Notes under the pieces: model-generated
Seen by the model: only the letters and a program-made list of their open reading frames with translations
Told to the model about the DNA's origin: nothing
Database searches by the model: none
Program-made: the position numbers and the translations under genes
NCBI RefSeq assembly: GCF_001509585.1
Contig: NZ_LNCI01000004.1
Location: 310,001 to 374,000, forward strand
DNA length: 64,000 nt
Reading direction: 5' to 3'
Source: Tropicimonas marinistellae
GTDB taxonomy: Bacteria; Pseudomonadota; Alphaproteobacteria; Rhodobacterales; Rhodobacteraceae
Shown: positions 1 to 64,000 of the stretch, piece by piece
Layout: each line of letters starts with the position of its first letter
Numbering within the stretch: position 1 is the stretch's first letter

Positions 1-132
1 GAATTCGCCGGTCGGCGGCAAGGACATGAGCGTTCGTTCCGAGACGAATACGATGTAGCCAACCCCGCCGACATCCAGCAGCACATGGTCCGGGCCGCGA
101 TAGTCGATCCGTCCCGCCAGGCGCCCGATCAT
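1..132 (-). CDS. ruvA: RuvA, Holliday junction DNA-binding subunit (N-terminal 44 residues only)
   Basis: RuvA binds four-way Holliday junctions as a tetramer and loads the RuvB helicase that drives branch migration in recombinational repair. The visible 44 residues start [10 protein letters not shown] and continue with [15 protein letters not shown], the OB-fold start of the family. The gene runs off the left edge, so its helix-hairpin-helix part is not seen. Its ATG overlaps the TGA of ruvC by four bases (ATGA at 129-132 read on the minus strand), which implies translational coupling. ruvB is expected beyond the window edge. The name is secure; the length cannot be judged. Confidence 0.93.
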
Positions 133-632
133 GATGCCCTCGCAATCGCCGCCTGAAGGCGGCCGGCAGATTGCAGGTGGTGGGCATGGCAAATCGCGAT
201 GGCCAGTGCATCCGCCGCGTCGGCGCCAGCGAGTTTCGCGCCCGGGAAATGAACGCCGATCATATGCGCGACCTGCTGCTTGTCCGCGTGTCCCACACCG
301 ACGATGGCTTTCTTGACGGCATTCGGAGCATATTCGCCGATCGGCAATCCCGCCTGGGCGGGAACCAGCATCGCAATGCCGCGCGCCTGGCCGAGTTTGA
401 GCGTACCGGCACCATCGCGGTTGACGAAGGTCTGCTCCACCGCGGCGGCGGTCGGGGCGTGGGTCGCGATGATCTCGGTGAGTTGGTCGTGCAGCGACAA
501 GAGCCGCGCGCCAAGATCCTCTCCGGCGGATCGACACAGGCCATTGGCAACGTGGGTGAGTCGCGATCCGTCGGCCTGGATCACGCCCCAGCCGAGCGTC
601 CGCAGCCCCGGATCGATCCCGATGACACGCAT
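129..632 (-). CDS. ruvC: RuvC, crossover junction endodeoxyribonuclease
   Basis: RuvC is the dimeric, Mg-dependent resolvase that cuts Holliday junctions symmetrically after RuvAB branch migration. The 167-residue product has normal family length and begins [17 protein letters not shown]. The four acidic catalytic residues are at the expected places: D7, E66 (in AVEQTF), D138 and D141 (in [10 protein letters not shown]). It is the first gene of a ruvC-ruvA(-ruvB) operon. The 350 bases upstream of it (633-982) separate it from a divergent DUF1127 gene and hold no other gene. Confidence 0.96.
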
Positions 633-858
633 GGTGTTGCCCTTCTACCTCTGTTGCGTTTCCTGTTTTCACCGGGGTTAGCACGAAATGCGAACATCGG
701 CCAATGGCCAACGTCGGCCGCACCGGAAAAACCAGCGGCCGCCGACGTCAGAATTCGACATTTCCGGAGACGAAACCGGCAAGAGTTTCCAAAATGCGAC
801 ATTTTTGGGCGTCGCTTTTAGACCATTGAAAATTATGAGATTATTAAGGGACTCCGCT

Positions 859-873
859 ATGCAATTTTTGCAT
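859..873. promoter_or_regulatory. Inverted repeat ATGCAA-TTT-TTGCAT in the ruvC/DUF1127 intergenic region
   Basis: The 633-982 gap between divergent ruvC and the DUF1127 gene is locally AT-rich from about 790 to 870, unlike the surrounding DNA. Inside it is a perfect 6-bp inverted repeat with a 3-base spacer, about 110 bases before the DUF1127 start. This could be an operator or part of a promoter for the small gene. I do not recognise the regulator, and chance occurrence in AT-rich DNA is possible. Confidence 0.3.
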
Positions 874-982
874 GGGAGGGGGCGGATTCCGGCAATTGCA
901 ACCGCGAGATGCGACCGTTACGTGCGGTAGACGGTCGCCGAATGTGCGGCCCGCGAAACACGATGTATCACCGGAGGATCGC

Positions 983-1186
983 ATGGCCTTTCACGATATG
1001 ACCCGCCCAGCCAATGGCCGCCTTCGTCGTGCGGTCGGAACGATCGTCGGAGAGTTTTTCGCCTGGCGCGATGACGCGGCTTCCCGCAGGATACTCGGGC
1101 GCCTAACGGATCACGAACTGCACGACATCGGGCTCAGCCGCGGTGCACTTGATCTGTCGAAACGCGACCACTTCCGCAGCAGTTAA
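983..1186 (+). CDS. DUF1127 (YjiS-like) small protein
   Basis: This 67-residue basic protein has a C-terminal DUF1127 block, roughly residues 25-58. It shows the family pattern of a tryptophan in the linker (FFAWRDDAASRRILGRL) followed by LTDHELHDIGLSR. DUF1127 proteins are very common in alphaproteobacteria. Some are implicated in RNA binding and in phosphate or carbon metabolism, but the role of this one is unknown. The start at ATG 983 is preferred over an upstream in-frame start because CGGAGGA lies just before it. It stands alone, and a hairpin at 1215-1241 probably ends its transcript. Confidence 0.85.
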   Translation: MAFHDMTRPANGRLRRAVGTIVGEFFAWRDDAASRRILGRLTDHELHDIGLSRGALDLSKRDHFRSS

Positions 1187-1214
1187 CGCGGCATCGCCAG
1201 CTTGCAAAACGAAA

Positions 1215-1241
1215 GCGCTCGCATCCACCGGATACGAGCGC
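1215..1241 (+). terminator. Probable terminator hairpin after the DUF1127 gene
   Basis: The arms GCGCTCG and CGAGCGC enclose an inner ATCC/GGAT pairing, giving one long stem. TCTTTCT follows a few bases later. It lies between two convergent genes (DUF1127 and the membrane protein on the other strand) and could serve both. Confidence 0.5.
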
Positions 1242-1263
1242 AGCGTCTTTCTGGTATCCCGGA

Positions 1264-1611
1264 TCAGTCGACGAGCGGCTTGACCCAGCCGGCCACCACA
1301 AGGGCCAATGGATCGACGGCCATGACGAACCCGCCGACCCGCTCGACGGCGCTGCCGCTCTTCAACGTCGCGACTTTCTCGCGGTAGGCGTTCTCGCCGT
1401 TCGAGGCCAACAGGAAGCCCTTGAAAATCACGATGACGGCGAGGACGACAAGGGCCGGGCGCAGGGCAGAGCGTTGATCCCGCCTTTCCCGTTCACGCGT
1501 ATAGTAGGATTGGCCAAGGGTACCCGCGGCTTCGAACCCGCCGCCCTGGCGGTGAATTCGATCAATACGCCGGAGCCGCCCGGTAAACTGTTTCATCTGT
1601 GGATCGCTCAT
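1264..1611 (-). CDS. Small single-pass membrane protein of unknown function
   Basis: The 115-residue product has a basic N-terminal half (RLRRIDRIHRQ, then YYTRERERRDQR). One clear hydrophobic segment follows (ALVVLAVIVIFKGFLLA, around residues 55-72), then a C-terminal stretch with a second weakly hydrophobic part. I do not recognise a named family, though it looks like the short conserved hypothetical proteins of Rhodobacterales. The start at ATG 1611 (MSDPQMKQF) is a choice; a GTG six codons upstream and an ATG five codons downstream are alternatives. It is next to, and on the same strand as, prmA, with an 80-base gap. Confidence 0.6.
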   Translation of the reverse strand: MSDPQMKQFTGRLRRIDRIHRQGGGFEAAGTLGQSYYTRERERRDQRSALRPALVVLAVIVIFKGFLLASNGENAYREKVATLKSGSAVERVGGFVMAVDPLALVVAGWVKPLVD

Positions 1612-1691
1612 GGCTGCCTGAAATTCCACTACTGGCGCCCCCGCCAGATTTCAGACTAGGGCCGAATTGTGGCATAAATACGGACAAATAA

Positions 1692-2561
1692 TCACTTTTT
1701 CCGCAAACAGAGCGTTGTCCATTCGCCGATTTCCTCCGTTGCGTGGACAATCATGCCCTCTGCAGCATAGGCGGCGACCACATCGTCGGACTGCTCGTTC
1801 AGCAATCCGCTGAGAATCGCGTAGCCTCCGGGCTTCAGTGCCGCGCATATTGCCGGAGCGAGCGCTACCAGTGGCGCCTTCAGGATATTGGCGAAAACAA
1901 GGCCGAACGGTGACGCCGCCACAAGCTCGGGATGGTCGAGCCCGGCGGCCTCGATACAGTGCAGCCGATCGGCCAGATGATTGGCGTCGGCATTGGCGCG
2001 CGCGACGTCCACCGCGACAGGATCGATATCCGAGGCGAGCATCGTCCCGGGCCAGATCCGCGCGGCGGCCATTGCCAGCACTGCCGTTCCGCATCCGACA
2101 TCCACGACCGGTAGCGGCGGCTCGCCGGCATCCGCCAGACGGTCGAGCGCGCGCAGGCACCCCAGGGTCGTCCCGTGGTGCCCGGTGCCGAAGGCCATGG
2201 CGGCCTCGATCAGCAGGGGCTCGGCATCGGTGGGGACCTTGTCCGCGTCATGACTGCCATAGACGAAGAACCGGCCTGCCCGAACGGGTGACAACTCGCG
2301 TTTCACCTTGGCCACCCAATCGACCTCAGGCAGCTCGGACACGGCAAAGCGCTTCGCACCGAAGGCGGCTGCAAGCAGGGCAAGCGCGGTCTCGTCCGGG
2401 GCGTCGATGAAATACCCGCCGACCTCCCAGAGGCCAGAACCGTCCTCCATCTCGAAAACGCCGACACCGGTGGGCTCCGGATCGAGCTGTTCCATCGCCG
2501 CGCCCAATGCCGCCGCCTCCTGCTTTCCGGGAAGTGTGGTCAGGGCGGTGTAGGTGGGCAT
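1692..2561 (-). CDS. prmA: PrmA, ribosomal protein L11 methyltransferase
   Basis: PrmA uses S-adenosylmethionine to trimethylate several amino groups of ribosomal protein L11. The 289-residue product has the family-typical AFGTGHHGTT segment (about 123-132). The SAM-binding motif VVDVGCGTAVLA (about 152-163) and the catalytic-loop motif VFANILKAPL follow. The start MPTYTAL at 2561 was chosen over a 15-codon-longer frame because GGAG precedes it. Alphaproteobacterial PrmA is often annotated as '50S ribosomal protein L11 methyltransferase', with a divergent N-terminal substrate domain as here. Confidence 0.92.
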   Translation of the reverse strand: MPTYTALTTLPGKQEAAALGAAMEQLDPEPTGVGVFEMEDGSGLWEVGGYFIDAPDETALALLAAAFGAKRFAVSELPEVDWVAKVKRELSPVRAGRFFVYGSHDADKVPTDAEPLLIEAAMAFGTGHHGTTLGCLRALDRLADAGEPPLPVVDVGCGTAVLAMAAARIWPGTMLASDIDPVAVDVARANADANHLADRLHCIEAAGLDHPELVAASPFGLVFANILKAPLVALAPAICAALKPGGYAILSGLLNEQSDDVVAAYAAEGMIVHATEEIGEWTTLCLRKK

Positions 2562-2656
2562 GGTAGGCTCCGATCTCAGATATCCCGCCGGCAACACACG
2601 CATCAACGCCCCGGTTTCGGGGTCAATGGCACGCAGGACCGACCGTTGCTCCGGCG

Positions 2657-3208
2657 CTAGGGCAGGCGACGGCCCGGGTCAAGGGCGGCAAGTATCCGCG
2701 AAACCAGTTCATCCACCGGCGGCGCGGAGTTCAGCCGCATCACCGGGCAGTCCAGCTGGCTCGCCCAGGTTTCGTGGCGCGCCCGGTTCCGCCCCGGCAA
2801 GAGGGCGTCGTCGTAGGATGCCGCCCATTCCAGGAAAGCGGCCGCTTCCTCCGCCTCGGCGTTGGTCGCCTCCCGCAGGCGCAGCGACTCGCGCCTTTGC
2901 AACCGTGCGAGGCGGGTCTCGGTATCGAGGTCGAGAAAGACCGCGAAGGTGAAGCGATGGTCAATGCCTTCGCTCCAGCTGTCCATCGAACCCGAAAGCA
3001 CCCAATCCCGGCGCGGCAGGAAGACCGTTTCCATCAGCGCGCGCCGTTCCTCTATGGTTCGTTTGGCGCGAAACGGGGGATCACTTGGATGCCAGTAGAA
3101 ATCGTCGGTGTCGAAATGCTGGGACGCAAGAGCCGTTGCCAGCGCCCGCCCGAGCGTGGAGGTTCCGGCCCCGCTGGCCCCGAATATGTGAACGCGATGA
3201 CCCGTCAC
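2657..3208 (-). CDS. P-loop kinase-like (adenylate kinase / AAA-type) protein
   Basis: A 183-residue cytosolic nucleotide-binding protein. The Walker A motif GASGAGTST is at residues 10-18. DTDDFYWHPSDPPF follows, resembling the substrate loop of small-molecule or nucleotide kinases such as the AAA_18/adenylate-kinase-like group. The substrate cannot be assigned. The start codon is GTG at 3208. It lies 13 bases after msrA on the same strand, so the two are probably co-transcribed. Confidence 0.7.
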   Translation of the reverse strand: MTGHRVHIFGASGAGTSTLGRALATALASQHFDTDDFYWHPSDPPFRAKRTIEERRALMETVFLPRRDWVLSGSMDSWSEGIDHRFTFAVFLDLDTETRLARLQRRESLRLREATNAEAEEAAAFLEWAASYDDALLPGRNRARHETWASQLDCPVMRLNSAPPVDELVSRILAALDPGRRLP

Positions 3209-3221
3209 CGCACCTCTGCAC

Positions 3222-3884
3222 CTAGCTTTCGGGCGTTACGCCCGTCCCCACCGGGCAACTGACCCCGGTCCCGCCGATTCCGCAATAGCCGGCAGGATTT
3301 TTCACCAGGTATTGTTGATGGTAGTCCTCGGCGAAGTAGAAGGCTCCGGCATCGGCAATCTCGGTGGAAATGGTGCCGCGGCCGGCGCGCGTGAGCGCGG
3401 CCTGATAGGCAGTTCGGCTCTGCTCGGCGGCAAGCGATTGCTCCGGCGAGAAGGTGTAGATCGCTGAGCGATACTGGGTGCCGATGTCGTTTCCCTGGCG
3501 CATCCCCTGCGTCGGATCGTGGTTTTCCCAGAAAACCCGCAGCAACTCCGAATAGGTGATCCGGTCCGGGTCGAAGACGACGCGCACGACCTCCGCGTGG
3601 CCAGTCTTCGCGGTGCAGGTTTCTTCGTAGGTCGGGTTCGGGGTCGTTCCCCCGGAATAGCCCACCATCGTGAGCCAGACCCCGTCGAGCGTCCAGAAAA
3701 GGCGCTCCGCGCCCCAAAAGCACCCCATCCCGAACACTGCCGATTCCATTCCATCCGGCACATCCGCCGAGAGTGGACGCCCGAAAACGAAATGGGTGGA
3801 CGCGGTCGGGATCGGGTCCGGCCGCCCTGGCAGGGCATCTTCCGGGCGGATCATTTCCATCTTGTCGCGCTTGAACAGGAACAT
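3222..3884 (-). CDS. msrA: MsrA, peptide-methionine (S)-S-oxide reductase
   Basis: MsrA reduces the S-epimer of methionine sulfoxide in proteins. The 220-residue product contains [10 protein letters not shown], with the catalytic cysteine at residue 55. [14 protein letters not shown] and the FWENHDPTQ block follow, all family signatures. Two further cysteines near the C-terminus ([16 protein letters not shown]) are likely resolving cysteines for thioredoxin recycling. The start at ATG 3884 has GGGAG seven bases upstream; the longer upstream open frame runs into the neighbouring carrier gene and is not coding. Confidence 0.95.
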
Positions 3885-3951
3885 GCGGCATCTCCCAGTT
3901 GCGGTTTCCTCGAATATGGGCGCGAAACCGGTCCCGATCCAGTCGGCTCCC

Positions 3952-5187
3952 CTATTCCGCAGGAGTCGACGCGAGCCGGTAACGCGCGAAGATCGTCTCG
4001 TTGCCGGGTTGGGGATGTCGCGGGATAAGCAGCGACAATAGCAGGGATGTACAGGCCATGAGCGTCGCCAGCACGAAAACCGTTTCGGGAGACTGCAACC
4101 ACAAATAACCGAGCGCCGCCGGCAGGAATACCGCGGCAGTGTGATTGATGGTGAAGGCAACGGCAGCCGTGGGCGCCATGTCCGCCGGGTCGCCAATCTT
4201 CTGGAAGTAGGTCTTCAGCGCGAGCGCCAGGCCGAAGAAGATGTGATCCAGCACATAGAGTGCCGCCGCCAGAACGACGCCCCAGCCGAACATGTAGATC
4301 CCGCCATAGGCGGCAAAGATCAGCGCCAGCCCGGAATATTCGAAGATCAGCGCCCGCCGCTCACCGAACCGCGAGACGGCCCAGCCAAAAACAGGTGCGG
4401 CGGCCATGTTGGCGACCAAGGTTACCATGAATAGCCCAGTAACCTCGTGCACGTCGAAGCCGAAACGCTCCACCATCATGAAACCGGCGAACACCACGAA
4501 GATCTGCCGCCGCGCGCCGGCCATGAATTGCAGCGCATAATAGAGCCAGTATCGGCGACGCAGGACGAATTTCTTCACCTGCGGCGTGGGAGACTCGAAC
4601 TGCGGGAACAGCGTCAGACACAGCACCGATACGATTGCGGTGACAAGGCCGGCGGTCATGTAGACAGTGTTGAATTCGAGTTCGAAGGCACGCCACGTCA
4701 CCACGATCAACCCGTAAGCGACCAATGTGGCGGCCGAGCCGACGGCCAGTAGCCACCCCAGCACTTTGGGCGCGCGGGCCTTGTCGAGCCACTGCAACTG
4801 CAGCGACTGGTTCACCGTTTCAAAATAGTGGAACCCGATGGAACTGAGCATGGTGATTGTCAGGATACCGCCAAGATGCGGGAACCATGCCGTAAACGCC
4901 GTTGCGACCCCGAGGAGCAACAACGACAGGATGCCCAGAACCTGCTCCCGCATGAGGCGGATCAGCGCGATCACGCCGATCGCCAGGAACCCCGGGATTT
5001 CGCGCACGGTGTGCAGCCATCCGATATCCGAGCCGTCGAAACTGGCGACTTCGATGACGAAATTGTTCAGCAGCGCGGACCAGGTCGCAAAGGAAATCGG
5101 CATGGCCGCAGCCATGACAAAGAGGAGCGTCACCGGCCGGCGCCAGAATGGCAGGGCCTGCGCCTCGGAAAGGGAAACTATGCGCAT
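3952..5187 (-). CDS. MFS transporter
   Basis: A 411-residue integral membrane protein with about 12 hydrophobic segments and a central basic loop ([10 protein letters not shown], about 210), as expected for the major facilitator superfamily. It carries the EMPTY-free short basic loops typical of these carriers but no motif that points to a substrate. The ATG at 5187 is followed by a soluble stretch before the first membrane helix ([17 protein letters not shown]). It is divergent from the YeeE-like gene, with a 193-base shared upstream region. Confidence 0.8.
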
Positions 5188-5298
5188 GGCGTCGCTCTAG
5201 CAGCGCCCCCCGCAGCGCGGAAGCAAAAAGTACCTGCACAAGCGCACAGCACCCGCTCGTGCCCGTATCGCCGGCAAATTCGGCCGGTAAGCAACCGG

Positions 5299-5312
5299 CT
5301 GATCTGGATCAA
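5299..5312. promoter_or_regulatory. FNR/FnrL-like box
   Basis: CTGATCTGGATCAA matches the FNR-family consensus TTGAT-N4-ATCAA at nine of ten defined positions. It ends 68 bases before the start codon of the YeeE/YedE-like gene, a usual distance for activation by an oxygen-responsive Fnr/FnrL-type regulator. It lies in the divergent region with the MFS gene. The site is seen directly; the regulator is inferred. Confidence 0.5.
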
Positions 5313-5380
5313 GGCGTACAGGTTTCCGCCGGGGCATGTATCATGCAAACATTCGAATGCACCGCGCGCGAGGACGGACT

Positions 5381-6445
5381 ATGGACATATTGGCAATCGT
5401 GGAGCGCATCGGGGAGGCGCCAACGGCCGCGCTCTTCGGCCTGATTACCGGCATGCTATTCGGCATTGCCGCCCAGCGATCCAACTTTTGCCTGCGGGCG
5501 GCCACGGTCGAATTCGCCCGTGGCGGGCTCGGACCGCGCATGTCGATCTGGTTGCTTACGTTCTCGACGGCAATGGTCTGGGTGCAGGGGGCACAGCTGA
5601 TGGGCCTCATGCGCGCCGAAGATGCACGCATGATGGCGGTACCGGGCACCTGGTCGGGGGCGATCATCGGCGGTTTGCTTTTCGGCATGGGCATGGTGCT
5701 TGCGCGCGGATGCTCGGGCAGGCTACTGGTGCTCGCGGCCACCGGCAACCTGCGCTCGCTTATCTCCGGGCTGGTCTTTGCGGTGGTCGCGCAGATGACG
5801 CTGCACGGCTGGCTGTCGCCGCTGCGCGACCGGCTGTCGGCGCTCTGGGTAACCGAGGGAGGGCGCAACCTCGACCTGCTCGCCGCGCTCCACCTGCCGC
5901 ACGCGGCGGGCCTCGTGCTTGGGCTTGCTCTCGCGGCACTGGCGATCCTTCTGTCGATCCGCAACGATCTCGGAACACGCAAGCTCTTCATGGCGTCGGG
6001 CGTGGGTTTCGCGGTTGCCGTCGGCTGGGTGCTGACCTTTGGCCTGAGCCAGGTCGCCTTCGATCCGGTCCAGATCGAAAGCGCCACGTTCACCGGGCCA
6101 TCGGCGAATACCCTGATGTTCTTCCTGCTGCCGGAGACGGTGCTGGAATTCGACATCGGGCTGGTGCCCGGCGTGTTCCTCGGCGCGTTCATCGCCGCGG
6201 CGCTGACCGGCGAGTTGAAGGCGCAGGGCTTCGAAGGCGCGGGCAACATGCAACGCGCCATGATCGGGGCCGCCGCAATGGGCTTCGGCGGCATGCTGGC
6301 AGGCGGCTGCGCCATCGGCGCGGGCGTGACCGGCACGTCGATCTTCGTGGGCACGGCCTGGCTGGCGCTCACCTGCATGTGGATCGGCGCAGTGGCGACC
6401 GACTTCCTCGTCGACCAGCGACGCAGCGCGGTCTCACCCGCCTGA
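5381..6445 (+). CDS. YeeE/YedE (TsuA-type) membrane protein, putative sulfur-compound importer
   Basis: A 354-residue polytopic membrane protein of the YeeE/YedE (DUF395) family, whose studied members import thiosulfate. The conserved cysteines sit in family contexts: C37 in QRSNFCLRA, C111 in ARGCSGR and C310 in LAGGCAIGAG. These resemble the pore cysteines of thiosulfate carriers. The ATG at 5381 (MDILAIV) has GAGGA upstream; an in-frame ATG 15 codons earlier has no such site. An FNR-like box lies 68 bases upstream, hinting at low-oxygen control. The true substrate is not shown by sequence alone. Confidence 0.82.
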   Translation: MDILAIVERIGEAPTAALFGLITGMLFGIAAQRSNFCLRAATVEFARGGLGPRMSIWLLTFSTAMVWVQGAQLMGLMRAEDARMMAVPGTWSGAIIGGLLFGMGMVLARGCSGRLLVLAATGNLRSLISGLVFAVVAQMTLHGWLSPLRDRLSALWVTEGGRNLDLLAALHLPHAAGLVLGLALAALAILLSIRNDLGTRKLFMASGVGFAVAVGWVLTFGLSQVAFDPVQIESATFTGPSANTLMFFLLPETVLEFDIGLVPGVFLGAFIAAALTGELKAQGFEGAGNMQRAMIGAAAMGFGGMLAGGCAIGAGVTGTSIFVGTAWLALTCMWIGAVATDFLVDQRRSAVSPA

Positions 6446-6642
6446 GGCATCGGTGTATGAAGCGCGGTGAAATGCCCTCAAGGCTCACCGCGATGGTCCG
6501 GCTTGTCGGGGCGGACCTTCGATGCGCGGCGGCCTGGCGGCCTTCCACCGCGCGAGAGGGGCAGGTACCGGGGAACACGACAGCGCCTGCCGTTCGTCCG
6601 AACGCATCCAGTCCGAACGGTTCCGCCACTTTCCATGACGCT

Positions 6643-8835
6643 TCAGTAGAAGCTCTGCGGGTCGATATCGACACCCAGACGCAGGTTACTGGGCAGCTTG
6701 AACTGCGCGATCCACCGCGCGAGTGCTGCCTGCAACGGCGCATCCTTGCGCGCCTTGACCAGCAGGCGCACCCTATGGCGGCCCCGGATCCGGGCGATCG
6801 GCGCGGGCGCCGGCCCGTAGAGTTGCGCCCCGATCTGGCGCAGCGGCCCATCTTGCCGCGCCATCTCGCCGCCCAGGTCGAACACCTGCGCAATGTCCGG
6901 CGACGACAGGATGATGCCGGCCATCCTGCCATAGGGCGGCACGCCGGCCGCGTGCCGTTCCGCCGCTTCTGCGCGCCAGAAGCCCTCCTCGTCGCCCGAC
7001 AGGATCGCGCGGATCACCGGGTGTTCCGGCTGGTAGGTTTGCAGCATCGCCACCCCCTGCCGCTCCGCCGTGCGCCCGGCCCGGCCCGCCACCTGCCGCA
7101 CCAGTTGAAACGTACGCTCCGCCGCGCGCAGATCCGAGCCCTGCAACCCGAGGTCCGCGTCGATCACCCCCACGAGGGTCAGGAGCGGAAAGTTGTGCCC
7201 CTTGGCAACGAGCTGCGTGCCGATGACGATATCGGCGCCGCCCGCGGCGATTTCCTCGATCCGCGCCTTCAGCGCCCGCGCCGAGCCGAACAGGTCCGAC
7301 GACAGCACCGCAAGCCGCGCCTCGGGGAATAGCCCGACCACCTCCTCGGCCAGCCGTTCGACACCCGGCCCGACCGGCGCCAGCCGTCCCTCCACCTCGC
7401 AGGAAGGGCACGCTTTCGGCAGCGGCTTCGTCTCGCCGCACTGGTGGCAGACCAGCCGCTTCTGGAACCGGTGCTCCACCATGCGCGCATCGCAGTGATC
7501 GCAGCCGATCTGATGGCCGCAGGCCCGGCAGATCGTCACCGGGGCATAGCCCCGCCGGTTGAGGAAGAGGAGCGCCTGTTCACCGGCCGCGATCCGTGCC
7601 TCCACCGCCGCCGCCAGCCGCGGCGAAATCCACCGGCCTGCCGGGAGCTTGTCTGCCCGCATGTCGATCGCCTGCATGTCCGGCAGTTCCGCCGCGCCAA
7701 AACGGCTCCCCAGCTCCAGACGCGCGTATTTCCCGGCCTCGGCATTGGCCCAGCTTTCCAGCGAGGGCGTGGCCGACGCGAGGACGACCTGCGCGGAGCA
7801 GAGCGACGCCCGCATCACGGCCATGTCCCGGGCATTGTAGAGGACGCCGTCCTCCTGCTTGTAGGACGTGTCATGCTCCTCGTCGACGACGATCAGGCCC
7901 AGGTCGCGGAAGGGAATGAAGAGCGCCGACCGCGCACCGACAACCAGCTGTGCCCCGCCCGTTGCGACCATCTTCCACGTGCGGCGCCGCTCGGTCATTG
8001 TCACCCCGGAATGCCACTCGGCGGGCCGGGCGCCGAACCGGGCCTCGACGCGGGCAAGAAACTCCCCGGTCAGCGCGATCTCGGGCAACAGTACCAGCGC
8101 TTGCCGTCCCTGCGCGAGGCACTCTGCCACCGCCTCCAGATAGACCTCGGTCTTGCCCGACCCGGTCACGCCCTTGAGCAGCGTCGTACCGTATCCGCCA
8201 TCGCGCACGCCCTGCCGAAGCGATGTCGCGGCATCCGCCTGCGCCTCGCTCAGAACGACCCCGGTCCTCTCCGGGTCGAGCCGCGGAAAGGGCGTGTCGC
8301 GCGGGGTCGCCTCTTCCACGACCGTGCCCTGTTTCACCAGCCCCTTGATGACCGAATTGCTCACGCCGGCCTGCGCCGACAATTCCATCATCGTGAAAGC
8401 CAGACCGCCGTATTCGTCGAGCACGTCGAGGACCCGGCGCCGGGCGTCCGTCATCCGATCGGGCTGCGCCTCGCCGCGCCGGTAGATCGTCCGCATCGAC
8501 GGAGGGTCGCTGAGCCCAGGCGCACGGGTCGCCAGGCGCAGCATCGCGGACATCGGCGTAAGCGTGTAATCGGCCACTTTGCCGAGGAAGGTCTGCATCT
8601 CCGCACGCATCGGCGGCACGTCCAGTACCCGCTCCGCCGCGCGCAGACGGGCGGCATCGAATCCCCCCTGCCCGGGCCCCCAGACCACGCCGAGCACCTT
8701 GCGCGGTCCCAGCGGCACTTCCAGGAAGCTCCCCGTCGCGCAGCCGGTCTCCGGGGCGGCGTAGTCGAGCAGCCGGTCGAGCGGTTGAGTCGTCAGGACC
8801 GCGACCGGGGTTCCGGGTGCGAATTCCGGTCCCAT
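6643..8835 (-). CDS. priA: PriA, primosomal protein N' (replication restart helicase)
   Basis: PriA is a 3'-5' helicase that recognises stalled forks and reloads the replisome. The 730-residue product has the N-terminal 3'-DNA-binding domain, Walker A GVTGSGKTEVY and DEEHD as motif II. The eight-cysteine zinc insert begins CRACGHQIGCDHC and continues with CHQCG and CPSC. The helicase C-domain includes QVAGRAGR. Two ATGs compete: the one at 8841 lies too close to GAGGA, while 8835 has it eight bases upstream, so 8835 is used. The 200 bases downstream (6446-6642) hold no gene that I can see. Confidence 0.95.
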   Translation of the reverse strand: MGPEFAPGTPVAVLTTQPLDRLLDYAAPETGCATGSFLEVPLGPRKVLGVVWGPGQGGFDAARLRAAERVLDVPPMRAEMQTFLGKVADYTLTPMSAMLRLATRAPGLSDPPSMRTIYRRGEAQPDRMTDARRRVLDVLDEYGGLAFTMMELSAQAGVSNSVIKGLVKQGTVVEEATPRDTPFPRLDPERTGVVLSEAQADAATSLRQGVRDGGYGTTLLKGVTGSGKTEVYLEAVAECLAQGRQALVLLPEIALTGEFLARVEARFGARPAEWHSGVTMTERRRTWKMVATGGAQLVVGARSALFIPFRDLGLIVVDEEHDTSYKQEDGVLYNARDMAVMRASLCSAQVVLASATPSLESWANAEAGKYARLELGSRFGAAELPDMQAIDMRADKLPAGRWISPRLAAAVEARIAAGEQALLFLNRRGYAPVTICRACGHQIGCDHCDARMVEHRFQKRLVCHQCGETKPLPKACPSCEVEGRLAPVGPGVERLAEEVVGLFPEARLAVLSSDLFGSARALKARIEEIAAGGADIVIGTQLVAKGHNFPLLTLVGVIDADLGLQGSDLRAAERTFQLVRQVAGRAGRTAERQGVAMLQTYQPEHPVIRAILSGDEEGFWRAEAAERHAAGVPPYGRMAGIILSSPDIAQVFDLGGEMARQDGPLRQIGAQLYGPAPAPIARIRGRHRVRLLVKARKDAPLQAALARWIAQFKLPSNLRLGVDIDPQSFY

Positions 8836-8942
8836 TTCCATATTCCTCAGCTCCCGGATACCGTACAGCGCAAATCGCCGCCGGGTTCCCCATTTCCGCC
8901 GGGCGGATCGCCAGCCACAATGGTCCGACCGAGGTACCGCAC

Positions 8943-9614
8943 ATGTTGTTCAAAGGGCAAGACTGGGCGCGGCTCTGTCGCGATTACAGGGAACGTCATG
9001 GCCTCAAGCAAGAGGCAATGGCGCAGGATTTCAACGTCGATCAATCGAGCGTCAGCCGCTGGGAACGCGGTCTGCGCGAGCCATCGTTGCGCGTCAAACA
9101 GGCGATCCTGAACGACATGGTCGATGCAGGGGAGGCCGAACCCGACCTCTCGGTGCAGTTGTTGCTGGAGCATAGCGGCTCGGCTGTGGCGATCTGGGAC
9201 CGGCGCGGTGTGCTGCGCGGCTGCTCGCCACGCTTTGCACGCGAGTTGGCGCATGTTCTGGGCCACTCCGACGCGCGGGCATCTCTCGTTGGGCGCCACG
9301 CAACCGATCTGCTGCAAGGAAATGAAATCGTTGACCGCTGTCTACGGGTTCTCGATGAACGCGAGTTTTTCACGGGGTCGGTGCTGGCCGCCGTCTTCAG
9401 CTTTCCGCCCTTTCTGCAGCCTCGCCGTCAGGACAAGGGCGGCTTGATCACCGCCTCGACCTTCCCGATCCAGCTTTCCAATGGCGAACTGGCCATGCTG
9501 TCCGTGCTTGATCACGACGTCTTCGGAGAAGCGCCGGAGCGGCCCGACGCGCTGATGGTCTCCTGGGTCAACCGCCGCGACGGCCATTCCGAGACGGCCT
9601 GGGAAGAGGTCTGA
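8943..9614 (+). CDS. XRE-family transcriptional regulator with C-terminal PAS-like part
   Basis: The 223-residue product has an N-terminal helix-turn-helix (about residues 8-55, LKQEAMAQDF then SSVSRWERG) of the XRE/Cro type. A C-terminal region around 75-200 (SAVAIWDRRGVLRGCSPRFA) resembles a PAS-like sensor fold. The ATG at 8943 (MLFKGQDW) follows GAGG by about eight bases; the longer open frame extends into the priA start and is not coding. It is divergent from priA and followed by the RTX gene 200 bases away, so local control of the RTX gene is conceivable but unproven. Confidence 0.72.
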   Translation: MLFKGQDWARLCRDYRERHGLKQEAMAQDFNVDQSSVSRWERGLREPSLRVKQAILNDMVDAGEAEPDLSVQLLLEHSGSAVAIWDRRGVLRGCSPRFARELAHVLGHSDARASLVGRHATDLLQGNEIVDRCLRVLDEREFFTGSVLAAVFSFPPFLQPRRQDKGGLITASTFPIQLSNGELAMLSVLDHDVFGEAPERPDALMVSWVNRRDGHSETAWEEV

Positions 9615-9815
9615 GCGCGCCGGGGGCTTGGCGGAATGCCGCCGGTGCAAGGCACGGCCCGGAAATCGCCAGAATCCGAGCGCATTTCCGCCAATTTTCT
9701 TTAAATAACGACCTGATTTCATGTCATAAATTGGCATACCGCCGGCGGTGGCCGGCCCCTCTATCCCTGCATAGCAATGGGGCCACCAACCACTCACCGA
9801 CAACAGGACACCCAC

Positions 9816-11012
9816 ATGTCAGACATTATCGGAACCATCCTTGGAGATATCCTCAAGGGCAGCACGGTCGCGGATACGATCGAAGGTCTCGCAGGCAGCG
9901 ACTCGATCACTGCCGGCACCGGCGACGATATCGTGAGTGCCGGCGACGGCGATGACGTTGTGAGCGGCAATGGCGGCAACGACATTCTCGACGGCGGTGC
10001 CGGCAATGACACGCTCAACGGAAACGATGGCGACGATACCATCGACGGTGGCGATGGCGACGATACGATCTCGGGCGGCACCGGCACCGACACGATCTCC
10101 GGTGGCACCGGCGCCGACGATTTGCACGGCAACGGCGGCAATGACGAAATCGACGGCGGTGCCGGCAATGATCAGATCTCCGGCGACGACGGCGAGGACC
10201 TGATCTTCGCGGGCGCCGGCGACGACAGCGTCTCGGGTGGCCGCAACGACGACACGATCTATGGCGAAGCCGGGGCAGACACCCTGCACGGCAATGGTGG
10301 CGCCGACGTCGTCGATGGCGGAGCCGGGAACGACACGCTCTTCGGCGACAACGGCAACGACACGCTCAACGGTGGCGACGGCGACGATATCCTCAAGGGC
10401 GGGCGCAACGCAGACGTACTGGAAGGCGGCGCCGGCGACGATGCGCTCTACGGTGCCGGCGGAGACGACACACTGCTTGCTTTCAGCTGGGCTGGCGAGC
10501 CGGTTCCCGATCAGGATGCGACAGGGCAGGTCAATGCAGGCGAGCCGGTATCCGATGCGGACACGCTGACTGGCGGCAGCGGCGGCGACACGTTCGAATT
10601 CCGCTGGCTGATCGACGCGAAGGACGAGATCATCGCCAAGCACACCGACGCCAACGGCGATATCGACTACTCGATGAACGGTGTTGCCGGCGAAAACGGC
10701 AACGTCCACGACCATTGGGTCGAGTCGATCGGCGTGAAGACTGTCACGGACTACAACGCCAGCCAGGACACGCTTGTCTTCGAGGGCCACACGGTCCAGC
10801 TCGATACGCTGACGCTCGACGATGTGGACGGCGACGGCCAGCTCGACTCGGTTCTCGACTTCGTGTCGAACCAGGGCGGCAACGGCGGCGCACATGACGG
10901 CGACTCGGTCGGCCGCGTGATTGTGTTGAACACGCAACTGGACGCGAACGACATCGACGTGGATGCCGGTGTTTTCTACGGCGTCGAAGAACCGTACTCC
11001 GCACTCGGCTAG
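9816..11012 (+). CDS. RTX-type calcium-binding repeat protein
   Basis: A 398-residue, very acidic protein. Residues about 35-235 are an array of RTX nonapeptides (GGXGXDXUX), for example DGGAGNDTLNG and NGGDGDDILKG. Such arrays fold as calcium-filled parallel beta-rolls. No N-terminal signal peptide is seen, and the repeats suggest secretion by a type I system, although no T1SS genes lie in the window. A non-repeat C-terminal part (about 250-398) has acidic DxDxDG-like loops (DVDGDGQLD, DANGDID) but no catalytic domain that I recognise. AGGA precedes the ATG at 9816. The role could be surface layer, adhesin or biofilm component. Confidence 0.85.
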   Translation: MSDIIGTILGDILKGSTVADTIEGLAGSDSITAGTGDDIVSAGDGDDVVSGNGGNDILDGGAGNDTLNGNDGDDTIDGGDGDDTISGGTGTDTISGGTGADDLHGNGGNDEIDGGAGNDQISGDDGEDLIFAGAGDDSVSGGRNDDTIYGEAGADTLHGNGGADVVDGGAGNDTLFGDNGNDTLNGGDGDDILKGGRNADVLEGGAGDDALYGAGGDDTLLAFSWAGEPVPDQDATGQVNAGEPVSDADTLTGGSGGDTFEFRWLIDAKDEIIAKHTDANGDIDYSMNGVAGENGNVHDHWVESIGVKTVTDYNASQDTLVFEGHTVQLDTLTLDDVDGDGQLDSVLDFVSNQGGNGGAHDGDSVGRVIVLNTQLDANDIDVDAGVFYGVEEPYSALG

Positions 11013-11046
11013 GTGACGCCCTCCAAACCACTCACGACGTCACCTC

Positions 11047-11076
11047 GCGGGGGCCCGGTATTGTCCGGGTCCCCGC
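11047..11076 (+). terminator. Terminator hairpin after the RTX gene
   Basis: A 12-bp stem (GCGGGGGCCCGG with CCGGGTCCCCGC, one G-T pair) closes a six-base loop 34 bases after the RTX stop codon. The following bases are only weakly T-rich. Confidence 0.6.
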
Positions 11077-11172
11077 TCGATCTTGCGCGCCCGGTGGCAG
11101 ATGTGATCGCCGGCCTGTGCGTGGCCGGGTTTACCACCGTGCGGCGCGATTCCCCCGGAACGGGGACATCGC

Positions 11173-11517
11173 CTAACCTGCGCGTGGGAAATCGTCGATC
11201 TTGCGGCCGTTGAACGCGACCGGGGTGAGAACCTCCGTCTTCAGCCCACGCTCCGCGAGCCAACGCCACATGAACATCTGATGCCGCATCCGAAGCGAAA
11301 TCACGTTCAAGTCGGACGCCGGCTTGAAACCGGATGCCATGGCGCTTTCTGCGAGGCGGGTTGCAACCGCCTGCGCCTCGGCGTCGCCGGACAGGGGTTG
11401 CCGGATAACCGTTGCGGTCCGTCCCACGATCCCGGTCAGGATGAGCAGGTCGCCGTTGCGGTCAGCCCGGCACTCCCAGAAAAGCGCCGGCGACCGGTCC
11501 AGTCGGAAAAGTTGCAA
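11173..11517 (-). CDS. Small protein of unknown function, possibly WGR-like
   Basis: The 114-residue product starts LQLFRLDRSPALFWECRA. It contains LTGIVGRTATV followed by an alanine-rich helix and a GFKPA ending. This spacing loosely resembles the WGR domain (a short beta fold around a W/G-R motif found in nucleic-acid-associated proteins), but the tryptophan of WGR is absent, so the link is weak. A TTG start at 11517 is preferred because GGGAG lies six bases upstream; a GTG eight codons earlier is the alternative. It stands alone between RTX and DUF484 genes. Function unknown. Confidence 0.5.
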   Translation of the reverse strand: MQLFRLDRSPALFWECRADRNGDLLILTGIVGRTATVIRQPLSGDAEAQAVATRLAESAMASGFKPASDLNVISLRMRHQMFMWRWLAERGLKTEVLTPVAFNGRKIDDFPRAG

Positions 11518-11777
11518 GGGACACTCCCGGAAAAGGTTCACTCGTTACACGCGTGCTCGGACTAGCCGCCAATCCAAGACATTTCTGTGACACCGGGAGG
11601 ACAAAACCGGGGGGCATCTCCGAAATGTGTGGCGAACGCGCCTCGAACCGGCACGCATCCCGCCGCGCCGCGCCGCCCGGTCTGGACCCGACGCCCGCCA
11701 AGCGTGCAGAAAACTGTCGGACATATTCCAAGGCCCGTGTAGACTTGCCGGGCAAAGTTGAAGCGAGCGGAACAGGC

Positions 11778-12491
11778 ATGAACGACGTGGCGGTGGATTT
11801 GGACGAGTTGCGCGAAAAGATACTTTCCGAACCGGACGTTATTCTCGACGACCGCGACATCATGCGGGCGCTCATCGAGGCCAACGAGAAGGCGCTTGGC
11901 ACCAATATCATCGACCTGCGCGGGATCGCGATGGAGCGGCTGGAAAGCCGGCTCGACCGGCTGGAAGACACGCACCGCTCGGTCATAGCCGCGGCCTACG
12001 ACAACCTTGCCGGGACCAACCAGATCCACCGGGCCATTCTCGAGATGCTCGATCCCGTCACCTTCGAGGGCTTTCTCAAGGGACTTGGGAACGAGGTCGC
12101 CGCAATCCTGCGCGTCGACTGCATCCGGCTGGTCCTGGAATCGCCCTCCGGCGGCGAGGGCGAACCGGCGGTGCACAAGCTTGGCGATGTGCTGAGCGTC
12201 GTCGAGCCCGGCTTCATCGACACCTATGTCACCCAAGGGCGCGAAGGCGTTCCCATGCGCCAGGTCACGTTGCGGCAACTCCGTCCGAATTCTGACCGGC
12301 TCTATGGCGACGCGACGCGGTGGATCAATTCCGAGGCACTGCTGCGGCTCGACTTCGGCGAGGGCACCCAGCGCGGGATGCTGGCGCTCGGCGCCGAGGA
12401 TCCCCACCAGTTCCGCCCCAACCAAGCGACCGATCTGCTCGGCTTCTTCGCCGGCGTCTTCGAACGGCAGATGCGGCGGTGGCTGGCCTGA
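11778..12491 (+). CDS. DUF484 family protein
   Basis: A 237-residue protein of the DUF484 family, a GAF-like fold of unknown role that is typically found beside xerC. It has an acidic N-terminus (DLDELREKILSEPDVILDD, matching the family's 'yL..hPdfl..' opening) and a helical linker. The GAF-like half includes LFGEGTQRG-type sequence (LDFGEGTQRGMLALGAED) near the end. The ATG at 11778 was chosen from the family N-terminus. Its stop overlaps the likely GTG start of xerC by 13 bases, so the two are probably translated together. Confidence 0.85.
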   Translation: MNDVAVDLDELREKILSEPDVILDDRDIMRALIEANEKALGTNIIDLRGIAMERLESRLDRLEDTHRSVIAAAYDNLAGTNQIHRAILEMLDPVTFEGFLKGLGNEVAAILRVDCIRLVLESPSGGEGEPAVHKLGDVLSVVEPGFIDTYVTQGREGVPMRQVTLRQLRPNSDRLYGDATRWINSEALLRLDFGEGTQRGMLALGAEDPHQFRPNQATDLLGFFAGVFERQMRRWLA

Positions 12492-13408
12492 CGCTCCTCT
12501 CTCCCGGCCTCGTCGACGCAGTCGCCCGCTGGCTGGACCACCTGCGCGCCATAGATGGCACCGCGCCGGCCACGCAAATGGCCTACGCCCGTGACGTGCA
12601 AGGATTTCTTGCCTTCATGACCGGTCACATGGGCGAAAGCCTCGGCGAAGCTGCGCTGGCGCGGCTGACCGTGTCGGACATGCGGGCATGGCTGGCCCAT
12701 GAACGCGGCCGCGGCGTGTCGGCGCGCTCGCTGGCGCGGGAACTCTCGGCGGTGAAGAATTTCGCCGGATGGATGGCGGAGCGCGATGGCTTCGACGCCA
12801 CCGCGATCCTTGCGGCGCGCGCGCCGAAATACCGCCGGAAACTGCCGCGGCCACTGAGCGAAGATGCCGCGAAGGCCGTGCTCGGGGCGGTTGAGTTCCA
12901 ATCCGACGAACCCTGGATCGCGGCCCGCGACGTGGCGGTCGTCACGCTGCTCTACGGCTGTGGCCTGCGCATATCCGAGGCGCTTGGCCTGACCGCCGCC
13001 GCGCATCCGCTGGACGAGGTGATACGGATCCGCGGCAAGGGGGAGAAGGAGCGGATCGTTCCGGTCCTGCCTGCCGCGCGGTCGGCGGTGGCCGACTACG
13101 TGGATCTTTGCCCCTACGATCTGCCCCCGGAAGAGGCATTGTTCCGGGGCAAGCGCGGCGGCGCGCTCAACCAGCGCATGATCGCCCGCGCCATGGAACG
13201 CACCCGCCTGCAACTCGGCCTGCCGGCCACGGCGACGCCGCACGCGCTGCGCCACAGCTTCGCAACCCACCTTCTGGGCGCCGGTGGCGACCTCCGGGCG
13301 ATCCAGGAATTGCTCGGCCATGCCTCGCTGTCCACGACGCAGGCCTACACGGCCGTGGATGCCGCGCGGCTCATGGACGTCTACCGCTCCGCGCATCCGA
13401 AGGCCTGA
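12479..13408 (+). CDS. xerC: XerC, site-specific tyrosine recombinase
   Basis: XerC with XerD resolves chromosome dimers at dif during division. The 309-residue product has an N-terminal SAM-like core-binding domain (about 10-105) and a catalytic domain with all six expected residues: R164, K187, H255, R258, H281 and nucleophile Y290 (in TTQAYTAV). The start is taken as GTG 12479, overlapping DUF484; no in-frame ATG fits better. Phage integrases share this fold, but normal XerC length and the DUF484 neighbour favour the housekeeping enzyme. Confidence 0.9.
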   Translation: MAGLTLLSPGLVDAVARWLDHLRAIDGTAPATQMAYARDVQGFLAFMTGHMGESLGEAALARLTVSDMRAWLAHERGRGVSARSLARELSAVKNFAGWMAERDGFDATAILAARAPKYRRKLPRPLSEDAAKAVLGAVEFQSDEPWIAARDVAVVTLLYGCGLRISEALGLTAAAHPLDEVIRIRGKGEKERIVPVLPAARSAVADYVDLCPYDLPPEEALFRGKRGGALNQRMIARAMERTRLQLGLPATATPHALRHSFATHLLGAGGDLRAIQELLGHASLSTTQAYTAVDAARLMDVYRSAHPKA

Positions 13409-13595
13409 CCCCGGACCCGGCGGCGCGTGGCGACGATCGGCCGAAACATGTCGCGAAGCGCCCGCCCGGCGACGCGGAATGCGCCTCCGCCGTGCATTTT
13501 GGCGCAGAATTGTTCCGGCGAGCGTTCCATCCTGTCAGGAATGCTCTAAACTCGTCCCCTAACCCATCGAACCAGCGCAAGGACGGAAACGCCCC

Positions 13596-14300
13596 ATGAA
13601 GCTCGAGCACCGTGCCTATTCGGTTCACCTGTTGACGGCGACCGGTGCTGTGCTGGCGATGCTCGCGCTGCTGGCGGCGGTGAACTACGACTGGCCGATG
13701 ATGTTCCTCTGGCTCGTCGTCGCCTTCGCGGTGGACGGGATCGACGGGCCGCTGGCCCGGCGCTACGACGTCCAGAGCAACGCGCCGCGCGTCGACGGTG
13801 AGCTGCTTGACCTGATCATCGACTACCTGACCTATGTGTTCATCCCCGCCTTCGCGCTTTTCGCGTCCGGGATTCTGCCCGGATGGACGGGTTGGGCGGC
13901 ACTTATCGTGATCACCTTCGCCACCGCGCTCTATTTCGCGGACACGCGCATGAAGACCTCGGACAAGTCGTTTTCCGGCTTTCCGGGATGCTGGAACATG
14001 GTCGTCCTCGTGATTTTCGCGGTTCAGCCGCCGGTCTGGGCGGTCCTGCCGGCGATCCTGCTGCTCGCGGCGGCGATGTTCTCCGGCATTCGGTTCATTC
14101 ACCCGGTGCGCACCCGCCGGTGGCGGGCCGTCTCGGTGCCCATGGTGCTGATGTGGACGATCTGCGGCGCCTGGGCCGCCTGGGTGGCCTTCGATCCGCA
14201 GAGCTGGGCCAAGATCGGCCTGCTGGTCTCCAGCGCCTACCTGCTCCTCGCCGGCGCCGCGCAGCAGATCCTGCCCGACGAGCGCCTGCGCGACGCCTGA
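13596..14300 (+). CDS. pcs: Phosphatidylcholine synthase
   Basis: Pcs condenses CDP-diacylglycerol directly with choline to give phosphatidylcholine in the inner membrane. The 234-residue product has about eight hydrophobic segments. It carries the CDP-alcohol phosphatidyltransferase signature in the form DGIDGPLARR followed by DGELLDLIIDYLTY, including the spaced aspartates that bind metal. The N-terminus MKLEHRAYSVHLLTATG matches the family opening. It is convergent with gcvP. The 187 bases upstream (13409-13595) must hold its promoter, which I cannot place. Confidence 0.9.
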   Translation: MKLEHRAYSVHLLTATGAVLAMLALLAAVNYDWPMMFLWLVVAFAVDGIDGPLARRYDVQSNAPRVDGELLDLIIDYLTYVFIPAFALFASGILPGWTGWAALIVITFATALYFADTRMKTSDKSFSGFPGCWNMVVLVIFAVQPPVWAVLPAILLLAAAMFSGIRFIHPVRTRRWRAVSVPMVLMWTICGAWAAWVAFDPQSWAKIGLLVSSAYLLLAGAAQQILPDERLRDA

Positions 14301-14344
14301 CGCGTTCCAGGGCCCGGGCCGCGGCGCAACCGGGGCGCGGGTTT

Positions 14345-14420
14345 GGGGGGCTGTCTGCCCCCCGTCCGGGCCGCGCGCGGCCCGGCCTCCCCCCGAGGAT
14401 ATTTCCCGACAGAAGAAGAG
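14345..14420. repeat. Intergenic palindromic element between pcs and gcvP
   Basis: Between two convergent genes lie a hairpin GGGGGGC-TGTCT-GCCCCCC, a second GC palindrome (CCGGGCCGCGCGCGGCCCGG) and the tail CCCCCGAGGATATTTCC followed by AGAAGAAG. I recall this tail, CCCCGAGGATATTT with a purine-rich end, as a frequent dispersed 3'-intergenic motif in Rhodobacteraceae genomes. No second copy was noticed in this window. It probably also acts as a bidirectional terminator. Confidence 0.5.
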
Positions 14421-14432
14421 GCGGGGCGCGGT

Positions 14433-17270
14433 CTATTCCGCGGCGGTGTCCCAGGCTGCGACCGGCGGGCAGGTACAGACGAGGTTCCGGTCGCCGTAGG
14501 CATTGTCGACGCGGCCCACCGGCGGCCAGTACTTGTCGACGCGGAAGGATCCCGGCGGGAAGCAGCCGCGTTCGCGCGGATAGGACCGTGTCCAGTCGGC
14601 GACGAGGTCCTCCACCGTGTGCGGGGCGTGCCGCAGCGGGCTGTCCTCCACCGCGATCTCGCCGGCCTCGACCTCCGCGATCTCGGCGCGGATCGAGAGC
14701 ATGGCGTCCACGAAGCGGTCGAGTTCGGCCCTGGTCTCCGATTCCGTCGGCTCGACCATCAGCGTGCCAGCCACCGGCCAGGACATCGTGGGCGCGTGAA
14801 ACCCGCTGTCCATGAGCCGTTTGGCGATGTCGTCGACGGTGACGCCGGCCTCCGCGAAGGGGCGTGTGTCGAGGATGCATTCATGGGCGATACGGTCCAT
14901 CCTGCCCTTGAAGAGGACATCGTAGGCCCCGGACAGGCGCGCCGCGATGTAGTTGGCGCTGAGGATCGCGACCTTGGTGGCCTGCGTGAGACCGGCCCCG
15001 CCCATCAGCAGGCAATAGGCCCAGGAAATCGGCAGGATCGAGGCCGAGCCGTAGGGCGCGGCGGACACCGGCCCCTCGGTGCCGCCGGTTTCGGGATGGC
15101 CCGGCAGGAAGGGGGCGAGATGCGCCTTCACGCCGATCGGCCCCATGCCCGGCCCGCCGCCGCCATGGGGGATGCAGAAGGTCTTGTGCAGGTTGAGGTG
15201 GCTCACGTCCGAGCCGATCTCGGCCGGTTTCACCAGCCCCACCATGGCGTTGAGGTTCGCCCCGTCGAGATAGACCTGGCCGCCGTGTTCGTGGGTAATC
15301 GCGCAGACCTCGCGGACGGTGTCTTCGAACACCCCGTGGGTCGACGGATAGGTGATCATGCAGGCGGCGAGCCGGTCGCCGGCCGCAATCGCCTTGGTGC
15401 GGAAGTCCTCCAGGTCGATGTCGCCGTTCTCGGCCGACTTGACGACGACGACCTTCATGCCGGCCATCGTCGCGGAGGCCGGGTTCGTCCCGTGGGCGGA
15501 AACCGGGATCAGGCAGATGTCGCGCGCCTCGCCGTTGGCCCGGTGGTAGGCGGCGATGGTCATCAGCCCCGCGTATTCGCCCTGCGCGCCGGAATTGGGC
15601 TGCATCGACATGGCATCGTAGCCGGTGATCTCGCAGAGCTTCGCGGAGAGGTCCGCGAGCATCTCCGCATAGCCCGCCGCCTGATCGACCGGCGCGAAGG
15701 GGTGCATCTGGCCAAACTCCGGCCAGGTGATGGGCATCATTTCGACGGCCGCGTTGAGCTTCATAGTGCATGAGCCGAGCGGGATCATCGCCCGGTCCAG
15801 CGCCAGGTCGCGGTCGGCGAGGCGCCGCATGTAGCGCATCATTTCGGCCTCGGCGCGGTTCATCTGGAAGACCGGATGGGTGAGGTATTCGCTGTCGCGC
15901 AGCAGGTCCTCGGGCAGTTCCACACCCTCGGGCGCGCCGAATTCCTCGTTCACGCCAAAGGCGCGCCAGACCGCCTCGATCGTCCCGGGCACACAGGTCT
16001 CGTCGACCGAGATGCCGATCTTGGTCGCTCCGATCTTGCGCAGGTTGATCCCTTCGGCCGCGGCCGCGCGCAGGATCGCGCCCTGCAGCGGGCCGACATC
16101 GACCGTGATCGTGTCGAAGATCTTCCGGGGATGCACCGTGAAGTCGGCGAACCGCAGCCCTTCGGCCAGACGCACCGCCATGACATGCACGCGCTCGGCA
16201 ATGGCGCGCAGCCCCCTGGGACCGTGAAAGACCGCGTAGAAGGAGGCCATCACCGCGAGCAACGCCTGCGCGGTGCAGACATTCGACGTCGCCTTCTCGC
16301 GGCGGATGTGCTGCTCCCGCGTCTGCAGGCTGAGGCGATAGGCCTTGTTGCCGCGCGCATCCACCGAGACGCCGACGATGCGGCCCGGCATCGCCCGTTT
16401 GAACGCATCGCGGCAGGACATGTAGGCCGCGTGCGGCCCTCCGTAGCCCATGGGCACGCCGAACCGCTGGGCGGACCCCACCGCAATGTCGGCCCCCATG
16501 GCCCCCGGTTCCTTCAGAAGCAGCAACGCCAGCAGATCGGCCGCCATGATGCCAACGGCTTTCGCCTCGTGCAGTGCCTCCATCTCCGGCGTGTAATCGC
16601 GCAGCTTTCCATCCGTGCCGGGATACTGGAAGAGCGCGCCGAACACCTTCTCCGCGACCAGGTCGTCCGCCGGCCCGGTGACGATCTCAATCCCCAGCGG
16701 CAGCGCGCGGGTCTTGATCACCGCGATGGTCTGCGGGTGGCAGTTGTGATCCACGAAGAAGGCCGTCGCCTTGGACTTCGCGACGCGCTGCGCCATCACC
16801 ATCGCCTCGGCCGCGGCGGTGGATTCGTCCAGCAGCGAGGCATTGGCCACCTCGAGCCCCGTGAGATCGGAAATCATCGTCTGGAAGTTGAGCAGCGCCT
16901 CCAGCCGGCCCTGCGCGATCTCGGGCTGATAGGGGGTGTAGGCCGTGTACCAGGCCGGGTTTTCCAGGATGTTCCGCTGGATCGCCGGCGGCGTGACGGT
17001 GCCGTAGTAGCCCTGCCCGATCAGCGAATGCAGCACCCGGTTCTTGCCGGCCACCTCCCGCATCTTGACCAGCAGGTCGCCTTCGGCAAGCGGTGCCCAG
17101 AGAAGCGGGTCCGCCTGGCGGAGTCCGGACGGCACCGTCTGTTCGATGAGCTGATCCAGATTGTCCGCGCCCACCGCCTCCAGCATCGCCGCCATCTCCT
17201 CGGGCGACGGGCCGATATGGCGGCGATTGGCGAAATCGTAGGGATCGTAGGCGGTGGGTTGGAAGGGCAA
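14433..17270 (-). CDS. gcvP: Glycine dehydrogenase (aminomethyl-transferring), P-protein
   Basis: GcvP is the PLP-dependent P-protein that decarboxylates glycine and passes the aminomethyl group to lipoyl-GcvH. The 945-residue single-chain form fuses the two halves that are separate in some bacteria. The PLP lysine lies in [18 protein letters not shown], with the glycine-rich loop following, and the N-terminus has [15 protein letters not shown]. The start codon is TTG at 17270 with GGGAG seven bases upstream. It is the last gene of gcvT-gcvH-gcvP. A 192-base gap from gcvH (17271-17462) has no gene and no feature that I recognise. Confidence 0.96.
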
Positions 17271-17462
17271 TTGAGATCTCCCGGTCTTTCAGGAACGCGC
17301 GCCGCAGGCAGGCCGGCGCACAGATGCGAAGGTGTTCGAAACCACGTCGGGTCGAGCGGCGAGCGCCGTGACGCGGGCGGGCGTGTGTCCGGTGACTGTC
17401 CCGACACGCCGCGCCGACAAGCCGCGGGCTTCGGCCGCCGCGCCGCCACGCTGCCGGCGGCG

Positions 17463-17822
17463 CTACGCGATGAGGTCCTTGTAGGCGGTCTCGTCCATGT
17501 ATTCGTCAAGTTGCGCCGTGTCGTCGACCTTCACGCGGACGAACCAGGCACCGCCCTCGGCATCCTCATTGACCGATGCCGGGTTCTCCACGATCGCGTC
17601 GTTCACCTCCACGATCTCGCCGTCCAGCGGCGCCACGATGTCGGAGGCGGCCTTGACCGATTCGATCACGACGATGTCGTCACCCTTGGATATCTGCGTG
17701 CCCACTTCCGGCAATTCGATGAAGACGATGTCGCCCAGCTGCTCCTGGGCATGATCGGTGATGCCGACGGTCACGACATCGCCGTCGAGGTTCAACCATT
17801 CGTGGTCTTCTGTGTATTTCAT
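17463..17822 (-). CDS. gcvH: Glycine cleavage system H protein
   Basis: GcvH is the lipoyl carrier that shuttles the aminomethyl group between P, T and L proteins. The 119-residue product has family length. The lipoylated lysine is K57 in [11 protein letters not shown], and the opening [10 protein letters not shown] is typical. It sits 14 bases after gcvT and shares the riboswitch-controlled transcript. The L-protein activity may come from lpdA at 37.7 kb or another copy elsewhere. Confidence 0.97.
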
Positions 17823-17836
17823 CGCAGGTATGCTCC

Positions 17837-18958
17837 TCAGCGCTTGTAGGTTGCGGGGCGGAAGGGAAGGTCGGTGACGCGGGCGGGCAGGCGCTTGCCG
17901 CGCACCTCGGCCCAGATGCGCGTGTCCGCGGAGGCCAGTCGAACAGGCACGTATCCCATGGAAATCGGGTGGCCGACGCTCGGCCCGAAGGCACCGGAGG
18001 TGATCCGCCCGACGGGCGTCTCGGCGGACTCGCTCTCGAAGAGTTCCACGCCCTCGCGCATCGGCGCGCGGCCGTCCGGAACCAGCCCCACCCGGCGCCG
18101 GTCATCGGGATCAACGTCGGCGGCCGACAATTTCGGCCCGATGATCGCGTCCCCCGGGTACCCGCCGGACCGCGACCCGCTGGGCCGGCGGACTTTCTGG
18201 ATCGCCCAGGTGAGCCCTGCCTGCACCGGGTCCGTCGTTGTGTCGATGTCATGCCCATAGAGGCAAAGTCCCGCCTCCAGCCGCAGGCTGTCGCGCGCGC
18301 CGAGCCCGATGGGCGCGACCTCCTCCATGGCCAGCAGCCTGCGCGCGAAGTCCTCCGCCGCGGCTTCCGGAACCGAGATTTCGAACCCGTCCTCGCCGGT
18401 GTAGCCCGACCGCGAGATCCAGAGCTCGCCAAAGTCGCTGGGCCGCACAGCGACCTCCATGAAGGCCATCTCGGCCACCGGCACGATCCGTCCCAGCGCC
18501 GCCTCGGCCGCCGGCCCCTGCAACGCGATCAGCGCCCGGTCGGTCACGGGCACGACCCTGCACAGCGCCGTGTTCCGCCGCAGCAGCTCGATATCGTCTT
18601 CCTTGCAGGCAGCGTTGACCACGAGAAACAGGTGGTCGCCCCGGTTCGCCACCATCAGGTCGTCGAGGATCCCGCCATCGCGGTGGGTGAAGAAGGCATA
18701 GCGCTGGCGCCCCTCCTCGATCCCGATCACCGATTGCGGCACCAGCGCTTCCAGCTCCACCGCCGCCTGCGCGCCATCGAGCAACACCTGCCCCATGTGG
18801 CTCACATCGAACAGCCCGGCCGCGGCGCGGGTATGCAAATGCTCCTTCATCACCCCCATCGGGTATTGCACGGGCATGTCGTACCCCGCGAAGGGCACCA
18901 TCTTCGCGCCCAGTTCCAGGTGGAGTGCATGCAGCGGTGTTGTCTTCAGCTCGCTCAC
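17837..18958 (-). CDS. gcvT: Glycine cleavage system T protein (aminomethyltransferase)
   Basis: GcvT transfers the one-carbon unit from aminomethyl-GcvH to tetrahydrofolate, releasing ammonia. The 373-residue product starts [22 protein letters not shown]-like sequence and has [11 protein letters not shown] and [10 protein letters not shown], all T-protein signatures. [11 protein letters not shown] is the folate-region motif. The start is GTG at 18958 with GAGGG about ten bases upstream. It is the first gene after a glycine riboswitch, about 140 bases downstream of it. Confidence 0.96.
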
Positions 18959-19099
18959 CAGGTCGTCCCTCTCTCCAGTCTCCGGCCGGCGGGGATCACC
19001 GTCGGCACCCGTTTCAGGCGGACCCCTGCCGCCAAACCGATGCCCCCTCTGTCCTGTCGCCTGAGATCGTTATCCCGTCGGCGGGGGCCGGATGGGCCC

Positions 19100-19200
19100 C
19101 TCTCTCCAGAGTCGCTCGCCCGCGCGGTCCTTTGAGCCTGAGAGTTTACCGGGGCGGTTGCTCCTTCGGCACCGGTCGCAGGGGACCGGGTTCTCCCGAC
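19100..19200 (-). promoter_or_regulatory. Glycine riboswitch (gcvT operon leader)
   Basis: Read on the minus strand, the leader has the glycine-aptamer signature in order: CGGGAGA at the 5' side, GCCGAAGGAGCAA in the core, AACTCTCAGG, AAAGGACCG, and finally ACTCTGGAGAGA. These blocks match the conserved core of the glycine riboswitch (Rfam RF00504 class). About 100 bases are covered, which looks like one full aptamer rather than a tandem pair. It lies between the gcvT start and a divergent gamma-glutamylcyclotransferase-like gene. Glycine binding would switch on gcvTHP. Confidence 0.9.
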
Positions 19201-19284
19201 GCGGGGTGTCTTTTTTTCGCATAGCGAATGCAATCGGTCCCGGCAAGCCTTGCCTTCCGGCGCCAGCGGCGCGACACCGGGCGC

Positions 19285-19878
19285 ATGATGGATCGGCAGT
19301 TCTTCGGCTACGGATCGCTCGTGAACCGGGCAACGCACGGCTACCCCCGCACGCGGCCCGCGACGCTGCGCGGCTGGCAGCGGGTCTGGGTGCATACGAC
19401 CCTGCGCCCGGCGGCCTTCCTGTCGGTCGAACCGGCCGACAGGGAAATCGACGGGCTGGTGGCCGAAGTCCCCGGCGCGGACTGGGAATCGCTGGACGCA
19501 CGCGAAGGCGCCTATGACCGGCAGCCGGTGGAAGCGCGGCTGCAAACCTGCGGGAGCCCCACGCCGGCGCAGGTCTATTCCGTTCGTTCGCGGCACACCG
19601 CCCCGCCCGGCGTTCGGCACCCGCTGCGCCTGAGCTATGTCGACGTCGTGGTCCAGGGCTATCTGGAGGTCTTCGGCGAAGCCGGCGCGGAGCGGTTCTT
19701 CGAAACCACCTCCGGCTGGCGCGGGCCGGTCCACGACGACCGCGCCGCACCGATCTACACGCGGCATCAGGTACTGACCTCCTGGCAACGCGGCTTCGTC
19801 GACGCGCAGCTCGCCGCACGCGGCGCGACGCCGCTCGAGGGCCCCGCGCCGCAGGCGCGCCCGGCCCCAAGGGGGTGA
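19285..19878 (+). CDS. Gamma-glutamylcyclotransferase-like protein
   Basis: The 197-residue product carries the family's substrate-binding loop FGYGSLV at residues 7-13. The likely catalytic glutamate is E74 in LDAREGAYDR. Members cleave gamma-glutamyl peptides to 5-oxoproline or act on related amides; the substrate is not evident. ATGs at 19285 and 19288 are both possible, and the open frame upstream overlaps the riboswitch region and is unlikely to be translated. It is divergent from gcvT and not obviously in an operon. Confidence 0.78.
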   Translation: MMDRQFFGYGSLVNRATHGYPRTRPATLRGWQRVWVHTTLRPAAFLSVEPADREIDGLVAEVPGADWESLDAREGAYDRQPVEARLQTCGSPTPAQVYSVRSRHTAPPGVRHPLRLSYVDVVVQGYLEVFGEAGAERFFETTSGWRGPVHDDRAAPIYTRHQVLTSWQRGFVDAQLAARGATPLEGPAPQARPAPRG

Positions 19879-20016
19879 GATGCGTCAGCGTCGATCCCCG
19901 AGGGGAAGCCCCGGTTCCGGCCGCGCGCCAGACGACGGAGCGCGACCCTCCGCCCCGTTGCATTTCCCGCGCCCCGGCGCAGGCATAGGCACCACGAATC
20001 CCTTGCGGAGGTCTGC

Positions 20017-20787
20017 ATGACCGACCATCCCACCTTTCCCGATCTCGCCGGCGCCTCGGTCTTCATCACCGGCGGCGGGTCCGGCATCGGCGCGGCGCTT
20101 ACGGAGGGCTTCCTTCAGCAGGGCAGCCGCGTCGCCTTCGTGCAGCGCTCCAACGCCGAGGCGTTCTGCGACCGCATGGAAAAGCGGACAGGCAATCGCC
20201 CCCTGTTTCTGCCCTGCGACATCACCGACACGCAGGCACTGAGGGCCGCCATCGACACCGCGGCCCGCGCCCACGGGGCGATCCGGGTGCTGGTGAACAA
20301 CGCCGCCAACGACCAGCGCCACCCGACGCTGGAGATCGACGAGGCCTTCTGGGACAGCTCTCTCGCGATCAACCTCAAACCGTATTTCTTTGCCGCCCAG
20401 GCGGTCATCCCGGGAATGCGCGCGAGCGGCGGCGGGTCGATCGTCAACATGTCCTCGATCAGCTACATGATGGCGACCTGCGGCTACGCGCCCTACATCA
20501 CGTCCAACGCCGGCATTACCGGGATGACCCGGACCCTTGCGCGGGAATTCGGCGCCGATGGCATTCGGGTGAATGCGCTCATGCCCGGCATGGTCGTGAC
20601 GGCGCGGCAACTCGAAAACTGGCTGACGCCGGAAGACATGGCCGCGCAACTCGAGCGCCAGTGCCTCAAGCAAACCCTGAAACCGGAGGATATGGTGGGC
20701 GGCACCCTCTTTCTTGCCTCGAATGCCTCGGCCGCGATGACGGCACAGGCGCTGGTCCTCGATGGCGGCGTGGTGACCACGGGATGA
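20017..20787 (+). CDS. SDR-family oxidoreductase, putative sugar dehydrogenase
   Basis: A 256-residue short-chain dehydrogenase with the cofactor loop TGGGSGIG (19-26) and NNAAND (94-99). Ser147 and Tyr160 are in the expected active-site places. The position four residues after the tyrosine, normally lysine (YxxxK), is asparagine: YITSN, N164 (codon AAC). It is the first gene of an operon for oxidative sugar breakdown, so by context it would oxidise an aldose such as D-galactose or L-arabinose to its lactone. Its stop overlaps dgoK by ATGA. Activity with the changed residue is uncertain. Confidence 0.8.
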   Translation: MTDHPTFPDLAGASVFITGGGSGIGAALTEGFLQQGSRVAFVQRSNAEAFCDRMEKRTGNRPLFLPCDITDTQALRAAIDTAARAHGAIRVLVNNAANDQRHPTLEIDEAFWDSSLAINLKPYFFAAQAVIPGMRASGGGSIVNMSSISYMMATCGYAPYITSNAGITGMTRTLAREFGADGIRVNALMPGMVVTARQLENWLTPEDMAAQLERQCLKQTLKPEDMVGGTLFLASNASAAMTAQALVLDGGVVTTG

Positions 20788-21692
20788 GCGTTCTGGATTG
20801 GATCGCCGTCGATTGGGGCACGTCCTCGCTCCGAGCCTGGGGGATCGGCACCGACGGCGCCGTGCTCTGGTCCGAGGCGTCGGACACCGGCATGGGCGGG
20901 CTCGGCCCGTCGGAGTTCGAACCCGCCTTCCTCGATCTCGTCGGGCATCGGCTGGGCGAAAGCGGCCCCGTCCGTGTCATCGCCTGCGGCATGGTCGGCG
21001 CCCGGCAGGGATGGGTCGAGGCGCGGTACCGGTCGGTGCCCTGCGCGCCGCTGGATCCGGTGCTCACGCCCGCGCCCACGGAGGACGGGCGATTGGACTT
21101 CCGCATCATCAGCGGCCTCAGCCAGTCCAACCCGGCCGACGTCATGCGCGGCGAGGAAACCCAGATCGCCGGGTTCCAGGCGCTCAACCCGAAGTTCGAC
21201 GGGGTGATCTGCCTGCCCGGGACCCATTCCAAGTGGGTCCACGTGAGCGCCGGCGAGGTGGTGAGTTTCCAGACCTTCATGACCGGCGATCTCTTTGCCG
21301 CCATCGCCGGGCATACGGTGTTGCGCCACTCGGTGCGAACCGAGGACTGGAGCGAGACGGCTTTCGCCGCGGCCGTGGATGACGCCGTCTCGCGCCCGGA
21401 GAAGCTCGCGGCGCGGCTCTTCTCGCTGCGCGCCGAGGGCCTCCTTGCCGATCTTCCGGCCGCCGACGCCCGCAGCCGCCTGTCCGGCCTGCTGATCGGC
21501 GCTGAACTGGCGGCCGCACGTCCCTACTGGCTTGGCCAGAACGTGGCGATCGTCGGCGCCAAAGGCATTTCCGCCCGCTACGCCAGTGCCTTGTCGGCCC
21601 TTGGCGTGTCCGCGACCATCGCCGATGGCGGCCAGATCACCCTCAAGGGCCTCGCCGCCGCCCGTTCCCTCGCTTCGGAGTCCCCGTCATGA
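20784..21692 (+). CDS. dgoK: 2-dehydro-3-deoxygalactonokinase
   Basis: DgoK phosphorylates 2-keto-3-deoxygalactonate for the DgoA aldolase. The 302-residue product opens with the phosphate-1 loop WIAVDWGTSSLRAW. It has CGMVGARQGW, VICLPGTHSKWV and FMTGDLFA, the typical DgoK blocks of the sugar kinase/actin fold. The start ATG overlaps the upstream stop (ATGA at 20784-20787), and its own stop overlaps dgoA in the same way. Confidence 0.92.
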   Translation: MSVLDWIAVDWGTSSLRAWGIGTDGAVLWSEASDTGMGGLGPSEFEPAFLDLVGHRLGESGPVRVIACGMVGARQGWVEARYRSVPCAPLDPVLTPAPTEDGRLDFRIISGLSQSNPADVMRGEETQIAGFQALNPKFDGVICLPGTHSKWVHVSAGEVVSFQTFMTGDLFAAIAGHTVLRHSVRTEDWSETAFAAAVDDAVSRPEKLAARLFSLRAEGLLADLPAADARSRLSGLLIGAELAAARPYWLGQNVAIVGAKGISARYASALSALGVSATIADGGQITLKGLAAARSLASESPS

Positions 21693-22294
21693 GTCGTCCG
21701 CTTATCGCCATCCTTCGTGGCATCTCGCCCGCCGAAGCCGCGCCCGCGGCCCTGTCCCTGCTGGACGCCGGCATCGACCGGATCGAGGTGCCGCTCAACT
21801 CCCCCGACCCTTTCGACAGTATCCGCGAAATGGCCGTCGCCGTCGGGGACCGCGCGCAGGTCGGCGCCGGCACGGTCCTGACCGAGCAGCAGGTGGATCA
21901 GGTGGCCGAGGCCGGCGGGCAGCTCGTCGTGTCGCCCAATTGCGTCCCGGCCGTGATCCGCGCCACCAAGGCGCGCGGCATGGCCTCCTGGCCCGGCATC
22001 TTCACGCCGACCGAGGCCTTTGCCGCGCTCGACGCCGGCGCCGACGGGCTGAAGCTCTTCCCGGGCAACATGGCCGGGCCGGACGGGCTCAAGGCCCTGC
22101 GCGCCGTGTTGCCGGCGGGCACGCAGGTCTACGCCGTGGGTGGCGCCGGGCCGGAGAACTTCGCGGCCTGGATCGCCGCCGGCGCGGACGGCTTCGGCAT
22201 CGGCTCGGCCCTCTACACGCCCGGCATGGACGCCGCCGACATCCTTGCCCGCGCAACGAGGATCGTGCGCGCCTATGACGAGGCGGCGCGATGA
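21689..22294 (+). CDS. dgoA: 2-dehydro-3-deoxy-6-phosphogalactonate aldolase
   Basis: DgoA splits KDPGal into pyruvate and glyceraldehyde 3-phosphate through a Schiff base. The 201-residue product has IAILRGISPAEA at the start and the RIEVPLNSP strand with E33. The Schiff-base lysine K122 is in GLKLFPGNMAG. The LNSP sequence and the dgoK neighbour favour the galactonate enzyme over the gluconate-specific Eda. It overlaps both neighbours by ATGA. Confidence 0.92.
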   Translation: MSRPLIAILRGISPAEAAPAALSLLDAGIDRIEVPLNSPDPFDSIREMAVAVGDRAQVGAGTVLTEQQVDQVAEAGGQLVVSPNCVPAVIRATKARGMASWPGIFTPTEAFAALDAGADGLKLFPGNMAGPDGLKALRAVLPAGTQVYAVGGAGPENFAAWIAAGADGFGIGSALYTPGMDAADILARATRIVRAYDEAAR

Positions 22295-23151
22295 CACGCG
22301 TCTTCGATGCCACGCCCTGCCAGCTTGGCGAAGGGCCGCTCTGGCACCCGGCGCGACAGCAGTTGTTCTGGTTCGATATCCTGCGGCGCCAGCTCCTGAC
22401 CAGAACGGAAGGGGAAACCCGCCTCTGGCAATTCAACCGCCACGTCTCCGCGGCCGGTTGGATCGACAACGACACGCTGCTCGTGGCCTGCGAGAATGCG
22501 CTGTTCACCCTGGATCTGGAAACCGGCCGGCGGCAGGAAATCTGCCCGCTCGAGGCCGATAACCCGGTCACGCGCTCCAACGATGGCCGCGCCGATCCCT
22601 GGGGCGGCTTCTGGATCGGCACGATGGGGTTCAAGGCCGAACCGGGCGCAGGCGCGATCTACCGTTACTACCGGGGCGAATTGCGCAAGCTTCAGAGCGA
22701 GATCACCATACCCAATGCGATCAGCTTCTACCCGGACGGCAGCTTCGCCTGCTATTGCGACTCCACCGAACACGTGATCCGGCGCCTGCGGCTCGACGAA
22801 GCGACCGGTTGGCCCGTGGGCGCGCCGGAGGTCTTCATCGACATGCGCGGGGAGGATTGGGCACCCGACGGGGCCGTGATCGACGCAGATGGCACGTTCT
22901 GGAACGCGCAATGGGGCGCGTCACGCGTCGCCGCCTATGACCGGGCGGGCGCCATGCAGCACACGGTCGCCCTGGAGGCGAAACAGACCACCTGCCCGGC
23001 TTTCGGCGGGAGCGACCTGACAACGCTCTTCGTGACCACCGCGCGAGACGACCTTCCCGCGCGGGAACTTGCCGAACGGCCGGAAAACGGCATGACCTTT
23101 GCCATCGAGGGCGCCGGCAAGGGGCAGCAGGAGCATCGTGTCGTCCTGTAG
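22291..23151 (+). CDS. SMP-30/gluconolactonase-family sugar lactonase
   Basis: The 286-residue six-bladed beta-propeller belongs to the SMP-30/regucalcin family and would hydrolyse the aldonolactone made by the dehydrogenase. It has the metal-binding glutamate early (CQLGEGPLW, E14). SNDGRADPWGGFWIGTM carries the conserved Asn and Asp ligands, and APDGAVIDADG carries the third set. It overlaps dgoA by ATGA, and 36 bases separate it from the epimerase. Confidence 0.88.
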   Translation: MTRVFDATPCQLGEGPLWHPARQQLFWFDILRRQLLTRTEGETRLWQFNRHVSAAGWIDNDTLLVACENALFTLDLETGRRQEICPLEADNPVTRSNDGRADPWGGFWIGTMGFKAEPGAGAIYRYYRGELRKLQSEITIPNAISFYPDGSFACYCDSTEHVIRRLRLDEATGWPVGAPEVFIDMRGEDWAPDGAVIDADGTFWNAQWGASRVAAYDRAGAMQHTVALEAKQTTCPAFGGSDLTTLFVTTARDDLPARELAERPENGMTFAIEGAGKGQQEHRVVL

Positions 23152-23187
23152 TAACCCGCGCGCGACCCACAAGATTGAGGAGCTGAC

Positions 23188-24189
23188 ATGGAGCGTACCC
23201 CCTTTGGAACCACGTCCCGCGGCGAGGCCGTCGAGCGGATTCTGCTCGACAACGGGGCGATCTCGGTCGGCATCCTGACCTATGGCGCAACCCTGCAGGA
23301 TCTCCGCATCGCCGGCATCGACCGGTCCCTGACCCTCGGCAGCCCGCGGCTGGCCGACTACGAGCCGGGCGGTGCTTTCACCTATTTCGGCGCAATCGCC
23401 GGTCCCGTGGCAAACCGCATCGCGCGGGCCGCAACCCGGTTCGATGGCCGTGACCTCGCATTCGAGCCCAACGGGCCGGGGGGTCATCACCTCCACGGCG
23501 GCAGCACGGGCCTGAGCTGGAAGGTCTGGCAGGTCGAACGGGCCGACGAGGCCAACGTCGTGCTGTCGGTGGAAGCGGCCCACGGCGAAGGCAGCCTGCC
23601 CGGCAACCGCCGCTTCGAAGCCACCTTCTCACTTGCGGACGGCCCGAGCCTCACCCTCACGTTACGCGCCGAAACCGACGCGCCCACTTTGGTCAATTTG
23701 GCGAACCACAGCTACTGGAACCTGTCGGACGCCGCGACATTCCACGGCCACCTGCTACAAGTGGAGGCCGGGAACGTCATGCCGGTCGACGCCGATGCGC
23801 TGCCGACCGGAGAGGTCCTGCCCGTCGCCGGAACCGCGATGGATTTCCGCAGCGCGCGCGCGCTGACCGCCGCCGACCACCTGGACAACAACTTCTGTCT
23901 CGGCACGTCCCGCACGGCGCTGCGCCCCGCGGCCTCGCTCGCGGCCCCCGGCGGTCCGGCGATGACCATCGAAACGACCGAGCCGGGCCTCCAGGTCTAC
24001 GACGCCCGCCACATGCCGGCCGGCGGCGCGACAGGCACCGACGGCCGCGTGTTCGGCCCGCGCAGCGGCGTCGCGCTGGAGGCGCAGTTCTGGCCGGATG
24101 CGCCGAGCCATGCCGATTTCCCCTCCATCCGGCTGGATCCGGGACAGCCGTGGGAACAGGTGACGCGCTTCACCTTCCGAACCGCCTGA
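23188..24189 (+). CDS. galM: Aldose 1-epimerase
   Basis: Mutarotase that interconverts alpha and beta anomers so the dehydrogenase receives its substrate. The 333-residue product has LTYGATLQDL, GAIAGPVANRI, the HHLHGG loop with a catalytic histidine and NHSYWNL with the second histidine. A glutamate near GVALEAQFWPDAP is the likely base. A strong ribosome site (GAGGAG) precedes ATG 23188. It is last in the sugar operon and convergent with the phytase-like gene. Confidence 0.9.
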   Translation: MERTPFGTTSRGEAVERILLDNGAISVGILTYGATLQDLRIAGIDRSLTLGSPRLADYEPGGAFTYFGAIAGPVANRIARAATRFDGRDLAFEPNGPGGHHLHGGSTGLSWKVWQVERADEANVVLSVEAAHGEGSLPGNRRFEATFSLADGPSLTLTLRAETDAPTLVNLANHSYWNLSDAATFHGHLLQVEAGNVMPVDADALPTGEVLPVAGTAMDFRSARALTAADHLDNNFCLGTSRTALRPAASLAAPGGPAMTIETTEPGLQVYDARHMPAGGATGTDGRVFGPRSGVALEAQFWPDAPSHADFPSIRLDPGQPWEQVTRFTFRTA

Positions 24190-24382
24190 CGCGGGACAGG
24201 CGCTGACCACTTGCAACCAGAGGCAGCCCGTCGCGGATTGTCGCGCCGCGTGGGCGGTTGCGTCTCGTGTCAGGCATGCGGACACCTCGGGCCTTGAAAC
24301 GCAGCGCCGGAACGCCCGATCCACGTCATTGCCCCGTCGCTCACCTCCTCAAGCCAAACAGAAATGGCCCCCCGAACGACAA

Positions 24383-24408
24383 GAGGCGCCCGGTGATCCG
24401 GACGCCCC
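24383..24408. terminator. Hairpin between convergent galM and phytase-like genes
   Basis: The arms GAGGCGCCCGG and CCGGACGCCCC pair over 11 bases with two G-T pairs around the loop TGAT. On the plus strand TTTCACT follows; on the minus strand TTGTCGTT follows. It probably terminates both operons. The rest of the 24190-24432 gap shows nothing further. Confidence 0.55.
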
Positions 24409-24432
24409 TTTCACTCTGCGAAAACGCACCGC

Positions 24433-26607
24433 TTACTCGACAGTACCGATGGAGAAGAACAGCGTCTCGCCGGAATGGTCGTCGATCCCGTCATTGTCGG
24501 TGGAGACGAACACCTCCCCGGCCGCGTCGATTGCCAGGCCCTCGACCTTGTCCTGCACGTAGCCGTTGAGCTGCTTCAGATCGGGCAGCAGGTCGCGCAC
24601 CTCTTCCTTGCTCACAACCGGCAGCGCACCGCCCAACGCACCCGGCACCATCTCCGCGGCGGGAATGCGGTAGACCTTCTTGGTCACGGCAGCGTCGCCG
24701 ATCTGGTTGTCACGCTCGATGACATAGAACCAGTCGCCATGCGCCACGATCTCGGAAAGACCGACCCAGCCCTTTTCCGGCGTCGCCTTGGGGTAGTGGA
24801 CCGCCCCCCATTCCTCCGACTCCAGGTTGTAGGAGACGAGCTTCACATGATCGGCCGGATCGTCGGCCCATTCCCGCTGCACCGCCATCCAGAGCGTGTC
24901 GCCAACCTTGGTGACGCCCTCGAAGCCGAAGCGCTTCTCCACCGCCATCAGCTCGGCCGGCAGGCCAATCTCGTCCTCGATCTCGCCCTCGGCGCTGACG
25001 TGGTAGATCGCGTGCGGGATCACCCGGTCGGTCCGGCCCTCGGAGGCGATCCAGAAACCACCCTCGCCATCGAGCGCAATGCCCTCCATGTCGAGCTTCT
25101 GGGCCGGGAAGCCGGCCCGGGTCACCCGGATGGCGTTGACGATCTTCGCGGGCTTGGTGGTGGCGTCGATCTTGAAGATCGTCGGCTGCATCCCGTAGAA
25201 GCTGTCGTTCACCGCATAGAGAATGCCCGGCGCCTCGACATCGGCCACCATGCCGGAGATCGCTCCCCAACCGACCGGCGCGCCATTCTCGAGGGTCAGG
25301 TCCTCGGAGGTCAGCATCGGGTACTGCGCCTCGCCCTCGGCCAGCTCATAGATCATCACATGGGCGCGCACGCCGCCATCCTCGACCAGATCGACCTCGT
25401 TGGCGGAGACCAGCAGGTTGCGTTCCGGGATCGCCACATAGCCCTCCGGCCCGATGCCCGAGGGCAGCAATTGCTTGAGAACCGGGTTCGCCGGATCGGT
25501 GGCGTCATAGACCCCCACAACCGAAGCCCGTTCCGCACCGATGAAGATGTAGGGCGTCTCGCCGAAGGTCGCGACTTCCACCGACTCGGGCTCCACGCCC
25601 TTGTTGCCCGACCGCTTCTCCGGATAGTGGCCGATCTCCGCCACCGCGTATTCGAAGGAGGTGCCGCTCTCGTAGACGACCGAGCCGTCCTTGCCGAAGA
25701 TCGTCCAGCCGCGCGAACCGCCATCCATGTCGCCTTCGTTGGCGGTGACGAAGTGGGAATCGTCAAGCCATTTCACCGCGTCAGGCTCACGGACGCGTCC
25801 TTCCTGCGTGCCGTCGTAGGTGAAGGCGCCTTCCTCGTCGACGTCGATCATCGCCAGATCCACCGCGCCGGCGGAGAAATCGGCAATCAGCGCGCCGTCG
25901 CGGCCGACCACCGCGATGTGGTTGTTCTCCTGCATCGTCACGACGGTTTCGCCGAGGCCGTTGATGTCCACGAATTCCGGCTCCGGATCCTCCGCGCCCA
26001 CCTCGGCCAGGCCGGTCAGCTCCACCTTCTTGAGCGTGTCGCACACGGCGGTGTTGTCGGCGGCATCCAACAGGGCGAGGTACCCGGCCGGCATCTGGCC
26101 GACGCGGCCGTCGCCGGCATCCTCGTCGCGCTCGTTCTCGATGGCGACGGCCACGAAGGAACCGTCCTTGGCGACCGCGACCGAGTCGGGTTGCCCGCCC
26201 AGATCGCAGGTCGCGACGATCTCCTTGGCCGCGATGTCGACCACGGCGAGATGCCCCGACGGGTCGGTATAGCTTTGGGACGTGTTCACGCCCACATAGG
26301 CACGGTCGCCGATGATGCCCACTGCCGTCGGCTCGCCGCCCATATCGAGGTTGCCTAGCGGCGCCGGGTTCGCCGGATCGGTGATATCGATCATGCCGAT
26401 GCCGCCCAGGGGGCTGTCGGTAAAAACCAGCGTCATCCCGTCCGGCGTCGCGGCGATGATTTCGGCCGAGGTCTCGCGCGCCGTGTCTTCGCCCTCCGCC
26501 ATGTTCATCGGCGTGGCGAAGGAGGCGATGCGGTTGAAATTCATCTCGGCCTGCGCGACGCCAGCGGTCAGCGCAATAACTGACGTGAAGGTCAGGAGCT
26601 TGGTCAT
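24433..26607 (-). CDS. Secreted beta-propeller with phytase-like esterase domain
   Basis: A 724-residue exported protein. Residues 1-20 are a signal peptide (MTKLLTFTSVIALTAGVAQA, cleavage before EMNF). Residues about 25-480 form a beta-propeller of the LVIVD/choice-of-anchor type, with repeats such as VVGVYDATDPANP and LLVSANEVD. Residues about 500-724 match the 'esterase-like activity of phytase' domain, with LDMEGIALDGEGGFWIASEGR and GVTKVGDTLWMAVQ. The start at ATG 26607 fits the signal peptide; the upstream open frame covers the promoter. A three-unit Pho box 54 bases upstream suggests induction by phosphate starvation, consistent with a periplasmic phosphoester hydrolase. Catalysis is not proven. 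Confidence 0.85.
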   Translation of the reverse strand: MTKLLTFTSVIALTAGVAQAEMNFNRIASFATPMNMAEGEDTARETSAEIIAATPDGMTLVFTDSPLGGIGMIDITDPANPAPLGNLDMGGEPTAVGIIGDRAYVGVNTSQSYTDPSGHLAVVDIAAKEIVATCDLGGQPDSVAVAKDGSFVAVAIENERDEDAGDGRVGQMPAGYLALLDAADNTAVCDTLKKVELTGLAEVGAEDPEPEFVDINGLGETVVTMQENNHIAVVGRDGALIADFSAGAVDLAMIDVDEEGAFTYDGTQEGRVREPDAVKWLDDSHFVTANEGDMDGGSRGWTIFGKDGSVVYESGTSFEYAVAEIGHYPEKRSGNKGVEPESVEVATFGETPYIFIGAERASVVGVYDATDPANPVLKQLLPSGIGPEGYVAIPERNLLVSANEVDLVEDGGVRAHVMIYELAEGEAQYPMLTSEDLTLENGAPVGWGAISGMVADVEAPGILYAVNDSFYGMQPTIFKIDATTKPAKIVNAIRVTRAGFPAQKLDMEGIALDGEGGFWIASEGRTDRVIPHAIYHVSAEGEIEDEIGLPAELMAVEKRFGFEGVTKVGDTLWMAVQREWADDPADHVKLVSYNLESEEWGAVHYPKATPEKGWVGLSEIVAHGDWFYVIERDNQIGDAAVTKKVYRIPAAEMVPGALGGALPVVSKEEVRDLLPDLKQLNGYVQDKVEGLAIDAAGEVFVSTDNDGIDDHSGETLFFSIGTVE

Positions 26608-26660
26608 TGGGATCCCCCGTTGGAGTTTTGTGGGGGAGAAGTGGCGCGGAAGCGCGACGC

Positions 26661-26693
26661 CTAGGTAACAGTTCCATTTCAGTTTTATGAAAG
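26661..26693 (-). promoter_or_regulatory. Pho box (three 11-base PhoB repeats)
   Basis: On the minus strand, three consecutive 11-base units read CTTTCATAAAA, CTGAAATGGAA and CTGTTACCTAG. Each starts with a variant of the PhoB half-site CTGTCAT (6/7, 5/7 and 5/7 matches) followed by four bases, the spacing typical of PhoB tandem repeats. It ends 54 bases before the phytase-like gene's start codon. Confidence 0.65.
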
Positions 26694-27132
26694 CTTCGCA
26701 GGCCTGCCGCGAACCTCCCGCCTCGCACGGGTGCCGGAACCTCGGGGCGGGGTGTTTACAACCCAACCGCGAGCCCTTTCCCGCCGCTCCCGGTGCCCTG
26801 CACGGAACACTGGCCGTCTAGCCGCCGCGCATCGCCGGTCCGCCCCGTCAGGCCGGCGATACGTCACCGGCTATGCAGCGCTCGGCTGTCTTTCAGGCAG
26901 ATCGGCATCAAACGCTGCTGCGCACAGGTTGGATCGCCGCGCCGCGAACCGGCAACGCCCGGCTCCGCGCTCCGGCCTGCATCGACAGGTCATCCAATGG
27001 CGGCACGTCGCACCGGGCATCCTCCCGCCCTGCGGCGCTCCGCCCATGACGTGAGGCATCACGTCCAGCCAATCGCGTTCACATCCCGGATTTGAGGCCG
27101 CGACCGGCGTTCTACCCAATGGCCGAAACGCT
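26694..27132. other. Intergenic stretch without recognised genes
   Basis: About 440 bases lie between the Pho box and the stop of the DUF1992 gene. Open frames here lack ribosome sites and have arginine/serine-rich out-of-frame composition. The short string GATTTGAGGCCGCG near 27090 recurs near 34667 in another gap, and I cannot assign it a role. The upstream sequences of the phytase-like promoter are the only other expected content. Confidence 0.4.
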
Positions 27133-27447
27133 TCAACCGAACCGGTTGTAGGCTTCGATCTCCACGGCCAGGCGCGTCTGCATATCCGCAAGCTCGCGCA
27201 GAATATCCTTGCGCGCGCCCGGATCCCTCTCCGCCGCAAGCCGCTGCCGTATCGCCGCGATCTCGATCTTCAGCAGCACGGGCACGGGTTTCACATCTGC
27301 CTCGGCCATGATGCGGTCGAGCACGGACGGGGCCGGTTCGGAGAGGTTTCCGATCGGCTGACCGGCACCCGCAAGGTGATCGAACTCACCCTGGGCCTCC
27401 AGCCTCTGGAACATCATTTCGAGCGTGAGATTCAAGGGATGCGACAT
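27133..27447 (-). CDS. DUF1992 (DnaJ-C28-type) protein
   Basis: A 104-residue protein matching DUF1992, the domain also found in the DnaJ homologue subfamily C member 28. The pattern is MMFQRLEAQGEFDHLAGAGQPIG, then the EPAPSVLDRIMAEADVKPVPVLLKIEI core and a C-terminal helix DILRELADMQTRLAVEIEAYNRFG, although no J-domain is present. Function is unknown. The start at ATG 27447 has AGAGG about nine bases upstream and fits family length; the longer upstream frame is not coding. It is divergent from the GT87-like gene. Confidence 0.8.
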   Translation of the reverse strand: MSHPLNLTLEMMFQRLEAQGEFDHLAGAGQPIGNLSEPAPSVLDRIMAEADVKPVPVLLKIEIAAIRQRLAAERDPGARKDILRELADMQTRLAVEIEAYNRFG

Positions 27448-27655
27448 CGCAGCTACCTCTTCCGGCACGGAGGTTACTATCTGGTTTCCGGGAGCATTTC
27501 CGGCGACCTTATGTCGCCCCACCTGTGGCCGCGATACCGCGCCAGCGGCGGCTCCCGATTCTGCCCTCTTCTGCGAGGCCCGCAGCCTGTTAGGTTGCGC
27601 TCCACGAAAGCCGAGAGTTCCCCCGAACGCCCGCAACGAACAGCGCGAACACCAG

Positions 27656-28951
27656 ATGACCGCAAAGCCGACCCTGACGCCCCATCGCCCCCCGGCCCGC
27701 ACGGTTGTGCTCGCGATGACCGGCGTCGCGTGCCTTCTCGCGGCGTGCTACCTGCTCTACCAGCGTGCGCTGATCACATTTCCCTCGGATCTCTCGGCGA
27801 TCTACATGGCGGCGCGGTTCTACGATCTCGGCCAGTTCGCCCTGATCTACAGCGCCCCCGAGGGGTTCTTCGGCACATCCCCGCCACTCTGGCAGCCGGC
27901 CATCGATGAGCTTGGCATGACCGGCGAATTCGTGACCCCCTTCGTCTACCCGCCCCTCTGGGCCGCCATATTCAGCCCCGTTGCCGCACATCTCGGCCCG
28001 CGCGCGTTCTTCGACCTGGCCGCCGTGGTTCAGATCCCGCTGCTGGCCGCAACGCCGTTTCTCGCCTGGCGGATCGCCACGCCGCGCGCCCCGGAACTGG
28101 GGGTCTGGCTCACGATCAGCGGCGCGCTCCTGTTCACGTCGCAGGTCGCGGCCTTCGCCGTGGATCTGTTGCAGCCGCAAATCCTCGTCACCTTCGTGTC
28201 GCTTCTGGCCTTCGAGCGCTACCGGCACGGACGGTCCGTGACGGCCGGTGCGCTGCTCGGGCTGGCAACCGTCTTCAAACTGGCCCCTGCCGCGCTCGCG
28301 CTCATCTTCCTGCTCGACCGGGACTGGCGCAGTCTCGGCAGCTTCACGGCCACCTGCGCGGTATTCTGTATCGCGAGCCTCCTCACGGTCGGGATCGACC
28401 TGCATCTCGCCTTCCTTGCATCCGTGCGGGAGGTTGGCGAAATCGCCTTCCTGAGCGCGTCCAATTTCTCGGTGGAGCCCCTGCTGTCCGCGTTTTCGGT
28501 CATGTCGGGGGTCACGCCCCCCGTCGACCTCGCGGCGCGCAACATCTCGTTCACGGGCGCGCACGTTGCGCTTTCCGGCGCGGTCGCGAAGGGGCTCTTC
28601 CTGCTTCTGCTTGTCTGGTGCATCTGGCGAAGTGGCAAATGCGCACCGGAATCGCGCCTGACCCTGCGGCTGCTTTCCTTCGCGCTGCTCGCCAATCTCT
28701 TCGGCCCGCTGGGTTGGATTCACTACTACCTCCTGCCGCTCTTTCTGCTGCCGGCCCTGCCAAGCCTCCTGCGCCAGCCATGGGGAAGCCTGCTTCTGGT
28801 CTTCGTCGCCCTCGCCACAAGCCATTGGGTTTTCTGGGCCCTCTACTGGTCCCGTCCGGGCGATCTTCCGGTCGTGATCGTTCAAACCGGCACCTGGCTC
28901 CTTCTGCTGATTTCCGCCAACGCCCTGGCACGGAACGGGCCTGCGGAATAA
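27656..28951 (+). CDS. GT87 (DUF2029)-type membrane glycosyltransferase
   Basis: A 431-residue polytopic protein with about ten hydrophobic segments, resembling GT-C fold transferases of family GT87 that use polyprenyl-phosphate sugars. It has an early acidic pair ([14 protein letters not shown]) after the first membrane helix. [26 protein letters not shown] and [13 protein letters not shown] follow, all patterns of this family. The acceptor and sugar are unknown. The ATG at 27656 is chosen by the basic start before the first helix. A short GC hairpin follows the stop, and carB starts 100 bases downstream. Confidence 0.72.
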
Positions 28952-29052
28952 CGACCGGCGACTCCCGTACCGGAGGGGCTTGCGCCCCCCCGCGCGCTGT
29001 CTATAACGCAGACAATTTGCCTGCCCTGACGCCCGCTCCCGGAGACTCACCC

Positions 29053-32370
<3,318 letters not shown>

Positions 32371-32371
32371 G

Positions 32372-32388
32372 GCCGTTCCGGGAACGGC
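32372..32388 (+). terminator. Short hairpin right after carB
   Basis: GCCGTTC-CGG-GAACGGC lies two bases after the carB stop. It is a perfect 7-bp stem but without a T tract, so it is a weak terminator candidate. Confidence 0.35.
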
Positions 32389-32523
32389 ATGCACTCGGCG
32401 GCCTGAACCGTCGTCATCCAACTGACATCCCTCGGCGGTGCTCTGCATCGTCGCGCGGAACAGCATCGAAGGTGGCCGCGTACGAACCACGCGACGCCGG
32501 ACCCCGATGACCCGAGGTACAGG

Positions 32524-33282
32524 ATGTCTCGTTTCGCCCCCGGCGCTTGCGTGCTACGCAGCGACGGCACTGTCACGATTTCCGCGGATCAAATGAAGCA
32601 CGTTTTCATAGTCGCCTATGGCCGCACCGGCTCCACGGCGCTCATGCACGCCCTAAACTGTATCGACGGCGCCTGTATCCGTGGCGAGAACGGCGGCATG
32701 ATCCGCACCCTCGCCGAGGCCGCCACACTGGCCCATGCCGCCAGGCGGCGCCACGCCCATGACAGCGCGGAGGACACGCGGCCCTGGTACGGCGCGGGCG
32801 ACATCCGCGCACGGCGTTTCGGCGCCGCGATTGCCCGCGCTTTCACCCGCACCATCCTCGCCCCGCCCGAGGGCACCCGGCTGACCGGGTTCAAGGAAAT
32901 CCGCTACGCCTCCGACACCCTGACCGACGAGGATTTCGAGGCGGTCCTGCGCTTCATGCTCGAGTGCTTCGACGATCCCTACGTGATCTTCCTCACCCGC
33001 GACCCCGAACAGGTTGCCGAATCCGCCTGGTGGCAGACCCGCGACCGGGAAGCCGTGATGGACGTGCTGGACCTCACCGTTCACCGCTTCCGGATGGCGC
33101 ACGAGGATTACCCGGACCGCACCTTCATGATCGACCATGGCGCCTTCGACACATCGCCCGAAGGGCTGCGCCCGTTGCTGGACTGGCTCGGGGAGGACGT
33201 GCCCTCCGACGTGCTCGCCCGCGCGCTGCTGCAACGGATCGTGATGCCGGAGGAGGCCGACCCGCCGCGATCCCGCGTGTAG
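32524..33282 (+). CDS. Sulfotransferase-family protein
   Basis: A 252-residue protein with the PAPS-binding loop VAYGRTGSTALMHAL near the N-terminus and the second signature YVIFLTRDPEQVAESAWW, with the 3'-phosphate-binding Arg and Ser. The family transfers sulfate from PAPS to hydroxyls or amines; the acceptor is unknown. The start at 32524 has GAGG about six bases upstream. The internal ATG 32593 (MKHVFIVAYG) puts the loop at the very N-terminus, as is common in the family, and may be the real start. It stands between carB and the FabH-like gene. Confidence 0.72.
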   Translation: MSRFAPGACVLRSDGTVTISADQMKHVFIVAYGRTGSTALMHALNCIDGACIRGENGGMIRTLAEAATLAHAARRRHAHDSAEDTRPWYGAGDIRARRFGAAIARAFTRTILAPPEGTRLTGFKEIRYASDTLTDEDFEAVLRFMLECFDDPYVIFLTRDPEQVAESAWWQTRDREAVMDVLDLTVHRFRMAHEDYPDRTFMIDHGAFDTSPEGLRPLLDWLGEDVPSDVLARALLQRIVMPEEADPPRSRV

Positions 33283-33396
33283 CCGTGAAGCCCCGTAAGG
33301 TGCGGCAGCATTTTGTGACCACGACCCCGCGTCACCGGCTATTGACCTCCCCGCACGCCGCGGTGCATGGACGAACACCCGCCAAGGAGGGCCGCG

Positions 33397-34523
<1,127 letters not shown>

Positions 34524-34527
<4 letters not shown>

Positions 34528-34604
34528 TCCGCACCGCCCTGCTCCTCGCCGCCCTCACCGCCCTGCTCTCGGCCTGCGGCGTCCCGCTGGTACCCTTGAT
34601 CTGA
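34524..34604 (+). CDS. Tiny lipoprotein-like peptide (26 residues)
   Basis: The peptide is MIRTALLLAALTALLSAC followed by GVPLVPLI. It is a positively charged start, a hydrophobic core and a perfect lipobox LSAC, so signal peptidase II would leave a nine-residue lipopeptide. It overlaps the FabH-like stop by ATGA, which suggests translational coupling. It resembles the very short lipoproteins (entericidin-like) that bacteria carry, but no family can be assigned. Confidence 0.5.
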
Positions 34605-34991
34605 GCGATAGCGTAGCGCCTCCAACCCGGGGACTCGCGCATCGCCACTCGCGGCCCAGCCTGTGATTTGAGGCCGCGGCTAGAGGTTCACCGCAGGCCG
34701 ATATGCGCCAGCGCGCCCGTCCTGTTCCGGGGCTGACGCAACCCGCGCAAAGGCAACATGTGCGCCCGCCGGCAGCCCTGCAACTGCACCTCTCCCCTGG
34801 AAGTCTCCACCGGCCCGGCACGGGTCTTGAAGACCAACAAACTGACCGCGATTCCGAGGGACGTTCGGTGCGAACCACAACCACGCCGCCACGCGTCGCC
34901 CCCCAACGGTGCGTTTTCTCGACACGTTCCCGGATGTGCGAAAGCGCCCCTACGTAACTTTTTTGTGGACAACTGATACTGCGTCACTAAC
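34605..34991. other. Intergenic stretch before the TetR gene
   Basis: About 390 bases without a supported gene. The last 50 bases are AT-richer (around TACGTAACTTTTTTGTGG) and probably hold the TetR promoter. GATTTGAGGCCGCG near 34667 repeats a string also seen near 27090. Confidence 0.35.
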
Positions 34992-35008
34992 TCTGACATG
35001 ATGTCAGA
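34992..35008. promoter_or_regulatory. Palindromic operator overlapping the TetR start codon
   Basis: TCTGACAT-G-ATGTCAGA is a perfect 8-bp inverted repeat with a single-base centre. It covers both candidate ATG codons of the TetR gene (34998 and 35001). The size and symmetry fit a TetR dimer site, so negative autoregulation is the simplest reading. Sequence shows the palindrome; the binding is inferred. Confidence 0.55.
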
Positions 35009-35672
35009 AGAGACCAAATCCGATCGTGTCAGGGAACAGGTGGCGGAGCGTGCTGCCGCGCCGAGCAAGGCGGCGCAGACGCGATCCGCCATTTTGGATG
35101 CCGGACGAGCATTCCTGGAACGTCATCCCTTTCGGGAACTCACGGTCGGCAATCTGATGGCCGCCACGGGCTACAGCCGGTCAGCATTCTATCAGCACTT
35201 CAACGACCTGCATGGGCTCATGGAGGCCCTGCTTGACGAGGTGAAGGGCGGGATCGTCGAAGGCGCACAACCCTGGCTCAGCGGCGACGGAGACCCGGTT
35301 GCCAGCCTGCAGGAAAGCCTCACGGCCCTTGTCGATGTCGGCCATGAACACGGATCGATCCTGCGCGCGGTTTCGGATGCGGCACCAAGCGACGATAGGC
35401 TTGAGCACGTCTGGCACTCCTTTCTGGGATCGTTTGACGTGATCGTCGCCGCGAGAATTGCGGAGGATCAGGAACGAGCGCTCACGCCGGAGTTCGACCC
35501 GATGCCGGTGGCACGCGCCCTGAACCGTATGGATGCGGGTTTCCTCATTCAGGCGTTCGGCTCTGTCGAGAAATCCGACAAGGATGACGTGCTCGCGGCG
35601 ATCATGCGTGTCTGGCTCTCGACGCTCTACCCATTCGACCCAACGGTGTCGATTGACGGGCGCGAACATTGA
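34998..35672 (+). CDS. TetR/AcrR-family transcriptional regulator
   Basis: A 224-residue protein whose N-terminal helix-turn-helix spans about residues 25-72 (RSAILDAGRAFL, then LTVGNLMAATGYSRSAFYQHF). A helical ligand-binding part follows. TetR repressors release DNA on binding a small molecule; the ligand is unknown. Two adjacent ATGs start the gene, and both lie within a palindrome that is probably its own operator. It is followed after 72 bases by a DUF1254/1214 gene on the same strand, its likely target. Confidence 0.82.
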   Translation: MMSEETKSDRVREQVAERAAAPSKAAQTRSAILDAGRAFLERHPFRELTVGNLMAATGYSRSAFYQHFNDLHGLMEALLDEVKGGIVEGAQPWLSGDGDPVASLQESLTALVDVGHEHGSILRAVSDAAPSDDRLEHVWHSFLGSFDVIVAARIAEDQERALTPEFDPMPVARALNRMDAGFLIQAFGSVEKSDKDDVLAAIMRVWLSTLYPFDPTVSIDGREH

Positions 35673-35744
35673 GCGGTCACACCAGATGCGCAGGCGGAGG
35701 ATCGCTATCCAGCCATCAAGGTTCAACACTAGGGAGGAAGACAG

Positions 35745-37304
35745 ATGACATTCAGAAGGTCACTGGCCGCCACGGCCGGTCTTGCCGTGGTCGCAGGGGG
35801 GCTATGGATCGATCCGCTGGTGGCGCAGGAAGTGCCCACGATGGAGATGACAACGGAGATCCCCGAAGGAGTGACGACGCCCGATAACCTGCAGACGCGG
35901 GTGGGCGAACTGAATTTCTTCGACGGTGTCCCGGATGTGGAATCTGCGCAGAAGATCTACAACCTGCTGGACTTCACTCATGCCTATCAGGCGGTGCTCG
36001 ACGGCACAAAGATCGCGTCGATGGAGGGGCTTCGGAACGGTATTCTGGAATTCGGACCTGCCAACACCACGGCGATCCTGTTCGAAGAATTGATGGATTC
36101 GCACGCTCTGTTCCTGACGGCGAATACCACCAGCGTTTACATGACGTCTTGGCTCGAAATGGGTGACGAGCCGATGGTGATCGAGACGCCGCCCAACGTT
36201 CTCGGCTTCCTAAACGACGCCTGGTTCCGCTATGTCACGGATTTCGGCAACCTCGGTCCAGACGAGGGTCAGGGTGGCAAGTTCCTGATCCTGCCCCCCG
36301 GCTACGAAGGCGAGGTTCCGGAGGGATACTTCGTCGCGCAGACTAACACCTATGGCAACTGGGTGCTGTGGCGCGGCTATCAAGAGAACGGGACGACCGA
36401 CAAGGCGGTCTCCGAGACCAAGGAGCGGTTCCGGATTTACCCTCTGTCGCAAGCCGACAACCCACCCGAGATGACCTTCGTCAACGTCTCCGGCAAGCTC
36501 TTCAATACAATCCATCGCATGGACGTGGAGATTTTCAACGAAATCAATGCCGTCGTCCAGCGCGAGCCGCTCATGGGCGAGCGACCGGAACTGTTGGGCC
36601 ATCTGGCCGCCATCGGGATCGTGAAGGGTCAGGAATTCGCACCGGACTCGCGGATGCAGCCGATCCTCGAAGCGGCCGCGGCTGCGGGTGCTGTGACCGT
36701 CAAGACGCTGATCTCCAAGCCGCGCGACGAACGGTTCTACTGGTATCCGGGCGAAAGCTATTGGCAGACTGCCTTCCCGGGCGGGGCATATACTTGGGAA
36801 CTTGACGGCGTGACATTGCATGACATCCGCGCGGCTTTCCATTTCTATGCGACCGGGATTACCCCGGCGATGGCGCTGAAGGCCGTGGGAAAGGGATCGC
36901 AATATGCCTTCACCTACCGCGACTCCAACGGCAACCCGCTGGACGGTTCCAAGACCTACCGGGTGAACGTGCCGGCAAACGTTCCGGCCGAAGACTTCTG
37001 GTCGTTCACGCTCTACGACAACCAGACACGCTCGATGCTCCAGACGGACGCCCAGTTCCCCGCGATCGGCAGCAATGACGCCGACGTGGTGGAGAACGAG
37101 GACGGCTCTTACGACATCTACTTTGCGCCGGTCGCGCCGGAGGGCAAGGAAAGCAACTGGATCCAGACTGTGCCCGGAAAGGGCTGGAACACGATCTTCC
37201 GCCTCTACGGGCCACTTGAGCCTTGGTTCGACCAGACGTGGCGTCCAGGTGAGATTGAACTGATCAGCTTTGCCTCAACCGGCGAAGCGTGTTCTTGCGA
37301 CTAG
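35745..37304 (+). CDS. Exported DUF1254/DUF1214 protein
   Basis: The 519-residue product has a signal peptide (about residues 1-28, MTFRRSLAATAGLAVVAGG then a cleavage region ending VAQE). An N-terminal DUF1254 part (about 60-190, with LLDFTHAYQAVLDG and TANTTSVYMTSWLEM) is followed by a C-terminal DUF1214 part (about 390-505, with YDNQTRSMLQTDAQFP and NWIQTVPGKGW). This pair of domains is common in secreted or periplasmic proteins of unknown activity. A strong AGGAGG site precedes ATG 35745. It is downstream of, and probably controlled by, the TetR gene. Confidence 0.85.
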   Translation: MTFRRSLAATAGLAVVAGGLWIDPLVAQEVPTMEMTTEIPEGVTTPDNLQTRVGELNFFDGVPDVESAQKIYNLLDFTHAYQAVLDGTKIASMEGLRNGILEFGPANTTAILFEELMDSHALFLTANTTSVYMTSWLEMGDEPMVIETPPNVLGFLNDAWFRYVTDFGNLGPDEGQGGKFLILPPGYEGEVPEGYFVAQTNTYGNWVLWRGYQENGTTDKAVSETKERFRIYPLSQADNPPEMTFVNVSGKLFNTIHRMDVEIFNEINAVVQREPLMGERPELLGHLAAIGIVKGQEFAPDSRMQPILEAAAAAGAVTVKTLISKPRDERFYWYPGESYWQTAFPGGAYTWELDGVTLHDIRAAFHFYATGITPAMALKAVGKGSQYAFTYRDSNGNPLDGSKTYRVNVPANVPAEDFWSFTLYDNQTRSMLQTDAQFPAIGSNDADVVENEDGSYDIYFAPVAPEGKESNWIQTVPGKGWNTIFRLYGPLEPWFDQTWRPGEIELISFASTGEACSCD

Positions 37305-37618
37305 CGAGCGTTTGCTCCCACGCACTCCGGCGGAGGCGGCGCACAGACAGCGCCGCCCCTTTCGGTCCAAGGGACCGAACACGGACATCAGATAAGATCT
37401 CAGATGACCGCGACGTCGACAAAGCAACGCATCGGGCGTAGCGCTCAAGTTAAGCGCGTTGCGCAGTTCGGGCGCGTCTGACGCCCCGACAGACGCCCGG
37501 GAATGCACCGGCCGACCGGGCCGAAAACGGCAGGCAGAGCGCGTCCCGCCGCGCCCGTATACGGCGCGTCGGCCAAAGTGGTCCGGCACCCGGCGCGGCG
37601 CTCAAACCTTTACAAGTG

Positions 37619-37680
37619 GTAAAAACGCCGCCGTAACCCATTGAAATCGCGTGATCAGGCAAGTGTCTCACGCGTGGGAC
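37619..37680 (+). repeat. Dispersed intergenic element, copy A
   Basis: This copy begins GGTAAA and has TAACCCATTGA at 37634-37644. After 19 bases it ends with an imperfect palindrome, TGTCTCACGCGTGGGAC. A second copy at 60455-60516 keeps the same blocks at identical spacing. Both lie between convergent genes; here the neighbours are the DUF1214 and lpdA genes. The rest of the 37305-37707 gap shows no gene. Confidence 0.55.
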
Positions 37681-37701
37681 GGGGCGGCCGGGCCGCCCCG
37701 T
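37679..37701. terminator. Terminator hairpin after lpdA
   Basis: ACGGGGCGG and CCGCCCCGT pair perfectly (extendable to 11 bases) just past the lpdA stop codon. There is a TTT run only on the plus-strand side, so it may serve the convergent transcript as well. Confidence 0.5.
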
Positions 37702-37707
37702 TTCGGG

Positions 37708-39102
37708 TCAGGCGTGGATCGCCCCGTCGCCGCAGGCCAGCGCCGCCTCCCGGACCGCCTCCGAGGTCGTCGGGTGGGCGTGGCAGGTGCGGGCAAGGTC
37801 CTCCGCCGAGGCCCCGAATTCCATCGCCACGCAGATCTCGTGGATCATCTCGCCGGCCGCCGGCCCGAGAATGTGGGCCCCCAGGATGCGGTCGGTTTCC
37901 TTGTCGGCGAGGATCTTCACGAAGCCGTCGGCCTGCATCATCGCCTTGGCCCGCCCGTTGCCCATGAACGAAAACTTGCCGGCCTTGTAGGCCCGCCCCG
38001 CCTCCTTCAGCTGCTCTTCGGTGGCGCCCACGCTGGCCACCTCCGGCGTGGTATAGATGACGCCCGGGATCAGATTGTAGTCGATGTGCGGTTTCTGGCC
38101 GGCGATCATCTCGGCCACAGCACCGCCCTCGTCCTCCGCCTTGTGGGCGAGCATCGCCCCCTCGATCACGTCCCCGATGGCGTAGATTCCCGGCACGCTG
38201 GTCCGGTAGTGCGCGTCCACCGCGATCTGGCCGCGCTTGGTCATCTCGATGCCCAGAGCCTCGAGCCCAAGTCCGTCCGTGAACGGAAGCCGCCCCGTCG
38301 CCACGAGCACCACATCGGCATCGACGGTGCTCTCGGCCCCGTCCTTGCGCATCGCGTAGGTCACCTTCGCCTTGGTCTTCAGCGTCTCCACCTTGGAGAC
38401 GGCGGCACCGGTGACGATCTCCAGCCCCTGCTTCTTCAGCAGTTTCTGGAACGCGCGCGCAACCTCGGCGTCGGAGCCCGGAATGATCCCGTCCATGAAT
38501 TCGATCACGGTCACCTCGGAGCCAAGCCGCTTGTAGACGGACCCCAGCTCCAGCCCGATCACACCTCCACCGACGACGACCATCTTCTTCGGCACCTTCG
38601 GCAGCTCCAGCGCGCCCGTCGAGGTGACAACGATCTTCTCGTCGATCTCGACCTCGGCGCCCGGGATCGAGGCGGAGGTGGATCCGGAGGCAATGATGAT
38701 ATGCTTGGCGCCGTGCACCTCATCGCCCACCTGCACCTTGCCGGCGGCAGGGATCGAGCCCCACCCCTTCAGCCAGTCGATCTTGTTCTTCTTGAACAGG
38801 AATTCGATGCCCTTGGTGTTCTGGCCGATGACGCTCTCCTTGTACGCGAGCATCTGCTCCCAGTCGACGGAGGGTGATTTTCCTTTCAGCCCCATGGCCG
38901 CGAAATTGTGCTCCGCCTCATGTAGCAGATGACTCGCGTGCAGCAGTGCTTTCGACGGGATGCACCCCACGTTCAGGCAGGTACCACCGAGGGTGTCGCG
39001 GCCCTCGACCACGGCTGTCTTGAGCCCAAGCTGGGCACAGCGAATGGCGCAGACATAGCCGCCGGGGCCGCTGCCGATTACAATCACGTCATAGTTGGCC
39101 AT
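37708..39102 (-). CDS. lpdA: Dihydrolipoyl dehydrogenase (E3)
   Basis: Lpd is the FAD flavoprotein that reoxidises dihydrolipoamide of the 2-oxoglutarate dehydrogenase complex with NAD. The 464-residue product has the FAD loop [12 protein letters not shown], the redox disulfide [13 protein letters not shown], the NAD loop [11 protein letters not shown] and the C-terminal HAHPTTSE with the catalytic His-Glu pair. The start is ATG 39102 with AAAGGA upstream. It is the last gene of the suc cluster, separated from sucB by a sulfotransferase-like gene. Confidence 0.96.
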
Positions 39103-39230
39103 GGGTGTCCTTTCTCTCAACACGGGGCGGGGCGGGCATTTCGGCGCCACTGCGCCTGCTCGCCGGGGTCGAAGCGGTCAATCGACCGCCCGCCGGGAAA
39201 TGTTCGGGTAACACGGGGATCGGAGCGCGC

Positions 39231-40100
39231 TCAGAGCACATAGCCGAACTCCTCGAAATCGCGGGCGAAGATATCGGCCACGAGCCTGCGCGCGGCCGCA
39301 TCGGGAACCAGCGGCGCGGCCTTTGGGGCCACATTGCGGGCGGCCTCCAGATCGTAGTCAGATGGAACCGGTCGCGACAGGCGGTCCGCAATCTCAGTCA
39401 GAAACGCGGCCATGTTCTCTGTCCGCCCCACGAGGTCCGGGCGGAAAACATCGGGCCGGATATTGTCGACCTGGGGCCTGAAGTGAGAATCCATCTGCAT
39501 CGCGAGTGCCTGGTCCAGTTCGATCTGCAGATACTCCAGAAACCGCACGAACCCCTCGGGAGTGTTCGGGTGTCGCTCCCAGTCGAACCCGGCCAGGGCG
39601 TTCATCCGCAGACGTTGCCGGGCAAAGCGCGGGCTTCGCAATCCATCCGATTTACAGAGGTAGAGGAACCCCGAAAGGGCGCGTTCCATGGGGTGCCGCA
39701 CCGTCGTCAGCCGCAAGGCTCCTTGCAGAACCTCAAGCGGCGGGCGCCCATCGGCGCGTGCGATCAGGGTCGAAAAAACCCGCGCATCGGCCAGATTGTG
39801 CCCCGCCTGATCCGGGTTCATGCCGACGTTGTCCTCGACATTCGCCGTAAGCGGCACGCCGAATTCCAGGTGGAACAGGAAATACAGCGTGGTCGTGGTG
39901 CCGGTTTTACCATTGGGCCGGAAGGCCCAGGCGCCATCGACCGGTGTGAAAATGTAATTCAGGTAATCCTGCGTCCGCTTCAGATCCGGGAACGCACCGT
40001 CCAGGGTGTCCAACGCGGCCTCGGCCAAACGTTGCTGGCGCTTCCAGTTCGGGACCGGCCGGAAGAAAACCTGGGGCGATGCGGGCGAATCGAGCGTCAT
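39231..40100 (-). CDS. Sulfotransferase-like protein between sucB and lpdA
   Basis: The 289-residue product contains the P-loop-like NGKTGTTTTLYFLFHLE (binding the 5'-phosphosulfate) and LTTVRHPMERALSGFLYL, the 3'-phosphate-binding motif of the sulfotransferase family 2 group. The acceptor is unknown. The start is uncertain: ATG 40100 is used, while a TTG at 40193 would add 31 residues with no clear ribosome site for either. It interrupts the sucB-lpdA order and is unrelated to the tandem pair at 45.8-47.9 kb except at superfamily level. Confidence 0.68.
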   Translation of the reverse strand: MTLDSPASPQVFFRPVPNWKRQQRLAEAALDTLDGAFPDLKRTQDYLNYIFTPVDGAWAFRPNGKTGTTTTLYFLFHLEFGVPLTANVEDNVGMNPDQAGHNLADARVFSTLIARADGRPPLEVLQGALRLTTVRHPMERALSGFLYLCKSDGLRSPRFARQRLRMNALAGFDWERHPNTPEGFVRFLEYLQIELDQALAMQMDSHFRPQVDNIRPDVFRPDLVGRTENMAAFLTEIADRLSRPVPSDYDLEAARNVAPKAAPLVPDAAARRLVADIFARDFEEFGYVL

Positions 40101-40237
40101 GGGCGTCTGGTTCGGAACAGTTGCGTCGGACGGGAAGCTGGATGTCCGATCTCGTTGCGCGAGGGGCGTTGCGCCCTGGTCTGCGGGGCGCAACGCGTCG
40201 GTCGTGTCTGTGGGCTCAGCTCAAGAGCAGGGTGCCC

Positions 40238-41749
40238 TCAGAGATCCATCAGCAGACGGCGCGGATCCTCCAGCGCTTCCTTGACCTTCACGAGGAAGGT
40301 CACGGCGCCCTTGCCGTCGACGATGCGGTGATCGTAGCTCAGCGCGAGGTACATCATCGGGCGGGCGACAATCTCGCCGTTCACCACCATCGGGCGCTGC
40401 TGGATCTTGTGCATGCCGAGGATGCCCGACTGCGGCGGGTTCAGGATCGGGGAAGACATCAGCGAGCCGTAGACGCCACCGTTCGAGATGGTGAAGGTAC
40501 CACCCTGCATCTCCGCCATGGAAAGCTTGCCGTCCCGTGCGCGCTTGCCCTTTTCGGCGATGGCGGCCTCGATCTCGGCGAACGACATCGCGTCGGCGTC
40601 ACGGATAACCGGGACGACGAGGCCCTGTGGCGTGCCCGCGGCAATACCCATATGGACGAAGTTCTTGTAGACGATCTCGTTGCCGTCGATCTCCGCGTTG
40701 ACCTCGGGCACCTCCTTGAGCGCGGCACAGCAGGCCTTGGTGAAGAACGACATGAAGCCAAGGCGAACACCGTGCCGCTTCTCGAACTCGTCCTTGTACT
40801 GGGAGCGCAGGGCCATCGTTTCCGTCATGTCCACCTCGTTATAGGTGGTCAGGATCGCGGCGGTGTTCTGCGCGTCCTTCAGGCGGCGGGCGATGGTGGA
40901 CCGCAGGCGGGTCATCTTGATCCGCTCCTCGCGGGCGGCATCCTCGGCCGGAACCGGGGCGCGCGGCGCGGCGGGGGCGGCGGGCTTCTCGGCCGGGGCG
41001 GTCAACGCCTTGAGTACGTCTTCCTTCATCACCCGCCCGTCGCGGCCGGAGCCCTGCACGGCGGCCGGGTCGATTCCCTTCTCTGCCATCAGCTTGCGTG
41101 CGGAAGGCGCATCGGCAACGTCCTTGGCAGCCGGTGCCGGCGCGGGCGCGGCTTCCGCGACCGGCGCCGCGGCGGCGGGTGCCGTAGCAGCGCCAGCCCC
41201 GGCGGAAATGACCGCGAGTTTGGCGGTCGCATCGACCGTCGCGCCTTCCGGCGCCGTGATCTCGCTCAGGACACCGGACGCAGGCGCGGGCACCTCGACG
41301 GAGACCTTGTCGGTTTCCAGCTCGCAGAGCATTTCATCCTGCGACACCGCATCGCCCACCGCCTTGAACCAGGTGGAAACTGTCGCTTCGGTGACGCTTT
41401 CGCCGAGGGTCGGCACCATGACGTCGACCTCGGAAGCTCCGGATGCGGGAGCGGGCTCGGCAGCCGGTGCCGGGGCGGCTGCGGCGGGCGCGGCCGCGGG
41501 CGCGGCGCCGGCACCCTCGGCGAGCGTGGCCAACAGCGCGTCCACACCGACGGTGTCGCCTTCACCGGCAACGATCTCTCCCAACGTTCCAGCCGCCGGG
41601 GCCGGTACTTCGACCGTCACCTTGTCGGTCTCAAGCTCGCAGAGCATTTCATCGACAGCGACGGCATCGCCGGGCTTCTTGAACCAGGTGGCAACAGTGG
41701 CCTCGGTGACGCTCTCGCCCAGGGTGGGCACGCGGACTTCAATGGTCAT
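40238..41749 (-). CDS. sucB: 2-oxoglutarate dehydrogenase E2 (dihydrolipoyl succinyltransferase)
   Basis: E2 core of the 2-oxoglutarate dehydrogenase complex, which passes succinyl from lipoyl to CoA. The 503-residue product is unusual for SucB in having two lipoyl domains (lysines in [11 protein letters not shown] and [11 protein letters not shown]). Alanine/proline-rich linkers follow, then an E3-binding domain ([11 protein letters not shown]). The catalytic domain ends with [12 protein letters not shown]. The C-terminal [13 protein letters not shown] is the 2-oxoglutarate-type ending. It starts four bases after sucA. Confidence 0.95.
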
Positions 41750-41753
41750 TGTT

Positions 41754-44705
<2,952 letters not shown>

Positions 44706-44779
44706 GTTGGCACCTTCGAGTTATGTTTGGCCGCAACGATGCGGCAGGAGACGGGTCGGGCGGCTTGGAACGGCCTTAC

Positions 44780-44804
44780 CCCGGGCCATTGCGGGTGGCC
44801 CGGG
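44780..44804 (-). other. Intercistronic hairpin between sucD and sucA
   Basis: CCCGGGCCA and TGGCCCGGG pair perfectly over nine bases with a 7-base loop, inside the 178-base gap within the suc cluster. There is no T tract after it on the minus strand, so it looks like an RNA-stability or partial attenuation element rather than a full terminator. Confidence 0.45.
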
Positions 44805-44883
44805 ACAGTGTCTGGACAAGAGAAGCACGTTCGCGACGCTTCTGAAATGGTCATGTCATGCTCCCCTCCCAAGGAGCGGTACA

Positions 44884-45765
44884 TCACCCGATTGCTTCGA
44901 GCACCGCTTCGCCAAGTTGCGCGGGGCTTTCGGCGACGACAATACCGGCGGAGCGCATGGCTTCGATCTTGTCCTCTGCACCGCCCTTGCCGCCGGCGAC
45001 GATGGCGCCGGCATGGCCCATGCGACGGCCCGGAGGCGCCGTGCGGCCGGCGATGAAACCCGCGCACGGCTTGGAGCGGCCCTTCTTTGCCTCATCGGCC
45101 AGGAATTGCGCGGCCTCCTCCTCGGCGGAACCGCCGATCTCGCCAATCATGATGATCGACTCGGTTTCGTCGTCGGCAAGGAACCACTCCAGCACGTCGA
45201 TGTGCTCGGTCCCCTTGATCGGGTCACCGCCGATGCCGACGCAGGTGGACTGGCCAAGGCCCGCAGCAGTCGTCTGGGCGACGGCCTCGTAGGTCAACGT
45301 GCCGGAGCGGGAGACAACACCCACGGAACCGCGCTTGTGGATATGACCGGGCATGATGCCGATCTTGCAGGCATCGGGCGTTATCACCCCGGGGCAGTTC
45401 GGGCCGATAAGGCGCGTGTCGCTGTCTGCCAGGGCGCGTTTCACCTTCATCATGTCAAGTACCGGAATACCCTCGGTAATGCAGACGACAAGCTCTATCC
45501 CGGCATCGATGGCTTCAAGGATCGAGTCCGCCGCGAACGGGGGCGGAACGTAAATCACCGACGCATTCGCCTCTGTCACGGCCCTGGCTTCATGAACGGA
45601 GTTGAACACGGGCAGGCCGAGGTGTTCCATTCCCCCCTTGCCCGGCGTCACGCCGCCGACCATCTTCGTGCCGTAGGCTATCGCCTGCTCGGAGTGGAAG
45701 GTGCCCTGGCTTCCCGTGAAGCCCTGACAGATAACCTTGGTATTTTCATCTACAAGTACGGCCAT
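44884..45765 (-). CDS. sucD: Succinyl-CoA synthetase alpha subunit
   Basis: SucD carries the phosphohistidine and CoA sites of succinyl-CoA synthetase, which makes ATP or GTP from succinyl-CoA. The 293-residue product has the Rossmann start [18 protein letters not shown] and the phosphohistidine loop [13 protein letters not shown] near the C-terminus. In most Rhodobacterales sucC and sucD adjoin; here two sulfotransferase-like genes lie between them. The start is ATG 45765, 13 bases after the second of these genes. Confidence 0.96.
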
Positions 45766-45777
45766 GGTGGTCTCTTC

Positions 45778-46782
45778 TCAGTTGATAGCGTCAATGGCGA
45801 TTTGTCCCGCTCGGAGCGCTGCGGCACCTTCGGGGTGGTTGGATGGAAAAAGCTCGGCCCGGTCCGGAAAGAAGAGCCTTCTCACTTCTTCGTTGCTGGG
45901 CGCGAGCCTGTTCCGGACATCGGCAACTCGTTCCGGCGTCACCTCCAGCGGTGCACCGTCAGCGCCCCATTGCTCTGCCGCCTGGCAAAGCGCCGCTCTC
46001 AGCGACTGAAGCGCCTCATCCAACGTCTCGTCGGAGGCAATGTGCCGGTTGATCAGAAGGAACGCGTCCAGCGATTTCCTGGTCAGCGACGGATTGCGGA
46101 ATTGTGGGCGAACGAGCCCGTCCGAGGGCGTCCCGAGGATCTCGCAGTAGTCCTCGACCAGATCGCCGCCCGCCAGCGCATCCCGCTCCAGAATCCGAAC
46201 GACCAGGCGATCCTTGCCAACGGTTTTGATCCATTGGCGCAGGTTTCGCATGTGGTCGCCGTGCCCGCGCTGCAGGAAGTTCTCGGCAAATTCGTCAAAG
46301 GTCTTGTCCACGCCGCGGCGGACAGCCTCGGAATAGGCGCTCGGCAGGAGGTCTTCCTGCCGGCGGAGATAGACAATGTATGTTACCTCATCGAAGTTCC
46401 GGCCCAACATCTCATCAAACGCGGCGATCCGCTCCGCGTCGAAGACGTATGGCCAGACATGTTCGCTTGACGCAATCCAGGTGTGGATGTTCGGACCCGC
46501 GTTTGCGAGCCCCGCCTCGAAACGGCGCATCATCGTGTCGGAATAGCGTCTGGCCGCCTTCAGGTCATCGATACCGACAACCCGGCGAACGAACGGATCG
46601 GGCGGCAGATGCCCCAGACTGGCCAGTGCCGCGATCGGAAATTCCCACTGACTGGAGATTTCCTCCACGATCCGATCGTAGAGATATCCGCGTTCTGCCA
46701 GGACTTGCCGATTTTCCGCCAACAGTATCTGCAGCGTGGTGGAGCCCGTTTTCGGCCGTCCGATATGGAACATCGCCCTCAT
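45778..46782 (-). CDS. Sulfotransferase-like protein 1, between sucC and sucD
   Basis: The 334-residue product opens with the PAPS-loop motif FHIGRPKTGSTTLQ and has YIVYLRRQEDLLPSAYSEA, the likely 3'-phosphate region. ILERDALAGGDLVEDYCEIL is shared almost word for word with its upstream neighbour, so the two are paralogues from a tandem duplication. The acceptor is unknown; such enzymes may sulfate surface polysaccharides. Its ATG overlaps the upstream stop by ATGA, and 12 bases separate it from sucD. Confidence 0.72.
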   Translation of the reverse strand: MRAMFHIGRPKTGSTTLQILLAENRQVLAERGYLYDRIVEEISSQWEFPIAALASLGHLPPDPFVRRVVGIDDLKAARRYSDTMMRRFEAGLANAGPNIHTWIASSEHVWPYVFDAERIAAFDEMLGRNFDEVTYIVYLRRQEDLLPSAYSEAVRRGVDKTFDEFAENFLQRGHGDHMRNLRQWIKTVGKDRLVVRILERDALAGGDLVEDYCEILGTPSDGLVRPQFRNPSLTRKSLDAFLLINRHIASDETLDEALQSLRAALCQAAEQWGADGAPLEVTPERVADVRNRLAPSNEEVRRLFFPDRAELFPSNHPEGAAALRAGQIAIDAIN

Positions 46783-47930
46783 TGCAGCACCTGTTCGCGG
46801 CGGCGATGCGTTGATCCATTTTCACCGGAATTCTGGACCGCACGGGCTTTTCCCGAGACGGAACCCGCAGGAGCGACGCCAAAGCCATCGAGATCCCCAA
46901 ACGCAAGTTGCAGAGCGATGTCGGCCATGTCCTGCGTCGCGTCGGTGCCCCCTTCGGACTTGGAGCAACTGGCAGCGGACGTGGGGGGGAACAATGCATC
47001 GCGCTCAGGAAAGAAGGCGGCGCGCAGCTTCTCGTTGCTTTGCGCGTTCGCGCGCCGGATTTGATCGACCTGCGCGGCGGACAACGCCAACCGGCGATCC
47101 GAAACCGCGCTGTTCATGAGGGTTTTCTCGACCTCTCGCAGACGCTTTTCGACATCCGGGCGCCGGCGTATTCCGCGTTCCTTCAGGCATATGTTTGCCC
47201 GGCGAAGGAACTCCGCCACCCCAACGCTGAGCGCCTCGTTTGCGCGCGGCGGAACGGGCAGGCCCGACGGATCGATGCCGATTGCCTGCGCGAAATCAGC
47301 GACGAGATCGCCGCCCGCAAGCGCATCCGGTTCGAGCAACCGCAGACTGAAACGATCGCGCCCAACACCGTTGACCCAGGTTTGCGCGAGTTCGAAGTAA
47401 TCCCAACCGGAGGCGTTCCGAAGAAACCCGTCGAGGGTCTGGGTCGATCCCTGTCGCAGAACCTGTGAGTACCGGCTGAGCAACCGATCTTCCTGGCGCC
47501 GGATGTAGCAAAGGTACCGGATGTCGGAAAAGAACTGCCCCATCCAGTCGTCGAGCGCGCGCACGAGTTCCGGCGTTCGCGAGAGAGTCCCCAGGTCTTC
47601 GCAGGAGAAGACCCAGGTCGCATCGGGATGGGCGCCCACAGCCTCGCGAAACGTCTCGGTGTAGGCCGCCGCGACCGATGCCTGCGCCCGCAGGTCCGTC
47701 AGGCCGAACACCTTGCGAGTCTGTCCGTGCTCTTTTGGAAAAAGGCGGCCGGCACGATCCATCTGGCAGATTGCGATCTCCACCTGTGCGCGCCGCCACG
47801 TCTTACCCGGATAATGAATGCGGTCGTAGGCCGCGCCGCGCTCCGGCAGTCGGCTGGCATTCCTCTGGAGCCACCCCTGAATCGAGGTGGTTCCAGTCTT
47901 TGGAAGGCCGATATGTACGACTGCGCGCAT
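46779..47930 (-). CDS. Sulfotransferase-like protein 2, between sucC and sucD
   Basis: A 383-residue paralogue of the next gene: VHIGLPKTGTTSIQGWL at the N-terminus, then YIRRQEDRLLSRYSQV and LLEPDALAGGDLVADF. It has a poorly conserved C-terminal tail of about 60 residues (GVAPAGSVSGKARAVQN) that its neighbour lacks. It begins 63 bases after the sucC stop and is translationally coupled to the downstream paralogue by ATGA. No adjacent glycan-synthesis gene is seen, so the acceptor cannot be guessed from context. Confidence 0.72.
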   Translation of the reverse strand: MRAVVHIGLPKTGTTSIQGWLQRNASRLPERGAAYDRIHYPGKTWRRAQVEIAICQMDRAGRLFPKEHGQTRKVFGLTDLRAQASVAAAYTETFREAVGAHPDATWVFSCEDLGTLSRTPELVRALDDWMGQFFSDIRYLCYIRRQEDRLLSRYSQVLRQGSTQTLDGFLRNASGWDYFELAQTWVNGVGRDRFSLRLLEPDALAGGDLVADFAQAIGIDPSGLPVPPRANEALSVGVAEFLRRANICLKERGIRRRPDVEKRLREVEKTLMNSAVSDRRLALSAAQVDQIRRANAQSNEKLRAAFFPERDALFPPTSAASCSKSEGGTDATQDMADIALQLAFGDLDGFGVAPAGSVSGKARAVQNSGENGSTHRRREQVLQ

Positions 47931-47993
47931 GTCCGGTTCTTTCCGTTTGGGGAGGCCCGACCAGGGCCATCCCCGGTTGCAGGTTTCGGTGCC

Positions 47994-49196
47994 TTACTGA
48001 GCCGCCGATTTCACAGCTGCAACGATCTTCTCGGCCCCGTCCTTGAGGTTGTCCGCAGCGATCACGTTCAGGCCGGACGTATTGATGATCTCCTTGCCCT
48101 TCTCGACATTGGTGCCTTCGAGGCGCACCACGAGCGGCACTTCGAGTCCGACCTCTTTCACGGCGGTCACGACGCCCTCGGCAATCACGTCGCAGCGCAT
48201 GATGCCGCCGAAGATGTTCACAAGGATGCCCTTCACGTTCGGATCCGACGTGATGATCTTGAAGGCTTCCGTGACCTTTTCGGTGGTCGCCCCGCCGCCC
48301 ACGTCGAGGAAGTTCGCCGGTTCCGAGCCATAGAGCTTGATGATGTCCATCGTCGCCATCGCCAGGCCCGCGCCGTTCACCATGCAGCCGATCTCGCCAT
48401 CGAGGGCGATATAGTTCAGGTCGAACTTGGAGGCTTCGAGTTCCTTCGGGTCCTCCTCCGTCTCGTCGCGCAGGGCGGCGATGTCCGGGTGGCGGTAGAT
48501 TGCGTTGCCGTCAAACCCCATCTTGGCGTCGAGCGCCTTGAGATCGCCCTTGTCGGTGACGATCAGCGGGTTGATCTCCAGCATCTCCATGTCCTTGTCG
48601 GTGAAGAGCTTGTAGAGGGTCCCCATCAGCGCCACGCATTGCTTTACCTGCGGCCCTTCGAGACCGAGCATGAAGGCAATGCGGCGACCGTGGAACGGCT
48701 GGTAGCCGGTTGCCGGATCGACGGAGAAGGACAGGATCTTCTCCGGCGTCGATTCCGCAACTTCCTCGATGTCCATGCCGCCTTCGGTGGAGGCAACGAA
48801 AGACACGCGCGACGTGGCGCGATCGACCAGCAGGGCCAGGTAGAGTTCGCGGTCGATGCCCGAGCCGTCCTCGATGTAGATCCGGTTGACCTGCTTGCCG
48901 GCATCGCCGGTCTGCTTCGTCACCAGCGTGCGCCCGAGCATCTTCTTGGCTTCGTCGGCGGCTTCCTCGACCGACTTGGCAAGGCGAACCCCGCCCTTTT
49001 CACCGGCATCGGCCTCCTTGAAGGAGCCCTTGCCGCGACCACCGGCATGGATCTGAGCCTTGACGACCCAAAGCGGACCGTCGAGTTCTCCGGCTGCCGT
49101 CTTGGCCTCTTCGGCCTTCAGGACGACGCGGCCATCACTGACCGGGGCGCCATAGTCGCGAAGCAGAGCTTTCGCCTGGTATTCATGGATGTTCAT
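47994..49196 (-). CDS. sucC: Succinyl-CoA synthetase beta subunit
   Basis: SucC is the ATP-grasp subunit that binds nucleotide and succinate. The 400-residue product begins [19 protein letters not shown]. It has [35 protein letters not shown], and [16 protein letters not shown] in the C-terminal ligase domain, all signatures. The ribosome site (GGGA) is modest. About 106 bases upstream is the paired GTGATCAC operator also seen before sdhC, so this is the head of the suc transcript. Confidence 0.96.
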
Positions 49197-49301
49197 GAAC
49201 TTGTCCCGTCTTGCTGCGATTTTTGCCTGCTTGGCATGCCAGCGTGTACATTCAAACTCTTTTATGGGGGCGTTAGCGCAATCCGACCCAAAAAAATGCC
49301 C

Positions 49302-49337
49302 TTTGTGATCACAGGGGAAATAAGCGTGATCACAAAT
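49302..49337 (-). promoter_or_regulatory. Paired GTGATCAC operator upstream of sucC
   Basis: Two 11-base arms, TTTGTGATCAC (49302-49312) and GTGATCACAAA (49326-49336), form a large inverted repeat with a 13-base spacer. Each arm also contains the self-complementary octamer GTGATCAC; the two octamer centres are 21 bp apart, two helical turns. The same arms occur before sdhC. This suggests a dimer bound at each octamer with cooperative contact. I cannot name the regulator. Confidence 0.7.
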
Positions 49338-49456
49338 GCATCCACGTGGGTACTTTGCGGTCAGCGCGAAAGAGAATCACCCGGCACAGCGACTAGGTGA
49401 ATTGCGTCTGATATGCCGGTTCCCAGCCCCCGCAAACGGGCAGGCCGGGGGTGCGA

Positions 49457-50212
49457 TCACACCGGTGATACTTGGCTGACGACGACCTCGTAGAGGAGTT
49501 TCACGGAGACGAGCGCAAGCGCGACCTCGATCAGCAGGAAGAATACCCGCTCCGGCAACCAGCGCGAGATGCGCGCACCACTCCAGGCCCCCGCGATTGC
49601 CAGCGGCGCAAGCCAGGCCGCCTGGGACAGGCTATGCCACGTGACTTGCCCGGCAAGAATGAACGGCGGCATCTTCATCAGATTGACCACCGTAAAAAAG
49701 ATCGTCGTCGTTCCGAGATAGACCATCTTGTCGAGACGCTGTGGCAAGACGTAGGCCTGAAAGGGTGGGCCGCCCGCGTGCGAGACGTAGCTCGTCAATC
49801 CCGCCAAGGAGCCCCAGAAGAGCCCGCGCGGAACGTCGGCCGGCCGAACGCGCGGCTCTCCTTTCGAGAACCTGTCACGCAGCGCGCTGACGAGATAGGA
49901 CAGCCCAATCCCGGCCACGAGCAGTTTGACCGCATCGCCCGGCACGTAGGAGACCGCGAAGAATCCGACCAGGATGCCGCCAATCGCACCGGGCAGGAGT
50001 ATTTTCAGATTGCGCGCGGAAAACGCCCTGCGAAACAGATAGACGGCATACCAATCCGCAACGATGTAGATCGGCAAGAGAAGACCGGCGGCATGCGCCG
50101 GATCCATGAAGAGCGACATCAACGGCACCGACAACAAGGCGATCATCGGAATGCCGCCCTTGGACAGGCCCATCAGGAACGCCGCGAGACCGGCCACAAT
50201 CCAGTATTCCAA
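49457..50212 (-). CDS. TauE/SafE (TSUP)-family membrane protein
   Basis: A 251-residue protein with about eight hydrophobic segments, beginning YWIVAGLAAFLMGLSKGGIP, the TSUP opening with its SKGG motif, and repeating the motif type mid-protein (GLTSYVSHAGGPPFQ). The family is proposed to export sulfite or other organosulfur compounds; the substrate here is unknown. The start is TTG 50212 with GGAG eight bases upstream. It sits between sucC and mdh, with a strong mdh terminator upstream, so it is likely a separate transcript. Confidence 0.8.
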   Translation of the reverse strand: MEYWIVAGLAAFLMGLSKGGIPMIALLSVPLMSLFMDPAHAAGLLLPIYIVADWYAVYLFRRAFSARNLKILLPGAIGGILVGFFAVSYVPGDAVKLLVAGIGLSYLVSALRDRFSKGEPRVRPADVPRGLFWGSLAGLTSYVSHAGGPPFQAYVLPQRLDKMVYLGTTTIFFTVVNLMKMPPFILAGQVTWHSLSQAAWLAPLAIAGAWSGARISRWLPERVFFLLIEVALALVSVKLLYEVVVSQVSPV

Positions 50213-50365
50213 CAGGTCATCTCCGAAAGGGCGGCCAACGGACTCGTTCTATGGGCCCGCCTCGCAGGGTGCAAGCAACGGTGCTCGCACCCGATGCCTG
50301 TGCCCGGAAATCTCCGAAGCACCGCACGCCCGGTATTGCGGTGGATTACCCGGGCGACCCGATAC

Positions 50366-50399
50366 GAAAACGCCGCAGCCGGTATCCCAGCTGCGGCGT
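50366..50399 (-). terminator. Rho-independent terminator of mdh
   Basis: On the minus strand, ACGCCGCAGC and GCTGCGGCGT form a perfect 10-bp stem around a 10-base loop and are followed directly by TTTT. It lies about 30 bases after the mdh stop. Confidence 0.85.
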
Positions 50400-50426
50400 G
50401 TTCACGTGTGTTTCAGGTGCGCTGGA

Positions 50427-51428
<1,002 letters not shown>

Positions 51429-51519
51429 CTAGCCATTTGGCGGGCAACGCGCAAGGTCACGTCAGCGCGGCACAAGGATGCACTTGTTCCCGATGCATAC
51501 AGATGCGCACAATGATGTG

Positions 51520-51675
51520 TCAGACCGCTCCTTCGCGTTGCGCTCGCACCCGCGACGCTTCCGCCGACGCCTCTTTTTCAGGCGCGTGTGCGAATTCCGC
51601 AGCCGCCTCGGACCAAACGGCGGCAACGACCACGAGGACGAGACTGAACAAACGGACGATTCTGCGAATGCGCAT
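51520..51675 (-). CDS. Small exported or membrane peptide (51 residues)
   Basis: The peptide starts MRIRRIVRLFSLVLVVVAAV, a basic start then a hydrophobic core, with a possible cleavage after EAAA. The short remainder (about 27 residues, FAHAPEKEASAEA then basic) is charged. A very good ribosome site, GGAGGGAG, five bases before the ATG is the main reason to call it a gene. It lies between mdh and divergent mcl2. Function is unknown. Confidence 0.55.
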   Translation of the reverse strand: MRIRRIVRLFSLVLVVVAAVWSEAAAEFAHAPEKEASAEASRVRAQREGAV

Positions 51676-51880
51676 CGGAAGCTCCCTCCGGACCGGAACA
51701 CGACTGTGCCGGAGAAACGGTTAACGGTAGGTCAACTCCAACGGATCGCCGTCCCGGGATGCAGGCAGCGACACCTTCGCCTGCGCACGTTTCTTGCGTT
51801 TTCCGCGGTGCGGCATTTCATATCTTGCGCGGCCTGAAAAGGTGTGGTCTCTGCCGGAGGCGAAACGTCAGGAGAGTCTC

Positions 51881-52750
51881 ATGGATCTTGCCGCCCGCCC
51901 CTATCGCTCGGTGCTCTACATCCCCGGTTCCAAGGAACGCGCCCTGGAAAAGGCGAAGACGTTGCCCGTGGATGCGATCATCTTCGATCTCGAGGATGCG
52001 GTCGCCGTGGAGGAGAAAGCCAACGCGCGCGCGCTGCTGACGCGAACGTTGTCCGACGGAGGCTACGGCGCACGCGCACAGATCGTTCGCGTCAATGGGG
52101 CGGAGACCGAATGGGGCGATGCGGATCTTTTTGCCGTTATGGAGATCGGCCCCCAGGCAATCCTCTTGCCCAAGGTGGAGAGCATCGGACAGGTCACGGA
52201 GGTGGCCGAGAAACTCGATGCGCACCCGGCCTGCGCCGACACCCAGATCTGGGCCATGATCGAAACGCCGCGCGGTGTGCTGCACGCGCATGTGATCGCC
52301 ACGGCGCCCCGCATGAGCGGCTTCGTACTGGGGACGAACGACCTCGCCAAGGATCTGAACTGCCGCTTCCGCGCCGACCGGCTGCCCCTGCAGACGTCTC
52401 TGCAAACCTCCCTGCTCGCGGCGCGTGCGGCGGGGATCGTCTGCCTGGATGGTGTCTATAATGCCTTCAAGGACGACGACGGCCTGCGCGCCGAGTGTGA
52501 GCAGGGCCGCGACCTCGGAATGGACGGCAAGACGCTGATCCACCCCGCGCAGGTGGCTGTCACCAACGAGGTTTTTGCACCAAGTGAGGAAGAGGTCGAT
52601 TTGGCGCGCCGCCAGATCGCCGCCTTCGACGAGGCAGAGGCCAAGGGGCTTGGCGTTGCTGTCGTCGATGGAAAGATCGTCGAGAATCTGCATATCGTGA
52701 CGGCGAAGGCCACGCTGGCGAAAGCGGAGGCCATAGCGAACATGGCATGA
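51881..52750 (+). CDS. mcl2: HpcH/HpaI-type CoA ester lyase, probable (3S)-malyl-CoA thioesterase Mcl2
   Basis: The 289-residue product has RSVLYIPGSKERALEKA, the opening of citrate/malyl-CoA lyase family proteins, and DAIIFDLEDAVAVEEK, whose acidic residues bind Mg. The C-terminal GKTLIHPAQV is the CoA-lyase ending. In Rhodobacter sphaeroides a homologue next to the mdh-suc genes hydrolyses (3S)-malyl-CoA in the ethylmalonyl-CoA pathway, and the mch gene 0.8 kb downstream supports this reading. A malyl-CoA lyase role is the alternative. GGAGAG precedes ATG 51881. Confidence 0.82.
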   Translation: MDLAARPYRSVLYIPGSKERALEKAKTLPVDAIIFDLEDAVAVEEKANARALLTRTLSDGGYGARAQIVRVNGAETEWGDADLFAVMEIGPQAILLPKVESIGQVTEVAEKLDAHPACADTQIWAMIETPRGVLHAHVIATAPRMSGFVLGTNDLAKDLNCRFRADRLPLQTSLQTSLLAARAAGIVCLDGVYNAFKDDDGLRAECEQGRDLGMDGKTLIHPAQVAVTNEVFAPSEEEVDLARRQIAAFDEAEAKGLGVAVVDGKIVENLHIVTAKATLAKAEAIANMA

Positions 52751-52760
52751 GGAGGCCCCA

Positions 52761-53318
52761 ATGGGCTGGATTCTACTCGTTCTCGGCGTCGCGCTCTGGT
52801 GGGGCGCGCATCTATTCAAACGCGTCGCACCGGAAAAGCGGGCGATGATGCCCGACCAGCAGGCCGCTGGAATGGTGACGGCCGGGCTGGTCGCCTCCAT
52901 CGTGCTGATGGTCATCGGATTTCGGGCCGCCCCATTCGTGGAAGTCTGGTCGCCACCGTCCTTTTTGCGCCACCTCAACAACCTGCTGGTACTGGTTGCG
53001 ATCTATATGATGTCGCCCGCGCCGAAACGCGGCCGGCTGCTCAACAGCATGCGCCACCCGATGCTGGCAGGCTTCAGTCTCTGGGCCGGCGCGCACCTCC
53101 TCGTCAACGGTGATCTCGCGTCCATTCTGCTCTTCGGCGGGCTTCTGGGCTGGTCGCTGGTCGCGCCGGTTCTGATCAACCGCGCCGAACCGGATTGGAC
53201 ACCGCCGGAACCGGGCAGCATCGCAAAGGACGGGATATTCCTTGCCGGGTCCGTGGTAATACTGCTGGTCATCGGTTTCGTACACGGCTGGCTCGGCTAC
53301 CCGGTGTTCGGAGCATGA
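52761..53318 (+). CDS. NnrU-family membrane protein
   Basis: A 185-residue protein with about five hydrophobic segments and the NnrU features GWILLVLGVALWWGAHLFKR at the start, and MRHPMLAGFSLWAGAHLLVNGD later. NnrU homologues accompany nitric oxide/denitrification genes in some bacteria, but many are isolated, as here, and heme- or methyltransferase-related roles are debated. GAGGAGG before the ATG and 10 bases from mcl2 indicate one operon. Confidence 0.82.
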   Translation: MGWILLVLGVALWWGAHLFKRVAPEKRAMMPDQQAAGMVTAGLVASIVLMVIGFRAAPFVEVWSPPSFLRHLNNLLVLVAIYMMSPAPKRGRLLNSMRHPMLAGFSLWAGAHLLVNGDLASILLFGGLLGWSLVAPVLINRAEPDWTPPEPGSIAKDGIFLAGSVVILLVIGFVHGWLGYPVFGA

Positions 53319-53322
53319 GCCA

Positions 53323-53526
53323 ATGAGACTCTTCCGATTTCTGACCGAGGACGACACGTCAGCCTTCTGCCACAAGGTCACCGAGGCTTTGAACAAGGGC
53401 TGGCACCTTCACGGCGACCCGACCTATGCCTTTGACGCTGCACGCGGCGTGATGCGGTGCGGTCAGGCCGTGGTGAAGGATGTGTCGGGCACCTACAGCC
53501 CCGATCTCAAACTGGGAGAGCAATAG
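53323..53526 (+). CDS. DUF1737-type small protein
   Basis: The 67-residue product resembles DUF1737: LFRFLTEDDTSAFCHKVTEALNKG, then GWHLHGDPTYAFD and MRCGQAVVKD. Such proteins are short cytosolic beta-alpha folds of unknown function. Only four bases separate it from nnrU and two from mch, so it is in the same operon. Confidence 0.78.
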   Translation: MRLFRFLTEDDTSAFCHKVTEALNKGWHLHGDPTYAFDAARGVMRCGQAVVKDVSGTYSPDLKLGEQ

Positions 53527-53528
53527 CC

Positions 53529-54560
53529 ATGGCCAAGACGAACCCCGGCCGATTCTTCGAAGACTACCGGCTGGGTGAAACCATCGGTCACGCCGTCCCG
53601 CGCACGATATCGGGCGGCGAGCGGGCGCTCTATCACGCGCTCTACCCGGCGCGTCATGCCCTCGCCTCTTCGGATGAATTTGCCCGCGCCTGCGGCTTGC
53701 CCGCGGCGCCGATGGACGATCTGATCACCTTCCACACCGTCTTCGGCAAAACCGTACCGGATATCTCGCTGAATGCGGTCGCCAACCTCGGATACGCGGA
53801 AGGGCGGTTCCTGACGCCGGTCCATGCCGGCGACACATTGCGCTCGGAGAGCACGGTCATTGGCCTGAAGCAGAATTCGAACGGCAAGTCCGGCGTCGTC
53901 TATGTCCGCACCACCGGGCGCAACCAGAATGATGAAAAGGTGCTGGAGTACGTCCGCTGGGTGATGGTGCGCAAGGGGGACCTCGAAGCGCCGGCACCGG
54001 AGACGGTCCTGCCGGACCTCGCGGAGGCCGTATCCGCATCCGATCTTGCCATTCCCGAGGGGCTGGATTTCACCGGCTACGATTTCGCGCTTGCCGGTGA
54101 ACCGCACCGCTGGGGCGACTACGACGTCGGCGAGCAGATCGACCATGTCGATGGCGTAACCATTGAAGAAGCCGAGCACATGATGGCCACCCGGCTTTGG
54201 CAGAACACGGCAAAGGTCCATTTCGACGCCACCTTCCGCCCCGACGGCCAGCGGCTGATCTACGGCGGCCATGTCATCTCGCTGGCGCGGGCGCTGAGCT
54301 TTAACGGGCTCGCGAATGCGCAATTGATCGTCGGGCTCAACGCTGGCGCCCATGCCAACCCCTGTTTCGCCGGCGACACGGTGAAAGCGTGGTCGGAGGT
54401 TCTGGACAAGGCCGAGACCTCCGCCCCCGGCGTCGGTGCAATCCGCCTGCGCCTCGTCGCCATGAAGGGCGGCGCGCCATTCCGCCTGAAGGGCGACAAT
54501 GGCAAGTATCTGCCCGAAGTCCTGCTCGACCTGGATTACTGGGCCCTGATGCCAGTCTAG
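53529..54560 (+). CDS. mch: Mesaconyl-CoA hydratase
   Basis: Mch hydrates mesaconyl-C1-CoA to (2R,3S)-beta-methylmalyl-CoA in the ethylmalonyl-CoA pathway. The 343-residue product is a double MaoC hot-dog: the first half has GRFFEDYRLGETIGHAVPR, and the second has the hydratase block NTAKVHFDATFR with GGHVISLARALSFNGL. The start is ATG 53529 with GGGAGAG upstream. It closes the mcl2-nnrU-DUF1737-mch run before sdhC, an arrangement I recall from Rhodobacter. Confidence 0.88.
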   Translation: MAKTNPGRFFEDYRLGETIGHAVPRTISGGERALYHALYPARHALASSDEFARACGLPAAPMDDLITFHTVFGKTVPDISLNAVANLGYAEGRFLTPVHAGDTLRSESTVIGLKQNSNGKSGVVYVRTTGRNQNDEKVLEYVRWVMVRKGDLEAPAPETVLPDLAEAVSASDLAIPEGLDFTGYDFALAGEPHRWGDYDVGEQIDHVDGVTIEEAEHMMATRLWQNTAKVHFDATFRPDGQRLIYGGHVISLARALSFNGLANAQLIVGLNAGAHANPCFAGDTVKAWSEVLDKAETSAPGVGAIRLRLVAMKGGAPFRLKGDNGKYLPEVLLDLDYWALMPV

Positions 54561-54571
54561 AGATGAACCAG

Positions 54572-54594
54572 GGGCACGCCGGAACAGCGTGCTC
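54572..54594 (+). terminator. Hairpin after mch
   Basis: GGGCACGC and GCGTGCTC pair over eight bases with one G-T pair around a 7-base loop, 12 bases after the mch stop. There is no T tract. The rest of the 54561-55161 gap holds only the sdh operator and promoter. Confidence 0.4.
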
Positions 54595-54993
54595 TCCTGT
54601 TCAACGCGATGGGAACGGCCCGCTCGATCGCTCTGAGCGTGGGTCGGCACGTCTGCCGATAGCATTCGGATATATCGCAGGTATTTCATCGTGGTCGGCA
54701 GAGTTTGAAGGCAGCCCGCACTGATGGAACGCCGTCCACCGTCCGGTGTTGGCACCATACCCGCCATGATTTGTCGGCATCCCTTGTCTCGCATCGCCTC
54801 TCCCTTCCCGCCCGGCGCCCTGCACCTGCCCCAGATGCGTGTCACCGACATGATTCGGCGCAGCCTCTCGATCCGACGCGATTCCGAGATTCGGGCGCCT
54901 CAGAACGCCATTTCACGCGGTTTTTTGTCGATTCGGGGCCCAATGGACAATTTCGCGACACGACACCTATCGCGCGCGGCACCCCGCACCTAA

Positions 54994-55028
54994 TTTGTGA
55001 TCACACTTCATTGGCCGTGATCACAAAT
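54994..55028 (+). promoter_or_regulatory. Paired GTGATCAC operator upstream of sdhC
   Basis: The arms TTTGTGATCAC (54994-55004) and GTGATCACAAA (55017-55027) are identical to those before sucC. The spacer is 12 bases and octamer centres are 20 bp apart. The element ends about 134 bases before sdhC. The shared design is strong evidence for one regulator of both operons. Confidence 0.7.
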
Positions 55029-55161
55029 CCCGACTTTGACCCGTATTGCGCCAATTAACCGCGCCGATTCGGTCCGCATACACGTGACACCGCCCACGAA
55101 TGTATTAGAGAACAGGGCAAAGGCGGGCCCTGCCCCGCGCTATCAAAGGGAGCCAGATCTC

Positions 55162-55557
55162 ATGGCAGACGTGAACCGGGGGAACCGCCCCCTGTCGCCC
55201 CACCTCCAGATCTACAAGCCGCACATCCTCATGGTCAGCTCGATCCTGATCCGGATTACCGGCAATGGGATGACGGTCGGAATCCTCCTCGTCCTGTGGT
55301 GGCTACTGGCTGCCGCGGCCGGTCCGGAAGCCTACGAAGCGAATATTGCTTGGCTCACGAAATGGTGGCTGGCGAAGCTGGTCTGGTTCGGTCTGATCTG
55401 GGCTCTGTGGTATCACATGCTGGGCGGTATCCGGCACATCATCTGGGACGAGGCCGTTGGCCTGGAACTGGAGACAGCCGAGAAACTCGGCTGGTTTCTC
55501 GTAATCGGATCCGTCGTCGGCGCAGTGCTGACCTCGATCGTCCTGCTTATCGTCTGA
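55162..55557 (+). CDS. sdhC: Succinate dehydrogenase cytochrome b556 subunit
   Basis: SdhC anchors the complex in the membrane and provides heme and quinone ligands. The 131-residue product has RPLSPHLQIYKPHILMVSSILIR-type sequence, the quinone-site Ser and Arg region, and WYHMLGGIRHIIWD with the axial histidine. There are three membrane helices. GGGAG precedes ATG 55162; the longer upstream open frame covers the leader and is not coding. It is the first gene of sdhCDA-X-B. Confidence 0.94.
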   Translation: MADVNRGNRPLSPHLQIYKPHILMVSSILIRITGNGMTVGILLVLWWLLAAAAGPEAYEANIAWLTKWWLAKLVWFGLIWALWYHMLGGIRHIIWDEAVGLELETAEKLGWFLVIGSVVGAVLTSIVLLIV

Positions 55558-55570
55558 TCCGGAGGGTTCC

Positions 55571-55960
55571 ATGCAATACCTGACCGACCGCAAGCGCGCC
55601 GAAGGCAAGGGATCGCTCGCCCATGGCGCCGAGCACCAGCTCGAAGTCACCACCAGCTCCTACATGATGACCGCACTGGTTGTCCTGTTCCTGTTCCGCA
55701 TCGCGCCGCTCATCGGCGCCCCCTACGAGGTCGTCGTCGAAGGGCTCACACGGCCGTTCAACTTCGTCATCATCGCCCTCTTCGTGGTCTCGACCACGTA
55801 TCACTGGCGCTTCAACATCAAGAAGGTGTTCGAGGATTACGTCCCGCACGGCTGGGACTTCGCCGGGATGATCATCACCACCGCGCTTGGCTGGTTCTTC
55901 TGTGGCCTGGGTCTCTTTGCCCTGGCCAAGATCCTGATCGCCTCCATGATCGCCGGCTGA
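55571..55960 (+). CDS. sdhD: Succinate dehydrogenase membrane anchor subunit
   Basis: The 129-residue product has three hydrophobic segments and the SdhD block [21 protein letters not shown]-like region ([17 protein letters not shown]), with the quinone-side tyrosine and aspartate. The N-terminus [20 protein letters not shown] is typical of the alphaproteobacterial form. It is 13 bases after sdhC and 14 before sdhA. Confidence 0.93.
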
Positions 55961-55974
55961 GCTGGGAGAAAGAA

Positions 55975-57780
55975 ATGACCGCATACGATATCACCCACCA
56001 CACCTATGACGTTGTCGTCGTCGGGGCCGGCGGCGCCGGCCTCCGGGCAACGCTCGGCATGGCCGAACAGGGGCTCAAGACGGCCTGCGTGACGAAGGTC
56101 TTTCCGACCCGCTCGCACACCGTCGCCGCGCAGGGCGGCATCGCCGCCTCGCTCTCCAACATGGGTCCCGACCATTGGCAGTGGCACATGTACGACACCG
56201 TGAAGGGCTCCGACTGGCTCGGCGACACCGACGCGATGGAGTACCTCGCCCGCGAGGCGCCCAAGGCGGTGTATGAGCTGGAACACTACGGCGTACCCTT
56301 CTCCCGCACCGAAAAAGGCCGGATCTACCAGCGGCCCTTCGGCGGCCATACCACCGAGTTCGGCGAAGGCCCCCCGGTGCAGCGCACCTGCGCCGCCGCC
56401 GACCGGACCGGCCACGCCATCCTGCACACGCTCTATGGCCAGTCGGTCAAGAACGACGCGCAATTCTTCATCGAGTACTTCGCCACCGACCTCATCATGT
56501 CGGAAGACGGGTCCTGCCAGGGCATCCTGGCCTGGAAACTCGACGACGGCACATTGCACGCCTTCAACGCCAAGATGGTGGTGCTGGCCACCGGTGGCTA
56601 CGGCCGGGCCTATTTCTCCGCCACCTCGGCGCATACCTGCACCGGCGACGGCAACGCGATGATCGCCCGTCAGGGCCTGCCGCTTCAGGACATGGAGTTC
56701 GTGCAGTTCCACCCCACCGGAATCTACGGCTCGGGCTGCCTGATCACCGAAGGCGCCCGCGGCGAGGGCGGATACCTCACCAACTCCGAGGGCGAGCGCT
56801 TCATGGAACGCTACGCGCCGACCTACAAGGATCTGGCGTCGCGCGACGTGGTTTCGCGCTGCATGACGATAGAGATCCGCGACGGTCGCGGCGTCGGCCC
56901 GAACAAGGACCACATCTATCTGCACCTGAACCATCTGCCCCCCGAAACGCTCGCCGAGCGCTTGCCGGGCATCACCGAGAGCGCCGAGATCTTCGCCGGG
57001 GTGGACTTGACCAAGGAGCCGATCCCCGTGCTTCCGACGGTGCACTACAACATGGGCGGTATCCCGACGAACTACTGGGGCGAAGTGCTGAACCCGACGG
57101 CCGACAACCCCGATGCCATCGCGCCGGGCCTCATGGCCGTTGGCGAAGCCGGCTGCGCCTCCGTGCACGGCGCCAACCGTCTTGGCTCCAACTCGCTGAT
57201 CGACCTCGTGGTCTTCGGCCGCGCCGCCGCCATCAAGGCCGGTGAGGTTGTCGACCCCGAAGCGCCGAACCCGGAGCTGAACCAGGCGAGCCTCGATGCG
57301 GCCATCGGAACATTCGACAAGTTCCGCTACGCCGACGGCTCCATCACGACCGCGGACCTGCGGGACGAGATGCAGCGCACCATGCAATCGGATGCCGCCG
57401 TCTTCCGGACCGACAAGACCCTCGCCGAGGGTGTCGAGAAGATGAAGGCGGTTGCCGCCAAGCTGGACGACATCAAGGTCACCGACCGCTCGCTGGTCTG
57501 GAACAGCGACCTGATGGAAACGCTGGAACTCAGCAACCTCATGCCCTGTGCAATGGCGACCATCGTGGGTGCCGAGGCGCGCAAGGAAAGCCGCGGGGCG
57601 CATGCCCACGAGGACTACCCGGACCGCGACGACGTCAACTGGCGCAAGCACACGCTGGCGGTGGTCGACGGGCCGGACGTGAACCTCACCTATCGCCCCG
57701 TGCATCTTGACCCGCTGACGACCGAAGCCGAAGGTGGAATCGACATAGCGAAGATTGCACCGAAAGCGAGGGTTTACTGA
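55975..57780 (+). CDS. sdhA: Succinate dehydrogenase flavoprotein subunit
   Basis: SdhA carries covalent FAD and oxidises succinate. The 601-residue product has [19 protein letters not shown], then [17 protein letters not shown]-like sequence ([14 protein letters not shown]) with the FAD-linked histidine, and [20 protein letters not shown] with active-site residues. [17 protein letters not shown] and the C-terminal HTLAVVD region complete the family. The stop overlaps the next ATG (TGATG). Confidence 0.97.
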
Positions 57781-58196
57781 TGTCCATCCGGGTCAAGCTG
57801 CTGACAGCCGCAATTGCACTGATCGTCGTCCTGCCGGGAACGGCCCCAGCGATGGGAACCGTCGAAGAACAGCGTTCGGCGATCCTGGACTGCAAACGCG
57901 TACGTGGCGTTGGCGGCTCGGCCTGGCTGGAACAGGGCAAAGTCTCTCCCACCGACACCGAAATGTCGGTGCGGATCGTTCCATATGATCGCGTGACCTA
58001 CATGGATGCGGATGCCATCAACACCTGTGCCGCCCAGCGGCTCGGGCTGTTGCCGGCGGAAGGCCGTCTCACCGCGAGGCAGCGGACCGTCGTCCGCTCC
58101 ATCCGCGCGCCGGGCGGCTACGCCCGCGTCGATTGCGGCCGCAATCCGTCGATCCTGTACAAAGGCGATCTCTATTGCCAGTGGGCGCGGCGCTGA
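57780..58196 (+). CDS. Exported protein of unknown function between sdhA and sdhB
   Basis: The 138-residue product has a signal peptide ([20 protein letters not shown], cleavage about APAMG) and a mature part with four cysteines (LDCKRVRG, NTCAAQRLG, RVDCGRNPS and LYCQWARR), which could form two disulfides in the periplasm. Its ATG overlaps the sdhA stop, so it is coupled to sdh expression. I do not recognise the family. It may be a conserved Rhodobacterales insertion in the sdh operon. Confidence 0.72.
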   Translation: MSIRVKLLTAAIALIVVLPGTAPAMGTVEEQRSAILDCKRVRGVGGSAWLEQGKVSPTDTEMSVRIVPYDRVTYMDADAINTCAAQRLGLLPAEGRLTARQRTVVRSIRAPGGYARVDCGRNPSILYKGDLYCQWARR

Positions 58197-58197
58197 C

Positions 58198-58275
58198 ATG
58201 CGGCGCACCCCTCGCCCCTTCTTCGAACCCAAGCCTTGCGGCGGCACATGGACCGCACGCGGAAAGCTGAGGTGA
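58198..58275 (+). CDS. Possible 25-residue peptide filling the gap before sdhB
   Basis: An ATG two bases after the previous gene starts a 25-residue frame (MRRTPRPFFEPKPCGGTWT, then ARGKLR), which stops three bases before the sdhB ATG. The exact fit suggests translational coupling, but there is no ribosome site and the composition is ordinary. It may be only non-coding spacing. Confidence 0.2.
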   Translation: MRRTPRPFFEPKPCGGTWTARGKLR

Positions 58276-58278
58276 CCT

Positions 58279-59058
58279 ATGGTTCAATTCACCCTCCCCA
58301 AGAACTCCAAGATCAAGGTCGGCAAGACCTGGCCAAAGCCGGAAGGCGCCAAGAACGTGCGCAAGTTCCAGATCTACCGCTGGAACCCGGATGACGGGAA
58401 AAACCCGCAGCTCGATACCTATTTCATCGACCTGGACGATTGCGGTCCGATGATCCTGGACGCGCTGATCAAGATCAAGAACGAGATCGACCCGACGCTG
58501 ACGTTCCGCCGCTCCTGCCGCGAGGGTATCTGCGGCTCCTGCGCAATGAACATCAACGGCATCAACAAGCTGGCCTGTATCTGGGGCATCGACGACCAGA
58601 AGGGCGACATCAAGATCTACCCCCTGCCGCACATGCCCATCGTCAAGGACCTCGTCCCGGACCTCACCCACTTCTACGCCCAGCATGCCTCGATCATGCC
58701 CTGGCTGGAAACCAAGACCCCGGCGCCGGAGAAGGAATGGCTGCAAAGCCCCGAGGACCGTGCCAAGCTCGACGGCCTCTATGAATGCGTCCTCTGCGCC
58801 TCCTGCTCCACCTCCTGCCCGGCCTATTGGTGGAACGGCGACCGCTACCTCGGCCCGGCCGCGCTGCTGCACGCCTACCGCTGGCTGATCGACAGCCGCG
58901 ACGAGGCCACCGGCGAGCGCCTCGACGACATCGAGGACCCCTACAAGCTCTACCGCTGCCACGTCATCATGAACTGCACCCAGACCTGCCCGAAGGGCCT
59001 GAACCCCGGCAAGGCAATCGCCGAGATCCGGCTGATGGCGCAGGAACGGCTGCACTAA
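58279..59058 (+). CDS. sdhB: Succinate dehydrogenase iron-sulfur subunit
   Basis: SdhB passes electrons from FAD to quinone through three Fe-S clusters. The 259-residue product has the 2Fe-2S cysteines ([12 protein letters not shown] and a later CIWG), the 4Fe-4S/3Fe-4S clusters ([12 protein letters not shown] and [11 protein letters not shown]), and [17 protein letters not shown] at the front. It is the last gene of the sdh operon, followed by a strong terminator. Confidence 0.97.
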
Positions 59059-59084
59059 CCGCTACGGCAGGCAAAGCAATGGAC

Positions 59085-59120
59085 AAAGGCCCGGGGCGCG
59101 CGCGCTTGCCCCGGGCCTTT
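59085..59120 (+). terminator. Terminator of the sdh operon
   Basis: AAAGGCCCGGGGC and GCCCCGGGCCTTT form a perfect 13-bp stem around a 10-base loop, 26 bases after the sdhB stop. The 3' arm supplies the TTT tract. Confidence 0.85.
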
Positions 59121-59292
59121 CTCGTCTCAGGTCCTCTTGTTGGCGCCCGACCCCTTGCCGGAGGCATCATCTTCCGGGAGAGGATCGGTCACGCACCAGC
59201 GCCGGCAGCGGTGCGATTCAGTTGCCGCCCCACCCTTGCGGAACCCTGCCGTCGCGGCCAGTCTCGGCGCGCATGCCACCTTCGGAGCCGCC

Positions 59293-60141
59293 ATGAAAGC
59301 CCCTGCCGACGCCAACGCCCGCCGCGCGATCCCACCTGTCATCTGCTATCCCGACACCACGCTGCCGCGCCCCGATCCGGCCGCCATGGCAGCGCATCGC
59401 GCCCGCCTGGGACCGTCCGATACCGTGATCGTTCCGCCGCGAGACGCGCGCTGCTTCCGCGTCCCGGCCGGCGGCGCCTTCCGGATCACCTGCGTGGAAG
59501 GTCCCCAGGTCGGCGATCTGAACCTGTGGAATGCGAACGATCTCTCCGAGCGCTTCTATTCCGGCAAGACGCGCGCCCTCCACGGCACGCACCTCACAAC
59601 CGGCGACCGGATGTGGTCCGTCTTTCCCTATCTGCGCCCCATGGCGACGATCCTGCAGGACACGCTCGACTGGTACGGGATCGACGCCCACGGCGGATCG
59701 GTCCACGATGTCATCGGCACCCGCTGTGACCCCTACACCAATACGCTCCTGGGCGGCGATCCCTATCACCATTGCTGCCATTCCAACCTGATCCGCGCCC
59801 TTGCCTCGGAAACCGGTCTGCCGCTGGCGGCGGCCGAGGCCCATGTCCACGATGTGCTCAATGTCTTCATGTGCACCGGCTTCACCCGCGACACCGGGCA
59901 ATACTTCATGAAGGCCAGCCCGGTCCGACCCGGTGACTACATCGAGTTTATCGCCGAGATCCCGCTCCTCGGCGCGCTTTCGGCCTGCCCCGGCGGCGAT
60001 TGCTCGGCCGAACACTCCTCGGATACCGCCGCCTGCTATCCGCTGATGGTGGAGGTCTTCGCGCCGCCCGCAGGCGCCCCGCCCTGGCCCGAACCGCAGC
60101 TCAATGGCTACGACGGGAGCCACGGCCTGCCGAACGGCTGA
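59293..60141 (+). CDS. DUF1989 protein (urea carboxylase-associated type)
   Basis: The 282-residue product matches DUF1989: VPAGGAFRITCVEGPQVGDLNLWN, then the middle block CDPYTNTLLGGDPYHHCCHSNL, and PGDYIEFIAEIPLLGALSACP. Members occur near urea carboxylase/allophanate genes or alone; a glycine-cleavage-T-like aminomethyl function is suspected but unproved. Seven cysteines occur, several clustered in CCHS. The start at ATG 59293 (MKAPADANARR) has GGAG upstream. Confidence 0.8.
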   Translation: MKAPADANARRAIPPVICYPDTTLPRPDPAAMAAHRARLGPSDTVIVPPRDARCFRVPAGGAFRITCVEGPQVGDLNLWNANDLSERFYSGKTRALHGTHLTTGDRMWSVFPYLRPMATILQDTLDWYGIDAHGGSVHDVIGTRCDPYTNTLLGGDPYHHCCHSNLIRALASETGLPLAAAEAHVHDVLNVFMCTGFTRDTGQYFMKASPVRPGDYIEFIAEIPLLGALSACPGGDCSAEHSSDTAACYPLMVEVFAPPAGAPPWPEPQLNGYDGSHGLPNG

Positions 60142-60454
60142 AACGGCGGTTGGCGAGACCGTCGCAGCATGCCCCGCGTGCCTGACGCCCCACGACGGCG
60201 CCCCTCAAGATTGAACGCGCCGTCTCCGCTCCGTTCATCGCCACCCACGCCCACCCCGGCATGGGACAAGGGCACAGCCCGCCGTGCTCTCGGGCATTGC
60301 AGAAGCAATGCCCCGCGCCGGGCAAAGGCCGAAGTCCGCCGCGCGATGGGATCAGATGCGAACCGCTGTTCCGACCCCCGGAGCGACCATCGTCCGAACG
60401 GATCAACCGGATTGCCTGGAAGCCCCACCGGAGCACCGTGAGGTGTAAAGAAAC

Positions 60455-60516
60455 GGTAAATCCGCGCCTCTAACCCATTGATATTGCACAACCTGAAAAT
60501 TGTCCCACCGTGAGAC
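60455..60516 (+). repeat. Dispersed intergenic element, copy B
   Basis: This copy has GGTAAA, TAACCCATTGA at 60471-60481, and TGTCCCACCGTGAGACA at its end, with the same spacing as copy A at 37619-37680. It lies between the convergent DUF1989 and CsaA-like genes. The remaining 60142-60454 stretch contains nothing I recognise. Confidence 0.55.
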
Positions 60517-60523
60517 ACCCCGG

Positions 60524-60862
60524 TCAGTACATCCGCGCGCCCGGGGCGACCTCGCTGTCAGGGGCCAGCAGAACGACCTCGCCGTCCCCGTCCGGCACCC
60601 CCAGCACCAGAACCTCCGACATGAATTTCCCGATCTGCCGGGGCGGGAAATTCACCACGCCCATGACAAGCCGGCCCGGAAGCGTCTCCACATCGTAATG
60701 CCGGGTGATCTGGGCGGAGGTTTTCTTCTCCCCGATCTCCGGCCCGAAATCGATCCAGAGCTTGATCGCCGGCTTGCGGGCCTCGGGAAAGGGCTCCGCC
60801 CGCAAGACCCTTCCGACACGGATGTCGACCTTCAGGAACTCGTCGAAGGAAATCTCGCTCAT
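60524..60862 (-). CDS. CsaA-like tRNA-binding domain protein
   Basis: The 112-residue product is a single tRNA-binding (OB-fold) domain: FLKVDIRVGRVLRAEPFPEARKP, the KTSAQITRHYDVETLPGR segment, and VVNFPPRQIGKFMSEVLVLG. It resembles CsaA, a dimeric export chaperone, and the stand-alone tRNA-binding modules. The start at ATG 60862 has GGGAG eight bases upstream and overlaps the proC stop by ATGA. Confidence 0.85.
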   Translation of the reverse strand: MSEISFDEFLKVDIRVGRVLRAEPFPEARKPAIKLWIDFGPEIGEKKTSAQITRHYDVETLPGRLVMGVVNFPPRQIGKFMSEVLVLGVPDGDGEVVLLAPDSEVAPGARMY

Positions 60863-61671
60863 CTGCCAAGCTCCCGGCTTCTGTCGGCAGCGGCCGCCAC
60901 CGTTCGGCACATCAGCACCGGCAGCCCGTCCTCTTCGCTCATCAGCACCTGCAGACCCGCGGCCGTGGTTCCACCGGGAGAGGTTACGTTGATCCGCAAT
61001 TGCTCCGCGCTTTCATCGGACCCGGCCAACAAAGCGCCAGAGCCCGCGACCGTCGCGCGCGCCAGATCCATTGCGAGTTCGGCGGGCAACCCCTGTGCCT
61101 CGGCCGCCAACGCGAGCGCCTCGACCATATGAAAGACATAGGCGGGGCCGGACCCGGACACGCCCGTCACCGCATCCATCTGCGTCTCGCTTTGCAACCG
61201 GACGACCTTGCCCACGGCCGAAAGAAGTTGCTCGGCCAGTTGCATCTGCGGCTCGGAGACCTGCGAGCTCCCGATAATCGCGGTAATCCCCTGCCCAACC
61301 GCCGCCGGCGTATTGGGCATGGCACGGATCACGGGCGTCTGCGGCCCGAGCGCATCTTCGAAACGCGCAATCGGCGTGCCCGCCGCGACACTCAGGAAGA
61401 GCGTGCCGCCTCCGCCAAACGATGCGATTCCTGGCAGTGCCTCATCCATCATCTGCGGTTTGACCGCCACCAACACGACCGCCGGGTTCTCGGGAACCTC
61501 CAGGTTGAGCCTGACGCCCTGCGCCGTTAGCCAATCTGAGGGCTTGGGATCCAGCACGGTCACGGACGCCGCCGGCACTCCCTCGGCGAGCCACCCTTGC
61601 AGCATCGCCGACCCCATCTTTCCGCACCCCAGAAGCACCAGCCCGCGCTGGCGCAGATGTTCCATGTCCAT
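60859..61671 (-). CDS. proC: Pyrroline-5-carboxylate reductase
   Basis: ProC makes proline from P5C with NAD(P)H. The 270-residue product has the dinucleotide loop LVLLGCGKMGSAML near the start, VVLVAVKPQMMDEALP, VIRAMPNTPAAVGQG, and the C-terminal GSGPAYVFHMVEAL and TSPGGTTAAGL helices. It is followed by the CsaA-like gene with ATGA overlap, and 132 bases upstream is the YbjN gene. Confidence 0.93.
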   Translation of the reverse strand: MDMEHLRQRGLVLLGCGKMGSAMLQGWLAEGVPAASVTVLDPKPSDWLTAQGVRLNLEVPENPAVVLVAVKPQMMDEALPGIASFGGGGTLFLSVAAGTPIARFEDALGPQTPVIRAMPNTPAAVGQGITAIIGSSQVSEPQMQLAEQLLSAVGKVVRLQSETQMDAVTGVSGSGPAYVFHMVEALALAAEAQGLPAELAMDLARATVAGSGALLAGSDESAEQLRINVTSPGGTTAAGLQVLMSEEDGLPVLMCRTVAAAADRSRELGR

Positions 61672-61803
61672 CGAGACCCCCTGTCACTTCGGACAGGAAA
61701 CTAGGGCCGGTCTGCGGCAACCGCAACGCCTTGATTGTCGGGGACGGTGCCCGATATGGCCGCGTTACGAAGCGCCCTGTTGGAGTCTGTCTGCTGGAAG
61801 CGT

Positions 61804-62304
61804 CTATGCGCGGCCGTAAGCTTCCGCGATGGCAATCTCGAGCGCAGCTTCCGGTTCCTGATCTCCCCAAACAACCAACTGGAATGCCGGGTAGTACCGC
61901 TCGGCCGCCATGACGGCGGTCCCGATCAAACGATCAATCTGATCCGGCGTCGCAAGCTGTCCACCGGACAGCAAGAGACCATACCGATAGGTCATGAGCT
62001 GCTGATCGCGCCAATACGTGAAGGCCCCTGCCCAGCATTTATCGTTGATGCAGTTCAGCGCCTCGTACAGTTTCGGCAACTTTTCTTCGTGAGGTTCCAT
62101 CTCGAAGGTGCAGATCAGCCGGAGCGTCTCGTCGTAGGCCGACCACGCGAGCGTAATGGAATAGGTCCGCCACTGGCCCTCCACAGCCATCGCAATCTGA
62201 TCGTCCGCGATGCGGTCGAAATCCCAGGCGTTGGATTCCGCCAGGGTCTCAACGATGTCGATTGGATGAACGTCTTCTGTCAGAAACTCTTCGGAGAGTG
62301 ACAT
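61804..62304 (-). CDS. YbjN-domain protein
   Basis: The 166-residue product is related to YbjN (DUF1790), a type III secretion chaperone-like fold of unknown role: WDFDRIADDQIAMAVEGQWRTY, then LRLICTFEMEPHEEKLPKLYEAL and DQQLMTYRYGLLL. YbjN proteins are linked to motility and stress in enterobacteria. The start at ATG 62304 has GAGG six bases upstream. It precedes proC, matching a common alphaproteobacterial order. Confidence 0.8.
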   Translation of the reverse strand: MSLSEEFLTEDVHPIDIVETLAESNAWDFDRIADDQIAMAVEGQWRTYSITLAWSAYDETLRLICTFEMEPHEEKLPKLYEALNCINDKCWAGAFTYWRDQQLMTYRYGLLLSGGQLATPDQIDRLIGTAVMAAERYYPAFQLVVWGDQEPEAALEIAIAEAYGRA

Positions 62305-62819
62305 GCCGGGCCTCATTCGTTGTCGCCCCAGTCTTTTGAGTTGCAACTAGGGCTTGGTGCCTGCTCTAGGTTCGGCGGGATGAGCCGCCGTCCTTACAAC
62401 ATATGGTGCGAGCAAAGAGAGGCCTGTGTAAAGAAGTATTTTCGTGACAGTCAAGCGTCGCCGCAAATGTGGCAGTTGATTGCACCCTGCCAGCGAGATT
62501 TGCAGCAATGCGACTTGAGGGAACCGGATGGGGAACTGTTTTGCGTGTTGGTCCAATGCGCCGAGCGCTCTGGCCCCGGAATCGGAGTGCGTTCGGCATC
62601 CGCCCCCAAGCGATACCGGGGCCATGAAAGGGTGCGATTTCCGATTCTGACCAACACGGTTGGCACCGTCTCGCACACAGCCATCGAACCGAAAGCCATG
62701 GCTCGCGACGAACGGAATCGGCACCGGTTGATGGAAATTCCGTTGCCTGTCCCGGAATGGTCTCAACCTGCTCCGGGGCCTTTCGGCCGACCGACCCATC
62801 GGAGCCGTCGCCGACGCAA
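62305..62819. other. Intergenic stretch without recognised genes
   Basis: About 515 bases between the YbjN and flavoprotein genes. A plus-strand open frame (62320-62877) crosses it, but it has no ribosome site, its composition is unlike proteins nearby, and it runs into the flavoprotein gene. I treat it as non-coding. Base composition is somewhat lower in GC here than in the neighbouring genes. Confidence 0.45.
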
Positions 62820-64000
62820 TCAGGTGTCGTTTGCACGCAAGAGGAATGCGTCGAAAAACCGGGCCAATTCGTCGTAGCCATCGAGCGGGAGAACGTGTGC
62901 AATGTACTGGTCGGGACGCACCACGATCATGCAACCACGCGCCCGATCGATACCACGCATCTCGAATATGTCCCCCGCCCCCTTGTGATCGACGCAAAAG
63001 ACCTTCTCGTGGTCTTGCAGGCCAAGCGTTCCCTTAGTGGGCTTCAACAGGGTTGGCATCTCTTCGTACGCGAGGTCTTCGAACGTTTGCTGGAAGACAG
63101 CGCGCACATCGAACAACGCGTCGATATCCTCGTCTGGTTTCGTGTATTTCAGAACTGGCGAGTTCGCGTCGGTTTCGAGCCAGTCGGCAAGCCTATGGAT
63201 TGCCGAACCGGGGGAGGAGCCGTCGTTCCGGCCAGCGAAGGCGTAAATCCGCCAACGGCCATCCGCTTCGGCGACGTGACCAAGCTGCATTTGCATGGCA
63301 TCCGAAACACGTACCACCGGAGCGGAGTGGAAGCGGCGGCCGATCTCCTCGCCGGTTGCCAACGCCTGATGGATTGGCGCTCCGACGAGCATCGATTGAT
63401 CGTATCTGACGGCGAGGCCGCCGGTGAACTCCAGATTCTCGATGAACTGTTTCTGAAAGCGCGGCATGTCTAGGCCATCGAGCTCGGATTCTCCCGGAGG
63501 AGCCGACATGATCCGCGCCCATTCATGGTCCGTGTCGACGAGCCGTTTTGCCTCTACCCATCGTTCCGCAGAGTAGCTGTGCAAGAGGCTTGCATCCGTG
63601 CGCCCCTGAAACACATGTGCCAGCTTCCAACCAAGGTTGAACGTGTCTTGCATCGAGACGTTCATTCCTTGGCCAGCCTTCGGGCTGTGCGTATGGCAAG
63701 CGTCTCCGGCAGTGAAGACACGGGGCGTTCGCCCCTCGGTATCGCCGTCGGGCACGTCATCGAAACGGTCGGTCATCCGGTGGCCGATTTCATAGATCGA
63801 CCACCACACGACTTCCTTCACGTCTATTGTGTATGGCCGCATGATCCGGTTGGCCGCGGCGATCATGTGGTCTGCCGTGAAATTGCGGCTTGCAACGCGT
63901 TCGTCCGGGTTGAGCTTGTCGAGTTCCACGTACATGCGGAAGAGGTAACCACCCTCGCGCGGCAGGATCAGGACATTGCCCTCCTGCGCCGAGGCGATCA
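62820..64000 (-). CDS. FAD-dependent phenol 2-monooxygenase-like protein (N-terminal part missing)
   Basis: The window holds the C-terminal 393 residues; reading continues past 64000 (the last codons give IASAQEGNVLILPREGGYLF). The second FAD motif is VFTAGDACHTHSPKAGQGMN, the GD-box of aromatic flavoprotein hydroxylases. The C-terminal part (about the last 160 residues) is the thioredoxin-like dimerisation domain of the phenol hydroxylase type. Related enzymes hydroxylate phenol, resorcinol or 3-hydroxybenzoate; the substrate is not clear. Confidence 0.82.
   Translation of the reverse strand, partial: IASAQEGNVLILPREGGYLFRMYVELDKLNPDERVASRNFTADHMIAAANRIMRPYTIDVKEVVWWSIYEIGHRMTDRFDDVPDGDTEGRTPRVFTAGDACHTHSPKAGQGMNVSMQDTFNLGWKLAHVFQGRTDASLLHSYSAERWVEAKRLVDTDHEWARIMSAPPGESELDGLDMPRFQKQFIENLEFTGGLAVRYDQSMLVGAPIHQALATGEEIGRRFHSAPVVRVSDAMQMQLGHVAEADGRWRIYAFAGRNDGSSPGSAIHRLADWLETDANSPVLKYTKPDEDIDALFDVRAVFQQTFEDLAYEEMPTLLKPTKGTLGLQDHEKVFCVDHKGAGDIFEMRGIDRARGCMIVVRPDQYIAHVLPLDGYDELARFFDAFLLRANDT

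Follow-up and report, generated by a model that had tools for sequence, protein, structure and literature searches.

Doubled palindromic operators upstream of sucC and sdhC in Rhodobacteraceae, most likely bound by the GntR-type regulator AkgR

In the window, that is, the whole stretch of 64,000 nucleotides of Tropicimonas marinistellae DNA analysed here, the first genes of the suc and sdh operons are each preceded by a doubled palindrome (Table 1). Each operator has two 11-base arms, TTTGTGATCAC and GTGATCACAAA, and each arm contains the octamer GTGATCAC. The arms read at both places exactly as the first-pass annotation had claimed, and the gaps that it gave between octamer centres, 21 bp for sucC and 20 bp for sdhC, match the coordinates. 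Its extents of 49302-49337 and 54994-55028 start correctly but are one base too long, as the arms stop at 49336 and 55027. The window contains five exact copies of the octamer, namely the four operator copies and one at 13908 within an open frame. Thus, by this exact-copy count none precedes mdh, lpdA or mcl2 in the window, as had also been noted.

Table 1. Features of the sucC and sdhC upstream regions, in window positions
Feature	Position	Strand	Remarks
sucC, succinyl-CoA synthetase beta subunit, suc operon gene 1	47994..49196	-	open frame; ATP-grasp_2 + Ligase_CoA
sucC operator, sucC-proximal arm TTTGTGATCAC	49302..49312		octamer 49305-49312, ends 108 bp before sucC start codon
sucC operator, sucC-distal arm GTGATCACAAA	49326..49336		octamer 49326-49333; octamer spacer 13 bp
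sdhC operator, sdhC-distal arm TTTGTGATCAC	54994..55004		octamer 54997-55004
sdhC operator, sdhC-proximal arm GTGATCACAAA	55017..55027		octamer 55017-55024, spacer 12 bp, ends 137 bp before sdhC start codon
putative sdhC -35, GTGACA	55084..55089	+	59 bp past second octamer end; consensus match, function inferred
putative sdhC -10, TAGAGA	55106..55111	+	16 bp past -35; consensus match, function inferred
sdhC, sdh operon gene 1	55162..55557	+	open frame; Sdh_cyt

Between sucD and sucC lie two look-alike frames on the minus strand, 45778-46782 (334 aa) and 46779-47930 (383 aa). They appear sulfotransferase-like by eye, and neither has a Pfam match at E ≤ 0.001. Among relatives, sucC and sucD adjoin in some and are also separated in others.

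The exact pair occurs only twice in the 5.4-Mb genome, before sucC and sdhC, both inside the window. Under a third-order Markov model of the window, octamer pairs with a spacer of 12-13 bp are expected by chance 6e-5 times per window and 0.005 times per genome. When the genome was scanned in a relaxed manner (at most 2 mismatches, spacer 13 only), two extra weak matches appeared, with 2 mismatches each and without flanking TTT/AAA arms.

Both doubled palindromes are genuine and kept across most of Rhodobacteraceae. The exact pair with a spacer of 12-13 bp is present in 357 of 394 Rhodobacteraceae genomes (356 of 393 genera), mostly in two copies each, and the reversed-pattern control gave 0 among the rows listed for these genomes. 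In a sample of 385 alphaproteobacterial genomes the pair is found in 7, which are all 5 Rhodobacteraceae and 2 of the 380 others, a background level. The first-pass annotation had named a random spread of the motif, or the absence of the arms in relatives, as observations that would speak against its reading. The spread is not random, the pair being present in 357 of 394 Rhodobacteraceae but in 2 of 380 other genomes of the class, and relatives retain it in front of both sucC and sdhC. The conserved pair and the non-random matches support its idea of a single regulator of the succinyl-CoA and succinate steps.

Named contigs were also scanned with any spacer from 6 to 16 bp, which gave matches in at least 119 stretches, with 133 pairs among the matches listed. 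Of these, 35 precede sucC and 28 precede sdhC. Every one of these 63 pairs has a spacer of 12 bp (5) or 13 bp (58), though 6-16 bp was allowed. The other 70 listed pairs, not assigned to sucC or sdhC, have spacers scattered over 6-16 bp. In view of such differently spaced pairs, the operators could in principle reflect chance or a non-regulatory conservation, for example of a structural upstream element. However, the 0.005 pairs expected per genome compare with mostly two in the operator-bearing genomes, and the spacer of the sucC and sdhC pairs is confined to two values out of the range permitted, so that we consider this explanation close to negligible.

Among all fetched loci, 148 pairs yielded 118 distinct upstream regions, 66 of sucC and 52 of sdhC, the remainder being 24 pairs given to no gene (at least 3 of them near a locus end) and 6 repeats. 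The median distance from pair to start codon is 110 bp in the sucC regions and 131 bp in the sdhC regions. In the operator logo, aaTTTGTGATCACA-N11-TGTGATCACAAA, the outer A/T arms are strongly conserved, and the inner flanks keep only one A or T.

Extra pairs were inspected in ten genomes with 3 or 4 pairs, with L258 (G276), G310 and G340 outside the classification. Triple octamers at 21-bp steps, all before sucC, were observed at L245 (G285), L250 (G135) and L262 (G191). Additional third pairs stand before a fumC-like gene (L243, G042), a thiolase gene (L244, G296) and a Vut_1 transporter gene (L251), in one genome each. Those at the fumC-like and thiolase genes may represent regulon expansion in G042 and G296. 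The extra pairs of L247 and L254, each located within a coding frame, were regarded as chance occurrences.

The doubled palindromes are most likely binding sites of the GntR-type regulator AkgR, which we take to be RSP_0981 of Rhodobacter sphaeroides. The genome of T. marinistellae has 36 GntR-domain matches, of which 30 were fetched and compared, and none of the 36 falls in the window. Five small Rhodobacteraceae genomes with two operators have two core GntR groups in common with it, L132 and L145. The regulator copy of the T. marinistellae genome (G000:C1, locus L145) is on a contig that differs from the window's. The exact octamer recurs shortly upstream of the L145-group gene in 26 of 40 distinct loci, this copy included, and in 22 of the 26 it ends 8-10 nt before the regulator start codon. 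The 40 loci are a selected, non-random set (6 first finds, 30 best scorers and 8 picked for closeness, less 4 repeats). The 14 loci without the exact octamer include all three with the R. sphaeroides-like gene order (L282-L284) and are counted against AkgR; in two of the 14, L200 and L222, an octamer with one mismatch precedes the regulator.

Both a GntR HTH (PF00392) and an FCD domain (PF07729) were found at E ≤ 0.001 in 6 of 6 L145-group members, and the T. marinistellae protein scores above both curated cut-offs. The recognition segment SMTP[AV]RE is invariant but for the A/V position in 37 sequences. Six helices are predicted in the effector domain (mean pLDDT 85), at residues 87-104, 110-133, 136-152, 157-181, 188-199 and 202-221. 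According to the available text of PMC7797058, six effector-domain helices define the VanR group of the FCD subfamily and seven the FadR group, so the L145-group protein fits the VanR group as defined there. A structure search with the predicted model gave McbR as the best PDB match, with the VanR-type Atu1419 and AlkR also among the matches.

The regulator and the operator are distributed together. Of the 357 operator-bearing genomes, 348 encode an orthologue-grade regulator, as do 12 of the 37 that lack the operator (Fisher p 3e-23, odds ratio 80, over 394 genomes with kinship ignored). The orthologue cut-off of E ≤ 1e-60 was chosen post hoc, accepted proteins having 3e-69 or better and others 2e-56 or worse. 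When 318 genomes from across the class were sampled, the orthologue-grade regulator appeared only in 4 Rhodobacteraceae members; 3 further genomes reach 1e-48 to 1e-50, the level of the family's second copy, and the remaining genomes of the sample have nothing at E ≤ 1e-45. Completeness reaches 90% or more in 27 of the 37 operator-less genomes, and 7 of those 27 still have the regulator, which counts against AkgR. A degenerate extended pair (at most 3 mismatches of 22, spacer 13) was matched in three of the 37, all with the regulator. It stands before sucC in G040 and G291, two of the seven; the two such pairs in G155 are both within coding frames and were taken as chance. In the search with up to 3 mismatches, the other five of the seven (G061, G155, G201, G281 and G338) showed neither an exact nor a near-exact pair ahead of sucC or sdhC, and in these the regulator or the operator may have changed.

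Gene order connects the L145 group with RSP_0981. In 8 of 8 regions, all picked for coordinate closeness, sucC and the regulator share a stretch of 15-20 kb; sdhC, too, is inside the fetched stretch in 7 of them, L279 stopping before sdhC. In five of these regions (L277-L281) the regulator, together with a YgjP-like gene, flanks the cluster on the sucA side. In the other three (L282-L284, L282 being taken as Fertoeibacter niger), a YgjP-like gene and the regulator follow 0.8-2.0 kb past sdhB. The octamer precedes the regulator in 4 of the five and in 0 of the three. Because the arrangement past sdhB fits the numbering of RSP_0981 shortly after sdh (RSP_0974-6), we provisionally equate the L145 group with RSP_0981. 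In other genomes, the window's own included, the regulator gene is elsewhere. The first-pass annotation had been unable to assign the operator to a known regulator, the only one of its points that does not stand; a GntR/FCD candidate can now be offered, by gene order AkgR (RSP_0981), whose predicted targets are the same operons (available text of PMC4344238).

A different protein, for example one of CRP/FNR type or of the core GntR group L132, might bind the operator and leave the AkgR group a bystander, which we consider quite improbable. TGTGA and TCACA in the operator do resemble the half-sites of the CRP consensus. The CRP/FNR operator is TGTGA-N6-TCACA, however, and here the half-sites abut, TGTGATCAC(A), with no 6-bp gap, so that the CRP/FNR spacing is not reproduced. 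L132 is likewise core in the small genomes, and a small test (36 genomes, E ≤ 1e-30) shows a tendency for it to be absent from genomes that lack the operator. The group was detected in 5 of 5 operator-bearing genomes, in 9 of 25 with neither operator nor regulator, and in 3 of 6 that have the regulator alone. Since L132 also thins out in operator-less lineages, the correlation between regulator and operator is partly a matter of shared ancestry. Yet where checked the L132 gene is far from the operators (on another contig in G307, 1.8 Mb away in G373), and the octamer is found in 0 of 6 L132 loci versus 26 of the 40 selected AkgR-group loci. L132 was set aside, although the small test shows no clear difference in its distribution. 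AkgR is further favored over another regulator in that its group and the operator have the same family boundary, and that one of the two out-of-family pairs sits 32 bp before a GntR/FCD frame.

That out-of-family pair (L266) belongs to G539, from a different family of the class. The frame behind it is 26% identical to AkgR and adjoins a divergent frame that is outer-membrane-receptor-like by eye. Perhaps a related operator rule holds in this distant relative.

The position of the operator relative to the promoter was examined for sdhC. Of 52 sdhC upstream regions, 43 have GTGAC, as in the putative -35 element of the window, somewhere between the pair and the start codon; shuffling predicts 6.5. 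In 22 of the 43, TAnnn[TA] follows 22 bp after the G of GTGAC, which is promoter-like (GTGACA-N16-TA). The distance from pair to GTGAC is 57-60 bp in 32 of the 43 regions, 48 or 50 bp in 2, 68-69 bp in 4 and 78-80 bp in 5, and its standard deviation of 7.6 bp is smaller than the 18.9 bp of the distance from GTGAC to the start codon. If transcription starts about 35 bp after the -35 element, the octamer centres would be near -98 and -118.

A family-wide pattern search, in which only 52-82 bp was allowed, found GTGAC past the pair in 264 of 394 genomes. The 150 rows listed take any gene behind the pair, a few genomes being represented by two rows; 127 of them have a distance of 57-60 bp, 10 one of 69-71 bp, 7 one of 77-80 bp and 6 some other distance. 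When the distance is at least 64 bp, 15 of 20 rows are within 2 bp of one or two added 10.5-bp turns, against 42% expected. Equal phasing was reached in 14 of 20,000 uniform draws, in a test that ignores kinship and cannot separate 10, 10.5 and 11 bp. This near-fixed distance between pair and promoter-like element, with a minority shifted by about one or two helical turns, fits activation from one face of the DNA.

The main rival explanation is that the same GntR protein acts as a repressor, with a TCA metabolite releasing it, a mode of action shared by many FCD GntR proteins. Its structural relatives include repressors (Atu1419, available text of PMC7797058), and the lone octamer just ahead of the regulator's own start codon has a repressor-like placement. 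On the other side, the sdhC pair ends ~59 bp upstream of the putative -35 element rather than on the promoter, and its distance is constant or shifted by about whole turns. The paper that gave AkgR its name (mBio 2015) reportedly has it activating TCA genes, which also disfavors repression at sucC and sdhC, and we regard the latter as rather unlikely.

For the sucC set, no clear -35/-10 emerged downstream of the pair from a scan with weights modelled on the sigma-70 consensus, and the scan peak at -36 is the operator's own TTG. A C[CG]TTT box precedes sucC in 39 of 66 regions, and 34 of its 45 occurrences are 43-45 bp from the pair. It was dropped as a sucC part of the window, whose sequence has no box at that position. 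In relatives, a CAAAAAACCG-like block is observed downstream of both operators, about one helical turn farther out at sucC than at sdhC. It may be another regulator's site.

Taking these together, we conceive, with good confidence, that dimers of AkgR, as a VanR-group GntR/FCD protein, activate sucC and sdhC from the paired TGTGATCACA sites and limit their own supply. Each 10-bp palindrome would take one AkgR dimer, by analogy with Atu1419. At both promoters, sucC and sdhC, two neighbouring dimers would then occupy the upstream DNA, separated by about two helical turns, and could jointly contact RNA polymerase from one DNA face for activation. AkgR probably limits its own level via the single site at its own start codon, since a single octamer there would suit autorepression. 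A fuller proposal is tentative, and we would give it somewhat less than an even chance. It describes a phase-locked activating double operator of a VanR-type FCD GntR protein, in which dimers on one face tolerate displacement chiefly by whole turns (~59, 69-70 or 78-80 bp to the -35 element), three sites sometimes stand before sucC, a single site sets the regulator's own level, and the two-operon regulon is near-unchanged over some 350 genera.

The regulator and its predicted regulon are already known for R. sphaeroides; what is added here is the family-wide doubled operator and its promoter phasing. In the literature searched, whose scope left aside figures, supplementary tables and the AkgR paper, we found no account of the doubled operator, the spacing rule, the promoter phasing or the autoregulatory octamer. 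When the octamer was used as a literature text query, the matches listed were unrelated by title. For this large family, whose members are mostly marine and phototrophic, the operator thereby acquires a candidate regulator with a name and a site definition exact enough for searches, and control of this part of the TCA cycle can be read off the sequences of several hundred genera. Since the operator is shifted by about one or two turns at some promoters, helical phasing by a GntR activator can be studied there as a natural experiment. Flux engineering in Rhodobacter and Paracoccus can also profit from a core TCA regulon that is so small and constant.

Among known systems, AkgR of R. sphaeroides is the closest. 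In the available text of PMC4344238, the GntR regulator RSP_0981 is predicted to control sucCD, the 2-oxoglutarate (alpha-ketoglutarate) dehydrogenase genes and sdh, and its predicted targets, succinyl-CoA synthetase, succinate dehydrogenase and alpha-ketoglutarate dehydrogenase, are thus the same enzyme complexes as here. The L145-group gene past sdhB in three genomes matches the RSP numbering. Unlike that arrangement, the window's genome has no regulator gene in the cluster, and the doubled operator, the 20/21-bp spacing, the promoter phasing and the autoregulatory site are absent from the available text of PMC4344238.

Atu1419 of Agrobacterium fabrum, a VanR-group FCD GntR repressor, shares the GntR HTH and the six-helix FCD domain and is a structural match. 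One Atu1419 dimer binds one 10-bp palindrome, ATGTATACAT (available text of PMC7797058), to which TGTGATCACA would correspond here. However, Atu1419 is a tetrameric repressor with paired sites 109 or 190 bp apart and a DNA loop for the 190-bp pair (same text), whereas the sites here are 20-21 bp apart and upstream of a putative promoter.

McbR/YncC of Escherichia coli is the closest solved structure by sequence and fold, although just 24-26% identical in the structural alignment. Its targets are not known to include TCA genes.

CceR (RSP_1663), of the LacI family, resembles AkgR as a predicted regulator of sdh and mdh in R. sphaeroides, but its motif, [A/G/T]GTT N6-8 AAC[A/C/T], is unlike the TGTGATCACA palindrome (available text of PMC4344238). 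Neither GTT nor AAC occurs in either paired element of 35 or 34 bases. According to the available text of PMC11323563, succinate dehydrogenase and 2-oxoglutarate dehydrogenase belong to the CceR regulon in R. sphaeroides but not in Paracoccus denitrificans, for which other control is suggested. AkgR is a candidate for this non-CceR control in Paracoccus denitrificans.
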